Origin: Pirellulales bacterium
GTDB lineage: Bacteria; Planctomycetota; Planctomycetia; Pirellulales; JANQPP01
DNA length: 56,781 nucleotides
Direction: 5' to 3'
Assembly: GCA_028289405.1 (NCBI GenBank)
Contig: JANQPP010000062.1
Span: forward strand, 1-56,781
This document shows, in pieces, positions 1 through 56,781 of this stretch. The notes under the pieces were generated by a model that saw nothing but the letters and a program-made list of their open reading frames with translations, made no database searches and was not told the origin of the DNA. A program made the translations under genes and the position numbers. Numbering within the stretch: the first letter of the stretch is position 1; every line of letters starts with the position of its first letter.

Positions 1-24
1 CGGGTTCAACTCCCGGTCGGTCTA
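1..24 (+). tRNA. 3' end of a tRNA (T-arm and acceptor), cut by window edge
   Basis: The first bases hold a T-arm (CGGG stem, TTCAACT loop, CCCG stem) and a 7-nt acceptor strand ending near base 24. It is followed by the short spacer CTACTGACAA, of the kind seen elsewhere in this array. The 5' part with the anticodon lies outside the window, so identity cannot be given. The array therefore began upstream. Confidence 0.75.
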
Positions 25-43
25 CTGACAATTGAAAACATAC

Positions 44-132
44 GGAAGGTAGCCGGATACGGCTCGCCGGGCCGGTTTGCTAAACCGTGCGACTCCACAG
101 GGGTCATGTGGGTTCAAATCCCATGCCTTCCG
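44..132 (+). tRNA. tRNA-Ser(GCT)
   Basis: The acceptor strands GGAAGG and CCTTCC pair. The anticodon loop reads TTGCTAA with anticodon GCT, and a long variable arm (about 106-112 region) marks it as a class II tRNA. The discriminator is G, as expected for serine, and no CCA is encoded. It is a member of the tRNA array and is separated by about a dozen bases from its neighbours. Confidence 0.9.
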
Positions 133-143
133 CTTGACGGACA

Positions 144-217
144 TGGCTCGATGGTGAAACGGACATCATGTCTCGCTTCTAACGAGATGGTCCAGGTTCG
201 AATCCTGGTCGGGCCAC
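144..217 (+). tRNA. tRNA-Arg(TCT)
   Basis: Acceptor TGGCTCG pairs with CGGGCCA over seven positions (one G-T). The anticodon stem TCTCG/CGAGA closes the loop CTTCTAA, giving anticodon TCT. The T-loop is TTCGAAT. CCA is not encoded. It is a normal-order gene with the same anticodon as the permuted tRNA-like unit at 2918-3055. Confidence 0.92.
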
Positions 218-230
218 TGACTGAACAAAC

Positions 231-320
231 GGAAGGGCAACCCGATTGGCGACGGGACCCGGTTGGAAGCCGGTCGAGCATTTTCAAAACGCCTTGCGGG
301 TTCGACTCCCGCTCCTTCCG
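231..320 (+). tRNA. tRNA-Ser(GGA)
   Basis: Acceptor GGAAGGG pairs with TCCTTCC. The anticodon loop TTGGAAG gives GGA. A long variable arm (roughly 273-295) and a G discriminator fit class II serine tRNA. The base pair at the bottom of the anticodon stem is mismatched (C-T), so it is slightly degenerate. It is followed after 41 bases by the first protein gene of the array. Confidence 0.88.
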
Positions 321-361
321 CCTGTACTGAGGATCGTATTTCGTTTTCGGAGGACTAAACC

Positions 362-1159
362 ATGAACGCGCGCTTGATTGAACGACATTTCGCCAAGATC
401 GGTGCGCGCGCCAAGGTTCACCCGGAGTCGCGACGTGACCGAACCGGCGTGACGATCGACATCGGCCACGACGGTGAGGGCGAGTTCTTCGACATCGCAA
501 TGGCTCAGCCTCGGCTGGCCGAAGTGCGGGTCGTGGATACTCAGCCGCGGATTCGGCACCTGCTGCTGATGTCGGAACAGGAAGACGGTAAGCACAAGTT
601 CTTGTGCGGACACGACGAGCGGCACTGGTTCGTCGCAGCGGTACCGGAGCGAGCTTCGGTTTCGAACGTCAAGACGGCGTTCGAGGCTTTGAAGCCGGTG
701 ATTGTGCGTCAGCGCGAGGACCGGCTGAAGATCAAGTCGCGCAAGCGGAATCGCCGGCGCAACGAAGCGTTCATCCGTCAAGGTGAGTGGTTCTTCGTGC
801 CCGTGCCGGACTGGCTTCGCGTGGACGAGCGACTGATCTTCCGCAACGAGCCGATCGCACGTGGTGGCGGAAAGCCTCACATGTGCGAGGAACTGGTGCG
901 GCAGGGTGGTGAGCTGGTTTACGTCAGCCCGAAGCATCCGCAGGGTCTGACGGAGGCTCAGCACCGCCGGCTGATCAGCGCAAGCGCGAAGCTGCGAAAC
1001 CTACAGTGGGTCGTGCAGCGGCGCAACCCGCTGGTGTTCGTACGCGGAAGGGTGCGCCACGCCGATCACAAGACGATTGTCCTGGACGGCTGGCACCAGG
1101 TGCTGATGAACACCGAGACACAGTCGGTGGCCATGCGGCACGTGGCGTTTATTGACTGA
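362..1159 (+). CDS. Unrecognised 265-aa basic protein inside the tRNA array
   Basis: I do not recognise a family. The start ATG has a GGAGG box 8 bases upstream (349-353). The protein is soluble with no signal peptide or membrane segment. It has a strongly basic patch (KSRKRNRRRN, about residues 124-133) and many Arg/His residues, which would suit nucleic-acid binding, but that is inference. Cys82 and His residues do not form an obvious zinc motif. It sits between tRNA-Ser(GGA) and a His-like tRNA on the same strand with short spacers, so it is probably co-transcribed with the tRNAs. Codon use looks normal for the window, so it is likely a real gene rather than a chance frame. A function linked to tRNAs or to the Ro60 protein downstream is only a guess. 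Confidence 0.8.
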   Translation: MNARLIERHFAKIGARAKVHPESRRDRTGVTIDIGHDGEGEFFDIAMAQPRLAEVRVVDTQPRIRHLLLMSEQEDGKHKFLCGHDERHWFVAAVPERASVSNVKTAFEALKPVIVRQREDRLKIKSRKRNRRRNEAFIRQGEWFFVPVPDWLRVDERLIFRNEPIARGGGKPHMCEELVRQGGELVYVSPKHPQGLTEAQHRRLISASAKLRNLQWVVQRRNPLVFVRGRVRHADHKTIVLDGWHQVLMNTETQSVAMRHVAFID

Positions 1160-1209
1160 CAACTTCAACCTGGGCCGTCGCACTTCGGTGACGGCGGCCC
1201 ACATTTATG

Positions 1210-1282
1210 GTGTCCGTGGTGTACGTGGTAGGCACGCCTGCCTGTGAAGCAGGAGGTATGGGTTCGACTCCCTTCGGAACAG
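1210..1282 (+). tRNA. Divergent tRNA-His-like gene (anticodon GTG)
   Basis: The anticodon arm is perfect: stem CCTGC/GCAGG around loop CTGTGAA, anticodon GTG. The D-stem GTGT/GCAC and T-loop TTCGACT are present. The T-stem has one T-T mismatch, and the acceptor pairs only as TGT-CCG with CGG-(A)-ACA, with a bulged A. A G precedes position 1, as histidine tRNAs need, but the discriminator appears to be G rather than C. It may be a degenerate or specialised histidine tRNA, or a non-translating tRNA mimic. It is clearly less canonical than the other array members. Confidence 0.6.
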
Positions 1283-1298
1283 AGGAAAGGAATCGATC

Positions 1299-1895
1299 AT
1301 GGTAGTAACGATGCTGGAGCGGCCGGCGCTGGTGCTGAACCGCAACTGGCAGCCGGTGAACGTCGCCACCGTGGCGCGGGCACTGGTGCTGTTGTGGAAC
1401 GAGTCGGCGCGGGTCGTCGATCCGTCCGACTACCAGACCTACACCTGGGAGCACTGGTCGAAGCTGCGGCCCCGCGGCGACGAGCGGTTCATCCAGGCAG
1501 TGCGGTTTCGGCTGCGTGTGCCGGAAGTGATTACGCTGACCGACTACGACCGGTTGCCTTCTGCGGCCGTGTCGTTCAGCCGGCGGAACATTTTCAAGCG
1601 TGACCACTACATGTGCCAGTACTGCAGCCGGCAGCCCGGGAGCGAGGAACTGACGATCGACCACGTCGTGCCTCGGGCCCAGCTCGGTGAGTCGCGGTGG
1701 GACAACTGCGTGCTGGCCTGCCTGACGTGCAACAAGCGGAAGGCCGACCGCACGCCGGAGCAGGCTGGAATGCGACTGCGCAAGCAGCCGGTCCAGCCGA
1801 CGTGGAACCCGCTGTACGCGGCTCACGAGCTGCGGATTGAAAGCTGGTCGAAGTTCGTCAGCGAGGCGTACTGGACCGTCGAACTGGCGAAGTGA
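1299..1895 (+). CDS. HNH endonuclease
   Basis: A 198-aa protein whose middle (about residues 96-150) is a complete HNH nuclease fold. It has a CQYC pair, then LTIDHVVPR with the catalytic His in the DHV motif, then DNCVLACLTCNKRK, which supplies the second Cys pair for structural zinc and the downstream Asn/Lys. Such proteins nick or cleave DNA with one metal ion and are common in phages and mobile elements. The start ATG has a GAGGAAAGG box at 1283-1291. An ATG twelve bases downstream is also possible. It lies between the His-like tRNA and tRNA-Trp on the same strand. In this setting it may serve mobility or array rearrangement, or simply be a free-standing homing-type nuclease; the target is unknown. 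Confidence 0.92.
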   Translation: MVVTMLERPALVLNRNWQPVNVATVARALVLLWNESARVVDPSDYQTYTWEHWSKLRPRGDERFIQAVRFRLRVPEVITLTDYDRLPSAAVSFSRRNIFKRDHYMCQYCSRQPGSEELTIDHVVPRAQLGESRWDNCVLACLTCNKRKADRTPEQAGMRLRKQPVQPTWNPLYAAHELRIESWSKFVSEAYWTVELAK

Positions 1896-1944
1896 GAGGA
1901 CAACGATCGCTCCCGGTTCCAGTCGCCGGGGACTTTTTACCTTA

Positions 1945-2016
1945 CACGAGTGTGCTCCTGGGAGAGCAGCCAGCCTCCAAAACTGGCGGACGGGGTTCGA
2001 CTCCCCGCGCTCGTGC
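1945..2016 (+). tRNA. tRNA-Trp(CCA)
   Basis: Acceptor CACGAGT pairs with GCTCGTG. The anticodon loop is CTCCAAA with anticodon CCA, and the top pair of the anticodon stem is a C-A mismatch. The T-arm CGGGG-TTCGACT-CCCCG is perfect. Position 1 is C rather than the usual A or G, and the discriminator is C. It opens the main run of seven tRNAs. Confidence 0.85.
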
Positions 2017-2021
2017 TTGAT

Positions 2022-2095
2022 GCCGACGTGGCTCGATTGAGAAAGGCGCCGGTCTTGTAAACCGGTTGATGCTGGTGTGAATCCAGTCGTCGGCT
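2022..2095 (+). tRNA. tRNA-Thr(TGT)
   Basis: Acceptor GCCGACG pairs perfectly with CGTCGGC. Anticodon stem CCGGT/ACCGG closes loop CTTGTAA, anticodon TGT. The T-loop GTGAATC departs from the usual TTCRA (G in place of the first T), a mild degeneration. It begins five bases after tRNA-Trp, so processing must separate closely packed tRNAs. Confidence 0.86.
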
Positions 2096-2110
2096 CTGGA
2101 TGGGAAAGAC

Positions 2111-2182
2111 GTCCCGATGGTGTAACGGACAGCACAAGATCGTCCTAAGGTCTTGGCCCTGGTTCGAATCCAGGTCGGGACG
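2111..2182 (+). tRNA. tRNA-Arg(CCT)
   Basis: Acceptor GTCCCGA pairs with TCGGGAC. The anticodon stem AGATC/GGTCT closes loop GTCCTAA, anticodon CCT. T-arm CCTGG-TTCGAAT-CCAGG is perfect. It is the first of four consecutive arginine tRNAs. Its GTCCTAAGGT core is shared with RNA unit 2 at 2645-2654. Confidence 0.9.
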
Positions 2183-2202
2183 CTGGAATGAGAAGAAAAC
2201 AT

Positions 2203-2274
2203 GTCCCGGTGGTGTAGCGGATAGCATTGGACCCTCCGAAGGTCCAGGCCCTGGTTCAAGTCCAGGTCGGGATA
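2203..2274 (+). tRNA. tRNA-Arg(CCG)
   Basis: Acceptor GTCCCGG pairs with TCGGGAT through two G-T pairs. Anticodon stem GGACC/GGTCC closes loop CTCCGAA, anticodon CCG. T-arm CCTGG-TTCAAGT-CCAGG. It is closely similar to the preceding tRNA-Arg(CCT) in its acceptor and T-arm, suggesting tandem duplication followed by anticodon change. Confidence 0.9.
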
Positions 2275-2290
2275 CTAACTGATTGATTAC

Positions 2291-2362
2291 GCCCTGCGAG
2301 TGTGATGGACGGCATGGCAGACTTCGAATCTGCCGGACGAGGTTCGATTCCTCGGCGGGGTG
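2291..2362 (+). tRNA. tRNA-Arg(TCG)
   Basis: Acceptor GCCCTGC pairs with GCGGGGT, with G-T pairs at the end and in the middle. Anticodon stem GCAGA/TCTGC closes loop CTTCGAA, anticodon TCG. T-arm CGAGG-TTCGATT-CCTCG. The TCG anticodon is uncommon where ACG and CCG tRNAs already read CGN codons, which fits an accessory set rather than the core tRNA complement. Confidence 0.88.
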
Positions 2363-2375
2363 CTGAATAAACAAT

Positions 2376-2448
2376 GTCGCCGAAGTGTGCCGGATTCGCA
2401 CGCGAGCCCGCGAAGCTCGAAGATCAGGTTCGATTCCTGGCGGCGACA
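2376..2448 (+). tRNA. tRNA-Arg(GCG), unusual anticodon and C33
   Basis: Acceptor GTCGCCG pairs perfectly with CGGCGAC. Anticodon stem CGAGC/GCTCG closes loop CCGCGAA, giving anticodon GCG. Position 33 is C instead of the near-universal U. The D-stem GTGC/GCAC and T-arm TCAGG-TTCGATT-CCTGG are intact. Bacteria normally read CGC/CGU with an ACG (inosine) tRNA, so a GCG arginine tRNA is rare. C33 disturbs the U-turn, so decoding activity is uncertain. Confidence 0.82.
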
Positions 2449-2454
2449 CTTGAT

Positions 2455-2526
2455 GACGCTGGAGCCAGATGGCCAGGCGGCTGCCTGCAAAGCAGCTTCA
2501 AGTGGGTTCGAGTCCCACCGGCGTCT
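2455..2526 (+). tRNA. tRNA-Cys(GCA)
   Basis: Acceptor GACGCTG pairs with CGGCGTC. Anticodon stem GCTGC/GCAGC closes loop CTGCAAA, anticodon GCA. T-arm GTGGG-TTCGAGT-CCCAC is perfect. The discriminator is T, as expected for cysteine. It is the last canonical tRNA before the repeated RNA units, which begin six bases later. Confidence 0.92.
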
Positions 2527-2531
2527 CTGAC

Positions 2532-2607
2532 CGACCAACTGCCTGTTCGGACTACATCTTTTTGTGAAAGAGAACGGTGTCTGAGCTTCACCTTCGTTGG
2601 AAGGTCG
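2532..2607 (+). ncRNA. Repeated Y-RNA-like unit 1 (short, with anticodon-type hairpin)
   Basis: The terminal helix CCAAC (2535-2539) pairs with GTTGG (2596-2600), with CGA/TCG extending it beyond a bulge. The conserved 5' strand is ACTGCCTGTTCGGACTACAT; the conserved 3' strand ends CACCTTCGTTGG. The short core starts right after ACA with a 5-bp stem TCTTT/AGAGA around the 7-nt loop TTGTGAA, a histidine-type (GTG) anticodon arm. No acceptor or T-arm is visible. Read as a member of the six-unit family upstream of the Ro60 gene. Confidence 0.6.
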
Positions 2608-2615
2608 TAATACAA

Positions 2616-2785
2616 GCCCAACTGCCTGCTGGGAGTACATGACGGTCCTAAGGTAGCGATGCCGGGCGGCCGGCTTGTGAACGGCGCTGGAGTCTCTCGA
2701 AGACAAAGGCGCCAGTCGACGGTCGGCTTTTCGCCGATACGGACGACCGTAAGCTAACGCACGTCTTGGCTACCCTTCGTTGGGC
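2616..2785 (+). ncRNA. Repeated Y-RNA-like unit 2 (long core with an LSU-rRNA-like stretch)
   Basis: The terminal helix GCCCAAC (2616-2622) pairs perfectly with GTTGGGC (2779-2785). The 5' strand ACTGCCTGCTGGGAGTACAT and 3' strand CTACCCTTCGTTGGG are conserved. The 120-base core has several hairpins (for example GACGGTCG/CGACCGT at about 2718-2750 and GGCGC/GCGCC at 2683-2712). It does not fold as an obvious tRNA. It starts with an 18-base match to a universal large-subunit rRNA segment (2642-2659), part of which also resembles the tRNA-Arg(CCT) anticodon arm. Confidence 0.6.
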
Positions 2786-2796
2786 AATAACACAAC

Positions 2797-2907
2797 GGCG
2801 ACTGCCGGCTTGGAGTACATTGTTCGATTCCGAACGCCTCCGCTTGCGATCATTCCGGAGGCGGCGCTCACTTTGGGAGCGGGTAACTCTGACCAACCTT
2901 CGTCGCC
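2797..2907 (+). ncRNA. Repeated Y-RNA-like unit 3 (permuted tRNA mimic without anticodon arm)
   Basis: The terminal helix GGCGAC (2797-2802) pairs with GTCGCC (2902-2907). After the conserved GACTGCCGGCTTGGAGTACA strand come a T-loop TTCGATT (2823-2829) and a 3' acceptor strand CGCCTCC (2835-2841). A 15-base loop follows, then the 5' acceptor strand GGAGGCG (2857-2863), which pairs perfectly with it, and a D-arm GCTC-ACTTTGG-GAGC (2866-2880). The conserved ACTCTGACCAACCTTCGTCG strand closes the unit. The order acceptor-3' before acceptor-5' is circularly permuted, as in YrlA-type Y RNAs. The T-stem is poorly paired. Confidence 0.72.
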
Positions 2908-2917
2908 AACAATACAT

Positions 2918-3055
2918 GACCGACTGCCGATTGGAGTACATCGACTTCTAATCGAGAGGTTGTGGGTTCGAGTCCCACCGGCCTGGCTCACTGATTGAAC
3001 GGGCCGTAGCTCAAATGGACAGAGCGCTACGTCTCTGGTCAAAACTTCGTCGGTC
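2918..3055 (+). ncRNA. Repeated Y-RNA-like unit 4 containing a complete circularly permuted tRNA-Arg(TCT)
   Basis: The terminal helix GACCGAC (2918-2924) pairs perfectly with GTCGGTC (3049-3055). The core holds, in order: anticodon arm with loop CTTCTAA (2945-2951), variable loop, T-arm GTGGG-TTCGAGT-CCCAC (2962-2978), 3' acceptor strand (2979-2985), a 13-base spacer, 5' acceptor strand CGGGCCG (3000-3006), TA at positions 8-9, and D-arm GCTC/GAGC (3009-3025). The acceptor strands pair over seven positions. Joining 3000-3028 to 2942-2986 restores a 74-nt tRNA with a perfect CTCGA/TCGAG anticodon stem. See findings. Confidence 0.8.
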
Positions 3056-3089
3056 ACTGTTTTACGTTCGAATGATGGAGGGGCGAGCA

Positions 3090-3140
3090 ATGTGTGTTCG
3101 TGCGAATTACGTCGCGATGATGTTTGCGGGTGACGATTGA
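3090..3140 (+). CDS. Possible 16-codon leader/small peptide
   Basis: An ATG at 3090 is preceded by a strong GGAGGGG box (3077-3083) at six bases' spacing. It opens a 16-residue frame (MCVRANYVAMMFAGDD) ended by TGA at 3138-3140. It lies between RNA unit 4 and the 121-aa gene. The ribosome site is better than that of many real genes here, but nothing else supports translation. It could be a leader peptide for the gene starting at 3203 or a chance match. Confidence 0.3.
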   Translation: MCVRANYVAMMFAGDD

Positions 3141-3202
3141 TCGTCTCGCGCGATTCGTACGTTTACAACTCATCTCATTCCTTCAGCTTTCGAGCGTGAA
3201 AC

Positions 3203-3568
3203 ATGAAAGTTGCCACGCAACCAGAATTGGAGACAACCGTGGCGGCACGTATCGCGGGTGAAGACATCGCCTGCGGGGACTTTGTCGCCGTGATGAACGA
3301 GATCGTAGAACTTCCGTCATTCCTGTGGAACTGCTCGGGCGCTTCGCTTGCACCGGACGAACCCGTTCGTATCCGATACACAGCCAGCGACGCCGGCCAG
3401 CCCTATAAGGTGATTGGAGTATGCCTTCCCTTCGTCTACGCGAAGACAAAGCGTGGGCGCGTTGTCGTTATCGACACTCGACAGCGGCAGCTGGTCCGAC
3501 TTGACAAAGCCTGCGCCAGCGCGGTGTTTGAGAAGATGAAATCGCCTGCGAAGAAGGCGGGCAAATAG
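3203..3568 (+). CDS. Unrecognised 121-aa protein between the RNA units
   Basis: I do not recognise a family. The protein is soluble and has no signal peptide. Its central part (about residues 40-90) alternates hydrophobic and charged residues, as in a beta-rich fold (VRIRYTAS, YKVIGVCLPF, RVVVIDT). The C-terminus is lysine-rich (KMKSPAKKAGK), which suits RNA or DNA binding but proves nothing. No clear ribosome site precedes the ATG. The gene splits the repeated RNA units into a run of four upstream and two downstream, all on one strand with the TROVE gene. A role with the Ro60 protein and its RNAs is a reasonable inference from position only. Confidence 0.75.
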   Translation: MKVATQPELETTVAARIAGEDIACGDFVAVMNEIVELPSFLWNCSGASLAPDEPVRIRYTASDAGQPYKVIGVCLPFVYAKTKRGRVVVIDTRQRQLVRLDKACASAVFEKMKSPAKKAGK

Positions 3569-3577
3569 TAACGAACA

Positions 3578-3682
3578 CACTCGACTGCCGGTTCGGAGTA
3601 CATGGGATCTGCAAGTTCGACTCTTGCCCGGCCCGGTTGCAAAACAATCGGGCCGGATCTCTGGCCACCACTTCGTCGAGTG
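3578..3682 (+). ncRNA. Repeated Y-RNA-like unit 5 (acceptor/T-arm mimic)
   Basis: The terminal helix CACTCGAC (3578-3585) pairs perfectly with GTCGAGTG (3675-3682). The conserved strand TGCCGGTTCGGAGTACAT is followed by a T-arm GCAAG-TTCGACT-CTTGC (3611-3627). A 3' acceptor strand CCGGCCC (3628-3634) is joined by a small hairpin loop to the 5' strand GGGCCGG (3650-3656), making a 12-bp capped helix. The D and anticodon arms are absent. This is the clearest example of a tRNA-like module with a closed acceptor end, the layout reported for bacterial YrlA RNAs. Confidence 0.75.
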
Positions 3683-3691
3683 CCAATACTC

Positions 3692-3814
3692 GATCCGACT
3701 GCCGGTGTGGAGTACATCCACGAACCGATCTGAGGGAACACCTCGCCGGTAGCCACGGAAGTGGGAGCTTCCAGCGTCTCTGACGCGGCAACTCTGCCCA
3801 CCCTTCGTTGGATC
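3692..3814 (+). ncRNA. Repeated Y-RNA-like unit 6 (diverged core, next to the Ro60 gene)
   Basis: The terminal helix GATCCGAC (3692-3699) pairs with GTTGGATC (3807-3814) over eight positions, one G-T. The conserved strands TGCCGGTGTGGAGTACAT and CTCTGCCCACCCTTCGTTGG are present. The core has hairpins (GAGG/CCTC at about 3732-3743, GGAAG/CTTCC at 3758-3772, GCGTC/GACGC at 3774-3786) but no recognisable T-arm. It ends 23 bases before the TROVE start codon, so it may also act as the 5' leader of that mRNA. Confidence 0.6.
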
Positions 3815-3837
3815 ATTTTTGTTGAGAGGAGGTCACG

Positions 3838-5448
3838 ATGGCCAACACGACTTTGTTCTCCAGCATCAAGAGCAATCTGCCGCGCACGGACACTCGTAAC
3901 GAGGCGGGCGGCCGCGCGTACAAGTTCTCGCCCAAGCATGCGCTGGCGCAGATGGCGGCCACCGGCTGCTTCAACGGTGTCTACTACGCGAGCGCCCAGA
4001 GCCAGCTCGATGAGATGCGCAAGCTGATCGACCAGGTAGACGACAACACGTTCCTGGCCAAGCTGGCGGTTTACGCGCGCGAGCATGCCTACATGAAGGA
4101 CATGCCGGCAGCGCTGTTGGTCGTGCTGTCCAAGCGTGACACCGAGCTGATGCACCGCGTGTTTGGTCGCGTCGTCGACAACGGTCGCGTTCTGCGCACG
4201 ATGTTCCAGATGGTTCGATCGGGACAGTTCGGTCGCACTAGCCTGTCGTCGTCGCTGCAGCGAGCGTTCCAGCGCTGGCTGAACGAGGCGTCGGTCGGCA
4301 AGTTGCTTTCGGCATCCATCGGTAACGATCCGAGTCTGCGCGACGTACTGCGAATGGCTCGGCCGACGCCGAAGGACAACGAGCGGCGTGCGCTATTCGG
4401 TTGGCTGACGGACAAGGAGACCGACAAGTGGGCTCCGGCGACCGAGGCGGATCTGCCAGCGCAGGTTCAGGCGCTGATCGCGTACCGCAACGCCGATACG
4501 GCTGAGGCGCAGACGCTGATCGCGGGCGACCTGCAGGTTCGATGGGACCTGCTGGCCGACGCGGCCAAGGGTCCGCTCGTCTGGAAGGCGATTGCCCGAC
4601 AGATGCGACCGCAGGCACTGCGGATGAACCTCAACACACTGCTGCGTCACGAGGTTCTGGCTGATCGCGAGATGGTCGATTACGTCGCGGGCCGCCTAGC
4701 GGACGCCGACGAAATCCGTCGCTCGCGTCAGTTCCCGTACCAGTACCTGGCTGCGTACCTGAACGCTTCGGCGGAAGTTCCGCAGAAGATCAAGACGGCG
4801 CTACATCAGGCCGCCGAGATCGCTTGCGGTAACGTTCCAGAACTGCCGGGACCGGTCGTCATCGGCCTGGACACGTCCGGTTCGATGTCGATGCCAGCAA
4901 CCGGTTGGCGTGGCCGCGGTGCGACCACGAAGATGCGTTGCGTCGACGTGGCGGCTTTGTTCGCCGCGGCGATCCTGCGTCGCAACCCGGACAGCGTGGT
5001 TGTTCCGTTCGACACCCGCGCATACGACGTCCGCATCGATCCGAGCGACTCGATCCTGAGTCTATCGGAGCGGCTGGCGAAGTTCGGCGGCGGTGGAACG
5101 AACTGCTCGCTGCCGCTGCACCAGGCCAACACGAAGTTCAGCAAGCGAGCGTTCGCTGGCTGCGTACTGGTCAGCGACATGGAGAGCTGGGTTGGTACGG
5201 GCCGTTACGGCTCGACCGGCGTTATGACCGAGTGGCAGAAGTTCGTCAAGAACCAGCAGCGGCTCGGCGTCACAACCCCGAAGTTGGTCTGCATCGACAT
5301 CCAGCCTTATGGCTCGACGCAGGCTCCCGAGCGCCACGACATCCTGAACATCGGCGGCTTCAGTGACGCTGTGTTCAACGTTGTGGCCTCGTACCTGAGC
5401 GACGATGTCAATCGCTTTGTCAGTGAAGTCGAAGCAGTCGAGCTATAA
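3838..5448 (+). CDS. rsr: TROVE/vWA-domain RNA-binding protein (Ro60/Rsr orthologue)
   Basis: A 536-aa protein of the usual length for bacterial Ro60 (Rsr). Residues about 20-330 form the helical-repeat TROVE ring ([51 protein letters not shown]). Residues about 340-520 form a von Willebrand A domain with an intact MIDAS (GLDTSGSM, the GGGGTN loop and the VSDMES aspartate). Ro60 rings bind misfolded RNA ends in the cavity and Y RNAs on the outer surface; in Deinococcus a Y RNA tethers the ring to PNPase. The start has an ideal GAGGAGG box (3826-3832). Upstream lie six RNA units that look like Y RNAs, and the tRNA array. A terminator-like hairpin follows the gene. Family assignment is firm; partner RNAs are inferred from context. 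Confidence 0.97.
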
Positions 5449-5470
5449 CTCTCTACTGAAAACCCAAATA

Positions 5471-5514
5471 AACGCCCTCGATCGCTCATCGACATCGACG
5501 AGGGCGTTTTATTT
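5471..5514. terminator. Terminator hairpin between rsr and the truncated minus-strand gene
   Basis: AACGCCCTCG (5471-5480) pairs with CGAGGGCGTT (5499-5508) and is followed by TTTTATTT on the plus strand. Inner bases can pair further. It follows the rsr stop by 22 bases and likely ends the tRNA/Y-RNA/rsr transcript. It may also serve the opposite strand. Confidence 0.75.
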
Positions 5515-5862
5515 CCATTCATGCTCGATCTGCCCATCGTGCGGTATCGGCAGCCTGATCCAGATTGGCATGTGATCGCTGACGTCATGTTCGAACTTTG
5601 AATAACGCCTCCACTTGGAGAAATTCAAGAGGGCGGGAAAAGCGTCGAAGAATAGTCGGACAAAATCAAACATCCCAAAATTAAAGCCGTGCCCAGCTGT
5701 ACCCCCGGCATGCCTATTGAGCTGCGGCGGCGGTAGCCGTCGGTCATCGGCAAAGAGAGCAATCTGATCGTAGGTTTGATCTTGGCGGGCATTGGCCCGG
5801 AAGACGGTTCCGAACGCTGGATGATCGTCAAGAAACGGGAAATTCACTTTCACCGGCGATCC
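5509..5862 (-). pseudogene. C-terminal remnant of an endonuclease/exonuclease/phosphatase family gene
   Basis: The last ~118 codons read as the C-terminal end of an EEP-fold phosphodiesterase: KVNFPFLDDHPAF, a conserved block around DQIALF, and the SDHMPIW motif that carries the catalytic Asp-His pair. The N-terminal catalytic half (metal-binding Asn and Glu, first His) is missing. The open frame continues to 6006, but the extra residues do not look like this family, so the gene seems cut at about 5862. It is one of several broken genes in this stretch. The remaining 300 bases up to 6170 hold nothing I can support. Confidence 0.7.
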
Positions 5863-6175
5863 TCTTAGTTGCCTAGTGGTCTGTTCAGCACCCGGCCGAG
5901 AAGCGATTTTCACAAGCTTTGCGATGACCCATCGAAGCCATTCGATAGAGTCCGAAAAGTCCTCTCGGACCGTCCACGCTGCAACGAACTCGGCAGCCGC
6001 AGTCAATCCGCGGAAGACGCCGTGCCGCGCTTTGGCAGAGAGCGCTTCATCACAAGCGAGGGCATTTCAACAGTAGCTTTGTCGCGGCATTGCGTGACGA
6101 TCCGTCTCGTCATCAAGCTCAAACCGACTGGGTTCCAATCGCGAAATTGACCCACTTATCCCCCCACAAATCAGT

Positions 6176-6703
6176 TCAAGCTAGGCAAAGTCGAAGTTCG
6201 GTCGACGTTAGGGCAAAACAAAAGCCCCTGAAAACAGGGGCTTTTGCAAGCATCAGCAACGCATTAGGAAACCACTTATCGTCTACGGAACCGAAGGGGC
6301 CGCACCACTGCCGCTTGACGCCCACGCTTTCCGTACCCCGCTTCACGAATCTGGAACCGTCGAAGACACCGACGACACCGATCGACCACTTCGATCGGGA
6401 AGGCACGAGTTCCTCCACGAACACGGCCTGAATTTCCCGCTGGACATCCGCCGCGTCCCAGGGCGAATCGGTGAGAAAGCTCTGCAATCTCAAAACTTCA
6501 TTCCGCCCCGGCGCTTCGCCGTCCGGCCTGTTAGCAAATTGCAAAGCCATCGCCTCCACGTTTTTGCGTCCCTGGGCCAACATCAACCCTCGCAAGTAAA
6601 CTTGCGAGTGGGCCCGCGTTTCCTTGCGTCCCAAACCATCCGCGAAACGCCGGTGAAAACGACCGATTCCACGCGCAGCCGCGCGCACCTTGTCCGTTGC
6701 CAT
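6176..6703 (-). pseudogene. Truncated IS701-family transposase
   Basis: The first ~140 codons match the N-terminal part of IS701/DDE_5-type transposases. They include the block RRFADGLGRKETRAHSQVYL, the QSFLTDSPWDA segment, and a DDE-like segment GVFDGSRFVKRGTESVGVKR leading to the QWCGPFGSVD motif. After that (about base 6285) the frame loses family character and ends, so the C-terminal half with the remaining acidic residues is gone. It lies within a region of other broken genes upstream of ssrA. I see no intact terminal inverted repeat. Confidence 0.75.
6220..6248. terminator. Perfect inverted repeat, probable bidirectional terminator
   Basis: CAAAAGCCCCTG and CAGGGGCTTTTG form a 12-bp perfect stem with loop AAAA, T-rich on the descending side of both strands. 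It lies at the 3' end of the truncated IS701 frame, inside its non-homologous tail, which suggests the transposase was cut by insertion or deletion next to it. Confidence 0.6.
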
Positions 6704-6869
6704 CGAAGTGCCCTCCTGACATCACTTCACCAACAACGAACTGGCCAGCTCTTACAACCAAATTCATGTTCCAGGCAATCTAACCCAACACCCCCAAAAC
6801 CATGAAGATCAAACCCCTGCTGTAGAGTTATCTAGTCATCCCTGAAAAAGACTCTCCTGGCGAGGGGCA

Positions 6870-8315
6870 GGGTTTTGCTCGAGTGATCTCGGGCCAGTGT
6901 TGATCGAGTGATCGGTTGGGAGGCGCTCAGGCAGCGCCCGGAGCGAGGTCAAGTCGGCCCCCAAGGCTCCGAATGAGCGTAAAACACAACCCCCTCAGCA
7001 GCTTGCGGAAGTTGTATCCGACGGCGGCCAGTATGGCGTTGATGCGATCGCCTTCTTTCCCCGTGAGGTAGTGGCGATCCAATCGATGGTCTGACTTCAT
7101 GTGGCCGATGCTTGGCTCAATCGCCGAGCGACGACGCAGTAGCCGTTGTAATGCTCGCTTGGCTTTGCGAGGAATGTACCGCACCACGTGCACGTTGGCG
7201 CTTCCGTGTAGTTGTGACCTTGGTAGCCTTGACACACATCACGTCTTGCAGTTTCACGCCGGTCAATCGTTCCGCTTGCGAGATCGCGCCGGCCAGCGTG
7301 TGACCGTCATATGGATTGCCGTGTAATGCTTGTGCTCCCACGATCCAATTGTTCTTGCTGGTGGTGACGACACTCGCCTTGCAGCCAACTCATACCATTT
7401 GTGAGCTTTGCCTTTCGCAAGACACTCCACCTCTGGTGCGTGAATGCTGTAGAGCTTGTTCTTGCTGGTACGCATTTGAGCCCGCAAGCGATGAGCCCGC
7501 TGCAACAACTGCTGCAGATACTGTTGCTGCAGTGGACTACCATACTGTCCCGATTTTCGCTCGATGTCACGCACGACGCGGCCCAAGTAGGTCTTTAATT
7601 TGCGGGTCATGCGAGCGGCTCGTTTCATCTGTCGAGCGTGTGCGTAACGGGCTTGCTTGAACAATGCGCGCTTACCAACGAAACGATAGCTCTGTCGTAA
7701 AGGAATCCCCATCCTTTGCGCTTGACGGACCAGTGCAACACGCATCTTGTGATACAACCGAACATCGGTAGGAAAGGCAATCGCCTTCTCCTGCACCGTG
7801 CTATCCACGTTGACGCGTGTGGCTTGCGTGGGCTTGAGCATGCCCGTCTTCATAGCAACTTGGATCGTGACCTGCAGCATCTTTTCCAACCGCTCAGCAC
7901 CGACACGTTTACGCCATCGGCTCAGACTCGATGGATGGATGGGACATTCGTGTTGCATCTCGGTGAACCCGCAGAAGAACTGCCAATACGGATTCTTGAC
8001 CCATCTCGCGACAACCGCTTCATCGCTCTCATTGAACGCATGCTTCAGACAGAGCAAGCCGATCATCAGCCGCGTCGTGCAGCCAGGCCGTCCTTCTTCT
8101 GAGTAGCATTGATCCACCAAATCGTCGAACTGCGACCAGTCGATCTTTGATGACAAAATCACCAGCGGGTGATCTGGATCGAGGATCTTCTCCAGAGGGA
8201 AATTGAATAAACTTCGCTGCGAATCCGTGTTTTGGGGCTTCATTTTTTGCAAGCTTTCCGTAACTCGAGGAACGTTGCTTGCAAATTGTAGCGCGAAAGA
8301 ATCGAGCGCAAACCC
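6870..8315 (-). mobile_element. Decayed IS5-type insertion sequence
   Basis: The element carries one broken transposase frame (6927-8252). Imperfect terminal inverted repeats are suggested by GGGTTTTGCTCGAGTGAT at 6870-6887 and, on the other strand at 8315-8293, GGGTTTGCGCTCGATTCT. The ~1.45-kb span fits IS5 relatives. I could not confirm a target duplication. The copy is not autonomously active because the transposase has several frame breaks. It interrupts what was probably continuous tRNA-array DNA leading to ssrA. Confidence 0.6.
6927..8252 (-). pseudogene. IS5-family transposase with at least three frame breaks
   Basis: The N-terminal 300 residues are well kept: a DUF772-type domain with IGLLCLKHAFNESDE and WQFFCGFTE, the SLSRWRKRVGAE block, and the first DDE aspartate in RVNVDSTVQEKA. 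Near 7397 one base is missing after KAHKWYE. The family sequence resumes in another frame (NWIVGAQALHGNPYDGHTL, second catalytic Asp). Near 7220 a small deletion and another single-base loss follow. The C-terminal block is in a third frame (RRRSAIEPSIGHMKSDHRL, catalytic Glu). Joined, the frames would give roughly 440 residues, usual for the family. Confidence 0.9.
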
Positions 8316-8414
8316 GAGTTTTGAAGATTCAAACCCGTTTAGCAGGGACGACTAATTAGCTAAATGATGGGCTCCCTTCAGCGCCGGATGAAGAGGGACT
8401 CATTTCGTCCACCT

Positions 8415-8458
8415 CGCTGGCGAACTGGCAGACGCGGGTTTTGAACCCATTGCCTACT
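8415..8458 (+). tRNA. tRNA relic upstream of ssrA
   Basis: GCTGGCGAACTGGCAGACGCG looks like the acceptor and D-arm half of a leucine-type tRNA. It is followed by a short GGG/CCC hairpin instead of complete anticodon and T-arms. It ends CCTACTGACAA, matching the spacer after the first tRNA of the window (CTACTGACAA at 20-29). This suggests the array once reached this point. The rest of 8316-8743 holds no gene I can support. Confidence 0.35.
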
Positions 8459-8743
8459 GACAAACGCCGCCGAACTTGAAGAATCCCGGTCTCCGGAAGC
8501 AGCCGATTTCAAACCACTTCCATCGCGGGACTCACTTGGGATGTATCACGCGATTTCGAGACTCTTCGCCCAGTTCGAGACTTTCCGTACCGCCGGCGGT
8601 CACCACTCCGTCACGCGATTTGGGCAGGGGCAACAGTCGAACCGTCGCAAATCTCTATTATACGTGTACCCAATGAGCAAGGCCCACCAGCTTTCACTGA
8701 CGGGTCTTGGTTGAATCGAGACGGGTTGTGGCACCCGGCTGAG

Positions 8744-9100
8744 TGGAGGCGGCGGGAATCGAACCCGCGTCCCGCGACATCTCCATGCAAGCTTCTACGT
8801 GCGTAGTCGATTCTTTGATTTGGCCGGCACGCCCCCAATCGACAGGGTACGCGACGGTGAGCCAGGAACGAAGTTTAGTCCCGAACGTGCCCGGCATGGT
8901 TCAGGACGAGTCGGAATTAGGTGACCAGCTTTCGAGCCTCTCCGACAAAGGCTCTCAGCCGGGGACGCCTTTATTTAGGCGGCCAAAACAAAGTTTTCTT
9001 CGGCAATTGAAGAAAGCGGTCAGCTTTTTACGTGGCCCACTGACCAACCACGGCACGCCACTCCCACTTCTGATGGTCCGGTCGAATCCAATTCGCCCCC
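8744..9100 (-). ncRNA. ssrA: tmRNA (ssrA)
   Basis: The 357-nt one-piece tmRNA rescues stalled ribosomes and tags the nascent chain. The 5' end GGGGGCGAATTGGATTCGACC (9100 downward) and the 3' end with T-arm GCGGGTTCGATTCCCGC and CGCCTCCA (to 8744) pair as the tRNA-like acceptor. CCA is not encoded. The tag frame is at 9004-8975 and reads AEENFVLAA followed by TAA TAA-like stops, ending in the usual LAA degradation signal. The 3' end marks the border between the accessory region and housekeeping genes, as expected for an integration site. Confidence 0.96.
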
Positions 9101-9335
9101 AGATGAGATTTGGCTCTCCGCCGGAACGAATTCCAGCTTCTTGATGTATCGTACGCCAGCCACGGCGGCGTGACAATGAATTTCACGTCATGCAGGTGGA
9201 GTTCCGGCGGCGTTCCCTTCATGAGGACGTGAGTCGCCCGAAGCAGCATTTGGAATACCTGCCACAGCACATAAGCGGCGATCAGCAGAATGATGCGGGA
9301 TCGATCCACGTCCAATGGATCGCGACGTGGCCCGG
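9101..9335. other. Gap between ssrA and the SDR gene
   Basis: This stretch should contain the ssrA promoter. On the minus strand a frame with a hydrophobic run (IILLIAAYVLWQVFQMLL) crosses it and runs into ssrA. It could be the remnant of a small membrane protein, but it lacks a convincing start, so I do not call it a gene. Confidence 0.3.
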
Positions 9336-10109
9336 CTAGTGGGCCGTCCAGCCGCCATCGACGGTGACCAGACTCCCGGTGACATAGCTGGCCGCGTCGC
9401 TGGCCAAAAAGATGGTCGCGCCTTGGATCTCTTCCATTTTTCCCCAACGGCCCAGGGCGACGGCCCCCACGATGAACTTCAGCGTCTGTTCATCCTCGGC
9501 GATCGGTTCGTTCATGGGCGTCAGAAACGGTCCGGGGCAAATGGCATTGCAGGTCACTCCGAATTGAGCCAACTCGAGGCCCAATGCCCGGGTCAACTGC
9601 ACGACAGCCCCTTTGCTGGACGCATAAGGCGTGCGGTTGGCAAGTCCCACGACCCCCAGCGTGCTGCCCATGTTAATGATCCGCCCGTATTTGGCCTGTT
9701 TCATGTGGGGAATGACCGCTTTACATTGCAGCCACACGCCATCGACGTTGATATCGTGGACGCGGGAAAAATCATCGTAGGTAAGTTCGTCGATCGCACC
9801 CCGCACATTGACGCCCGCGTTGTTGATGAGAATATCGATTTTGCCGAATTCGGTGAGGGCGCGTTCGGCGGTGGCTTGGGCATCCTCCTCGGAGGTGACG
9901 TCCGCGCGAAAAGGGACAGCGCGGTGCCCATGGTCCTGGGCAATTTGCTGGGCCGTGGCCTCGGCTTCCTCCAGATGCCGGCTGGTGATGAGCACATCCG
10001 CTCCGGCGGAGGCGAGGCCCGCCGCCATGGCTTGTCCTAGCCCTTTGGAACCTCCGGTGATGATGGCCGCTTTTCCCGATAGGTCGAATAGTTTGATGCC
10101 CGGCAACAT
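9336..10109 (-). CDS. SDR-family NAD(P)-dependent oxidoreductase
   Basis: A classical short-chain dehydrogenase of 257 residues. The Rossmann glycine motif TGGSKGLGQAMA is near residue 17, NNAG near 92, the catalytic Ser in GSTLGVVG near 145, and the YASSK active-site Tyr/Lys near 158. The C-terminal VTGSLVTVDGGW is typical. It resembles FabG/KduD-like gluconate or 3-oxoacyl dehydrogenases, but the substrate cannot be told. I chose the ATG at 10109 because AAAGGAAG lies just upstream; the longer frame to 10211 has no such signal. It stands alone, with a divergent small gene on the other side. Confidence 0.93.
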   Translation of the reverse strand: MLPGIKLFDLSGKAAIITGGSKGLGQAMAAGLASAGADVLITSRHLEEAEATAQQIAQDHGHRAVPFRADVTSEEDAQATAERALTEFGKIDILINNAGVNVRGAIDELTYDDFSRVHDINVDGVWLQCKAVIPHMKQAKYGRIINMGSTLGVVGLANRTPYASSKGAVVQLTRALGLELAQFGVTCNAICPGPFLTPMNEPIAEDEQTLKFIVGAVALGRWGKMEEIQGATIFLASDAASYVTGSLVTVDGGWTAH

Positions 10110-10313
10110 GAGAATCTTCCTTTCGTATGGGTAGGGACAGATAGGTATAAACTCCGACCGTCCGGCAGGCAACCAAGTGGACTTGCCGCCTGGGAATTCT
10201 CGAAGTGACACTGTACGGCTTGGGGGTAAAACACGTATAACAGACCTTCGTCAAGTCAACTCCACACCACGGACGGGAGACATCAATGAAACCTGCAGGC
10301 AAATGGAGAAGAC

Positions 10314-10814
10314 ATGGGGAACGTCGGCAACGTGAGCTTGAAGCAGTTGGAGCAAAGAGTCGCGGAACAGGAGGCCGTGGTTTCTCAACTACGCGAGGAT
10401 TTGGAAACCGCCGATGACGTCCTGATCGTGTTGCGGAGTAAGCTCCGTTCAGCGCGTGTCGAATTGTCGGAGGCGAACGGAGTCGGGCAAGTGGAAGCAC
10501 CGGCACATGACGCGATCGTCGACCCTTTTGTTGGGCATGTGAACCAACGCATTCACTTGTGGCAGATGCTCATCCGGACGACGGATGATGAATGTCTGGA
10601 GCGGATTGGGCCGGATCGTACGGCAGTCGAACTGACCGTGCACTACGACCGGATGAAGCGGATCGAAGATAAGATCGATCGCCTCAAGCGGATCATGGAG
10701 AAAGCGAATAAATTTCGGAACCGGTGGGGGCGGCAAAAAGAGCTCGGAGAAACGCATGTCCAGCGCGAGATCGCCGCTTTGCTGCAAGACATGAATCACG
10801 TCGGCGTGCCGTGA
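10314..10814 (+). CDS. Hypothetical coiled-coil protein
   Basis: 166 residues. The first ~50 (LEQRVAEQEAVVSQLREDLETADDVLIVLRSKL) have clear heptad character and should form a coiled coil. A second helical basic segment (about 105-130: HYDRMKRIEDKIDRLKRIMEKANKFRNRWG) follows. There is no signal peptide or membrane segment. It is convergent with rho, 57 bases from the rho stop. I do not recognise a family. Confidence 0.7.
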   Translation: MGNVGNVSLKQLEQRVAEQEAVVSQLREDLETADDVLIVLRSKLRSARVELSEANGVGQVEAPAHDAIVDPFVGHVNQRIHLWQMLIRTTDDECLERIGPDRTAVELTVHYDRMKRIEDKIDRLKRIMEKANKFRNRWGRQKELGETHVQREIAALLQDMNHVGVP

Positions 10815-10871
10815 GGAGCACTTTCTTCCATATCGTGAGCTTGGGAGGCGGTTGAGTAAACCAACAGCCGG

Positions 10872-12335
10872 CTAACCCTTCATGCTCATGAGGAACTCGG
10901 CGTTGGTCTTGGTCTTTTGCAGGCGGTTGACCAAAAGCTCCATGGCGTCGGGGCCGTTCATGTCGTTCAGGACTCGGCGGAGCATGCAGACCCGGCGATA
11001 TTCCTCGGGATCCATGAGCATCTCTTCCCGCCGCGTGCCGCTGCGATTGATGTCGATGGCGGGCCAAATCCGCTTGTCCACCAGCCGGCGGTCGAGTTGA
11101 ATCTCCAGATTGCCGGTCCCCTTGAATTCCTCGAAAATCACGTCGTCCATCTTGCTGCCGGTATCGATCAGCGCCGTCGCCAAGATGGTCAGCGAACCAC
11201 CTTCCTCCACCTTGCGAGCGGAGCCGAAGAACCGCTTGGGACGTTGCAAGGCGTTGGCGTCCACGCCGCCGGAGAGGATCTTACCCGAATGTGGGCATTC
11301 AGAGTTCCAAGCCCGGGCTAGCCGCGTGATCGAATCGAGAAAGATCACCACGTCCTTGCCGTACTCGACCAGCCGCTTGGCCTTTTCAATGACCATTTCG
11401 GAAACTTGTACATGCCGCGCGGCCGCTTCGTCGAAGGTGGAACTGATGACCTCGCAGGTCGGCCCCCGGACTTGCCGCTCCATGTCGGTCACTTCTTCCG
11501 GACGCTCATCAATGAGCAGCATGATCACGTAGGAATCTGGGAAGTTCGTGATCACGGCCTTGGCCATCTTTTGGAGCAGGATCGTTTTGCCGGCGCGGGG
11601 CGGGCTCACGATCAGACCACGCTGCCCGAACCCGATCGGCGCGATCAGGTCCACGACTCGCATCTCCAATTCCTCGGCGGTCGTTTCGAGTACGACGCGC
11701 TGATCCGGGTGGAGCGGAGTCAGTTCGTCGAAGGTGACTTTGCGGGCCATCAAGTTGGGATCTTCGTGATTGATGGCCTCCACGCGCAAGAGCGCGAAGT
11801 AGCGTTCGTTCTCCTTGGGCGGACGGATTTGGCCGGAAACCGTCGCCCCGGTCTTCAGCCCGAACCGGCGAATCTGGCTGGGCGAGACGTAGATATCGTC
11901 CGGACAGGACAGGTAGTGATAGTCGGGACTGCGGAGGAAGCCGAATCCGTCGGGCAGGATCTCCAGCGTTCCTTCGCCGAACATCAGCCCGTTCAATTTG
12001 ACCCGTTCTTTCAGGATACGAAAGATCAGATCTTGCTTCTTGATGCCCACGAAGTCCGAGACATTTTCCCGGCGAGCCTGCTCGATGAGCTGCGGCATGG
12101 TCATCTTCTGCAACTCGGCGAGATGAATTTCGCCTTGTTTGATTTTGTCGTAGCGCTCCGAGGGTTCTTCCCCGCCACCGTCGGTTTCCTCGGCGATTTC
12201 CTCCGCGAGGGACATGGGCTCACGCTCGCGGCGGCTACGGCCCTGTTCACGGTTCTGCCTGGAATCGCGGGCGGTTTTTTGAGGAGCTTCGCGCTCTTCC
12301 GCATGGGGTTTGTCGGAGCTTTTCATGTGAGACAT
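10872..12335 (-). CDS. rho: Transcription termination factor Rho
   Basis: Hexameric RNA-dependent ATPase that ends transcription. The frame has a charged, low-complexity N-terminal extension (~70 residues, [18 protein letters not shown]) before the Rho_N and cold-shock RNA-binding domain ([13 protein letters not shown]). The ATPase core follows: Walker A SPPRAGKT, Walker [13 protein letters not shown], the Q-loop segment around FDEAAARHV and the R-loop [13 protein letters not shown]. It ends with the normal [15 protein letters not shown] helix. The ATG at 12335 has AAAGG at eight bases' distance; a GTG/ATG nine codons upstream is less likely. The N-terminal extension is common in high-GC and planctomycete Rho proteins. 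Confidence 0.98.
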
Positions 12336-12519
12336 GTCCGAGACCTTTCGAATAGGGCGCAAGCGAGACGGGCCACAAGGAATGTGGGATGGGAGGGTGT
12401 CATGGGAATGCCACGCCAGGCTACAAAGGCGGAGAAGGGAATACTACGAAACCAACGGTCACGATGACCGGAAAAAGAGAAGGTAAGAATTCAGCTTATC
12501 GATAAAACCTACAGCGAAA

Positions 12520-12536
12520 TAGGGCATCTGGCCCTA
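12520..12536. other. Small hairpin in the coaE-rho gap
   Basis: TAGGGC and GCCCTA form a 6-bp perfect stem with loop ATCTG, about 70 bases after the coaE stop on the minus strand. On the plus strand it is followed by five A residues, on the minus strand by ATTTCG. It may be a weak terminator or part of the rho leader. The rest of 12336-12604 shows nothing else. Confidence 0.35.
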
Positions 12537-12604
12537 AAAATATCCGCCATACCGTATTCGTTTGAATCGTCTCAAGATTTGAAAACGTCGTGGTAGGAAG
12601 GACG

Positions 12605-13240
12605 TCAAAGGTTCGAGGGTAATGAGGCGGTCAAGCGATCCCAGAATTCTCGGACTTGCCGCCGTGTGTCTTCCATGGTTCCTGAGTTATCAATGACCGC
12701 ATCCGCATTCTGGCGTTTCCATTCCAACGGCTCTTGTGATTGCTCGCGGGCATGAAGATCTTGCGGGCTCCACTTACGTCGAGCTGCCCGTTCTTCGCGC
12801 GACACTTGGGAAGCCTCGACGAACAATATGGTATCGCAAAACCGATTCCACCCCGCTTTGAACATCACGGCGGCATCGAGCACGACGGCCCTTATCCGAT
12901 TCTTTTGGGCCTCCTCTAACCGCTCCTTAATTTTATGCGCGATCCTCGGATGGGTAATCCGTTCGAGGTAATTTAATTCTTGAAATCCTTCGGCGTTCTT
13001 AGCGAAAACGATCCGGGCCAATTCCCGGCGATTCACATCTCCCTCCGCATCGAACACGTCCTCTCCCCACCGCGCCTGAATTTCCTGTTTCACTTCTGAA
13101 AGACGCAATACCTCGTGTCCCAGCGCGTCTCCATCGATGACGAAAGCACCTAGGTTTTCCAGTTCCCGCGTGACGAACGATTTGCCGCTCCCCACGCCGC
13201 CGACGAGACCCACGACATGCGGTCGGAAACCTTCGGTCAT
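12605..13240 (-). CDS. coaE: Dephospho-CoA kinase
   Basis: Last step of coenzyme A synthesis: ATP-dependent phosphorylation of dephospho-CoA at the ribose 3' hydroxyl. 211 residues from the ATG at 13240, the usual length. The P-loop GLVGGVGSGKS is at residues ~10-20, followed by the FVIDGDALGHEVL motif (CoaE DAD-like segment) and the lid region with REERAARRKW. The C-terminal VIDNSGTMEDTRRQV is characteristic. A longer frame to 13321 begins with TTG and overlaps polA, so I reject it. It lies 62 bases downstream of polA on the same strand, probably one operon. Confidence 0.95.
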   Translation of the reverse strand: MTEGFRPHVVGLVGGVGSGKSFVTRELENLGAFVIDGDALGHEVLRLSEVKQEIQARWGEDVFDAEGDVNRRELARIVFAKNAEGFQELNYLERITHPRIAHKIKERLEEAQKNRIRAVVLDAAVMFKAGWNRFCDTILFVEASQVSREERAARRKWSPQDLHAREQSQEPLEWKRQNADAVIDNSGTMEDTRRQVREFWDRLTASLPSNL

Positions 13241-13302
13241 GGCATCCGCTTCGCCGATCGCCGTTTTCTTCTGGTCCGACGTCACGTGTCGTGCGAGGCG
13301 AC

Positions 13303-16041
13303 TTACTCGCACTCTCCCCAATTGCCACCGACCTTCACATCCACGCGCAAGGGAACTTTGAGTTCCATCACGCCCACCATTTCTTCTTTCACTAACTCAG
13401 AAAACTCAGAAACGTCTTCCTGAGGCAATTCAAAGACGAGCTCATCGTGAATCTGCAATAACATCTTCGCGCGCCAACCCTCACGCGCGGCGCGATGATG
13501 GAGGGATATCATTGAAAGCTTGATCAGGTCCGCGGCGGAACCTTGGATCACGGTATTGATCGCCGTCCGTTCGGGCAATGCAAGCTGGCGACGAGAACGC
13601 GACGGGCGGTGATCGGATGGCCCGTTTTCCGAAGGGGACCGTACGCCCTGAATCATTCTGCGACGGCCTGATAAAGTTGTAACATATCCGTTTCGGCTAC
13701 ATTCCGCTAGTGTTTTTGCCAGGAATTCTTCCACGCCGGGATACTGGCCAAAGTACGTGTCAATAAACTGCGCGGCTTCCTCCTGGGGAATGCCCAACTG
13801 CTTGGAAAGCCCGAAGGCGGATTGTCCGTAAATCACGCCGAAATTCACCGCCTTGGCTTGCCGCCGCATCTCCGAAGTCACTTCATCCAAGGGGACACCG
13901 TTGACCTGGCTGGCCACCATGGCATGAATGTCTTCGTCCCGCTCGAAGGCCTCCTTGAGCCGTTCATCTTCGGAGAAATGGGCCAGTACCCGCAATTCGA
14001 CTTGGGAATAGTCCGCCGCCAACAATTTCCAGTCCGGCTTCCCGGGCAAGAACGCGGAGCGGATTTCCCGTCCAGCGGCCTGACGGATCGGAATATTCTG
14101 CAAGTTGGGATCGCTGGAACTGAGTCGTCCCGTCGCCGCGACGGCTTGATGGAAAGAGGCATGGATCCGACCCGTGGCGGGAAGCACCATCGCCGGTAAG
14201 GCATCCAAATACGTGTTCTTGAGCTTGGCGTATTGCCGATACTCCACGATCTTCGCCGGCAGGGGGTCCTGTTGGGCGAGTGTCTCCAGCACCTCCGCGT
14301 CGGTGCTGGCTCCGGTCTTCGTCTTTTTGACCACCGGCAGCCCACGTTCCTCGAAGAGTACTTTGGCCAGTTGTTTGGGGGAGGCGATGTTGAATTCATG
14401 CCCCGCCAGGCCGTAGATCTGTTCCTGTAGTTCCTCCAAACGCCGTGCATACTCTTTGCTGAGCTTTTTCAGTCCGGGAACATCGAGCGTGATGCCATTG
14501 AACTCCAATTCCGCCAGAACATCGATCAGTGGAATCTCTAGCGTTTCGAAGAGCTCATACAGATTTTGTTCCTTGAGCCCCGCTTCCAACAGCGGACGAA
14601 GCTGAAGCGGTATATCGACATCCTCGCCGGCGTATTCGGTCACCAGTTCCACCGGCACTTCGTCCATCCGCTTCTGTTTTTTGCCTGTGCCAATCAGCTC
14701 GCTGATTTTGACCGTGGTATGGTTGAGGTAGCGTTTGGCCAGTTCGTCCAGGTTGTGATTTCGCTCGCCCGCGTTCAGCAAATAGCTGGCGACCATGCAA
14801 TCGAATCCGACACCCGCCAGTTGGATTCCCGCCGCGCGGAGCACCACCTGATCGTATTTCAAGTTCTGGCCGATCTTTTCGATCGCCGGATTTTCCAGAA
14901 CCGGCCGGAGAGCTTCCCTCACCGCATCGGGAGGCAAGTGACGATCCCCCAGCGGTCCGCGGACCGGAATGTAATACGCCTCGCCCGGCTCCCAAGCGAT
15001 CGCGTAGCCCACGATCACCGCCCCGCGCGGGCAGAGGCTGGTGGTTTCCGTGTCCAGGCTAATCGAGGTCTGTTGCTCCAGGTCCTTGACGAGGTCACGC
15101 AAAGCCTCCTCGGTATCCACGGTATGGTAGTGGACTTCCTTCGCTGGCTGGGCCTCCGGTTCTCCGTCGCCAAACACCGCGATTTGTTCGCGCAGGCTGT
15201 GGAAACCGTAGCCCTGAAACAGCTCGACGGTGGCCCGTACGTCCACCGGCATGCATCGCGCCGCCTCCCAATCGACATCAATTGGGCAATCGGAATAGAG
15301 GCGGACCAAACGCTTGCTCAATAACGCCTGCTCACGATATTGGATCAAGTTTTCGCGTCGCTTCTTGCCGGAGACCTCCTCGGCGTGAGCGAGCACGTTT
15401 TCCAACGTGCCGTGCTCGGCCAGCAATTCCTTGGCAATCTTGGGGCCGATCAGCGGCACTCCCGGAACGTTGTCCACCGCGTCGCCCACCAAGGCTTGGA
15501 AATCGACCACTTGTTCCGGCGCGATTCCCCATTCTGCTTGCAGGGCATCGCGGCCGAACACCTGATCCTTGCGGACGTTGTAAAGCTGCACGTGGTCACT
15601 GATGAGTTGCCGGCAATCCTTGTCGCTGGTCACGATCAGGCAGTGTGCTTGGTGCTCATCACACAGTCGGGCTACGGTGGCCAGCACATCGTCCGCTTCA
15701 TAGTTGGGACACTCCAGGATCGGAATGTGGAGCGCTTCGAGCACGCGTTTGATCTCCGGGAACTGCATCGCCAATTCCTCGGGCATGTCGCCCCGCTGGG
15801 CCTTGTATTCGGCATACCACTCATGCCGTAGCGTGCCGCCCGGCGGGTCAAACGCGAACAGCAGAAAATCGGGCCGCTTCTGGCGGAGGAATATGATGTC
15901 ACGAGCGAAGCCGAATACGGCGCCGACCGGCTGGCCCGTGGGACTGGACATCTCCGGCAAGGCATGGAATACCTGGAAGATCAAGGAATTCGCATCGACC
16001 ACGTAGACGCTTTTGCCGGCCAAATCCGTCGGGGAAATCAT
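13303..16041 (-). CDS. polA: DNA polymerase I
   Basis: A full-length, three-domain enzyme for Okazaki fragment maturation and repair. Residues ~8-300 are the 5'-3' nuclease (VDANSLIFQVFHA, YEADDVLATVA, SDKDCRQLI, VGDAVDNVPGVPLIGPK). Residues ~320-510 are the 3'-5' exonuclease with all acidic residues kept (SLDTETTSL, NLKYDQVVL, YAGEDVDIPL). The polymerase domain has DYSQVELRVLAHFSEDERL (motif A), RRQAKAVNFGVIYGQ (motif B) and LLQIHDELVFELP (motif C). Proofreading therefore looks intact, unlike in some bacteria. I favour the ATG at 16041; a GTG 24 bases upstream is possible, and neither has a strong ribosome site. An internal linker rich in Ser/Arg (PSENGPSDHRPSRSRRQ) is unusual but in frame. 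Confidence 0.97.
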   Translation of the reverse strand: MISPTDLAGKSVYVVDANSLIFQVFHALPEMSSPTGQPVGAVFGFARDIIFLRQKRPDFLLFAFDPPGGTLRHEWYAEYKAQRGDMPEELAMQFPEIKRVLEALHIPILECPNYEADDVLATVARLCDEHQAHCLIVTSDKDCRQLISDHVQLYNVRKDQVFGRDALQAEWGIAPEQVVDFQALVGDAVDNVPGVPLIGPKIAKELLAEHGTLENVLAHAEEVSGKKRRENLIQYREQALLSKRLVRLYSDCPIDVDWEAARCMPVDVRATVELFQGYGFHSLREQIAVFGDGEPEAQPAKEVHYHTVDTEEALRDLVKDLEQQTSISLDTETTSLCPRGAVIVGYAIAWEPGEAYYIPVRGPLGDRHLPPDAVREALRPVLENPAIEKIGQNLKYDQVVLRAAGIQLAGVGFDCMVASYLLNAGERNHNLDELAKRYLNHTTVKISELIGTGKKQKRMDEVPVELVTEYAGEDVDIPLQLRPLLEAGLKEQNLYELFETLEIPLIDVLAELEFNGITLDVPGLKKLSKEYARRLEELQEQIYGLAGHEFNIASPKQLAKVLFEERGLPVVKKTKTGASTDAEVLETLAQQDPLPAKIVEYRQYAKLKNTYLDALPAMVLPATGRIHASFHQAVAATGRLSSSDPNLQNIPIRQAAGREIRSAFLPGKPDWKLLAADYSQVELRVLAHFSEDERLKEAFERDEDIHAMVASQVNGVPLDEVTSEMRRQAKAVNFGVIYGQSAFGLSKQLGIPQEEAAQFIDTYFGQYPGVEEFLAKTLAECSRNGYVTTLSGRRRMIQGVRSPSENGPSDHRPSRSRRQLALPERTAINTVIQGSAADLIKLSMISLHHRAAREGWRAKMLLQIHDELVFELPQEDVSEFSELVKEEMVGVMELKVPLRVDVKVGGNWGECE

Positions 16042-16356
16042 CGTACTTAATATCTGTCTTGGCACATGGGGTTTTCAGAGGGCCACGGCGGCAGCCTAAA
16101 TCAGTTTTTGGTCTTCGGAAAGGGTGGTACGGGGAGGCTCGCCCAATGACCGGTTGCACGCCACAATCCGGTGACAGCCTGGGACCTGCCAAGATGGAAT
16201 GTCCTGGGTCGACCTCGTGGGGATGGCCGGACCGTAGGCCGAGCTGCCGCCCGCCTTTTGAGGTGTCGGCTGCCTTTGTTATCATGACACCTGCGTGATT
16301 CAGCCTGATTCGCGCGAAACTCGACCGCGAATTCCTTCAGAACCGCTCAAGATTCC

Positions 16357-17202
16357 ATGGCCACGACACACACCGAACCGAACCCGACCACCGAGGAAAC
16401 GCGTGCTCCGGAGGAAGGTTGGCATTGTCAGCACTGGTACTATCGCTTTGACCGAAGCGTGTTGCGTGATTTACCGAACGCCGAACGTGAGGACGGCCGC
16501 GACGCATTCGTGGCCGCTTTAGGTAGCGAAGCCAACGAGGAAGTGCCGACGCGGTTGCAAGTCTCGCTCATCAACGGGCACAAGGCGGACTTCGGCGTCA
16601 TGATGCTCGATCCCGATCCGCTCCGACTCGATGCCGTGCATCAGAAGTTGATGGCATCTCCCTTGGGGCCCGCGCTGGAATGCACCTACTCCTTTGTCTC
16701 CATGACCGAGGTCTCCGAATATGTGCCCACGGTCGAACAATATCGGCAGCGGCTACTCGACGAGGGGGAAACCGCCGACAGTCCGGCACTGGCGGCCAAG
16801 GTGAAAGCCTATGAACAGCGGGAAGAGATGATGCGGCGGCAACGGCTGTATCCCGAGTTTCCCGCCTGGTCGTCGGTCTGTTTCTATCCCATGAACAAGA
16901 TGCGGCAAGTCAGCGAGAATTGGTTTCTGCTCCCTTTCGACCAGCGCAATCGCCTGATGGCCGAACACGGGCGGACCGGCATGACGTTCGGAGGCAAGGT
17001 CACGCAACTGATCACTGTGGGGATCGGATTCGAGGATTGGGAATGGGGGGTCACGCTTTGGGCCCGCAACCCGCAATTTTTGAAAGACATTGTCTATCGG
17101 ATGCGGTTCGATGAAGCGAGTGCCCGCTACGCCGAATTCGGGCCCTTTTACAGCGGCTACGTCTGCGATCCCCAAAAGGTGCTCGAGTTTTGCCACGTCT
17201 AA
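16357..17202 (+). CDS. hemQ: Coproheme decarboxylase HemQ (chlorite dismutase family)
   Basis: 281 residues of the HemQ type. HemQ oxidatively decarboxylates coproheme III to heme b in the coproporphyrin-dependent pathway. The catalytic tyrosine is expected in the VCFYPMNKMR motif (~residue 177) and the axial histidine in LMAEHGRTG (~206). The Arg that chlorite dismutases need for O-O bond formation is not evident, which favours HemQ. The N-terminal ~20 residues are polar and not conserved-looking. It is divergent from polA across 290 bases, which must hold both promoters, and is followed by an unrelated operon. Confidence 0.92.
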   Translation: MATTHTEPNPTTEETRAPEEGWHCQHWYYRFDRSVLRDLPNAEREDGRDAFVAALGSEANEEVPTRLQVSLINGHKADFGVMMLDPDPLRLDAVHQKLMASPLGPALECTYSFVSMTEVSEYVPTVEQYRQRLLDEGETADSPALAAKVKAYEQREEMMRRQRLYPEFPAWSSVCFYPMNKMRQVSENWFLLPFDQRNRLMAEHGRTGMTFGGKVTQLITVGIGFEDWEWGVTLWARNPQFLKDIVYRMRFDEASARYAEFGPFYSGYVCDPQKVLEFCHV

Positions 17203-17392
17203 TTCACCGGACAAATCAACTCATGCGGCAAGCGTCAAAGCGGCGCTGCCGTGGCTTCCAAACGAAAACCGATTGCCGCCATGACGCGCCGCGGAATCGC
17301 CGCATGCCGGGGGCAGGCGTGGTTCAGGGCGGATGACCGCTTGTTTCTCTGAACGGTGACTGCCGTCCTCAAGCCGGGTAAAGCGAGGGAAT

Positions 17393-18340
17393 ATGTCGAC
17401 GAATTCGGAAAGCAGCCAACTCATTTCGCGGTTGGAGGGAAACATGGCCCGGGTCGTTCTCGGCAAGCCCGAAGTGATCCGCATGTGCGTGATCGCCCTG
17501 CTGGCCGGCGAACATCTGCTGTTGGAGGACGTGCCTGGCGTGGGCAAGACACTGTTGGGGAAAGCCCTGGCCAAGAGCATCCACGGAAATTTCTGCCGTA
17601 TTCAATTCACGCCCGACTTGTTGCCCAGCGACATCATCGGCAGCGCCGTGTTCAACGCCAACACGAACGAGTTTGCTTTCAATCGCGGACCAATCTTCGC
17701 CAACATCGTGCTCGCCGATGAAATCAATCGCACCACGCCGAGAACACAAAGTGCCCTGCTGGAGGCCATGAGCGACGGACAAGTGTCCGTGGATGGCGAG
17801 ACGCACACGCTGATGAATCCCTTCATGGTCGTGGCCACGCAAAATCCGTATGAATTCGAGGGGACCTACCCGCTTCCGGAAAGCCAGCTCGACCGATTCT
17901 TGATGCGGATCTCCGTCGGATATCCGAGCCGCGAAGATGAAATTCAGGTATTTCAGACCCACCGCGAGGGAGAGCCTATCCACGAACTGCAACCCGTACT
18001 CGAAGGTGAAGAGGTCCTGCTACTTCAGCGAACAGTGCGGGATGTCACCGTGGACAGCTCGATTCACGAATATTTGTTGGAAATCGTGCATGCCACTCGG
18101 GAAAGCGATGAATTGCAAGTGGGGGCCAGCACGCGCGGCGCGCTCTGCCTGTATCGCTCCGCCCAAGCGTTGGCCCTGATCCAGGGGCGGTCGTTCGTCA
18201 CGCCGGATGATGTAAAGCAATTGGCGGTTCCCGTCCTCGCGCATCGCGTGATCACGCGGTCTTTTCTGCAGCGAGGACAACGCGATTCGGTGGAATCCTT
18301 GATTCAGCGTTTGACCGAACAGGTTCCCGTGCCCGTCTAA
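17393..18340 (+). CDS. MoxR-family AAA+ ATPase
   Basis: A 315-residue MoxR chaperone-like ATPase. Walker A is EDVPGVGKT (~residue 45-53), Walker B is VLADEINRT, followed by the sensor segment VVATQNPYEFEGTYPLPESQLDRF with the arginine finger. MoxR proteins usually work with vWA/DUF58 partners to fold or activate cell-envelope complexes. It is the first gene of a tight three-gene operon (44 bases to the DUF58 gene, then 6 bases to the transglutaminase), a layout repeated in many bacteria. Confidence 0.96.
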   Translation: MSTNSESSQLISRLEGNMARVVLGKPEVIRMCVIALLAGEHLLLEDVPGVGKTLLGKALAKSIHGNFCRIQFTPDLLPSDIIGSAVFNANTNEFAFNRGPIFANIVLADEINRTTPRTQSALLEAMSDGQVSVDGETHTLMNPFMVVATQNPYEFEGTYPLPESQLDRFLMRISVGYPSREDEIQVFQTHREGEPIHELQPVLEGEEVLLLQRTVRDVTVDSSIHEYLLEIVHATRESDELQVGASTRGALCLYRSAQALALIQGRSFVTPDDVKQLAVPVLAHRVITRSFLQRGQRDSVESLIQRLTEQVPVPV

Positions 18341-18384
18341 GGCGATGCTAACCAGCAGCTCGCGGATTGAGAGGCGAGAAATCC

Positions 18385-19665
18385 ATGCCCATGTCATCGA
18401 GCCGTCGCATGCGCGTCACGCCGGAAGGCTGGCTCTACCTTTTTTTGCCCGCATTCGTCCTGGCGGGGGGAATCTACAACAACATCAACCTGCTAATCAT
18501 CCTGGGTGGAATGCTGCTGGCCCCTTTTCTGCTGAGCTGGCGGTGGGTGGGCGGGGCCTTGAAATCCCTGCATATCGACCGCCGCGGACCGGATTACGTG
18601 GCGGCCGGAGAAACCCTAGCCGTGGATGTTTTCGCGGAAAATCGCCATCCGCGCGGCGGAGTCAGTTGGGCCGTCGAAGTCCAAGATGAAATCCATTCGC
18701 TCGTGCCGCAAGTCTCTCGTCCCGTCGCGCGGCCCCGCGCGCTGTTTACTCAGGTTCCGGTGGGGCAATCCGTGTCCACCACGTACCGCGGTGTCCTCGA
18801 ACGCCGTGGACGCTACCAGTTGGGGCCGTTGCAAGTCACGACTTCCTATCCTTTGGGATTCGTCAAAGGGACCATGACCGTTCCGCACACGGAAGAGTTG
18901 GTGGTCTACCCGCCGTTGGGCGAGCTCAACCGGCAGTGGAGCGAATTGCAACGTGAAGCCGTCATGGGCGGTCGGCAAACTCGCCGCCGACCGGGAACTT
19001 TCGAGGGAGATTTCTACGGCATGCGGGACTGGCGCGCCGGGGATAGCCGTCGCTGGATCCATTGGCGGACCACGGCCCGCAAGGGAACGCTCACGGTCCG
19101 CCAATTCGAGCAGCCCCGCAACGAGGACCTGGCCGTGGTCCTGGATCTATTCCAGCCGGGTGATGCGGAACGCGACTTGTCCGCCCTGACGGAATTGGCC
19201 ATCAGCTTCGCCGCGACAGTGTTCTCGGACTTGTGCCGTCGCGGGGGCGGGCATGTGATCCTCGCGATCGCCGGCAGCGAACTTTCCGTGACGCGGGGAT
19301 TCGCCGCGCCCGTCACGCTCCGCGACGGCATGGAGCGCCTCGCCGTCGCTCAGCCGGGCACCGAAGACCATTTAGCCGAGGCTCTGCGTTATGTCTGGAC
19401 CCACGCCGAATCCAACATGCGGACCGTATTGATCAGCCGTGGGCCGGTGAACTTGAGCGACGGTTCGCGGATTCCCTCGGATGCGTGGGATTCCCGGCTT
19501 AGCGCCGCCCTCCTCCGCACGACGGTCTTCGATTGTGGCGGCGCGCACCTGCGTGGTGTTTTTACGCCTCCAGCCATTCTGGCCGACTCGGCCTCCGAGA
19601 GTCTGCCTTCGAATGCGGCAAGTTCCGCGCCGCGAAGCCCAACCATTTCCACTCCCGTAGGATAA
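18385..19665 (+). CDS. DUF58 domain protein
   Basis: 426 residues. Two hydrophobic segments near the N-terminus (EGWLYLFLPAFVLAGG and NLLIILGGMLLAPFLL) anchor it in the membrane. The central DUF58 motif is GDFYGMRDWRAGDSRRWIHW (~residue 210), followed by a vWA-like region. Partner of the upstream MoxR ATPase by well-known gene association. I chose ATG 18385 because GAGGCGAG precedes it at a good distance; the TTG frame start at 18367 is less likely. Confidence 0.92.
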   Translation: MPMSSSRRMRVTPEGWLYLFLPAFVLAGGIYNNINLLIILGGMLLAPFLLSWRWVGGALKSLHIDRRGPDYVAAGETLAVDVFAENRHPRGGVSWAVEVQDEIHSLVPQVSRPVARPRALFTQVPVGQSVSTTYRGVLERRGRYQLGPLQVTTSYPLGFVKGTMTVPHTEELVVYPPLGELNRQWSELQREAVMGGRQTRRRPGTFEGDFYGMRDWRAGDSRRWIHWRTTARKGTLTVRQFEQPRNEDLAVVLDLFQPGDAERDLSALTELAISFAATVFSDLCRRGGGHVILAIAGSELSVTRGFAAPVTLRDGMERLAVAQPGTEDHLAEALRYVWTHAESNMRTVLISRGPVNLSDGSRIPSDAWDSRLSAALLRTTVFDCGGAHLRGVFTPPAILADSASESLPSNAASSAPRSPTISTPVG

Positions 19666-19671
19666 GGCCCC

Positions 19672-22011
19672 ATGGCCATTGAGCAATTTCTACAGATCAC
19701 GATGGGCGCGACGGCGGCCTTGAGCACGCTGCTGTTAAGCATGGGGCATCAGTTGGGCGTGCTGCCGTTCTTGGTTTCTTTCTCGGCAATGGTTTCCGTC
19801 TATGTCACTGACTTTCGCGGCTGGATTCGCCTGCATCCGACGTTCGCCAATTTGGCCGCGCTGGTGGCGGCCGGGTATTCGGTCTCGGAGTTCTACATTC
19901 AAGGAGCGGATACCGAGACGCTACTCGTGGCCGTGGCTTACCTGTTGGCATATCTGCAAATCGTGCTGCTTTTTCAAGTGAAGTCGACGCGCGTCTATTG
20001 GCAACTTGCCATGGCGTCATTTTTGCAGGTGGTCGTGTCGTGCGCGCTCAATGAAGGCATCCTGTTCGGCATCCTGCTCGTGGTGTATGTGTTCGGAGCA
20101 CTTTCCTCCCTCTCCTTGCTCTTCATCCACCGCCAGAGCCAAGAAATGGCTGCCGCTTCGGAGCCAAATCTTGCTCACGGCTCCCAGGGCACGCACCTGG
20201 CATCGCATCTTTTCACTACACCCGTGGCCGGTGACGCATCTGGAGTGCTGGTCGGACGCCGCATCGTGGGACAAGTCTCCGCCATGGTGGCCGGCGCCAT
20301 GGTGCTCAGCTTTTTGTTTTTCTTTTCGATCCCGCGTGTCGGCCGCTCCTATTACACCGAATCGACCACCATCGGGCCGACGTCGGTCGGTTTCTCCGAG
20401 GATGTCAAACTCGGACAGCTCGGAACCGCAGTCCAGAATCCCGAAGTCGTGATGCAGGTCAAATTCTACGACAGCGTGACCGGAAAGCCCTACCCAATTT
20501 ACGGTGAGCCGTTGTTTCGCGGCTCGGTCTTGACCGGCTATCAGAACGGCCGTTGGACCCGCAACTCGGCGGGAGGCAATTCCTCACTCCGTTCGCTTGA
20601 TCCCCGCAACCCTCGCTTGGGAATCGTCCGCCAAGAAATCATCTTGGAGCCGCTGCGTGAGCCGGTGGTATTCAGTATCTATCCCGCGTGTGCTTTGGAA
20701 GAGGAAATTAATGAAGTGCAATTCGACTTCAACCAGGAGAAACTGGTCCGCGTCGATAAGCACCGCCGGGACCGTCTCACCTTCGAGTTGGGAACGTATG
20801 GATTCTGGAAGCAAAGACAACACTCCATCACCCCGGCCCCCACGCGCGCCGAGCCCGAATGGAGGCAAATCCCGTCAGGCTTGGACGGTCTGACAACGCT
20901 TGCGGCCAGCATCATCGAAGAATCGGAAATTGATCGTAAGGATGTCCAGGCGGTCGCGCGGCTGCTGGAAGGACATTTCCTCAGTTCGGGCAAATACGGT
21001 TACACCCTATCAGCACAGCGGCGTGACCCCGGCGTGGATCCCATCGAAGACTTCGTGGTCAACAATCCGCAAGGCCATTGTGAGTATTTCGCCAGTGCTT
21101 TGACCCTGATGCTCCGTAGCCTGGGGATTCCGGCCCGCATGGTCGTCGGTTTCAAGGGGGAAGAACTCAACAATCTGGATGATTTCTTTCAGATCCGCCA
21201 ATTGCACGCGCACACCTGGGTCGAGGCGTACATCCCGCAGCATCAAATGCCGCCGTGGCCGCCGGGGCATCCCTTCTCCAACCGCGGGCTGTCCAGCGCC
21301 GGTTGGCTGCGGCTCGATCCCACGCCCGGAAGTTCTACTGCCGAGTCCGACATCGATGCCAGCGGATGGTGGTACCGTATCCGGCAGTGGCAGGATTACG
21401 CGAAACGCGTGTGGACGACTTACGTCGTGCGGCTGACTCCGGAGCGGCAGAACGCCTTGATCTATCGTCCCCTACAGCGCTTTTTGAGGGCTGCTTGGAA
21501 CAACCTGCGGGACGCGAAATGGTGGCGGGCGACTTTGGCCAAACTCAATCCCCGGCAATGGCTGCGGGGGAACTGGTTCAGTTGGCGGGGCGGGCTGGTT
21601 GCCATGGCGGTTTGCATCGTATTGGTGGGCATGATCCGCCTCGCGCAAAAATTATGGAGACGTTGGCGAAACTGGTCGGTCCGCCATGCCGCCCGGGGAC
21701 CTCACCGAGTGACCGAGATCGAATTCTATCGGCGGTATGAACGGCTTCTCGCTCGACACGGATACCGTAAATTGGCCTACCAAACCCCCGCTGAATTCGC
21801 CGGCGACATCCGCCATCAACTGGCGGATCGCATCGCGGGGCAGCGTGAAGCCTTAATTCCCGAGCAAGTCACCGCCGCGTATTACCAAGTCCGATTCGGC
21901 GGTGAACATCTCACCACGGGCGAGCAGAGCCAAATCGACCAATCCCTTTCGGCCCTCTCGGAAACCTTGGACCAGATCGCGCGCGGCGCCTCCGCGTCCA
22001 AGGGAAATTGA
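19672..22011 (+). CDS. TgpA-type membrane transglutaminase-like protein
   Basis: 779 residues. About six membrane segments lie in the first ~210 residues (DUF3488/TgpA N-domain). A periplasmic transglutaminase core at ~455-560 carries the catalytic Cys in NPQGHCEYFASALTLML, the His in HAHTWVEAYI and the Asp in WLRLDPTPG. One more membrane segment (~640-660: GLVAMAVCIVLVGMIRLA) precedes a C-terminal DUF4129-like cytosolic region. The triad is complete, so a protease or acyltransferase activity is plausible. The gene starts six bases after DUF58 and completes the MoxR/DUF58/TgpA operon. Confidence 0.94.
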   Translation: MAIEQFLQITMGATAALSTLLLSMGHQLGVLPFLVSFSAMVSVYVTDFRGWIRLHPTFANLAALVAAGYSVSEFYIQGADTETLLVAVAYLLAYLQIVLLFQVKSTRVYWQLAMASFLQVVVSCALNEGILFGILLVVYVFGALSSLSLLFIHRQSQEMAAASEPNLAHGSQGTHLASHLFTTPVAGDASGVLVGRRIVGQVSAMVAGAMVLSFLFFFSIPRVGRSYYTESTTIGPTSVGFSEDVKLGQLGTAVQNPEVVMQVKFYDSVTGKPYPIYGEPLFRGSVLTGYQNGRWTRNSAGGNSSLRSLDPRNPRLGIVRQEIILEPLREPVVFSIYPACALEEEINEVQFDFNQEKLVRVDKHRRDRLTFELGTYGFWKQRQHSITPAPTRAEPEWRQIPSGLDGLTTLAASIIEESEIDRKDVQAVARLLEGHFLSSGKYGYTLSAQRRDPGVDPIEDFVVNNPQGHCEYFASALTLMLRSLGIPARMVVGFKGEELNNLDDFFQIRQLHAHTWVEAYIPQHQMPPWPPGHPFSNRGLSSAGWLRLDPTPGSSTAESDIDASGWWYRIRQWQDYAKRVWTTYVVRLTPERQNALIYRPLQRFLRAAWNNLRDAKWWRATLAKLNPRQWLRGNWFSWRGGLVAMAVCIVLVGMIRLAQKLWRRWRNWSVRHAARGPHRVTEIEFYRRYERLLARHGYRKLAYQTPAEFAGDIRHQLADRIAGQREALIPEQVTAAYYQVRFGGEHLTTGEQSQIDQSLSALSETLDQIARGASASKGN

Positions 22012-22267
22012 CGCGGCGCGGCGAATTTTCGCCATGCCCCCTTCGGTTATGGCAATTGTCGGCGCGTCAGGATTTTTCGCGCCCGATTCGCGATATGTTT
22101 TCGCCCCTCGATTTTGTGGAACAATTCGCCTCTTTGGGCAGCCAGTCGCCATTACCCGGAATTGGTAAGATTTTGGCAGTTCGCCAATACCGTGGACGTT
22201 ATAGCGAAACATACGGGCACTCGTCCGACCAACCTTCAACATCTTCGCCAGCCTTGGAGCAATGATC

Positions 22268-24046
22268 ATGCGAAAGATACTTCCTGTATTCCTGGGGGCC
22301 CTGCTAATTGCCTTGGCTGCTATTGCGACCCCATCCAAAGCCAAGGACACGCCAAGTCCGGCCGGTCATTGGGAAGGGGCCATCGAGCTTCCCGGCACAA
22401 AACTGGGCATCCGCGTGGATTTGGAAGAAAAAGAGGGTGCCTGGCAGGGCACGATCGATATTCCCGTCCAAGGCTTGCGCGGTTTCAAATTGGGCGGGCT
22501 CCGTGTCGAAGATGGAACGGTAAATTTCACCATGCCCAACATTGCAGGGGATCCCGCCTTTGAAAGCCAGCTTGGCGACGACGGGAAAACCCTCACGGGA
22601 CATTTCACGCAATCTGGAAAAGTATTCCCCTTCAAACTCCAGCGCAAGGCAAAGGCCGAGAAAGAGGGGGCGACTCCTTCCCAGGGCATTCCCGGAGAAG
22701 GGCTCGAGGGATTCTGGCAAGGTTCGCTGAAGATCAGCGCATTTGAACTGCGGCTGCTGTTCAAACTCAAGGAATCGGGCGAAGAGATTTCAGGGACTCT
22801 CGATAGCATCGACCAAAACGTGAAAGACATCCCCGTATCCAAGGCCACGCTATCGGACCAAAATGTCCAGATCGAAGTGAAGTCCACGGGTGGCACATTT
22901 GCCGGCGTGCTGAGCGATGATGGCGCGGAAATCAAGGGCCAATGGAAACAAGGCGGACAGGACTTCCCGCTGGTGCTGAAACGGTTGGCGCGGGAACCGG
23001 ACCTCCGGCGCCCGCAGGAACCCCAGCCACCTTATCCGTATGAGGAAGAGGACGTCACGTTCCGCAATGCGGCCGCCGAAATTGAATTGGCAGGAACTTT
23101 CACCTACCCCAAATCGCCTGGGCCGCATCCCGCCGTGGCGCTCATCAGTGGCTCGGGACCGCAGGACCGGGACGAGGCGATCATGGGCCATCGCCCATTC
23201 TTCGTGCTGGCGGATCATTTGACACGGCAAGGCATCGCCGTTCTCCGTTACGACGACCGGGGAGTCGGCAAATCGAAAGGTAGCTTCTCCCAGGCCAATG
23301 TGAGTGACTTTACCACCGATGCCCTGGCCGCCGTGGAATTTCTCAAGTCTCGCCCCGAAGTGGACCGGAAATACATCGGTCTGATCGGTCACAGCGAAGG
23401 GGGCGTCATCGCTCCCAAAGCCGCTGCCCAGAATGAAGGCATCGCGTTCATCGTGCTGATGGCGGGCGTGGGTGTTCCCATGGAGGAACTCTTGGCGAGA
23501 CAGGTGGAGGACCTGCTGCGGGTCGCTGGCGGCGACGAGGAGACGATCGCCAAACAAGTTGAGGCTCAACGCAAGATCTTCAGCATTGTTCGCTCCCAGG
23601 ACGACGCGGAAAAAGCCCGACAAGAAATCGAGGCACTCATCGAAGGTCTCCTCGAAGAATTCACTGCCGAGGAGTTGGAAGCCATGGGCCATTCTTCCGG
23701 GCAGGCCGCGCAACAAGTCGAACTAGTGCTGAGCCCCTGGTTTCGCGAACTGCTGGAAGTGAATCCTCGTCCCACCTTGGAGAAAGTTACCTGCCCCGTG
23801 CTGGCCATCAACGGGGAAAAGGACATCCAGGTCGCATCCCAAGAAAACCTGGAGGCGATCGCCGAGGCCCTAAAAGCGGGCGGAAACGGCGACGTGACGA
23901 CCGTGGAGTTTCCCAGTCTGAACCACCTTTTCCAGCAGTCTCAGACCGGCGCGCTCTCCGAATACGGCATCATCGAGGAAACGATCAACCCGCGCGTTCT
24001 CACCACGATTTCCGACTGGATTCGGAAACGAACCGGTTTGGAATAG
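22268..24046 (+). CDS. Secreted alpha/beta hydrolase with N-terminal beta domain
   Basis: A signal peptide (MRKILPVFLGALLIALAAIATPSKAK) is followed by two repeats of a lipocalin-like beta segment (~30-125 and ~150-240, each with GTxxG..F.L pattern, for example WEGAIELPG and WQGSLKIS). Then comes an alpha/beta-hydrolase domain (~260-590): the oxyanion region ISGSGPQDRDEA, the nucleophile elbow GLIGHSEGGV and the late His in FPSLNHLF. Similar proteins are annotated as peptidase S9 or dienelactone-hydrolase-like esterases; the substrate is not known. I prefer the second Met (22268), eight bases after TTGGAG, over the one at 22262. Confidence 0.9.
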   Translation: MRKILPVFLGALLIALAAIATPSKAKDTPSPAGHWEGAIELPGTKLGIRVDLEEKEGAWQGTIDIPVQGLRGFKLGGLRVEDGTVNFTMPNIAGDPAFESQLGDDGKTLTGHFTQSGKVFPFKLQRKAKAEKEGATPSQGIPGEGLEGFWQGSLKISAFELRLLFKLKESGEEISGTLDSIDQNVKDIPVSKATLSDQNVQIEVKSTGGTFAGVLSDDGAEIKGQWKQGGQDFPLVLKRLAREPDLRRPQEPQPPYPYEEEDVTFRNAAAEIELAGTFTYPKSPGPHPAVALISGSGPQDRDEAIMGHRPFFVLADHLTRQGIAVLRYDDRGVGKSKGSFSQANVSDFTTDALAAVEFLKSRPEVDRKYIGLIGHSEGGVIAPKAAAQNEGIAFIVLMAGVGVPMEELLARQVEDLLRVAGGDEETIAKQVEAQRKIFSIVRSQDDAEKARQEIEALIEGLLEEFTAEELEAMGHSSGQAAQQVELVLSPWFRELLEVNPRPTLEKVTCPVLAINGEKDIQVASQENLEAIAEALKAGGNGDVTTVEFPSLNHLFQQSQTGALSEYGIIEETINPRVLTTISDWIRKRTGLE

Positions 24047-24065
24047 GAAAACTGAAAACAGGTTT

Positions 24066-25109
24066 TCATGGCATCCACTGGCGGCGGATGTGCAGGGCCA
24101 CCAAGGGGGTGACCATGGCCGCGGTGGCGAGCTGCACGGCCTCGGCACCTGCGTCGAGATAGGCCCGCATGTCGGTGGCATCGTAGACGCCGCCCACGCC
24201 GATGATGCCCGGGGTGTTCGGCATGCTGCTGGCGATGCGGTGCGTCCGCCGCACCATGTTCACCGAGGCCTCGAATATCGCGCGACCGCAAATGCCCCGA
24301 GACTGTCCCTGAAACCCAATTTCGCCCGAGGAGTGGCGGATTTGGGCCGTGATGCCATTCGTTACCGCCAACCGCTTGGCGAAGGGAGACACGGCGGCAA
24401 GCAGTGCGGCGATCTCCTCGTCCCGTTCCAAGAAGCCGACCTTGAGGATCAGGGGGCAGTCGCCGATGGCGTCGCGAATCGCTTCGGCGACCAGGGCCGC
24501 GCCCCGTGGATCTTGGTAAAGCTGACCATCCGCCGTGCAAACATTGGGGCAGGAAAAATTCGCCTCCACCACGTCGGCGCCACTTTCACGAGCCCAGGCA
24601 GCGCAGCGGGCATAGTCCTCCGCCAACTCGTCCAGTCCGCCCTGTTCGGTGGCAGTCCCCACGACGGAGACCACCAGCAGCTTTTCCGCTGCAAGCTGCC
24701 TCCGGGTCCATTCCACGTCCGCCCGCCAGACCTTCGGTTCCTGCGAAGGCATCCCGAAGGAGACGGCCCAGGTGTCCCGCATGTCGGGCCGGCTGGAAAC
24801 CGTTTGGCCGCTGGAGATGAGTTGTTCTGAGTCGACCGGCACGAGATTGGGCAGCGGATAGCATTCCCTAGCCCGGGTGCGGACCGTTTTGTAGGTCACG
24901 ACATCGAACCCGGCGCTGGCGTAGTAGAGACACCACTTGCCATTGAGCAGCGGTCCGGCGGCGACCGCTAGCGGAAACGGAACGGCCAGGCCCGCGTAGG
25001 TGCCGGGGGATGCCACGCCCGGTACTTCGACGCTTAAAGGCTCCGGAACGTGATCGTAATTCCACTCGTAGCTACGATCCGGATCATAACGCGGAATTGA
25101 AATGGGCAT
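24066..25109 (-). CDS. Dihydroorotate dehydrogenase-like flavoprotein
   Basis: 347 residues with a TIM-barrel FMN fold. Visible elements are the substrate/catalytic loop EANFSCPNVC (Cys as base in class 1 enzymes), LILKVGF with the FMN-binding Lys, AVTNGI, and the phosphate-binding GIIGVGGVYDATD and GAEAVQLATAAM. N-terminal residues ~1-50 precede the barrel. It could be PyrD or a related dihydropyrimidine dehydrogenase-type enzyme; the family has many paralogues. It is convergent with the hydrolase gene and 37 bases downstream of glnB on the same strand. Confidence 0.88.
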   Translation of the reverse strand: MPISIPRYDPDRSYEWNYDHVPEPLSVEVPGVASPGTYAGLAVPFPLAVAAGPLLNGKWCLYYASAGFDVVTYKTVRTRARECYPLPNLVPVDSEQLISSGQTVSSRPDMRDTWAVSFGMPSQEPKVWRADVEWTRRQLAAEKLLVVSVVGTATEQGGLDELAEDYARCAAWARESGADVVEANFSCPNVCTADGQLYQDPRGAALVAEAIRDAIGDCPLILKVGFLERDEEIAALLAAVSPFAKRLAVTNGITAQIRHSSGEIGFQGQSRGICGRAIFEASVNMVRRTHRIASSMPNTPGIIGVGGVYDATDMRAYLDAGAEAVQLATAAMVTPLVALHIRRQWMP

Positions 25110-25145
25110 GGATCCGGCTTCGGGCTCAGGATACGAGCGAAATGA

Positions 25146-25493
25146 CTAGATGGCCTCTTCGCCACGTTCGCCCGTGCGGATGCGGATGCAGTCTTCCATG
25201 GGCAAGACGAAGATTTTGCCATCGCCGATTTGGCCCTGGTTTCCCGTCCGTCCGCCCTTGATGATGGCACTAATCGTCGGCTCCACGAATTCTTCATTGA
25301 CCGCGATTTGCAGTTGCACCTTGCGGATCAAGTTCACGGCCAGTTCGTGCCCGCGATAGGTCTCGACATGCCCCTTCTGCCGCCCGAAGCCTTGGACGTC
25401 CACGATGGTGAGCCGGACGACTTCGACTTCCGTGAGCGCGGCTTTGACCGCCTCGAGCCGGTTGGGCTGAATAATCGCGATGATAAGCTTCAT
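25146..25493 (-). CDS. glnB: P-II nitrogen regulatory protein lacking the uridylylation tyrosine
   Basis: 115 residues, normal P-II length. The trimeric sensor binds ATP/ADP and 2-oxoglutarate. The T-loop reads GFGRQKGHVETYRGHELAVN. Tyr46 is present, but the position of the modified Tyr51 (AEY in E. coli GlnB) is Leu (HEL). The B-loop GNQGQIGDGKIFV and C-loop IRIRTGERGEEAI are intact, so nucleotide binding should work while GlnD-type uridylylation cannot. No amtB or glnA is adjacent. It is probably co-transcribed with the flavoprotein gene downstream. Confidence 0.95.
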   Translation of the reverse strand: MKLIIAIIQPNRLEAVKAALTEVEVVRLTIVDVQGFGRQKGHVETYRGHELAVNLIRKVQLQIAVNEEFVEPTISAIIKGGRTGNQGQIGDGKIFVLPMEDCIRIRTGERGEEAI

Positions 25494-25787
25494 ACGGGTA
25501 ACCGTTTCCCGGGCCGCCGGCGCAATTCAAGCATGGAAGACACAAAACCGAAACGCTTTCGGCAGATTCCACGAGACGCAAAACATCCGCAATCAATCGT
25601 ATCCATACGCCGCTAGCCTCTCAAGGCGGGCGGTGGCGGTTCGCCCTTCACAACGCTCGGTGGCCAGCTAGGAACAGGCCGGTCCAGATGGAATCGCCTG
25701 GCCATTTGGGTCGCGGTGACGAAGAATGGAGAATCCATAAGAGGTTGATGCAGATAAGGTGGAATACTGGGAGATCCTTCTTCGAGC

Positions 25788-27695
25788 ATGACCAGCAATC
25801 CGTCCAGCCGTGAACGCTTCGCCGAATACAAGGAAAAACTTCGCGCGCGGGGCTTCCAAGGCAGCGGACACCTGCCGCGCGAAGGAGCGGCGAAACCACG
25901 TGACCGGTCGGCCTGGGAATTGGTGCGCGGGTTCTTGGGAATACTCCGGGGGCATCGCGGCAGCGTGGCCTTTTCCCTAGCGACCTTGACCGTGGCTACG
26001 CTGCTGGCGCTGGTGCCGCCGGCGGCGACGAAATTCGTCGTGGATAACGTGCTGGGCGGAAAACCGTTGCCGGAATGGGTTCCCCAGTGGATTCCCCGGG
26101 AACCGTGGCCGCTGCTGCTGTGGATTACCGCCGGCGTGCTCGGGATCTCGCTGCTGAAAATCGTGTTGCACATTTGGGGGCGATGGCACGCGACGCGAGT
26201 GACCAAGCTGATCCAAATGTCCGTGCGGAGACAGGTCATCGACCAGGCCATCCGGCTGCCTTTGCACCGCGTGCAGGAACTCAAGTCGGGCGGGGCGGCC
26301 AGTATTCTCCGGCAAGACGCCGGCAGCGTGGGCGAACTCGTGTTCGGCATGCTCTATAACCCCTGGCGGGCGGTCATCCAACTCCTGGGGAGCATGTTCA
26401 TTCTGGCCTGGGTGGACTGGCGGTTGCTGCTGGGCGCGCTGGTCCTCGTGCCCTTGGTCTATTTCACGCATCGCACTTGGATCAGCCGGATTCGGCCCCA
26501 GTTTCGCGGTGTGCGGGCACAACGGGAAGAGGTCGACGCCCTGGCCACGGAGTCATTCGGCGGCATGCGGGTCGTGCGTGCGTTTAGCCGACAACGATCC
26601 GAAACCAACCGGATCATGCGCGGCAACCACGTGATGGGCCGCCAAGAACTCTATGCCTGGTGGTGGATGCGGGCCGTGGAGATCATCTGGGAAACGTTGG
26701 TGCCGCTGGCCTCCGCCACGCTGCTGCTCTACGGCGGTTGGCGCGTGCTCCAGGGGAACCTTTCCCTAGGGGAATTGATGATGTTCCTGGTCTATCTGTT
26801 GATGCTGCTGGGGCCATTGGCCGTCTTGGCGCAGAGCGCTGCCACGTTCCAAAACAGCCTCTCGGGTTTCGACCGCGTGCTGGATTTGCTCGCCGAGCCT
26901 CGGGAAATGCAATGGGACGAGCCCCGCCTGCGGATTCGCAAAGAAGATTTCGTGGGGCGTTTTTCGTTCCAGGACTTGGGATTCCGATATCCCAATAGTG
27001 ACGCTTTCGCGCTGCGTGAATTTTCGCTGGAGGTCGAACCGGGCGAAACCATCGCTTTGGTCGGTCCGAGTGGTGCCGGCAAAACCACGCTATGCAACCT
27101 CGTCGCCAGGTTCTTCGATCCCACGCAGGGCCGCATTCTGCTCGACGGGCACGACTTGCGGGAATTCGACGTGGAGAGCTACCGACGCCTGATTGGGATT
27201 GTCGAACAGGATGTGTTTCTCTTTGACGGGACGGTGTCAGAAAATATTGGCTATGGCGACCGTGAGGCCAGCGACGAGGAAGTCCGTCGGGCGGCGGAGA
27301 TCGCGAACGCCACGGAATTCATCGAGGAATTGCCGCGTGGCTACGAGACCCGCATCGGCGAACGTGGTGTGAAGCTGAGTGGAGGCCAGCGGCAACGCCT
27401 GGCAATTGCCCGCGCGGTGCTGGCCGATCCCCGCATCCTGATCATGGACGAGGCCACTAGCAACCTGGACACTGAAAGCGAACGCATGATCCAGGCCAGC
27501 ATGGCCATCCTCACGCAGAACCGCACCTGCTTCATCATCGCCCACCGCCTCAGCACGATTGCCCACGCCGACCGAATTGTCGTGCTGCAAGGTGGGAAGA
27601 TCGTCGAAGTCGGCACGCATGAGGCCCTCATGAGCACCGATGGCCGGTATCGTGAAATGGTCGAGCTGCAAACCCATCCCGCGCTACGCGCGTAG
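25788..27695 (+). CDS. ABC exporter (fused membrane and ATPase domains)
   Basis: 635 residues. A ~60-residue polar N-terminus is followed by a six-helix exporter transmembrane domain (~65-340) and an ATPase domain (~385-630). The latter has Walker A GPSGAGKTTL, Q-loop GIVEQD, signature LSGGQRQRL, Walker B ILIMDEATSNLD and H-loop IIAHRLSTI. All catalytic residues are present. It belongs to the MsbA/multidrug/lipid exporter class and acts as a homodimer or with an unlinked partner; the substrate is unknown. The 294 bases upstream separate it divergently from glnB. Confidence 0.95.
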   Translation: MTSNPSSRERFAEYKEKLRARGFQGSGHLPREGAAKPRDRSAWELVRGFLGILRGHRGSVAFSLATLTVATLLALVPPAATKFVVDNVLGGKPLPEWVPQWIPREPWPLLLWITAGVLGISLLKIVLHIWGRWHATRVTKLIQMSVRRQVIDQAIRLPLHRVQELKSGGAASILRQDAGSVGELVFGMLYNPWRAVIQLLGSMFILAWVDWRLLLGALVLVPLVYFTHRTWISRIRPQFRGVRAQREEVDALATESFGGMRVVRAFSRQRSETNRIMRGNHVMGRQELYAWWWMRAVEIIWETLVPLASATLLLYGGWRVLQGNLSLGELMMFLVYLLMLLGPLAVLAQSAATFQNSLSGFDRVLDLLAEPREMQWDEPRLRIRKEDFVGRFSFQDLGFRYPNSDAFALREFSLEVEPGETIALVGPSGAGKTTLCNLVARFFDPTQGRILLDGHDLREFDVESYRRLIGIVEQDVFLFDGTVSENIGYGDREASDEEVRRAAEIANATEFIEELPRGYETRIGERGVKLSGGQRQRLAIARAVLADPRILIMDEATSNLDTESERMIQASMAILTQNRTCFIIAHRLSTIAHADRIVVLQGGKIVEVGTHEALMSTDGRYREMVELQTHPALRA

Positions 27696-27785
27696 CGCGG
27701 AATTTTTTGGGAAACTTCTAGCTTTTTGCTACGATAACGGGCATGTCAAGCGGTACCGCGACGGGGATGTTGGGGAGTACCAGCC

Positions 27786-28280
27786 ATGCCGGTTTCCGAA
27801 TGCATTCAAATCGGAGTCACGGACGAACATCTCTGCGTCCAGATCGTGGGCCGGGGAACGCTGAGTTCCAGTCCGGCGTTTCACCAGTTTTGCCGCAGCG
27901 CGCTGGAAGCCGACCGCGAGATTAGCCTTCTGGTGAATCTCGCTCCCTGCAATTACCTGGACAGCACCTTTCTGGGCTGTCTCGTCGGTTTGCACAAGAC
28001 GTTCCCGGACCGCATGACCGTCGCGGCGGAACCGGAAGTTTCGGCGCGGCTGCTCAGTTGCACGCATCTCGACAAGATTCTCCGTGTCGATTCGGCAACT
28101 CCCCAATACCAGGGTCCCTGGGCCGACCTGCCCACTTCCGGTTGGGAGAAAGTGGCCACGGGCCGACATGCGGCGGAGTGCCATCGCCGCTTGATCGAGT
28201 GCGGCTGCCCGGGCGCCGACGCCTTTCAACGTGTGGTGGACCATCTGGAAGAAGAATTGGGCGGGCAGGGATCGCAATAG
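27786..28280 (+). CDS. STAS-domain protein (anti-sigma factor antagonist-like)
   Basis: 164 residues. Residues ~1-105 fit a STAS fold, with the phosphorylatable serine expected in YLDSTFLGCLVGL (anti-sigma antagonists have a DSxG motif; here DSTFLG). A C-terminal ~55-residue helical tail (HAAECHRRLIECG) is added. Likely a regulatory switch acting on a kinase/anti-sigma protein encoded elsewhere. GGGGAG upstream supports the ATG at 27786. Confidence 0.85.
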   Translation: MPVSECIQIGVTDEHLCVQIVGRGTLSSSPAFHQFCRSALEADREISLLVNLAPCNYLDSTFLGCLVGLHKTFPDRMTVAAEPEVSARLLSCTHLDKILRVDSATPQYQGPWADLPTSGWEKVATGRHAAECHRRLIECGCPGADAFQRVVDHLEEELGGQGSQ

Positions 28281-28475
28281 ACTTTTCCGTACGGTGGATT
28301 GCCATCACTTGGCCGCCGATCGAGCCTCTGCGGTATCGTGCACCCTTTCGGCGGTCAGCGATCCGTGAAGAGCCCGTTAATTTCGCGTGAAGATGCTCAC
28401 ACCAGCGTGCATTCTCGTATAAACTATCTGCCCAAGAATTTCTTTCGCAGCCCACCTCTTGAGAGGATGATCACC

Positions 28476-30407
28476 ATGATGTTCCGCATGCGGGCCGGTA
28501 GTCTGATTTTCTTCATCTTGATGGCTTTGCTTTCCTCGTCGGTGAGGGCACATGAGCCGGGCGACGGTCAGGGACATCACGAACACACCGGAACGGTCGC
28601 CCATCAAACGCATTCATTGGTGTTGCCGCTGCTGGAAGGTTCGGCCAAGCCTTGGTCCGACCAGCCGATTCTCAACCACCCTCAGAGGTTCCAATTCGCC
28701 GTGGTGACCGACCGCACCGGCGGCCATCGCCCAGGCGTGTGGATGCACGGGGTCCGCGGGCTGAATCTGTTGCGGCCCGAGTTCGTCGTTTCGGTCGGCG
28801 ATCTGATCGAAGGCTACACGGAAGACCTGACGCAAATCGAAGCGGAGTGGCAAGAGTTTTTGGGTTTCATCGATCAGCTCCAAATGAAGTTCTTCTTCGT
28901 GGCCGGCAACCACGATGTGACCAATCCCACGATGCATCGGGTTTGGCGGGAACACTTTGGCCGCGAATGGTACTCTTTCGATTACAAAGGCGTGCATTTC
29001 GTCTGCCTCTCCTCGGAGGATCCGACCTCTCACTTGGGCGAGGAACAACTGGCCTGGGCAAAAGAAGATTTGGAGAAACACCGCGACGCCCGCTGGACGT
29101 TCGTGTTTCTGCACAAGCCGCTGTGGACCTATGCCGAGCGGGAAATGGCGGCCGGCAACGAAGATCCCACCAATTGGAAAAAACTGGAGGCCGCGTTGGG
29201 TTCCCGGCCCCATACCGTCTTCGCGGGGCACGTGCATCACTATGTGCAATATCAGCGGAACGGCCACGAGTATTATCATCTGGCGACCACCGGCGGCGGG
29301 TCCCGGTTGCGCGGCGAGCCGTATGGCGAATTCGACCATATCACCTGGGTCACCATGGAAGAGGACGGGCCACGCATCGCGAATATCCGGCTGGAGGGCG
29401 TGCTAGCTCCGGACGTGGTGACGGAGGATAGCATCCGGCGTTTCCGCGAATTCCTGGAAGAATCCAAGATTCTCATCGAACCGGTTCTGGTCGAAACTTC
29501 GGACCACGTGCAGAGCGCCGAATTCGCGGTGACCGTTGCCAACAAATTTGATGACGAACTGCTGGTCGACGCCCGCATTGGCGGGCTCCCGCTGAACGGC
29601 CTCACGCTCGATCCGGAATCCTTCTCCGTGAGCGTTCTGCCACATAAATCCCGCCGTGTCGTTTGCCGGTTCGATTTGGCCGAGCCGCTCCCCTTCGAGC
29701 AGTTTCAGAACACGATCTTAACCGCCACAATTCGTTCCGGAGAACTGGTGGCCGAAGTCACCGCTCCGGTCACGATCGACCGCCGCCATGTCGTGCCCGC
29801 CGTGGCGGTGGAACTGGACGGCAACTTGCAAGAATGGAGCGGAGGCTGGATGGAGTTCGCCAGCACGCCTCCGACCAACGGAGCGGCGGGACAATGGCAG
29901 GGAGCAGGAGATGGCTTTCTGCGGTTCCGCATGTCCCATGACGAGCAAAACATTTACTTGGGTGGCGAAGTCTCCGATGACACCATCGTGGTAGGCCGCG
30001 ACCGGCTGTACTTCGGCATCGATGCCCGCCGCATGGAGGCCCGTCTGGCTGAATCACGGCTAGGGGAACATTGCTATACGCTTTTCATTACTCCGAACGG
30101 TGATCGCACCAGCGCGGAGGTCTTCGTCCAGCCCCGGCGAGGTGAATTGCCGGCGGGAGAGCCGAAAGTCGCCATCCAAAAGACGGACAAGGGCTACACG
30201 TTCGAGTTGGCTCTGCCTGCCACGTTTCTTACCGAGCCGCAAAACGGAACGTGGAAGAGCCTGCAATTGAACGCCACGCTACGCGACGTGGACGAGGAAG
30301 CGGAAGATAACTTATATCTCTTGTGGCGTCCGTCCAGCGACGGCAACCGGCGGAACTCAAGCTACGCCCACTTCTTCCGCGCGGAGGAGATGGAGGAGAT
30401 GCAGTAA
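28476..30407 (+). CDS. Secreted metallophosphatase with C-terminal CBM9-like domain
   Basis: A signal peptide ([25 protein letters not shown]) precedes a calcineurin-like phosphoesterase domain (~55-310). Metal ligands are visible in [22 protein letters not shown] and [10 protein letters not shown] linker follows, and the last ~200 residues ([38 protein letters not shown]) resemble the family 9 carbohydrate-binding / DOMON-type sugar domain. The enzyme probably acts on extracellular or periplasmic phosphoesters bound to glycan. I chose ATG 28476, nine bases after GAGAGG; the frame extends upstream but lacks signals. Confidence 0.88.
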
Positions 30408-30444
30408 CTTTTCTCAGGGCCTGTCCGCGCGATACCCGCTAGGA

Positions 30445-30783
30445 TTACTGGCCGCCCTGGAAATCTTCCTTCAGGCCGAAGCGGTGATAGCGGACGTTTC
30501 TGGGGCTGATGCTGTGGCCCCAATCGATCTGTTCGATATCCACTCCGAAGCAAGCGGCGATTGCTTCCCTTTCACGCGGGCTGGGCAGCCACCTTCCCAT
30601 CACGATGGCCTCCATCCGCTCTGCGGGCAATCCTGCACGGTTGGCCAGTTCCGGAACGGAGAGCCCGGCTTCTTCCGCTAAAACATCGACGGTTTTCTTA
30701 CCCACGGGCGCCATCCAAATCTGCGTGCCAGGCGGGGAACGCAATGCCAATTTTCGGCGTCGCGGGAGAACTATGCCATTCAC
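30445..30783 (-). CDS. Small HTH-type protein
   Basis: 112 residues. Residues ~30-85 resemble an XRE-like helix-turn-helix: TVDVLAEEAGLSVPELANRAGLPAERMEAIVMGRWLPSPREREAIAACFGV has the right helix spacing. GTG 30783 is preceded by AGGGG and GGAG; an ATG at 30714 is an alternative. It may be a DNA-binding regulator, but key contact residues cannot be judged. It is convergent with the metallophosphatase gene, 37 bases away. Confidence 0.7.
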   Translation of the reverse strand: MNGIVLPRRRKLALRSPPGTQIWMAPVGKKTVDVLAEEAGLSVPELANRAGLPAERMEAIVMGRWLPSPREREAIAACFGVDIEQIDWGHSISPRNVRYHRFGLKEDFQGGQ

Positions 30784-31388
30784 TCCAAATTCCCCTCTGA
30801 ATTGTCGTGCGATTCCGGGTTCGATGCAACAAGCCAGTCCGGCAATCCAAAGGTAACGGCAAAATCAGGAATGGAGTAGTTCAAGGCCAGGGGCGGGATT
30901 CCAGGCAATGCAGTCGGCGGAAGCTTGGCGGGCAGTTCGCGATCCGAACTACCCAAGTCGCAATGAGCGTCGCGGCGCATCGTTTCACCGTTTAGGTGAG
31001 CCTGGATGATCGAAAAATCAACCTAAACTTCTTATTTTCTTACAGATCCGACATTCCACTGACTAGACACATGTCCACTTAAGCAGAGCAAAATCCCCAG
31101 AGTCACAGATATTTTCAATTCTGAACGGCTTCCACAGTTTACCAATCTGTGTTCTCAGCTTGCCATCCTTAACCTCCCATTTGCCCTGAAGTTATCAAAA
31201 CAAGAAACTGAAAAAATCTGAGGATTATTTGTTGATTGCCCTATTTTGTTCAATTAGGTTAACTGATCTCAGGACACAGGTTAATCAGTTTGGCCTGTTT
31301 GGTTGAATTGTCGGAACGACGTAAAGACCAGGATGGGTCGCTGGCTTCATCGCGATTCTTTTATTGTGAGGGAAATGAGGAAACCACA
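30784..31388. other. AT-rich intergenic region
   Basis: About 600 bases between divergent genes. The part from about 31010 to 31290 is clearly richer in A and T than its surroundings (runs such as AACTTCTTATTTTCTTAC and ATTATTTGTTGATTGCCC) and is expected to hold promoters for the LamG gene. No open frame, tRNA or strong hairpin is evident. Confidence 0.5.
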
Positions 31389-32285
31389 ATGACGTACACC
31401 CTACAACACCGGGCGCAGGCCTGCTCCTTTCTAGGGAGCTTGGTTTGCTGTCTCCTGCTGACGGGCGTGGCCCAGGCAGACATCACCGAAGGTTTGATCT
31501 CTTATTGGTCGTTCGACGGCAACTTCGACGACGGCGTTGGCAACAACAACGGTACGCCGATGGGTGCCGATCCGATCCCATTTGAATCCGGCAAGTTCGG
31601 CCAGGCCATCCAGCTCAATGGCCAAGATCAGTTCGTGGAAATGCCCGAGGACGACAACGACTTCGACATGGCGTTCAACCTGCGATTTGGCGGCACGGGC
31701 AGTGTCTCCGTCTCCGCTTGGGCCACGGTGGATGAATTCAACAAGAGCTGGCAAGCCTTGGCTGCCAAGGGTGAAGGCAGCAATTATCGCATCGCCCGCA
31801 GCGGTGGCGGCACGCAGATGTCCTACGCCGGCGGAACTGGCGACATCACCGGCGGGCCTGATCTGGCCATGCTGGTCGAAGTTCCAGATCCGGACAATCC
31901 TGGTGAAGTACTTCAAACCTATCCGGGCACGGACGGCGAGTTCCACCACATCGTCGCCATTAGCGAGCGCGATGTCAGTACCCGCCTGTGGATCGATGGC
32001 GTTCTGGCCGTCGAGTCCGACGACGCCCCCACGCTGACCGATAACAACCTGCCGTTCACCATCGGCGAAAACACCGAATCTCGCGGTCGAACTTGGGGTG
32101 GCAAGATTGACGACGTGGCGGTTTGGGAACGAGCCCTGACGCCTGAAGAAGTTCTTGGTATCTGGAACGGCGGTGCTGGCGCTCCCGTCCCCGAAGCTCA
32201 AGCGGTGCCCGAGCCCTCTTCCGTGCTGCTCGTGGTTCTCGGTGCCCTGTCTTTGGGTCTGGTCTCGCGCCGTCGCCGCGGCTAG
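31389..32285 (+). CDS. LamG-domain protein with PEP-CTERM sorting signal
   Basis: 298 residues. A signal peptide (CSFLGSLVCCLLLTGVAQA) is followed by a concanavalin/LamG jelly-roll (~35-255: LISYWSFDG, FVEMPEDD, SVSAWATVDEF, LWIDGVLAV, GGKIDDVAVWERALTPEEV). The C-terminus VPEPSSVLLVVLGALSLGL plus RRRR is a typical PEP-CTERM signal for exosortase-dependent surface sorting. GAGGAAACC supports ATG 31389. A surface glycan- or protein-binding role is inferred. Confidence 0.93.
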   Translation: MTYTLQHRAQACSFLGSLVCCLLLTGVAQADITEGLISYWSFDGNFDDGVGNNNGTPMGADPIPFESGKFGQAIQLNGQDQFVEMPEDDNDFDMAFNLRFGGTGSVSVSAWATVDEFNKSWQALAAKGEGSNYRIARSGGGTQMSYAGGTGDITGGPDLAMLVEVPDPDNPGEVLQTYPGTDGEFHHIVAISERDVSTRLWIDGVLAVESDDAPTLTDNNLPFTIGENTESRGRTWGGKIDDVAVWERALTPEEVLGIWNGGAGAPVPEAQAVPEPSSVLLVVLGALSLGLVSRRRRG

Positions 32286-32321
32286 TCCTAGCACTATTTC
32301 AACGTGCAACACAGCAATGCT

Positions 32322-32358
32322 GAGCCCGTGCCCCGTTTCGGGGGCGCGGGCTCTTTTT
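32322..32358 (+). terminator. Rho-independent terminator after the LamG gene
   Basis: GAGCCCGTGCCCC pairs with GGGGGCGCGGGCTC (one mismatch/wobble) around a short TTTC loop and is followed by TTTTT. It starts 37 bases after the stop codon. Confidence 0.85.
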
Positions 32359-32573
32359 GCGTTTGTGCGATGTCTTTCGCCACGCCCTTCCGCTATTGCG
32401 TTTCTGCGCATGATTGATGGTGAAGCCGGTTTTGAGTGTCACGCGAGTTGCAAAGGTATAAGGTAATAGGTGCCCAGTGCAGCCATGTGTGCTAATTTAG
32501 AGAAGGTCTTGTAACTTCTTCGGAGTTGTGCGGCTCCTTCGCTCCTCCCGTTCGCGAATCGCGGCAATTCGGC

Positions 32574-35500
32574 ATGCATCCCTCCACGAATCATCCATTT
32601 GAAGGTGTCTGGCGGTCAGGCTTTCTAGCAATTTGCCGGGGGCGTCGGGTCGGATTGGTCGCGTTTCTGTTATGCGTCACGGCGTGCCGTTCAGAGACTC
32701 CTCCAGCAGCTTCCAGCCCAGACCACATGCCGGGCGAGCATCAAGCCAAAGCGACAACCCACACCGCAACGGTGGATGAAGTCGTGGCCATCGCACCTGG
32801 CCTAGCTCAGCGGGATTATGTGGGACCACTCGCGGATGCTTATCGCCGGTTGGATCCCACGCAGGACGGCTGGGAGACGGAAGCCTTCCATGAACGAGCC
32901 ACCGGACAACTCAAGCATTTGGCCCACTTCTTGGAGGACGCGGAGTCAGCCACGCAGGAACATTTGGTGTCCGTGGTGGCCCAGGAATTTAGCACTTCCG
33001 GTCTGCGGCCCGCCGCGCGCCAAACGCGATTCGCCGACGGCAACTTTGTCGTCGAGCGTTTCGAATCTCCGGGCGAAATGGGCGGTGATACCCATCATGG
33101 TCTCGCAGGTTTCGGAAATGCCGTCCAGGAGTTCGCCGCTCTCTTTCAGGGCATGGAGGAGGTCCACGCCAAGTTGAAACTGTACCGCGTCGTGCCGCTA
33201 GAAGACCGCGTGGAAACCCGGGTGCGTTGTGAAGCATCCGCGCACGGGGTGGAGGGTTCGCGGCAGGTCACGGCGACGTGGAAATGTGATTGGGTGTTGC
33301 CGGCGCAAGGGCCGCCTTTGCTTTCACGGGTCAGCGTACTGCAACACGACGAGGTGAGCTATCGGGGTGAGCGTTCGACGCTGTTCGTGGACGATACGCA
33401 AGCTATCCTCGGCAAGGAGCCGGTTTACCGGGAGCAACTGCTGTACTCCACCGATCATTGGCGTAGCCGCATTCCCCGCGACCTGGGGTTGGACGTGGTT
33501 GCGAACCATGGGCTGGCCATTGGAGATGTCAACGGCGACGGCCTGGACGATCTTTACCTATGCCAACAAGGCGGGATACCCAACCGCTTGTTGCTCCGCA
33601 CCGCCGATGGCACTTTGCGGGATGCTTCCGCCGCCAGTGGAGCTGATTGGATGGAGTATTGCGCCAGCGCGCTGTTGATCGATTTGGATAATGACGGAGA
33701 CCGCGATCTAGTCGTGGCCCGAGAATGGCGGATCAACTTCATGTCCAACGATGGCCGGGGGCATTTCACGCTGCAGGCGAGCGTGCCCAGCCAGGCCCAG
33801 ACCTTTTCCCTGTCCGCCGCCGATTTCGATCGGGACGGCGATCTCGATGTCTTCACTTGTGGTTATAACCCGTCCGCGTTCACGGTGCGCAGCGGGGCGA
33901 TGGGCGAGCCGATGCCCTATCACGACGCCAACAACGGCGGCAAGAATATGCTGCTCCGCAACGAAGGGGAGTGGAACTGGCGGGACGTGACGGTGGAGAC
34001 CGGACTCGACGAGAACAATACCCGCTACAGCTTTGCCGCCGCTTGGGAAGATTACGATAACGACGGCGACCTCGATCTGTATGTGGCCAACGACTATGGC
34101 CGCAACAATCTCTACCGCCAAGACAAAGGCCGATTCCGGGACGTGGCCGCCGAATTGCAAGTCGAGGATGCCTCCTCGGGCATGTCCACCGCCTGGGGGG
34201 ATTACAACAACGACGGCTGGATGGATCTCTACATCAGCAACATGTTCTCCGCCGCCGGCAACCGCATTACCTACCAGCGTCAATTCAAAGAGAATGTGGA
34301 CGAGCAAGTGCGTGCCCAATTCCAGCGGCACGCCCGGGGGAATGCCCTGTTCGAAAATGATGGCCAGGGCGGCTTTCGCGATGTGAGTGTGTCAGCCGGC
34401 GTCACGATGGGGCGCTGGGCATGGGGTTCGAACTTCGTCGATTTCAACCAAGATGGCTGGCTCGATCTGGTCGTGGCGAACGGCTTCATCACGACCGAGG
34501 ACACAGGCGATTTGTGAAGTGTCTATTGGCGGCAGGTCGTGTCGCAATCGCCCATCAAGGATTTCTCCGCCATGTCCACCATGCGGTACCGCCAAGGCTG
34601 GCGGGCGCTCAATCGCCTTTTGCACGAAGACCGTTCCTTCAGCGGGCACGAGCGCAACTGCGCGTATCTCAATTTGGGCAACGGCCAATTCGCCGACGTC
34701 TCCGCCGTGACTAGCATCGATCTTCCTGATGATGGCCGGGCGGTCGCCTTCACCGATTGGGATTTCGACGGACGGCTCGATTTTTGGGTCACCAACCGCA
34801 ACGCGCCCCGTGTGCGTTTCTTGCACAATCGCGTCCATCCCCGCGATTTTCTGGCACTGAAACTGCAAGGGGATGGGAAACAGACCAACCGGGACGCGAT
34901 CGGAGCCCGCGTCGAACTGCATCTTTCAGGCACGGATCCGAGCAAACAGATCCGGACCTTGCACGCGGGAGACGGCTTTTTGACGCAATCCACATCCTGG
35001 CTGCATTTCTTCCTGCCTGAGGAGGCCGAAATCGACAACGTCGTAGTGCGGTGGCCAGGGGGCGCGGCGGAAACCTTTATTGGTCTCGCGGCGGGTGGCC
35101 ATTACCTACTTCGCCAGCACTCGGGTAGCAGCGAGAAGTGGTCTCCGCCCCGCGTGAACCTCGACTGGGATGCTGATCCGGCTTCACTGCCCCAGCCAAC
35201 CGAAGAAGCCCGCGTCGTGCTCACGTCCCGGTTGCCACTTCCGTCCATTTCTTATGAAAAGAGTGATGGCGGGAGCGAAGCGTCGCTGCCTCGGCGAGGC
35301 CGCCCGATGCTGATCAATCTGTGGGCGAGCTGGTGTTTACCCTGCCTGCAAGAACTGTCCGCCTGGTCAAAAGATGAGAAACGCCTGCGTGAGGCAGGGC
35401 TCGATATTTTCGCCCTGAATACGGACCGGCTTGATCCGGACGCCCCTGCCGGTGATCCAAACGAAATTTTACGCCGCATAAAATTCCCCTGGGACAACGG

Positions 35501-36590
35501 GTTCGCCAAACAGGAAACGGTGCGGGCGCTCGACGTCTTTCAGCGGGCGATGCTCGATCGCTGGAAGCCTTTGCCGGTGCCTTGCAGCTTCTTGATCGAC
35601 GCCCAGGGCCGAGTGGCCGTGGTCTACAAGGGACCAGTGGAACTTGCCCAGCTTTTGGAAGACGTCAAACTGCTCGATTCGACACGCGAAACATGGCGCA
35701 GAAAGGCTGTCCCCTTTGCCGGACGCTGGGGAACCGATCCGCCCGTGACCGATCCGCTGCGGGTCGCGATTCAATTCATCGACCATGCGCGCGTTGATGA
35801 GGGGATGGACTATCTCCAGACCTTTGCCCAGCAGGCGCGCGACGGCACTCTGGGGAGCGGGCACGGGCAACATTTGGGAGACACGCTGTATGCCCTGGCC
35901 GTCCTGCTCCACGATCAGGGCAGGTCCGAGGAGGCCTTGACGACCTATGAAGAGGCTGCCCGCCACAATTCGGACGACCTCCGCGTGTTCAGGGATTGGG
36001 GAACCCTGCTATTAGAGAAAGGGGAGCTGGAGAAAGCCCGGGAAGCGCTCGAGCAGGCGCTGGCCATCCGGCCCGATGATACCACGCTGCTGTACCATGT
36101 GGGCATGATTCACGTGAAAAAGCAGCGGCCCACGGAGGCGCTGGCCCGCTTTTCACGGCTGGTGGAATTGCAGCCGGCCAACCCGCTGTTTCATTTTCAA
36201 CGTGCGGAAATTCTTCGCACGTTGGGAGACATGCCTGCCGCGCTCGCGGAATATCGCCGCGTGGTGGAATTGGCACCGCAGTTTTCGCCGGCCTTGAACA
36301 ATCTGGCTTGGATCCTGGCCACGCATCCGGACGATGCGGTTCGCCAGCCGCAAGCCGCGGTGGAATTCGCCCGGCGGCTGAAGGAGGCTTCCGCCCAGCT
36401 CTCGCTGCAAGTCGAGGACACGTACGCGGCGGCACTGGCTGCTTCCGGAGAATTTACGACCGCTGTCGAGACGCTGTCCGCAGCACTGCGTGAAGGCGCG
36501 GAAAGCATGAGCGGTGACCGTGTGGAGAAAATCCGCCTGCGGCTCAAGCTTTATGAGCAAGGCCAAGCATTCGTCGATGAATCGCTGTAA
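32574..36590 (+). CDS. FG-GAP/ASPIC-UnbV lipoprotein with thioredoxin and TPR domains, interrupted by one in-frame TGA (candidate selenoprotein)
   Basis: Two frames, 32526-34517 and 34539-36590, are in the same register and are separated only by TGA at 34515-34517. Read through, they make one ~1339-residue protein. It has a lipoprotein signal (LVAFLLCVTAC) and FG-GAP/VCBS repeats with Ca-binding DxDxDGDxD loops (GDVNGDGLDDLYL, DFDRDGDLDVF, DYDNDGDLDLYVAND, DYNNDGWMDLYIS, DFNQDGWLDLVVA). After GDL-[TGA]-SVYWRQVVSQSP comes an ASPIC/UnbV domain (RDAIGARVELHL, VVVRWPGG). A TlpA-like thioredoxin domain with WASWCLPCLQE follows, then TPR repeats. Known relatives are continuous across this point. 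A hairpin at 34525-34548 supports recoding to selenocysteine. The alternatives are a nonsense mutation or two separate proteins. ATG 32574 is preferred over TTG 32526. Confidence 0.85.
34515..34548 (+). promoter_or_regulatory. In-frame TGA with bacterial SECIS-like hairpin
   Basis: Seventeen bases after the TGA lies GGT in an apical GGTCG loop. It is closed by G-C-A/T-G-T, then GCG/CGC, then after one bulged G by ATT/AAT: about nine pairs (34525-34534 with 34540-34548). E. coli fdhF has its GGU loop 18 bases after UGA, as I recall, with the same GCAGGTC string. Position and shape therefore fit SelB recognition. Confidence 0.6.
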
Positions 36591-36674
36591 GCCTCGCCGT
36601 GAATTTGAAGGCGGATTGCTTCGTCACGCAGGCTCGGCATTTGCTAACATTCGCCATGCTTCATCCGGCATTGG

Positions 36675-37115
36675 CTAGGAGTTGGCCGAGTTGAGCAGGT
36701 CGGCAATGATCCTGGCCGCGTCCCGCAACGTGGCGACTTCTTGAGGAGCTAGCTGGTCCATCCACTCGGCGAGCAGTTCGACCCGGCGGCTACGCCCCTT
36801 TTTGAGCAGCGTGGCCCCCTTGGGAGTCGCCTTCAATACGACCACACGGGCATCCTCCTCGGCTCTTTCCCGCGTGACCAGCCCGTTTTGCAAGAGGTCT
36901 TGCACCACGCGGGTCATGGTGGCGGGCCGGACCTGTTCGGCGGCGGCAAGCTGCCCCATGGTGCGAGGTCCGCCGAACACCAGCACGGAAAGGGCGGACA
37001 GCTTGGGGGGGCTGAGTCCCGTCTCCTCGTCAACACGTCGGAGCCGCCGGAGCAGGTGGATGGCCGCCGAATGGATCGCGTCGGCGACATCGTAGTTTCT
37101 TTTCTTTACTGGCAT
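36675..37115 (-). CDS. MarR-family transcriptional regulator
   Basis: 146 residues from ATG 37115. The winged-helix core is visible: LSPPKLSALSVLVFGGPRTMGQLAAAEQVRPATMTRVVQDL as helices 2-4, then GLVTRERAEEDARVVVLKATPKG as the wing. MarR dimers bind palindromes and usually repress themselves and a divergent gene. The longer frame to 37130 would start inside the palindrome, so the shorter start is preferred. It is divergent from a VOC-family gene. Confidence 0.92.
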   Translation of the reverse strand: MPVKKRNYDVADAIHSAAIHLLRRLRRVDEETGLSPPKLSALSVLVFGGPRTMGQLAAAEQVRPATMTRVVQDLLQNGLVTRERAEEDARVVVLKATPKGATLLKKGRSRRVELLAEWMDQLAPQEVATLRDAARIIADLLNSANS

Positions 37116-37128
37116 TTCACGCCTTGAC

Positions 37129-37149
37129 ATTTAGTTAGATAAACTAAAT
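37129..37149. promoter_or_regulatory. Palindromic operator between marR and the VOC gene
   Basis: ATTTAGTT (37129-37136) and AACTAAAT (37142-37149) form an 8-bp inverted repeat with a five-base centre. Its AT-rich sequence stands out from the GC-rich surroundings. It sits just upstream of the marR start and 50 bases from the VOC start, the expected place for a MarR autoregulatory operator. Confidence 0.75.
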
Positions 37150-37198
37150 AATAGCGGACAGAATATCCTGCCAGCACTCGCGCGCCGAGGAGCCGAAC

Positions 37199-37594
37199 AT
37201 GTCCGCGTTGCAACTTTCCGCGATCAGCCACATCATGCTCGGTGTGGGCGATTTGGCCAAGTCGCTCGAATTTTATACCCAGTCCCTGGGGCTGCGGATC
37301 ATGTTCCAAACCGGTGAAATGGCCTTCCTCGCGGGAGGGAATGTCACTTTGGGCCTCAGCCAACCGCTAGCAGCGGCCAGCGACCACCGAGTGGGGGCCA
37401 CGGAGATCGTATTTGCGGTCGATGGCGTGGAAGACGTCCACCATCAATTGAGCCAGCGCGGCGTGAAGTTCCTCCGTGAGCCCCGACAAGTCACGGACCA
37501 GGAATGGGCCGCCACCTTCTCCGATCCGGACGGCCACCGCCTGTCCATCTTCGGACCACGGCAGACTGCTTTGAACCAGCGTCGCTCGTGCTGA
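37199..37594 (+). CDS. VOC-family (glyoxalase/bleomycin resistance) protein
   Basis: 131 residues with two beta-alpha-beta-beta-beta modules: ISHIMLGVGDLAKSLEFYTQSLGLRIMF and ATEIVFAVDGVEDVHHQLSQRG...WAATFSDPDGHRLSIFGP. Metal ligands are likely His12 and a C-terminal acidic residue; the DPDGH motif is typical. It could be a metallo-enzyme or a resistance protein. Probably controlled by the divergent MarR regulator through the palindrome at 37129-37149. Confidence 0.88.
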   Translation: MSALQLSAISHIMLGVGDLAKSLEFYTQSLGLRIMFQTGEMAFLAGGNVTLGLSQPLAAASDHRVGATEIVFAVDGVEDVHHQLSQRGVKFLREPRQVTDQEWAATFSDPDGHRLSIFGPRQTALNQRRSC

Positions 37595-37660
37595 AGGGCG
37601 ATTTCGCTGTTGAAACGCGGATATCTACAGCGTTGAAAACACTTCGGCAAATACACACGA

Positions 37661-38230
37661 CTAACCTCTGCGGTGTGCTTCTCGTCGCAACACATAGCGC
37701 CGGCCCTGCATGGTTTGATGGGATAGGGTGGAGGTCACTGCTTGGCGTTCGATTGGCCCGTCATCATCAAAACCGAGCTTCCGCGCGACACGCACGGAAG
37801 GCAGGTTCTCCGGGATAACGAAGGCGACAAGCCGCTCGGCGTCGGTCGATTCGAACAGGAAGCCGGCTACCGCCTGCGTGGCCTCGGTAGCGAATCCTTG
37901 GTTTCGATGTTCGGGCATTAGGGTGTAATAGATCTCGAATTCGCTGCCATCCTCCGCCAACGGCTGGGCTCCACAAGAACCCAAGTAGGCATCCGACGCG
38001 GGATCCGCGATCGTCAACGAAAAAATCGGCGCCTCGGATGAATAGGATGCGATAACGAATTCAAGCATCTGCTGGGCGCCCTCCCGAGTCCGCTGTTCAG
38101 CGGTGAAGGCCATGTACCGCGTATCAGCAGCATCCGCCAGGAAAGCCGCGAAGGGATCCAGATCGGCCAAAATGTGCCTACGTAACACAAGCCGCTCGGT
38201 AACCAGCCGGGTAGGAACTTGGATGGGCAT
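37661..38230 (-). CDS. GNAT acetyltransferase (RimJ/RimL type)
   Basis: 189 residues. LVTERLVLRRHILADLDPFAAFLAD is the usual N-terminal block of RimJ/RimL-like acetyltransferases. EIYYTLMPEHRNQGFATEATQAV carries the acetyl-CoA pyrophosphate-binding motif (R/Q-x-x-G-x-A), and SVRVARKLGF is the conserved C-terminal block. The acceptor substrate is unknown. It sits 48 bases downstream of another minus-strand gene of VOC type. Confidence 0.92.
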   Translation of the reverse strand: MPIQVPTRLVTERLVLRRHILADLDPFAAFLADAADTRYMAFTAEQRTREGAQQMLEFVIASYSSEAPIFSLTIADPASDAYLGSCGAQPLAEDGSEFEIYYTLMPEHRNQGFATEATQAVAGFLFESTDAERLVAFVIPENLPSVRVARKLGFDDDGPIERQAVTSTLSHQTMQGRRYVLRREAHRRG

Positions 38231-38278
38231 TTAAGCGACCATGGGGCAGTAGTTTTCAAACAGACATTGCCGCGGCGC

Positions 38279-38659
38279 TTACGAGGACGCACCGCGCGGT
38301 TGGGCAAAATGTAGCAGCACACCGCAGGGATCCCAAGCGTATGTGACCAGCGCGCCGTAAGATTCCTCCTTGGGCGGATTGACTCGGGCTTCCGGAAATT
38401 CTCCGCCGTCCAGTACGCTTGCGATGTGCCCGTGCCACGCGGCGGCGTCTTCCACCACGATATAGATCATGAAATTCTCGGCCCATTCCTGGGCGTAGAA
38501 ATTCTGCAAGTAGAGCCGGGTTTGAGCCAGCTCAATCTCGGCTAGCCCTTCCTCCTGCCAATTGCGTTTCCAGCCGAGCGCCTCGTAGAAGCGGAGTGAA
38601 TGCTCGAAGTCCCGCATGGGCACGAACACTTTGACATCTTGGGCGGCGGGCGGTTGCAT
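38279..38659 (-). CDS. VOC-family (glyoxalase/bleomycin resistance) protein
   Basis: 126 residues. DVKVFVPMRDFEHSLRFYEALGWKRNW opens the first module; FMIYIVVEDAAAWHGHIAS and VTYAWDPCGVLLHFAQP form the second. The usual first metal-binding His is replaced (VFVP), so it may bind a ligand without a metal, like bleomycin-binding proteins. Upstream of the GNAT gene on the same strand; the pair may be co-transcribed. Confidence 0.85.
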   Translation of the reverse strand: MQPPAAQDVKVFVPMRDFEHSLRFYEALGWKRNWQEEGLAEIELAQTRLYLQNFYAQEWAENFMIYIVVEDAAAWHGHIASVLDGGEFPEARVNPPKEESYGALVTYAWDPCGVLLHFAQPRGASS

Positions 38660-38800
38660 CTTCAGCTCCGTGAATCCAAGTCGGAAATTTCCTCAATGGC
38701 GCAAGCCGGCTTGCTATTTTGTTGCCACGGCAACAAAATAGATCCTGGATGCAGGGAAGTCAAGCAAGCAGCACTTCATTCACCCGCGCGGACACCTCGC

Positions 38801-39625
38801 ATGCGATTCATACAACGGCACCCGTATGTCAGCTTCGTGCTGCTGGTGTTGGCCACGCCCTACGGCGTGCTGTTGCCGCTGCTGTTGGCGGGCGTTGAAC
38901 AAGAATCGCTCAAACCGCTGAAGCTGCTGTTCGCCTTCACGCCGCTGGTCTTTGCCTGCCTGGTCACAAGCCGTGCATATGGCGAGGAAGGCATCGCCCG
39001 GCTCTTCGGCAAATTCTGGACGCGGGAAGCCTCAGCCATCTGGTGCGGATTGGCGCTATCGATGTTCGTGGGCCTGGGTTTCGCGGCGCTCGGTCTGCGG
39101 TACGCCATCGATGGCTTCTTCCCGCCACGGGAGGAGTTTGCTTCACTTCCCACCATCCTGTCCGTCTCGCTGCCGCTGCTCTTCTTTCCGGGCATCACCG
39201 AGGAATTTGCCTGGCGAGGGCTGTTGCAGTCGGGATTACAACGCCGGCTCTCCTGGTGGTGGGCCTCCCTATTGGTGGGGCTTGTCTGGGGAACCTGGCA
39301 CGGATTCGATTTTCTCCTGGGCAACTGGACCTTCGCCTGGAATACGTTTTGGGCCTATCCGCTATTCATTGTCAGCAATTCGATCCTCATCGGCTGGGCC
39401 TATAAGGAAAGCGGCGAGAGCGTGTTCGTGGCCATGCTCGCGCATTTCAGCTCCAACTGCGTGAATTTCTTCATGCCGGTGTTCGAGGAATATCACGGAT
39501 CCGTACTGCCAGCCGTCTTCTACATCGGCGGTCTGTGCCTCACCACGCTGGCGTTCCCCGTCATCGACTGCTGGCGTGGAGCCTCCTCATCCAGGGCTTG
39601 CCATCACACGATGAACGACAAGTGA
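38801..39625 (+). CDS. CPBP-family intramembrane metalloprotease
   Basis: 274 residues with about eight membrane helices. The Abi/CPBP motifs are in place: EEFAWRGLLQSGL (EExxxR) near residue 132, GLVWGTWHGFDF (second His motif) near 160, and AMLAHFSSNCVNF (third His) near 217. These Rce1-like glutamate proteases act within the membrane on prenylated or other peptides; the substrate is unknown. ATG 38801 is chosen because the earlier frame overlaps the opposite gene and lacks a signal. Confidence 0.92.
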   Translation: MRFIQRHPYVSFVLLVLATPYGVLLPLLLAGVEQESLKPLKLLFAFTPLVFACLVTSRAYGEEGIARLFGKFWTREASAIWCGLALSMFVGLGFAALGLRYAIDGFFPPREEFASLPTILSVSLPLLFFPGITEEFAWRGLLQSGLQRRLSWWWASLLVGLVWGTWHGFDFLLGNWTFAWNTFWAYPLFIVSNSILIGWAYKESGESVFVAMLAHFSSNCVNFFMPVFEEYHGSVLPAVFYIGGLCLTTLAFPVIDCWRGASSSRACHHTMNDK

Positions 39626-39632
39626 CGTCGGC

Positions 39633-40610
39633 TCAAAAGTCATTCACGACTTCGCCGCTGCCGCGAGTGTGAATGGCTTGCCACACGCCATGCGGAAGCC
39701 CGCCGCATCCGTTTTGCGAGTCCTTGCTGTCGACACCATTGCCGACGAACCGCACGGAGCCGTCGAGCAAGGTCACATGCACGCCGTCGGGATGCATGCT
39801 CCGCGCGCCCATTTGTCCAGTGGTGTTGCTTTCGAAGCAGCCCATGCATTGGTCACGCTCATCGGCCAAATCGGCGGCGGCGCAGTTCTCCATGTCATCG
39901 GAGTTGCCCCCGCAATCGTTGGGCACGTGGGCATCGCCGAAGAGCGCCGCCGTCCCCGCCGAGAGCCCAGGCATGGCCCAGCAGCCGCGCAAATCCTCCG
40001 GGTTCAATCCGGCCCGCAGCTCATCGATGGCGACCGTATTGGAGGCTCCGTCAAACACATCGGAAAATCGCACGACATAGTTCGCGCCGCCGATGCCTCC
40101 CTGGTCGCTGGCCGCGCCGTTTTCCCTGCCGAATACGCCAAAGCCACAGGGAGAAACGTTCATGCCGTAGTTTCCCCGTGCCCAACCTCCGCCGGCGTAC
40201 GTGCATTGGTTGCCAGAATTGAACGCGTCGCTGGGGCACTTGAAGATTGGCAGTTCGATGGACCTCACTCGGTTTTGATTGGCAGGGATCTGGAAGTCCC
40301 ATTGGTCGTAGAGGGCCGATTGCTCGACATGCGGCAGCAGAAACACAAGCCAATTGGCACCCTTGTCGATATCCGCGATCCGTTGATGATTGCCGCTACG
40401 CCCAATCAAGAATGGAGGGAACGAACGGTGTACGTCGTGGTAGCCGTGCAGGGCGAGGCCGATCTGCTTGAGGTTGTTGCGGCAAGTGATCCGCCGCGCG
40501 GCTTCCCGCGCCGCTTGTACCGCCGGCAGCAGTATGGCGATGAGCACCCCAATAATCGCGATCACGACCAGCAATTCGACCAACGTAAATCCACGTTGGG
40601 AAGTTTTCAT
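39633..40610 (-). CDS. DUF1559 type II secretion pseudopilin
   Basis: 325 residues. The short leader MKTSQR is followed by the prepilin cleavage site G-FTLVELLVVIAIIGVLIAILLPAVQAAREAARR. The SBP_bac_10/DUF1559 domain follows (NLKQIGLALHGYHDVH, FLLPHVEQSALYDQW, and the late HPDGVHVTLLDGSVRFV motif, H-x9-DG type). Planctomycetes carry dozens of paralogues, and this is one of the best taxonomic markers in the window. Function in pilus-like or secretion structures is inferred. It is convergent with the protease gene and only seven bases away. Confidence 0.96.
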   Translation of the reverse strand: MKTSQRGFTLVELLVVIAIIGVLIAILLPAVQAAREAARRITCRNNLKQIGLALHGYHDVHRSFPPFLIGRSGNHQRIADIDKGANWLVFLLPHVEQSALYDQWDFQIPANQNRVRSIELPIFKCPSDAFNSGNQCTYAGGGWARGNYGMNVSPCGFGVFGRENGAASDQGGIGGANYVVRFSDVFDGASNTVAIDELRAGLNPEDLRGCWAMPGLSAGTAALFGDAHVPNDCGGNSDDMENCAAADLADERDQCMGCFESNTTGQMGARSMHPDGVHVTLLDGSVRFVGNGVDSKDSQNGCGGLPHGVWQAIHTRGSGEVVNDF

Positions 40611-40867
40611 GGCGAGACCTCGCGGTGGGACGCGGAGAAAGGGTGAGCGGCGTGCGGCGCAGCGACCGGAAGTATATCAAATTCCATGCACGCACACGCT
40701 TTCGAAGGCAAGAAATGCCATAGACTTGTCGAGCCGAGCGAGGTGGCGGCGCTCCCCTAACTTGCCTATGTTCGGAATTGACGTGGCGCGCCGGCTTGTG
40801 CTAGCCTGTCGCACTTCGAGAGGGGCGAACGGGCGGGATTCGGAGCCGTCGCGGCGGAGACACATTC

Positions 40868-41902
40868 GTGAAGTACGCAGCCATCGGTCCGATCGCGGTC
40901 CACTTTCCCCAGCGGGTGGAAACCAACGAGATGCTGGGGGCCGAGTTTCCCAACTGGCCCATCGAGGCGATCGAGTCCAAAACCGGCATCCGGCAGCGAT
41001 ACATCGCCGAGCGCGATGAATGCGCCTCGGACTTGGCCTGCCACGCCGCCGAACGCCTTTTTCGCGATTATGGCGTTGAACGTTCGTCGATCGATTTCCT
41101 TCTGCTCTGCACGCAAACGCCCGATTATCCACTGCCCACCACGGCCTGTCTGCTGCAAGACCGGCTCGGACTGCCCACGCAGATCGGCGCGCTCGATTTT
41201 AACCTCGGCTGCTCCGGCTTCGTGTACGGGCTGTCGCTAGCGGACGGGCTGATTCGTGGAGGCTCCGTACGGCGAGTGCTGCTGATCACGGCGGAAACCT
41301 ATTCCAAGTACATCGCGGCGGAGGACCGTTCCCTCCGCACAATCTTCAGCGACGCGGCGGCGGCCACGTTGGTGGACGCTGCGGACCAGCCATCGCTGGC
41401 CGGTTTCATCTTCGGCACCGACGGCGCGGGCGCGGATACACTAATGGTCAATCGCGGTGGCGCTCGGCCTCCCGAGCACGCGCTCCAGCCCCGCAACCGC
41501 TGGCGGTGGCCGAGCCAACTCTACATGGACGGCCCCAGCCTGGTCAGCTACACCGTCGAGGCCATCCCCAAATTGGTGGACGATGTGCTCCGCGCGGGCC
41601 AAGCGCGGCGCGAGGAGATCGATTACTTCCTCATGCATCAGGCCACTCGAAAGATGCTCGACCATCTCCGCGAAGCGCTGGATGTCGAAGAACGGCGGTT
41701 CCCCATCCGCCTGGAAGAAGTGGGGAACACCGTCTCGGGAACGCTCCCCATCCTCATGCAACAGATGCGGGAAAGCCGAGAAGTGCTGCCCGGAATCCAT
41801 TCCATGCTCGTGGGCTTCGGCGTGGGCTATTCTTCCGCCGGCTGCCTCTGGCGGGAAACCTGGGATGAGCAGCACCGGCAATGGGCCACTCCCGCGGGCT
41901 AG
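40868..41902 (+). CDS. 3-oxoacyl-ACP synthase III (FabH-like ketosynthase)
   Basis: 344 residues with a thiolase fold. The active-site Cys is in FNLGCSGFVYGL (~residue 115), His in YFLMHQATRKML (~256) and Asn in EEVGNTVSGTLP (~286), the FabH triad. FabH starts fatty acid synthesis from acyl-CoA and malonyl-ACP. Because it stands alone, away from other fab genes, it could instead be a KASIII paralogue for secondary metabolites or alkylresorcinol-like lipids. The start is GTG with GGCGGAGA upstream. Confidence 0.9.
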   Translation: MKYAAIGPIAVHFPQRVETNEMLGAEFPNWPIEAIESKTGIRQRYIAERDECASDLACHAAERLFRDYGVERSSIDFLLLCTQTPDYPLPTTACLLQDRLGLPTQIGALDFNLGCSGFVYGLSLADGLIRGGSVRRVLLITAETYSKYIAAEDRSLRTIFSDAAAATLVDAADQPSLAGFIFGTDGAGADTLMVNRGGARPPEHALQPRNRWRWPSQLYMDGPSLVSYTVEAIPKLVDDVLRAGQARREEIDYFLMHQATRKMLDHLREALDVEERRFPIRLEEVGNTVSGTLPILMQQMRESREVLPGIHSMLVGFGVGYSSAGCLWRETWDEQHRQWATPAG

Positions 41903-41907
41903 CGCGT

Positions 41908-42372
41908 CTAATTGTCGGCATGTTGCAGGACTTGCCACATCCGGGAAAGCAGTTCGCCCGTGAAAGTGAACTGCTGCACCCATTGGACTTCGTAAGATTG
42001 ATCGGTTTCGCGGATGCGGCCGCGTTCCTGGCCGAAGACCACCACCATCGCACCCTGCGCCACGACGGCCAGGACCCGTGGTTCTTGATCCTCAATCAAG
42101 GAAAAATTGTGCCGCACGGCTGCCACGACATGTTCCCTTCCCCGCCAAGAGCCGGCGAAAGGGATGTCGGGCGGAGCCAGGATTTCCAGCGTAACGTCCT
42201 CCGTGAGCGCGTCGCCAAATGCTTGCCAATTTCCGGTAGCGATGTGGCCATACACGGCCAATACACGTTCCACGTTGCCGCGTTCCTCCGGCTTTTGTGC
42301 TGCCTGCGGATCATCCGCCTCGAATGCACGGCGAAAGTCTTCCATGAAGCGGGCAACAACGGGAGAAGACAT
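41908..42372 (-). CDS. SnoaL-like/NTF2-fold protein
   Basis: 154 residues from ATG 42372. The pattern YGHIATGNWQAFGDALTEDVTLEIL, then FAGSWRGREHVVAAVRHNF and VVFGQERGRIRETDQSYEVQWVQQFTFTGELLSRMWQVL, is the SnoaL-like alpha+beta barrel. Such proteins are isomerase, hydrolase or binding folds, and the substrate is unknown. It is convergent with the FabH-like gene, five bases away. Confidence 0.82.
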   Translation of the reverse strand: MSSPVVARFMEDFRRAFEADDPQAAQKPEERGNVERVLAVYGHIATGNWQAFGDALTEDVTLEILAPPDIPFAGSWRGREHVVAAVRHNFSLIEDQEPRVLAVVAQGAMVVVFGQERGRIRETDQSYEVQWVQQFTFTGELLSRMWQVLQHADN

Positions 42373-42678
42373 GATATCCACGCCAAAGCTGAATTGGATG
42401 CTGAAACGTTGTGAACCGTTTCCGCCTGAGGACACGACGTAAAAAGGGACGGAACTCCATACGCCATCTTAGTCGATTAAACCGACAAAGTGGACGCGGA
42501 CGGGCGAGTTCGAAGGGTCCTCTCTTGCAAGAATTGGCAAGATGCGAATCATGCCTGCGAATAACCAACGGAAGTATTTGGATTGCTCGTGGAGACTGTC
42601 GAACCGGAACCAGCTTGACGTCCGTGGTAGCATCAGCCAACGGGCCTTTTCAGTCGCCATCTTGACCAGGAGCCGAAC

Positions 42679-43050
42679 ATGTGGGAGTCAATGTTATTCT
42701 TGTTGCGTTGGGCGGGCCGCATCGCGGGGCTGACGCTCTTCGGGTTCGTGCTGATGTTCGTCATCGGACACGGCGGCTTGCCGAATATCCTGCCCGAGCC
42801 TCCCGCCGTGCGGATTGAATTCGTGGCCTTGATGGTCATGGTCGTTGGATCTCTGGTCGGCTGGTGCTCGGAGCGGTGGGGCGCCGCGCTGGTGCTTGGC
42901 GGATTCGTCACATTCAGCCTGACGGAGTTCGCCGCCAATGGCCGGCTGCCGGGCGGAGCGATTCCTTATCTTGCCATTCCCGGCCTGCTCTATTTGCTGA
43001 GTGCTTGCTTGCATCACTTTTCTGGAAAGAAAACCACCGCGACCGCGTGA
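42679..43050 (+). CDS. Small membrane protein of unknown function
   Basis: 123 residues with four predicted membrane helices (FLLRWAGRIAGLTLFGFVLMFVIG, EFVALMVMVVGSLVGW, WGAALVLGGFVTFSLTEF, YLAIPGLLYLLSACL) and short loops. ACCAGGAG precedes the ATG at a good distance. I do not recognise a family; no catalytic residues stand out. Confidence 0.75.
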   Translation: MWESMLFLLRWAGRIAGLTLFGFVLMFVIGHGGLPNILPEPPAVRIEFVALMVMVVGSLVGWCSERWGAALVLGGFVTFSLTEFAANGRLPGGAIPYLAIPGLLYLLSACLHHFSGKKTTATA

Positions 43051-43196
43051 GCGAGATTTTTCATTCTTTATTCAACACGGCTCATTCGTTTACACAGCCG
43101 TGTGTCTGATATAATGCTTACATCATGGGCCCGTCTGGTGCCCCCCGCTTGAGACCTCACCTGAAGTTCTTCCCACCAGATGCTCAAGGAGCGCCC

Positions 43197-44543
43197 ATGT
43201 GCCGCTGCCTGTCTTTATGGCGAGTGATCGTTGGTTTGATCATCTCATGCTCGGCGAGTGATGCTTTCGCACAAATTGTCGAGTTGCCTGCCGCCGTCCC
43301 GCAAAAGCGGGGCGATTTCGCGTTTCGTTACACAGGGGCATTGAACGATGAAGAGATGGAATGGCTTCGCCGCTTCGAAATTGTGGTGCCGGGAAATTTC
43401 CTGCCTCCCGAGCAGGTCACCCAACTGCATGCCTCGGGAACGCGGCTCGTGCACTATGTCTGGCTGCCGGCGTTTGGACTGCACGGTGATACCGAAGACC
43501 AAATGCGCCTGCTGCTTAAGGAACATCCGGATTGGGTATTGAACGCGGGACAGCCCCTGTTCGGCCATGCTGGTCCCGCCGATTCGCCCAGCTACTATTT
43601 CGACTATGCCGTGCCGGAAATGCGGCAGTGGCTCGCGCGGGACATCGCGCGGCGGACACGGGAACATGACTACGATGGCGTGTTCTTCGATACCACGACC
43701 ATCAACTCCGTGCATCCGGACGCGAGGAAGATCTACGAGGTGCGTCATCCGGAGACCGAGTACGACGCCTGTGTTTCCAAGATGCTGTCGCTACTCAAGG
43801 CCGAGGCGCCCGAGATTTTGCTGTTCACCAATCAAGGCTATCGCGCCCATGAGTATTATTTGCCGCACGTCGATCTGGACCTAACTGAAAGCTACATGAC
43901 CACATCCGCCGGAGCTGCGGAAGCCACGGTCCGGCTGCTGGGGCAGGGAGAGCGAAAGATCCAGGAAACGCACATCCAGCGATGGCACGTGCCGGGCAAA
44001 TGGGGCGAATCGATTTCGGCCTACTGCCGTTCTCTGCTCACCGAACCGATTGCCCAACACGGCTACGATATCCGCGTGATGCATTTGAACTACGGATACC
44101 CAAGATATGTGCCCGCCAAGCAAGATCCCGCCGCGTTCGAGCCTCAACTCGACCGCGAGGCGGTCCATTACGGCCTGGCGTGTGCCCTGCTATTGGGACA
44201 TACCAGTTATTACGAGGTCGAGTCCCGGTTTGGCGTGCCCGCCGATGAGGTCTACTTCGTCGACCTGGGGCAGCCGGTCGATGAAGACTACCATTCCCTG
44301 CCGGAAGAAGGCTTGGTATTTCGCCGCTACGAGAACGGCTTCGTAGTCGTGAATGACGCGCTACGGGACACGCGGTTGACCTTTCCAGAAGAAAAATCCC
44401 ACCAGCGGCGGCCCGTGTACGATGTGTTCCAGCGGCGCGTGCTAGAAGACTTCGCCGCCACGCGGACCGTCAATCTGCCAGCCAATCGCTACCCGGCCAC
44501 CCGACGCATCACGCCGAGTGGCCGGATCTTTGTCTATCAGTAG
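43197..44543 (+). CDS. Secreted glycoside-hydrolase-like (GHL) TIM-barrel protein
   Basis: 448 residues after a short signal peptide (LWRVIVGLIISCSASDAFA). The sequence FAFRYTGALNDEEMEWLRRFEIVVPG, LVHYVWLPAF, YDGVFFDTTTINS (likely catalytic Asp), LLFTNQGYRA and DLTESYMTT (likely acidic residue) resembles the putative glycosyl-hydrolase barrels of the GHL15/TIM-barrel group. The substrate is unknown. AAGGAG supports ATG 43197; the frame extends to 43125 without signal. Confidence 0.78.
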   Translation: MCRCLSLWRVIVGLIISCSASDAFAQIVELPAAVPQKRGDFAFRYTGALNDEEMEWLRRFEIVVPGNFLPPEQVTQLHASGTRLVHYVWLPAFGLHGDTEDQMRLLLKEHPDWVLNAGQPLFGHAGPADSPSYYFDYAVPEMRQWLARDIARRTREHDYDGVFFDTTTINSVHPDARKIYEVRHPETEYDACVSKMLSLLKAEAPEILLFTNQGYRAHEYYLPHVDLDLTESYMTTSAGAAEATVRLLGQGERKIQETHIQRWHVPGKWGESISAYCRSLLTEPIAQHGYDIRVMHLNYGYPRYVPAKQDPAAFEPQLDREAVHYGLACALLLGHTSYYEVESRFGVPADEVYFVDLGQPVDEDYHSLPEEGLVFRRYENGFVVVNDALRDTRLTFPEEKSHQRRPVYDVFQRRVLEDFAATRTVNLPANRYPATRRITPSGRIFVYQ

Positions 44544-44556
44544 TGGCGTGGTGCCG

Positions 44557-46221
44557 TCAAATCCGCGGAATGCACTTGCAGCTCGTGGCTAGTGGCGCGT
44601 CCGCGCGGGACCAGGCGGCTTCGTACTGTTGCCGCACTTGGGCCGCTTCGCCCGCTTTCCCTTGGGCCTGCAAAGCGCGGCTCAATCCGTAGAGCGACCA
44701 GCCGTTTTTCGGCCATTTGGCCAGATCCTCGCGGTAGACCCGTTCCGCCTCGGCATGCTGCCCGCTCTTGAGGTACACCGCGCCCAGCGTGTGCCGCACG
44801 GGCTGGAGCCATTGCGGGGGTTCGCCATAGGAAAGCGTGTCCTCGATCTCGGCGGCCCGCTCCAGGTGCTCGGCGGCTTGCTCCCATTCGCCTTGCTGCA
44901 GGGCAATTTCGCCGGCGATGAAATGGTCGCTCACTTCGAGCAGAGTATGCGCGGAATCGAGAAAGGCTAAATGATCCTCGGGCAACGCGGCCTTGGCTTC
45001 GCGGAAGGCGGCGTGCTCTTGCCGGGCGTGCTCGAAATCATGCTGGGCGGCGTAGGCGATGGCCCGATGTGCCCGCCAGATGGCGGTGGTGATCGGCAGG
45101 TGGGCCGGCGGCGCGTCCTCGGCCAAGAGCGCGTCCCAACGCCCAAACCGCTTTTGTACGTCATACACCGAACACATCCAGAGATCGATCACCGGTCCGA
45201 TCTGGAGCAGCGCCTCCTCGGGAATGTTGGCCCACATGGCGCGGGCGGCGGACATCGCTTCCTCTTCGCGCCCACTCATCATCGCGGCGTAGGCCAGCAT
45301 GTGGGCATTGTGCACCATGTAGAGATGTTGCATGCCCTGTTTGGGCGAGAGAGCGCGGTACTTTTCATCCGAGCGGAGCGCCTTCTCGTTCTGCACGATA
45401 GCGTCATGCCAATGCCCTGTTTTGACGTAGATATGCGAAGGCATGTGCAGCAGATGCCCACTGGCGTAAACCAGGTTGTCCAATCGCCGCGCGGCTGGGA
45501 GCCCCTGCTCGGGATGCGCGCTCGGCTCCACGGCATGGATATAAAGATGGTTCGCCCCGGGATGATTGGGCTCCAGCTCCAGCACACGCTCCAGCACGGC
45601 GACGATCTTCGCCGTTCCTTCCACCGGTTCTTGATCCAGCGTGTACAGCATCCACGGTTTTTGCACCATCATCGCCTCGGCGTAGAGCGTGCCCACGTCC
45701 GTGTCCTCGGGGTACTCCTCCCAGACCTGAGCCATGGCGTTCGCGTAGGCTTGCTCCAGATGCGTGCGGTCAGCGGGCCAGGGATTGGCATAGCGACGAG
45801 CCAGCGCTTCGATCAACGCGCGTTCCACGGGCGAGGCATGTTCCGCGCGGGCCAACGCGTTTTGCAGTGCGTACCAGGCCGCCTTGGAACGCTCCTCGGT
45901 CATGATGCTGTCGTTGTAATTGGGACCCTCGCAGTAGGCGACGCCCCACCAGGCCATGGCACAATGCGGATCCAACTCCGCGGCGTGCAGGAAGGAGCGG
46001 ATCGCCTCGTCGTGATTGAAGGCGTACATCCAGTTCAATCCCTGGTTGACATACTGCCGGGCCTCGGGCGAAGTCGTGGCCACTTCGCGCTGGTGTGGAC
46101 CCATGTCCTCGAACAACTGGGCTACGGCCACGGCATCGACTGCCAGGACCGGCAAAGTCCCCGCCGAGTTGATCACCATGGCCAGGACACTAAACATCAA
46201 CACAATTCGAGTGCAAAACAT
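44557..46221 (-). CDS. Secreted TPR-repeat protein
   Basis: 554 residues. Signal peptide MFCTRIVLMFSVLAMVINSAGTLPVLA. TPR-like helical pairs occur along the whole length (YVNQGLNWMYAFNHDEAIRSFLHAAELDPHCAMAWWG, LYIHAVEPSAHPEQGLPAARRLDNL, LGAVYLKSGQHAEAERVYREDLAKWP). No catalytic domain is visible. GGAG precedes the ATG. Likely a periplasmic scaffold. It is convergent with the GHL gene, 13 bases away. Confidence 0.85.
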   Translation of the reverse strand: MFCTRIVLMFSVLAMVINSAGTLPVLAVDAVAVAQLFEDMGPHQREVATTSPEARQYVNQGLNWMYAFNHDEAIRSFLHAAELDPHCAMAWWGVAYCEGPNYNDSIMTEERSKAAWYALQNALARAEHASPVERALIEALARRYANPWPADRTHLEQAYANAMAQVWEEYPEDTDVGTLYAEAMMVQKPWMLYTLDQEPVEGTAKIVAVLERVLELEPNHPGANHLYIHAVEPSAHPEQGLPAARRLDNLVYASGHLLHMPSHIYVKTGHWHDAIVQNEKALRSDEKYRALSPKQGMQHLYMVHNAHMLAYAAMMSGREEEAMSAARAMWANIPEEALLQIGPVIDLWMCSVYDVQKRFGRWDALLAEDAPPAHLPITTAIWRAHRAIAYAAQHDFEHARQEHAAFREAKAALPEDHLAFLDSAHTLLEVSDHFIAGEIALQQGEWEQAAEHLERAAEIEDTLSYGEPPQWLQPVRHTLGAVYLKSGQHAEAERVYREDLAKWPKNGWSLYGLSRALQAQGKAGEAAQVRQQYEAAWSRADAPLATSCKCIPRI

Positions 46222-46402
46222 GGCCTACTCCTTAATTTGATTGAGCGGATGGATGAGCTGGAACGACCGGCGAAACTTCAGTGATACGTGACGAGCGAAA
46301 CCGACTCATGTTGCGGCGATGAATTCCGGGAGACACCATATTGCCGCGAAAGGTTCGGTGGATGAGACGGGGCGCCACCGTGGGTGTCTGCCTCTCGGCA
46401 CA

Positions 46403-48052
46403 TTATGGAAGGGCCATTTTCTTACTACCCAAGTCGAGGCGGTACATGATCTGATTGTAATCATACCGAGGCGTGGGGATCTTCGCCGCGGAAAATGTAT
46501 CCGAGTACGTCCCTTCGAAGTAGATGATCCTTCCCTGCTTCTCATCGAAGAATTCATGATGGGCTGGGTTGTAAAATGAGTATTTGTCGTGCGTCACGAT
46601 GTGACGCGGGTTGATCCACGGCCCTTCGAGCGCATCTGACTCGGCGTACCAAATTTCTCCCAAAAACGACGACTTGCCTCCCAATTGTTCGGCAATCATG
46701 ACCCAACGTCGCCGAAATGCGTTCCAGTGAACGCTCCCAGCGTGCAAGTACATGGGTTCCTCCGAATTCGGCGACCAGAGCGCGAGCTTCAAGTCGTCTT
46801 TCTGCAATTGCCCCTGGGAAACGAGTTGGCGGAGTTGAGAAGCGTCGAGCGCCCCGGTGTCACGTTTCCAACCCCACACCGCCCGCCCCTGGTCGTCGCG
46901 CTCGATGAAAGGCTTCGTGATTTCGTTGAGATCGCCGTCCATTTCCGGCACCACCAGCCTGCCCGACTCATCCCTTTCGATGGAAGGCATCTCCAATGCG
47001 TACCTGGTTCCCGGCTGAAGGCACGTAAACGCCTCGTATTGGCTGGGATCGATGATGGCGGGCAACGCCGCCTTGACGCGGATGGTGGGAAACGGGCTGC
47101 AAAAGTAGATGTATTCCGATACATCATGCTCATAGGCCAGCGACTGGCCGCGCGGGTAGAGGACCGCATCCAAGGGAAACTGGACAAGCTGCTCGAATTG
47201 CTGAGATTCATCGTTGTAGATAACCAGGCCATGCTCCAGCGGCGTTCCCAGGGCCTTTAGACGCGTGTAGTGGCCGATCAGTTTCTCTTGCCCCGCGGTT
47301 CGAAGCACGAAAAGCCCATGCAGCCAAATGGCGCCCTCCTCTGGAAACGGGATCATTTCCCTGGAAAATCCGGAAGGCCCGGTGAAGTACTTCAAGTCAA
47401 TTCCTTGAGAGGATTCGAGCCCTCCTTGGCTTGGCAACTTCGAGACGGCTCCGGCGGTTTTGAAGTGCCCCAAGGGATAAGAGGGTCGATTGGTGTCTCC
47501 CCAAAACCACCGGATTTGCCCACGATATGGCCGGGCTTGTACCGTGTCCTGCCCCACGACTTTCGCGTTGAGCAGCGGCTTCGCGAGCGGTGCCACTTTG
47601 TTTAGCAGCAGGCTGTCGCGATAGATGCCTTGGCCCGTGACCCGATAAAGGCGCTCCGCCATATTCTTGCGATGAATCTCGATCCGTGCGTTCATGCCGG
47701 GTTTCGCGTGCAACCGGACGCCACGGTTCCCGAAACCGTCGGCGGGATACTCGTAACCGTGGCCAGAGACGGCAAAAAAAACTTCCTCGTCCATGAGCCC
47801 AGGTTCTCGAAACGCGACCCATCCTCCGCTATCCGTGACGTAGGCCATCCGATTCACCGTGGTGAGCGTGATGAGTGGAACGCCGCGTTCCGTCTCCGCA
47901 TCCACAACTTGAATGCCAAAGTATTCGGATGCACCGCGCGACTCGGTAGCGGAAAGCGCATTCCCCCACACGCCGCTGATCAGCGTCGCCACGATAACGA
48001 TCCGCCCAAATGGGGCGAGTGTGATCTGCATGGAACCTTTGAAAATCGTCAT
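46403..48052 (-). CDS. Large secreted protein of unknown function
   Basis: 549 residues from ATG 48052 with a signal peptide (GRIVIVATLISGVWGNALSA). An N-terminal ~90-residue segment (YFGIQVVDAETERGVPLITLTTVNRMAYVTDSGGWVAF) resembles a carboxypeptidase-regulatory-like beta domain. The rest (WFWGDTNRPSYPLGHFKTAGA, GEIWYAESDALEGPWINPRHIVTHDKYSFYNPAHHEF) has the repeat spacing of a five-bladed glycosidase-like propeller (DUF4185-type), but no catalytic set is certain. The frame continues upstream to 48205 without a good start. Confidence 0.75.
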   Translation of the reverse strand: MTIFKGSMQITLAPFGRIVIVATLISGVWGNALSATESRGASEYFGIQVVDAETERGVPLITLTTVNRMAYVTDSGGWVAFREPGLMDEEVFFAVSGHGYEYPADGFGNRGVRLHAKPGMNARIEIHRKNMAERLYRVTGQGIYRDSLLLNKVAPLAKPLLNAKVVGQDTVQARPYRGQIRWFWGDTNRPSYPLGHFKTAGAVSKLPSQGGLESSQGIDLKYFTGPSGFSREMIPFPEEGAIWLHGLFVLRTAGQEKLIGHYTRLKALGTPLEHGLVIYNDESQQFEQLVQFPLDAVLYPRGQSLAYEHDVSEYIYFCSPFPTIRVKAALPAIIDPSQYEAFTCLQPGTRYALEMPSIERDESGRLVVPEMDGDLNEITKPFIERDDQGRAVWGWKRDTGALDASQLRQLVSQGQLQKDDLKLALWSPNSEEPMYLHAGSVHWNAFRRRWVMIAEQLGGKSSFLGEIWYAESDALEGPWINPRHIVTHDKYSFYNPAHHEFFDEKQGRIIYFEGTYSDTFSAAKIPTPRYDYNQIMYRLDLGSKKMALP

Positions 48053-48217
48053 GCCGAGAATTTGTCTGCCTCTCAAATTGACCAGCCTCCATGTATCCTG
48101 GTCGATGGACATTGTAGCCCACGATCCTCCTAGATAGGCACCCAGTGCCATGGCGGACGGCGCAGCGGCATTTTCCAACCACGAGGAACGAATATCGGCG
48201 GCCACAGGAAAACCGAT

Positions 48218-48556
48218 GTGAAGAATCTATTTGACGATTTGCCCGAGAAAATTCCGGAGGAACTGACCGAAGTGCTGTTGCGAGGCAAGTCGGTCCGGAT
48301 TGAACGCATCGTCTCCACGGGCCACGCCAGCCCGGCGGATTTCTGGTATGACCAACCGGAAGCGGAATGGGTCGCCGTGCTGCGGGGAGAAGCCAAGCTG
48401 TTCTTCGCTGGCGACGAAGAACCGATCCACCTGCGGCCCGGTGATCATGTGCTGATTCCGTCGCATCGAAAACATCGCGTGGAATGGACCTCGCCCGAGG
48501 AACCGACGGTGTGGCTGGCCGTGTTCTTCCAGGATTCGTTTAGGAAAAACGATTGA
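48218..48556 (+). CDS. Cupin-domain protein
   Basis: 112 residues, single cupin barrel: EWVAVLRGEAKLFFAGDEEPIHLRPGDHVLIPSHRKHRVEW. The second motif GDHVLIPSHRKHRV is clear; the first lacks the usual HxH (EWVAVL), so metal binding may rest on fewer ligands. The start is GTG with AGGAAA upstream. Function unknown; similar small cupins are often annotated as cupin domain proteins only. Confidence 0.85.
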   Translation: MKNLFDDLPEKIPEELTEVLLRGKSVRIERIVSTGHASPADFWYDQPEAEWVAVLRGEAKLFFAGDEEPIHLRPGDHVLIPSHRKHRVEWTSPEEPTVWLAVFFQDSFRKND

Positions 48557-48645
48557 TAACCAGATCGGAGCGCCCAAATGGCTTGTATCTTGTCGCCTTT
48601 AAGCTTGCTAGATACCTACCCGTAACCCCCTGGAGAATTACATCG

Positions 48646-48843
48646 ATGAAACTCAAATTATTCACGGCGATGAATCCGAAGAACAAGCCCGAGCCGGTCA
48701 ACACGGAATTTCAAACCGAGATCAATGAATGGTTGCAAGCCAACCCCAGCATCGAGATACACCATATCCAACAGTCCGCCGGTGGCGGCAGCCAAGGCCC
48801 TTTCCTCTTCTGCATTTCCGTCTGGTATGACGAACGCCGGTAA
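48646..48843 (+). CDS. Conserved-looking 65-aa protein
   Basis: MKLKLFTAMNPKNKPEPVNTEF... The body (FQTEINEWLQANPSIEIHHIQQSAGGG and FLFCISVWYDE) suggests a small alpha/beta fold with one helix and two strands. TGGAG lies a few bases upstream of ATG 48646; a longer in-frame start at 48553 overlaps the cupin stop. I do not recognise the function. Confidence 0.65.
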   Translation: MKLKLFTAMNPKNKPEPVNTEFQTEINEWLQANPSIEIHHIQQSAGGGSQGPFLFCISVWYDERR

Positions 48844-48904
48844 GTTCCGAACCGTGCCGACATGATCACGGGCTTGCTCATCACTACCTACTCGGGAGAC
48901 TTCC

Positions 48905-49606
48905 ATGCCTGAGATGTCGATTCACGAAGCGTGCGGGCACGGAAATCTCGAAGCCGTGCGGGAAATGCTCGCCGCCGATCCATCGTTGGTGGACGCCGAC
49001 GATCAACACCAATGGCGGCCCATCTTTCACGCGGCGCTCTGGCGGCACGAGCCGGTCGTGCGACTGCTGATCGCAGCCGGAGCGGACCTTTCCGCCCACG
49101 ATGGTTATGTGATGCACTACGCTGGCGAGGTTCCCAACAACAAGCCGATCGTTGCCCTTCTCGTACAGTATGGCGCATTGGACGCGCATGTCCGGCCCGG
49201 CAGTGACCTGTCGCGCCAGTTTTTAGCCGCGCTCTTTCTCGCCGATGTCCCGCGTTTGCGAGGGCTGCTCCGCCGGCATTCGAACCTGGCCAGGGAAACT
49301 GACGGACGTGGCGATCAGCCGATCCACCACGCTTCGCGCAACGGCGACACGGAAGTGGTGCGGCTGCTCATCGAGCATGGCGCGGACGTGAATCTCGCGA
49401 ACGACCGAGGGCATACCGTTCTGTACTGCGCCGGCGGCCATGGGCATTTAGAAACGGTAAGGCTGCTGCTGGAGCACGGTGCCAACCAGGACGCGAAATT
49501 CACCGAGGATGGCAAGACCTTGCTCCAGTGGCTGGCCCAATATCCCGAGGACACGAGATACAAGCCCATTGTGCGGTTGCTACAGCAGCATCAGGCCGGG
49601 ACTTGA
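48905..49606 (+). CDS. Ankyrin-repeat protein
   Basis: 233 residues made of about six ankyrin repeats. The clearest are HEACGHGNLEAVREMLAADPSLVDA, PIHHASRNGDTEVVRLLIEHGADVNLA and VLYCAGGHGHLETVRLLLEHGANQDA. There is no signal peptide or enzymatic domain, so it is probably a cytosolic protein-interaction module. GGGAGA precedes the ATG. Confidence 0.9.
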   Translation: MPEMSIHEACGHGNLEAVREMLAADPSLVDADDQHQWRPIFHAALWRHEPVVRLLIAAGADLSAHDGYVMHYAGEVPNNKPIVALLVQYGALDAHVRPGSDLSRQFLAALFLADVPRLRGLLRRHSNLARETDGRGDQPIHHASRNGDTEVVRLLIEHGADVNLANDRGHTVLYCAGGHGHLETVRLLLEHGANQDAKFTEDGKTLLQWLAQYPEDTRYKPIVRLLQQHQAGT

Positions 49607-49708
49607 AGCGGCACCTTTTTTCGTTTCCAGGCTGGCCTTGACGGGCCGGGGACTCCTCGCGTAGTCTCCCCCCCGCTCGCGCCCAAGCTTTGCGCCGGAA
49701 GTGCAAAG

Positions 49709-51061
49709 ATGGAGAAAGTGCGGAATGGTTCAGGAGCCAATAGCGACGTGCGAAACGACGCTTTCCAACGAACAAAACAGAACGCCTCGCGGCCAACGTC
49801 TGGCTTAACAGTGCAAACATCAACTGGGCGCGGAGCTTGCCTCCACGCCTGGCTAGCATGCTGGATACTTTGCGCCGGTTGCGCGTCCCTATCGGACGAC
49901 GGTTTCGACGATCCGCCCGCCGGCAAAGGGATCCTGGGAGGCCTGGACCGGGACAGCGTGCTGGGGCAAGTGAATGCCCGCGTCGGACGCACGAAAGAGC
50001 AAGCCCTCAAATCGGTCGGGCTCGGTCCGGACGAACGGATCGCCCGCAAGGCGTTCGCGGAAGGGGATGCCCTGTTCCGGCAAAAGGAGTATCGCGCGGC
50101 GGAAAAGAAGTACCGCCGGGCGGCGAAACGCTGGCCCGATTCGGCGCTCGAGGAAGACGCCATGTTCATGCAGGGAGAAAGCCAATTCTTCGCCGACCGT
50201 TACTCCAAAGCCAACGACACCTACGGCGAACTGGTGAAGAAGTACACCAATTCCCGCCATTTGGACACGATCAGCAAACGTTGGTTCTCGATCGCCCGGT
50301 TTTGGGAGGACTACCATCGCGAGCATCCAAATGGCACGCTAGCACCTAACGTGTTGGACAAAAAGCGGCCCCTGTTCGATACGGGCGGCCACGCCATCGC
50401 GACCTACCAACAGATTTTGGAAAATGACTCGACTGGCCTGCTGGCCGACGATGCCGTGATGCAGACCGCGAATGCCTATTTTCTCGCGAACCGCTACCAC
50501 GATGCGTCGGACTACTACAAAATCTTGCGGCAGCAATACCCCAAGAGCGAGCATCAATACGCCGCGCATTTATTGGGCATGCGGTGCGAACTGATGCGTT
50601 ACCAGGGACCGGACTACGACGCCACTCCGCTGTTGGAAGCCGAGTCACTCGTGGAACAACTTCTCGTGCAGTTCCCCGATGTGCTGTCTCAAGATCCAGC
50701 GGAAAGGGAACGGCTCGTGAAAACCCGCGGGCAGATCGTGCTGGAGCGGGCACGGCGAGACTGGGAAATCGCGCAGTATTACGACCGCGCGAACCACCTA
50801 GCGGCGGCACAACGGTATTATCTCTCCATCGCGGAAAACTTCCCGGAAACGCCGCTCGCGGCGGAAGCCCGCACGCGGCTAGCACAGATCGGCGGCTCTC
50901 CGGAGAACGAACCCTCCTTCGCGGAGAAGACGCAAACATGGCTGGCCCAATGGGGCGCGGACGATACGGGAGGTTCCTCGGAGGAAAGTAGCCCGCTCAA
51001 TCCCGCCGCTCAGGTGCAACTCGCAACGCAACCGGGGACCGCGCTACCGCCGAGGTTTTGA
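49709..51061 (+). CDS. BamD/YfiO-like outer-membrane assembly lipoprotein
   Basis: 450 residues. A hydrophobic stretch with lipobox (ACWILCAGCASL, Cys ~55) follows an unusually long polar N-terminus, so the true start may be later. The TPR-like repeats match the YfiO/BamD and tol-pal YbgF style: LFRQKEYRAAEKKYRRAAKRWPDSALEEDAMFMQGESQFFADRYSKANDTYGELVKKY and YFLANRYHDASDYYKILRQQYPKSEHQYAAHLLG. Likely periplasmic face of the outer membrane, helping beta-barrel insertion. It is four bases upstream of an LptE-like gene, consistent with envelope assembly. Confidence 0.8.
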   Translation: MEKVRNGSGANSDVRNDAFQRTKQNASRPTSGLTVQTSTGRGACLHAWLACWILCAGCASLSDDGFDDPPAGKGILGGLDRDSVLGQVNARVGRTKEQALKSVGLGPDERIARKAFAEGDALFRQKEYRAAEKKYRRAAKRWPDSALEEDAMFMQGESQFFADRYSKANDTYGELVKKYTNSRHLDTISKRWFSIARFWEDYHREHPNGTLAPNVLDKKRPLFDTGGHAIATYQQILENDSTGLLADDAVMQTANAYFLANRYHDASDYYKILRQQYPKSEHQYAAHLLGMRCELMRYQGPDYDATPLLEAESLVEQLLVQFPDVLSQDPAERERLVKTRGQIVLERARRDWEIAQYYDRANHLAAAQRYYLSIAENFPETPLAAEARTRLAQIGGSPENEPSFAEKTQTWLAQWGADDTGGSSEESSPLNPAAQVQLATQPGTALPPRF

Positions 51062-51064
51062 CCC

Positions 51065-51679
51065 GTGCGCTGGAGTATGTTGCGTCTGAAGTCCGGCAAG
51101 TACCAGGATCGTTTCGTCCCCACATGCTCCCGGGCGCCGTGGCACGCCGCTCGGACAGGGCCGCTGGCTCGAGTGTGGATGGCGCTGGTGATCTGCGGCT
51201 TCCTGGCTGGCTGTGCTCCGTATCGCATCGGACCGCAATCGCTATTCGATCCAGAAATTCGCACGGTCTACGTGCCCATGTTCGAATCGGATAGCTACCG
51301 TCGCAATTTGGGGGAACGGCTCACCGAGGCGGTGGTCAAGGAGATCGAACAGCGCACCCCCTATAAGGTGGTAAGCGGACCAGGTGCCGATAGCGTACTC
51401 TCCGGGCGGATTCTCGGGGACACCAAACGGGTCCTCGCGGAAACGATCAACGACGAACCGCGTGAAATCGAAACACAGTTTTCCGTGCGGGTCCAATGGT
51501 TGGGGCGCCAGCAGGAAATGCTGGGCGACACGACCATCCCCCTTTCTCCCGCGGCGGTATCCATCGCCCAAGGTGCGAGCGTGATTCCGGAAGTTGGCCG
51601 CTCGGTCGCGGTGGCTCAGCAGGAGGCCATCCAAGAAATCGCCGTGCAAATCGTCGATTTGATGGAAGCACCCTGGTAG
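51065..51679 (+). CDS. lptE: LptE-like LPS-assembly lipoprotein
   Basis: 204 residues from GTG 51065 (ATG 51077 is also possible). The signal segment ends in the lipobox CGFLAGC. The mature part begins YRIGPQSLFDPEIRTVYVPMFESDSYRRNLGERLTEAVVKEIEQRTPYKVV, the LptE hallmark of a short strand then a long amphipathic helix. It should plug the LptD barrel for LPS export. The gene lies between a BamD-like gene and folP. Confidence 0.88.
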   Translation: MRWSMLRLKSGKYQDRFVPTCSRAPWHAARTGPLARVWMALVICGFLAGCAPYRIGPQSLFDPEIRTVYVPMFESDSYRRNLGERLTEAVVKEIEQRTPYKVVSGPGADSVLSGRILGDTKRVLAETINDEPREIETQFSVRVQWLGRQQEMLGDTTIPLSPAAVSIAQGASVIPEVGRSVAVAQQEAIQEIAVQIVDLMEAPW

Positions 51680-51688
51680 GTTGCACCC

Positions 51689-52588
51689 ATGACCAGCGAT
51701 TCCAGCGGCGACGCTCTCCTTTCCGGCATTCCCCATCGCGCGGCATCGTGGCGGCTGCGGACACGCACGCTGAACTTCCCCCGCCCCCCACTCATCATGG
51801 GCATCCTGAACGTCACGCCGGACAGTTTCTCTGACGGTGGCCAATTTCAGGATGCTTCCCACGCCGTGGACCGTGCCCGAGTTATGGCCGACCAGGGGGC
51901 CGATTTGCTGGACATTGGCGGCGAAAGCACGCGGCCCTACTCCGATCCGATTGACGAACGGGAAGAACTGCAACGTGTCCTTCCCGTGCTCCAGCGTTTA
52001 GAGGGACAACTCGACATTCCCATTTCTATCGACACGTCGAAAGCGAACGTCGCCCGGGAAGCGGTGGCCGCCGGCGCGGAGATCATTAACGACGTGACTG
52101 GCCTGGAAGGTGACCCAGGAATGTTGGACGTGGCCCTCGGCACGGGCGCTGGCGTTTGTGTGATGCACATGCGGGGGACACCGCAAACGATGCAAGAGGA
52201 TCCCCATTATGACGACGTCACTCGGGAGATCGGCATTTACCTGAAGCAACGCCGCGATGCCCTGGTCGCCGCAGGCCTACCCATGGAAAAAATTGCCCTC
52301 GATCCAGGCATCGGATTCGGCAAAACGCACGAGCATAATTTGACGTTGCTGTCCCGCTGCCACGAATTTCATGCCTGTGGCTGTCCCCTGCTGGTCGGCC
52401 ATTCGCGCAAGGAGTTCATCGCCAAAGTAAGCGGGCGGAAGGAAGGCAGCCGATTGGGAGGCACCATTGGCGTCACGTTGGCGCTGGCTCTGCGAGGCGT
52501 GCAGGTCATTCGCGTGCATGATGTGCAAGAGGTCCGTGAAGCGTTGGACCTGTTCATCGCCAGCGGAGGGCTCGAATCCTGGAAGTAA
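51689..52588 (+). CDS. folP: Dihydropteroate synthase
   Basis: Condenses 6-hydroxymethyl-dihydropterin diphosphate with p-aminobenzoate in folate synthesis; the sulfonamide target. 299 residues. Motifs in order: LIMGILNVTPDSFSDGG (diphosphate loop), DLLDIGGESTRPYS, SIDTSKANVAREA, EIINDVTG, VCVMHMRGTPQTM, ALDPGIGFGKTHEHN and LVGHSRKEFIAKV. All are intact. A ~30-residue N-terminal extension precedes the barrel. It begins nine bases after the lptE stop, so it is probably in that operon. Confidence 0.97.
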   Translation: MTSDSSGDALLSGIPHRAASWRLRTRTLNFPRPPLIMGILNVTPDSFSDGGQFQDASHAVDRARVMADQGADLLDIGGESTRPYSDPIDEREELQRVLPVLQRLEGQLDIPISIDTSKANVAREAVAAGAEIINDVTGLEGDPGMLDVALGTGAGVCVMHMRGTPQTMQEDPHYDDVTREIGIYLKQRRDALVAAGLPMEKIALDPGIGFGKTHEHNLTLLSRCHEFHACGCPLLVGHSRKEFIAKVSGRKEGSRLGGTIGVTLALALRGVQVIRVHDVQEVREALDLFIASGGLESWK

Positions 52589-52747
52589 AGCCATTCGCCG
52601 AGCTACTGCAAACCCTCTCTTTTCCGAATTCGGCTCAGCTTGAATTGCTTCACACCGGTCCATATCCGATAATCCAAAGTAGCCGCGCTGAACCTAGTTT
52701 GGCGAGTAGAAGACGAAAAAATTGCTGGCAACCGATGGGGAAATTTC

Positions 52748-54022
52748 ATGGCGGTCGCTGAAGATCGAGATTTGGTGGCTTATTGTCGGGATGTCGCGGA
52801 GCGGGCACGAGCCGCTTCAAGGCAGCTTGAAATGCTGGATGGGGCCACGAAAAATGCCTGGCTGCGGGAAGGGGCCCGGTTGTTGCGCAGCCGCGAAGCC
52901 GACTTGCAAGAAGCCAATCAACAAGACCTGGAAGCGGCCCCCGGCTTCGGCCTTACCGATGCCCAAATCGACCGTTTACGATTGACGACCCGCATCATCA
53001 ACGGCATGGCCCAGGGCATGGAGGAAATCGCCATGCAGTCGGAGCCGATCGGCGAGATCATCGGCTCCTCGATACGCCCCAATGGGCTGCTCGTGGAAAA
53101 GGTCCGCGTGCCACTCGGCGTCGTCTTCTTCATCTACGAATCACGCCCCAACGTAACGGTGGACGCGGCATCCATCTGTCTAAAGAGCGGGAACGCGGTG
53201 ATTCTGCGTGGCGGGAAGGAAGCGGCTCATAGCAACGCGGCCATCGCGGCGGTTTTAGCCGAAGCCAGCGAATCGTGCGGCGTGCCCCGGGATGCCGTGC
53301 AATTGGTGGCCACGGCCGATCGGGAGGCAGTCGGACACTTCCTCAAGCTACATGAGTTGATTAATGTGGCCATTCCGCGCGGAGGGGAGTCGCTGATTCG
53401 CCGGGTTTCCGCCGAAGCAACCATGCCGGTGATCAAGCATTACGCTGGCAATTGCCACGTCTACGTGGATGAACATGCGAACCCGCAAATGGCCTTGGAG
53501 ATCACGGTGAATTCCAAGTGCCAGCGACTGGGAGTTTGCAACGCCGCCGAATCGCTCATCGTGCACGAAGGGATCGCCGAAAGCTTTTTGCCCCGCGTGG
53601 GAAAATCGCTGCAAGAGGCGGGCATCGAACTTCGCGGTGACGACGCCACGTGTCGCCTTGTCGCCGGGGCGGTTCCGGCTACGGACGAGGACTACGCCCA
53701 GGAATACTTGGGACCCACGATTTCCGTGAAGGTCGTGGCATCCCTGGAAGATGCCGTGAAGCATATTCACCAATACGGTTCGGGCCATACCGAGGCCATC
53801 GTGACGGACAACTTGAGCGCCGCACGAGAGTTCGCCCGCCGTGTCGATAGTTCCGCCGTGATGGTCAATGCGAGCACGCGGTTCAACGACGGCGGGCAAT
53901 TCGGTCTCGGCGCGGAGATCGGCATCAGCACGGACAAGTTTCATGCCCGCGGGCCTTGCGGCGTGGGAGAATTGACCAGCTACAAATATGTCGTGCTGGG
54001 CAGGGGACACATTCACCAGTAA
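52748..54022 (+). CDS. proA: Gamma-glutamyl phosphate reductase
   Basis: NADPH-dependent reduction of glutamyl-5-phosphate, second step of proline synthesis. 424 residues, usual length. PLGVVFFIYESRPNVTVDAASICLKSGNAVILRGGKEA is the cofactor-binding block. The catalytic Cys lies in NSKCQRLGVCNAAESL (~residue 258). VNASTRFNDGGQFGLGAEIGISTDKFHARGPCGVGELTSYK closes the fold. No proB is adjacent. GGGAA precedes the ATG, and there is a 159-base gap after folP. Confidence 0.97.
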   Translation: MAVAEDRDLVAYCRDVAERARAASRQLEMLDGATKNAWLREGARLLRSREADLQEANQQDLEAAPGFGLTDAQIDRLRLTTRIINGMAQGMEEIAMQSEPIGEIIGSSIRPNGLLVEKVRVPLGVVFFIYESRPNVTVDAASICLKSGNAVILRGGKEAAHSNAAIAAVLAEASESCGVPRDAVQLVATADREAVGHFLKLHELINVAIPRGGESLIRRVSAEATMPVIKHYAGNCHVYVDEHANPQMALEITVNSKCQRLGVCNAAESLIVHEGIAESFLPRVGKSLQEAGIELRGDDATCRLVAGAVPATDEDYAQEYLGPTISVKVVASLEDAVKHIHQYGSGHTEAIVTDNLSAAREFARRVDSSAVMVNASTRFNDGGQFGLGAEIGISTDKFHARGPCGVGELTSYKYVVLGRGHIHQ

Positions 54023-54071
54023 CGATCCGCCGCCACCAGGAAGGTGATCGGCGTCATCCACGGAGGGAACG

Positions 54072-55106
54072 ATGACCGGAGACCTGCTCAGCCAAGACGA
54101 GGTCGAAAGCCTCCTCAGCGCGATGGACCACGGTGGACCCAAGAAGGGCCCCGCCGCGGCGTCCCCCAGCCGTGTCCATTCGCCACCCAAAACCCGGGCC
54201 AAGGTCACGCCCTACGACTTCAAACGGCCCGAGCGTGTCGGCAAGGAGCAGATGCGGGCGCTGCAGACACTTCACGAAGGTTTCGGGCGAAACTTCGCCG
54301 CGAAGCTTTCGGCGTTTCTGCGGAGCATGGTCGAAGTGAAGTTGACCAGCGTCGATCAACTGACCTACAGCGAGTTCGTGTTCAGCCTGGAAAACCCGAC
54401 CTGCTTCAACATCCTTAGCGCCGAGCCTTTGGAAGGCAATTTGATCCTGGACATCAATCCAGCGGTGCTCTATCCCATCATTGGCCGCCTTTTAGGGGGG
54501 GGCAGCGACGTGGGAACCGCGGGGCGGAGGCCGCTCACGGAGATTGAGTTGCGCCTCGTGGGACGCATTTCCAATCTGTTCCTCGACGAGTTGCGAGATG
54601 CCTGGGAAAACGTGGTGGATTTGAAGCTCAAGGTCGAGCGGGTCGAAAGCAATCCCCAGCTCGCCCAGATCGTGCCGCCGAACGAAGTCGTCGTGCTGAT
54701 CAGCTTTGAGCTCACCATCCAAGAAATCCGCGGCATGATCAACCTCTGCATCCCCTACAACACGATTGAACGCATCGGCAACAAGATTCTGGCCAACAAT
54801 TGGGCCGCGCCGGGAGGACGTCACGCAAACGAAGAGACCGTGGCGAAGATGACGCACAACTTGCAAGGCGCGCTGGTCAACGTGCTCGTGGAATTGGCCC
54901 GCACCTCCATTCGCACGGTGGATTTGATCGGGCTACGCGTGGGGGATGTGATCACCACGGATGTGGGGAAAGACGATCCGCTCATGGTGCTGTGCGAGGG
55001 AGTACCCAAGTTTCAGGCACGCCCCGGTTCCTATAAGGGGCGCGCCGCCGTGGTGATTGAAGGTCCGGTCGCCCATCAGACGGGCCCCCGCAAGATTCCC
55101 GCCTGA
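54072..55106 (+). CDS. fliM: Flagellar motor switch protein FliM
   Basis: 344 residues. The N-terminal LLSQDEVESLLSAM is the CheY-P-binding segment. The middle domain (~45-230) carries the GGGS-type motif (RLLGGGSDVGTAGRRPLTEIE) used in FliG contact. The C-terminal SpoA-like domain (~255-340: LVNVLVELARTSIRTVDLIGLRVGDVITTDV) forms the ring with FliN. A motile life stage is implied, as in many planctomycetes. GGAGGGA precedes the ATG. Other flagellar genes are not in the window. Confidence 0.96.
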   Translation: MTGDLLSQDEVESLLSAMDHGGPKKGPAAASPSRVHSPPKTRAKVTPYDFKRPERVGKEQMRALQTLHEGFGRNFAAKLSAFLRSMVEVKLTSVDQLTYSEFVFSLENPTCFNILSAEPLEGNLILDINPAVLYPIIGRLLGGGSDVGTAGRRPLTEIELRLVGRISNLFLDELRDAWENVVDLKLKVERVESNPQLAQIVPPNEVVVLISFELTIQEIRGMINLCIPYNTIERIGNKILANNWAAPGGRHANEETVAKMTHNLQGALVNVLVELARTSIRTVDLIGLRVGDVITTDVGKDDPLMVLCEGVPKFQARPGSYKGRAAVVIEGPVAHQTGPRKIPA

Positions 55107-55130
55107 GTTCGTGCGGAGCCCCTTCCAGCT

Positions 55131-56087
55131 TCAAGGCTTTTGGGCGAGCACGAGGTCCCGGTAGTAGGCGATCGATCGTTCCAGTCCCTCCTCGAAACCG
55201 ACTTGCGGTTCGTACCCCAAATCCCGCCGGGCTTGGGAGATATCCGCCAAACTTTCCCGCACGTCCGCCGGGCGAGGATCCGCGTGATCCGCCGGGAGTG
55301 AGGTTTCCAACAGGCGGTTGAGCTGCTCGATCAATTGCAGCAGCGTGGTCGAGCGCCCGTTGGCGATGTTGTAGGTCCGACCGGAGACACCTTCCGCATC
55401 CGCCGCCAACAGATTGCCATGCACGATGTTCTCGACGTAGGTAAAGTCACGGGATTGGAGCCCGTCTCCGTAGACGGTAGGCCTCCGCCCGGCGAGCATC
55501 GCCGTGATGAATAGTGGAATCACGGCCGAATACGGGCTATCGGGATCTTGCCGGGGGCCGAACACGTTGAAGTACCGCACCGTGACCGTTTCCAAGCCGT
55601 ACGTGTTGGAAAAGGATTGGCAATAGTACTCCGCGGCGAGTTTCGCCGCCGCATACGGAGAGAGGGGTGCCGGCAGGTCTTGCTCCCGTTTCGACGAAGT
55701 AGGCTGATCTCCGTAGCAACTGCTAGAGCCGGCGTAGACCACGCGCCGCACGCCGGCGCGGCGGGCGGCATCCAACAACTTCACCGTCCCCGTCACGCTC
55801 GCTTCATGGGTATCGAGGGGACATTCCACGCTCCGTGGAACGGACGCCAACGCGGCTTCGTGGAAGATGCAATCCACGCCTTGCACGGCCTTCTCGACGG
55901 CATCGGTGTCGTTGGTACTCCCTTGATGGAATTCAATCTCGTCTTGAATGCCGGCCAAGTTGTCGGAGTCGCCCGTGGACAAGTCGTCCAGCACGCGTAC
56001 TCGGTCGCCCCGGCGTACAAGAGCTTCAGCGATATGTGAACCGATGAAACCGGCACCGCCGGTGACGAGGAAAATGCGCTTTGCCAT
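55131..56087 (-). CDS. NAD-dependent sugar-nucleotide epimerase/dehydratase
   Basis: 318 residues, extended SDR. Rossmann motif LVTGGAGFIGSHIAEALV, VRVLDDLSTGDSDN for the adenine ribose, the catalytic SSSCYGDQPTSSKRE and YAAAKLAAEYY (Tyr/Lys), and a substrate loop YFNVFGPRQDPDSPYSAVIP typical of UDP-GlcNAc/UDP-Glc 4-epimerases (WbpP-like). The product would feed glycan or exopolysaccharide synthesis. GGGCGGA precedes the ATG. It lies downstream of a CpsD-like gene on the same strand. Confidence 0.94.
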   Translation of the reverse strand: MAKRIFLVTGGAGFIGSHIAEALVRRGDRVRVLDDLSTGDSDNLAGIQDEIEFHQGSTNDTDAVEKAVQGVDCIFHEAALASVPRSVECPLDTHEASVTGTVKLLDAARRAGVRRVVYAGSSSCYGDQPTSSKREQDLPAPLSPYAAAKLAAEYYCQSFSNTYGLETVTVRYFNVFGPRQDPDSPYSAVIPLFITAMLAGRRPTVYGDGLQSRDFTYVENIVHGNLLAADAEGVSGRTYNIANGRSTTLLQLIEQLNRLLETSLPADHADPRPADVRESLADISQARRDLGYEPQVGFEEGLERSIAYYRDLVLAQKP

Positions 56088-56111
56088 GGTGATTCCGCCC
56101 GGGATGGATCT

Positions 56112-56781
56112 TCAGGCCGACTGGGCCAAACCAGACGGAAAGGCGTCCGTGAGAATGTACCCGTCCAGTTCCAACAGCCATTGCCGCAACAAACTTTCCG
56201 CTTGTCGCACTTCTTTTCGACGTGTGTCGGCAAGGCTTACTACAAGATAGATCGCATCACACAGGAACGCCAGGGAGGGGAGGCGGGGCCAATCTACCAA
56301 CGGGCCCGCGTCCACGATCAGACCCGGGTACCGCCCATGCAATTCGGCACAGCGCGCCCGCCAAAGGTCCGCCGCGGCCACGTGCCCGGGAAGATCGACT
56401 CGCCCCTTGGGCAGGACAAACAAACCCGGCACGCATGTCGGGGCAACGACTTCGTCACAGCGTCGTTCACGTGCCAGCCAATCCGTCCAGCCTTGCCGGG
56501 GGGACACGCCTAGCCGTGCATACATTTCGGGCTGCCAACCAGCCAAATCCCAGAGGACCACCTTCTCCCGGGAGAGTTCTCGCAGCGACATCGCGAGCGG
56601 CAGCAAGACTTTTTCCGGATCATGCGCGGCTTGCAGGCAACCAACACCCAGCGCACAGGGCCACCGCCGGTGGGCGTTACGGAGCAACCGGTCCCGCAGT
56701 TGATGCATGCGGGCCGGCGTGGCGATCAGGCTTCGGGCGGGTACCGCGTTCGAGGATGGCGGAGCGAGGGCCTCGGTGAAT
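56112..56781 (-). CDS. C-terminal part of a CpsD/ParA-like protein, runs off the window
   Basis: The frame is open from the window edge (56781) to the stop at 56112, so the start is outside. The sequence (EKVVLWDLAGWQPEMYARLGVSPRQGWTDWL, HGRYPGLIVDAGPLVDWPRLPSLAFLCDAIYLVVSLADTRRKEVRQAESLLRQW) resembles the CpsD/CapB or ParA-like P-loop fold. It has the switch I-type 'LWDLAGW' and the 'LIVDAGPL' Walker B-like strand, but no P-loop is seen in this part. Next to a sugar-nucleotide epimerase, a role in polysaccharide export control is plausible. Annotation as partial. Confidence 0.65.
   Translation of the reverse strand, partial: FTEALAPPSSNAVPARSLIATPARMHQLRDRLLRNAHRRWPCALGVGCLQAAHDPEKVLLPLAMSLRELSREKVVLWDLAGWQPEMYARLGVSPRQGWTDWLARERRCDEVVAPTCVPGLFVLPKGRVDLPGHVAAADLWRARCAELHGRYPGLIVDAGPLVDWPRLPSLAFLCDAIYLVVSLADTRRKEVRQAESLLRQWLLELDGYILTDAFPSGLAQSA

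What the first reader, a model, noticed from the sequence alone, without database searches (positions are those of the whole stretch)
2532..3814. Six tandem RNA units with covarying terminal helices upstream of a Ro60 gene: candidate new Y-RNA array
Six segments share a 5' strand close to GAC-TGCCGG-TTGGAGTACAT and a 3' strand close to CTCTGACCAACCTTCGTC. Each is closed by a different but fully paired helix: CCAAC/GTTGG, GCCCAAC/GTTGGGC, GGCGAC/GTCGCC, GACCGAC/GTCGGTC, CACTCGAC/GTCGAGTG, GATCCGAC/GTTGGATC. Such compensatory changes are strong evidence for a selected RNA. The tandem spacers share AATAC-like sequence. The cores are tRNA-like, and the next gene is TROVE/vWA (Ro60), whose known partners are Y RNAs, some of which mimic tRNA (YrlA). 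Six diverse Y-RNA-like copies embedded in a tRNA array would be new to me. One puzzle: the bacterial Ro-binding motif I recall, GNCGAA(N)G, appears as the complement of the conserved CTTCGTC, so strand must be tested.
Basis: partly seen in the sequence, partly recalled or inferred. Interest (0 to 1): 0.95.

Follow-up and report, generated by a model that had tools for sequence, protein, structure and literature searches.

The report
Ro60 adapter-RNA array mimicking tRNA, ribosome
Upstream of a Ro60 gene in a likely planctomycete genome lie six tandem sequences that share one paired stem but carry different heads, some resembling parts of tRNAs and one resembling a piece of 23S ribosomal RNA; they are likely small Y RNAs that would plug one ring-shaped protein into several different RNA-processing partners.

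Summary
In detail: six + strand units (2528-3814), each closed by its own covarying helix, stand just upstream of a Ro60 (TROVE/vWA) gene; dinucleotide shuffles give 0.018 units on average. Rfam YrlA hits lie on + only: unit 4 46.8 bits (strong, yet below the 69-bit gate), units 3 and 5 about 21 bits (weak). The array is conserved: 229 units in 59 of 63 array-type Ro loci, whose Ro60 proteins form one branch (61 rows, support 100), seen so far only in the window's class. Their stems carry a C-G pair (CGAC-UGC / CUUC-GUCG) where rtc-operon Y RNAs, also present in this genome, carry A·G. Heads differ: unit 4 is a permuted tRNA, units 3 and 5 are tRNA-like in part, and unit 2 belongs to a class (23 descriptor-found units) that copies 23S rRNA at helix 69 and the helix 69-71 linker, followed by a helix 71-like hairpin; helix 69's strands appear in swapped order with compensatory changes. 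I saw no Y RNA with a 23S-mimic head in the paper listings and passages searched; the primary Y RNA papers were not held. Best reading: one Ro60 ring with interchangeable adapter RNAs. Transcription, Ro binding and partners are untested.

The parts
2528..2607 (+). Unit 1: short Y-RNA-like unit (class S), CCAAC/GTTGG helix 2535-2600 plus outward extension over a 2x2 mismatch
   Evidence: descriptor; class S in 31 of 59 loci; outer extension read by eye
2616..2785 (+). Unit 2: class R, Y-RNA-like unit with 23S rRNA-like head
2639..2659 (+). Segment of unit 2 matching 23S rRNA helix 69 3' strand and helix 69-71 linker (20 of 21 identical to TBK1r 23S)
   Evidence: helix names recalled
2661..2674 (+). 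Helix 71-like hairpin of unit 2 (GCCGG-GCGG-CCGGC)
   Evidence: (helix 4)
2745..2752 (+). GACCG-TAA: permuted 5' strand of the helix 69-like helix, pairs with 2643-2647 in the alignment consensus
   Evidence: alifold helix 3 of A1; partner test. The single-sequence minimum-energy fold of unit 2 does not form it
2797..2907 (+). Unit 3: Y-RNA-like unit with partial tRNA-like head (T loop, acceptor hairpin, D arm)
   Evidence: YrlA 21.8 bits, E 0.092, weak; no tRNA blast match printed for it
2917..3056 (+). Unit 4: YrlA-like unit, permuted tRNA head (T arm, acceptor hairpin, D arm)
   Evidence: YrlA 46.8 bits, E 5.4e-9; covariation; tRNA 3'-half match
3203..3568 (+). 121-aa ORF between units 4 and 5, no known family
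   Evidence: relatives in 5 other array-type loci of the 77 loci searched
3578..3682 (+). Unit 5: Y-RNA-like unit with T-arm plus acceptor minihelix head, no D arm
   Evidence: YrlA 20.6 bits, E 0.21, weak; tRNA 3'-half match
3692..3814 (+). Unit 6: Y-RNA-like unit, head of no recognised likeness (class V)
3838..5448 (+). Ro60 protein (TROVE + Ro60 vWA), array-type clade
   Evidence: Pfam; PDB Rsr 2nvo E 1.6e-18; tree
44..2527 (+). tRNA gene array upstream, with HNH endonuclease 1299-1895 and 265-aa ORF 362-1159

Best explanation
Six tandem + strand units with one shared paired stem and different heads stand upstream of a Ro60 gene, and they are likely Y RNAs that this Ro60 would bind by the shared stem while each head, some resembling parts of tRNAs and one resembling 23S rRNA around helix 69, would recruit a different RNA-processing partner. 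Shown by sequence: the units, their covariation, their conservation with one Ro60 clade, the YrlA likeness of unit 4 (weak for 3 and 5), and the 23S likeness of unit 2. Inferred: transcription and processing from the array, binding by the adjacent Ro60, and that the C-G signature gives specificity over the second, rtc-linked Ro60 of the same genome. Inferred by analogy with the published role of YrlA and DrY as tether and gate for PNPase: that tRNA-like heads dock PNPase or tRNA enzymes, and that the 23S-like head docks a factor that reads the 50S subunit interface (late 50S maturation, modification or quality control). The array would thus let one ring protein be plugged into several machines.
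For: YrlA model: unit 4 46.8 bits (E 5.4e-9) on +, no minus-strand YrlA hit. 59 of 63 array-type Ro loci carry C-signature units within 3.5 kb upstream: 229 on +, 1 on -. A scan blind to the signature base finds C/G in 229 of 274 hits at the 63 array-type loci, and A/G in 25 of 32 (13 same-class loci) and 32 of 44 (20 loci of other classes) at rtc-type Ro. Ro tree: 61 array proteins on one side of a branch, support 100, 33 rtc-type on the other (quick method). Array-type Ro in 49 of 297 genomes of the class (counted); the 24 matches outside the class are of the other type (37-49% identity). Covariation: class R 96.0% of cells paired against 82.1% in shuffles, 23 of 37 pairs with double change (14 sequences); unit 4 class 98.5% against 88.2%, 14 of 26 pairs (29 sequences); 0 of 500 shuffles reach these. 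23S likeness: 22 class R cores plus L051 score 14-24 at one 23S spot, sense; 185 other cores at most 12, antisense at most 12; a 34-base piece of the L044 unit matches 5375 of 5426 E. coli genomes, median 7 places, 23S rRNA in the three rows listed. tRNA likeness: 137 of 229 units match tRNAs in sense, 3 in antisense; in 52 of 52 units with both halves matched the 3' half comes first. YrlA tethers Rsr to PNPase (PMC8394870, passages).
Against: No transcript, binding or partner data. No YrlA hit reaches the 69-bit gathering score; the hits of units 3 and 5 (21.8, 20.6 bits) are weaker than the 25.9 bits that ordinary tRNA genes of the same genome give, and weak YrlA hits occur in 13 of 14 control genomes. 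No sigma-70-like promoter was found in 2400-3900. The 3' part of the class R head is not recognisable as 23S by sequence: in 22 of 23 the best score does not exceed the best of 40 shuffles, and the exception hits elsewhere; the permuted helix 69 rests on pairing (22 of 23 have a 5-bp partner, shuffled mean 9.2, maximum 16), and the minimum-energy fold of unit 2 alone does not show it. The structures tested were derived from the same alignments. 4 of 63 array-type loci gave no unit, and 37 of 59 loci had no class R unit (the descriptor misses some, e.g. L053). Units 1 and 6 have no assigned mimicry.
Confidence: 0.72

Rival explanations
1. The heads are decoys rather than docking sites: Ro60 would stabilise tRNA- and 23S-like baits that soak up anticodon nucleases or ribosome-cutting toxins, protecting real tRNAs and ribosomes.
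For: Heads keep parts of tRNA and of a 23S site that such enzymes could read; the array often sits in a tRNA array; [quoted passage not shown]
Against: The consensus fold of the unit 4 class has no full anticodon arm; [quoted passage not shown] a decoy does not need a Ro60 stem signature of its own.
Confidence: 0.15
2. The units are debris of the tRNA array (tRNA and rRNA pseudogenes) with chance stems.
For: They adjoin a tRNA array and contain tRNA-like and 23S-like pieces.
Against: Units in 59 of 63 loci, covarying stems and heads, fixed order of tRNA halves in 52 of 52, 0.018 units expected by chance.
Confidence: 0.03
3. The units are integron attC sites: GCCCAAC/GTTGGGC fits the recalled RYYYAAC/GTTRRRY core of attC, and the array would be a cassette array.
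For: Units 1 and 2 and several relatives end in AAC/GTT.
Against: Units 3-5 end GAC/GTC; the heads are conserved RNA folds with YrlA and 23S likeness; 106 of 170 spacers are 30 nt or shorter, leaving no room for cassettes there. Not tested: presence of an integron integrase in the genome.
Confidence: 0.02
4. The RNA strand is the minus strand, whose 5' GACGAAGG fits the recalled bacterial Ro motif.
For: The complement of units 3-5 reads GACGAAG; the minus strand of unit 2 folds with z -2.52 against -1.82 for +.
Against: No YrlA hit on minus; tRNA likeness is sense in 137 units and antisense in 3; 23S likeness is sense only; C-signature units within 3.5 kb upstream lie on the strand of Ro60 in 229 of 230 cases (the descriptor itself is strand-specific).
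Confidence: 0.02

Closest known systems
YrlA (Rfam RF02553), the tRNA-like Y RNA of rsr-yrlBA-rtcBA operons
   Same: Unit 4 and its class: paired ends, T arm, acceptor hairpin, D arm in that order, similar internal loop, Ro60 gene nearby.
   Different: Below the gathering score; C-G pair in place of A·G and an extra C on the 3' strand; upstream of Ro60, often in a tRNA array, not in an rtc operon; several different heads at most loci.
rtc-linked Y RNAs of the same genome (L038 10998-11676) and of other planctomycete rtc-type Ro loci
   Same: Same stem layout, with short, minihelix and YrlA-like heads.
   Different: A signature (GAAUGC / CUUGUC), mostly downstream of Ro60; in the own genome next to RtcB and RtcA; I saw no 23S-like head among those printed.
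Deinococcus radiodurans DrY RNA with Rsr and PNPase (RYPER)
   Same: Would work alike: RNA tether and gate between a Ro60 ring and a partner (PMC4726728 and PMC8394870, passages).
   Different: Tethers PNPase; no 23S-like head is mentioned in the passages that I read.
rRNA mimicry in gene regulation (title of a reference in PMC8058203; ribosomal-protein mRNA leaders recalled)
   Same: A regulatory RNA copies an rRNA site for a protein.
   Different: Recalled cases are mRNA leaders; here the mimic is the head of a Ro60-linked RNA unit, permuted around helix 69.

Membership tests
Rfam YrlA (RF02553) | score at or above the gathering cut-off of 69 bits | tested here: not met
   unit 4 46.8, unit 3 21.8, unit 5 20.6 bits; units 1, 2, 6 no hit up to E 10. 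The own genome's rtc locus reaches 68.7
Rfam YrlA (RF02553) | T arm, acceptor hairpin, D arm in that order between paired ends | tested here: met
   unit 4 and its class only; units 3 and 5 in part; units 1, 2, 6 not
bacterial Y RNAs (broad) | 5' and 3' ends paired in a stem with conserved internal loop | tested here: met
   229 units
   window units read CGAC-UGC or CAAC-UGC; the A to C change is systematic at array-type loci
bacterial Y RNAs (broad) | gene near a Ro60/Rsr gene | tested here: met
   one further array (L119) lies on another contig than the one Ro60 match of its genome
bacterial Y RNAs (broad) | binds Ro60 | not testable with these tools
   needs pull-down or gel shift
Ro60/Rsr proteins | TROVE ring plus vWA domain | tested here: met
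   Pfam TROVE 40.0 bits and vWA_Ro60 50.3 bits, both over cut-off; 2nvo Rsr E 1.6e-18
NCBIfam Rsr equivalog (NF041674) | score at or above the cut-off of 900 bits | tested here: not met
   77.8 bits
integron attC sites | RYYYAAC / GTTRRRY core (recalled) | tested here: not met
   units 3-5 end GAC/GTC

The most novel reading that the evidence does not exclude
A planctomycete-specific Ro60 clade runs a whole kit of up to nine interchangeable Y RNAs, often encoded beside tRNA arrays; one adapter is a circularly permuted mimic of the 23S rRNA helix 69-71 subunit interface, the first rRNA-mimic Y RNA, so that one Ro60 ring can be plugged into tRNA-reading and 50S-reading machines, kept apart from the cell's second Ro60 by a single A-to-C switch in the binding stem.
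Probability: 0.5. Interest if true: 0.93.

Novelty: new variant of a known kind. Interest (0 to 1): 0.86.

Why it matters
What bacterial Ro60 does beyond tethering PNPase is largely open. Here nature supplies a set of heads on one constant stem: each is a ready affinity bait for an unknown partner, and the 23S-like head names a ribosomal site (helix 69-71). The two Ro60 clades with A·G and C-G stems give a natural two-way specificity test. If true, Y RNAs are a general adapter platform and rRNA mimicry joins tRNA mimicry in it.

Tried and rejected
Rejected: minus-strand reading; attC sites; chance; the C11 YrlA hit of the own genome (25.9 bits), which by eye is ordinary tRNA genes. The own genome gave no 23S rRNA at E 1e-3, so the 23S of TBK1r was used. 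The 3' part of class R heads against 23S by sequence: not significant. A 128-base query of unit 2 in E. coli genomes gave no match, while the 34-base L044 piece did. An exact class R pattern in viral contigs gave 0. Phage Mx1, the best phage Ro60 hit, gave no unit by the scan, and Lysobacter L025 one hit of neither signature. Literature, listings only and capped: 'Y RNA' with 'planctomycet' 4 papers, none on Y RNAs by title; two or more of 'rRNA mimic', 'helix 69', 'Y RNA', 'Rsr', 'YrlA' 53 papers, 12 listed, none on a 23S-like Y RNA by title; further searches listed 20 of 76, 20 of 22, 20 of 50, 20 of 138 and 12 of 34 papers. Passages were read in PMC8394870, PMC12282133, PMC7790460, PMC4726728 and PMC8058203. 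The primary papers and reviews on bacterial Y RNAs that I asked for were not held, so I cannot exclude that planctomycete Y RNAs are described there. Not run: structure prediction, large protein searches, RNA model building, integrase search.

Dropped rows: array-type loci are the window, 44 of the 48 other array-type genomes (G156, G047, G155, G151 left out, short or broken) and 18 of the 28 loci (left out: 3 duplicates, Lysobacter L025 as another type, 6 partial or without upstream DNA); some of the 18 come from one assembly. rtc-type loci: 13 of 14 in the class, 20 of 24 outside. Alignment A1 used 14 of the 23 class R units found by the descriptor (L044, L049, L051, L052, L054, L066, L069, L070, L022 left out as divergent or bearing inserts); A2 used 29 of 44 listed units of the unit 4 class; 208 of 229 cores were long enough; 96 of 98 Ro proteins entered the tree (L084 with stops, L085 short). 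Some A1 rows are near copies (L056/L058, L046/L048, L017/L084), so cell counts are not independent events.
Full report
1. Observation. The six units exist at the stated place on the + strand, with the six quoted helices. 500 dinucleotide shuffles of 2528-3840 give 0.018 units on average, maximum 1. Between units 4 and 5 lies a 121-aa ORF; the last unit ends 23 bp before the Ro60 start codon. Upstream lies a tRNA array. No sigma-70-like promoter was found in 2400-3900.

2. Strand and family. Rfam YrlA hits lie on + only: unit 4 46.8 bits (E 5.4e-9), unit 3 21.8 (E 0.09), unit 5 20.6 (E 0.21), gathering score 69. The two weak hits alone would mean little: ordinary tRNA genes of this genome give 25.9 bits, and weak hits occur in 13 of 14 control genomes. 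In one search the YrlA consensus reads CgaAUGC on the 5' strand and AcUuGucG on the 3' strand; the window aligns with CGAC-UGC and ACUUC-GUCG.

3. Conservation. A scan of public genomes gave 28 loci encoding relatives of this Ro60, all but one (Lysobacter) from records titled as planctomycetes or their genera. In 297 genomes of the class, 61 have a relative at E 1e-20; by my count of that table 49 have the array type (best match 65-82% identical) and 14 the second type (43-48%), 2 of them, the own genome included, having both. In 392 genomes of the phylum the 24 matches from outside the class are 37-49% identical. Of 63 array-type loci, 59 carry C-signature units within 3.5 kb upstream: 229 on +, 1 on -; L001, L065, L082 and L085 gave none. 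Units per locus run from 1 to 9; median spacer 16 nt; a run of five T follows within 20 nt of 26 of 59 last units and 19 of 170 others. In one genome (G291) a further array, with class R and YrlA-like units by eye and no tRNA in the 13 kb fetched, lies on another contig than its Ro60 match.

4. Two Ro60 systems with two stem signatures. The own genome also has an rtc locus: RtcR, Ro60, four Y-RNA-like units with GAAUGC/CUUGUC, RtcB, RtcA. A scan that leaves the base before TGC open finds C/G in 229 of 274 hits at array-type loci (A/G 6), A/G in 25 of 32 at rtc-type loci of the class (C/G 2), and A/G in 32 of 44 at loci outside the class (C/G 3); antisense scans give 48, 14 and 17 hits with no leading type. 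The tree of 96 Ro proteins puts all 61 array-type rows on one side of a branch with support 100 and all 33 rtc-type rows on the other (quick method, root by midpoint). Position differs too: array units lie upstream of Ro60, A-signature units nearly always downstream.

5. Heads. Classification by motifs of 229 units: YrlA-like 71, other T-arm heads 55, short 32, class R 22 (23 with L051), two-hairpin or other mid-length 22, others 16, with Leu-like D arm 6, a further T-arm class 5. Blast against 541 tRNA genes of the loci: 137 of 229 units match in sense, 3 in antisense; in 52 of 52 units with both tRNA halves matched, the 3' half comes before the 5' half. Of the window's units, 4 and 5 matched a tRNA 3' half there; unit 3 did not. 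The unit 4 class pairs in 98.5% of cells against 88.2% shuffled, 14 of 26 pairs with changes on both sides (29 of 44 sequences).

6. Class R. Each of 23 class R cores has its best ungapped match to the TBK1r 23S within positions 1861-1887, sense: scores 14-24, against at most 12 for 185 other cores and at most 12 antisense. Identity over these 27 positions runs from 19 (L017) to 26 (L044), the window 20. In E. coli a 34-base piece of L044 matches 5375 of 5426 genomes, median 7 places; the three rows listed are 23S rRNA at 94-97%. By E. coli numbering (recalled) this is helix 69 and the linker to helix 71. A hairpin like helix 71 follows. RNAalifold on 14 sequences pairs CGGUC of the 5' part with GGCCG of the 3' part; 3 of the 5 pairs have changes on both sides and all cells pair. 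These are the two strands of helix 69 in swapped order, so the Ro stem enters at the helix 69 loop, as the Y stem of YrlA enters a permuted tRNA. A 5-bp partner exists in 22 of 23 cores (shuffled mean 9.2, maximum 16), followed by AA or NAA as in 23S in 14 (shuffled mean 0.9, maximum 4). Against this, the 3' part is not recognised by sequence, and the minimum-energy fold of unit 2 alone lacks that helix. A class R pattern hits 14 of 297 genomes, all 14 among the 49 with array-type Ro60 and none among the other 248.

7. Mechanism. Shown: conserved, covarying units tied to one Ro60 clade, with tRNA-like and 23S-like heads. Inferred: transcription, Ro binding, partner recruitment. The published tether and gate model (PMC8394870, PMC4726728, PMC8058203, passages) makes adapter function the most likely; decoy function is the main rival (PMC7790460, passages). 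Rsr takes part in 23S maturation in D. radiodurans (title of a cited paper in PMC4726728), which fits a 23S-like head.

8. Novelty. Several Y RNAs per locus and tRNA mimicry are known; a Ro60 clade with its own C-G stem signature, kits of up to nine heads, and a 23S-mimic head did not show in the listings and passages that I saw, which are capped; the primary Y RNA papers were not held.

Noticed in passing
L038 7369-14928 (own genome, contig C123): rtc operon with a second Ro60 and four Y-RNA-like units with the A signature, two of them YrlA-like at 68.7 and 66.3 bits.
   Followed up: yes
window 1299-1895 and 362-1159: HNH endonuclease and a 265-aa ORF of no known family inside the tRNA array; relatives in 14 and 4 other array-type loci of the 77 searched.
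   Followed up: partly
window 3203-3568: 121-aa ORF of no known family between units 4 and 5, with relatives in 5 other array-type loci.
   Followed up: partly
window 2941-2955 and alignment A2 at about columns 32-46: Heads of the unit 4 class hold a small hairpin with a 7-nt loop that often reads like an anticodon loop (in the window TCGA-CTTCTAA-TCGA); read by eye only.
   Followed up: no
L013 5939-6072, L056 unit at -1705, L095 unit at +1688: Heads that by eye resemble class II (Leu-type) tRNAs with a long variable arm.
   Followed up: no
L119 about 5640-6100: Array with class R and YrlA-like units and no tRNA gene in the 13 kb fetched, on another contig than that genome's array-type Ro60.
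   Followed up: partly
phage records: 371 phage records encode relatives of this TROVE protein; best Myxococcus phage Mx1, 39% identical.
   Followed up: partly
window 7263-8252 and 8743-9100, - strand: DUF772-type transposase ORF and a tmRNA gene (tag AEENFVLAA) downstream of the Ro60 gene.
   Followed up: no
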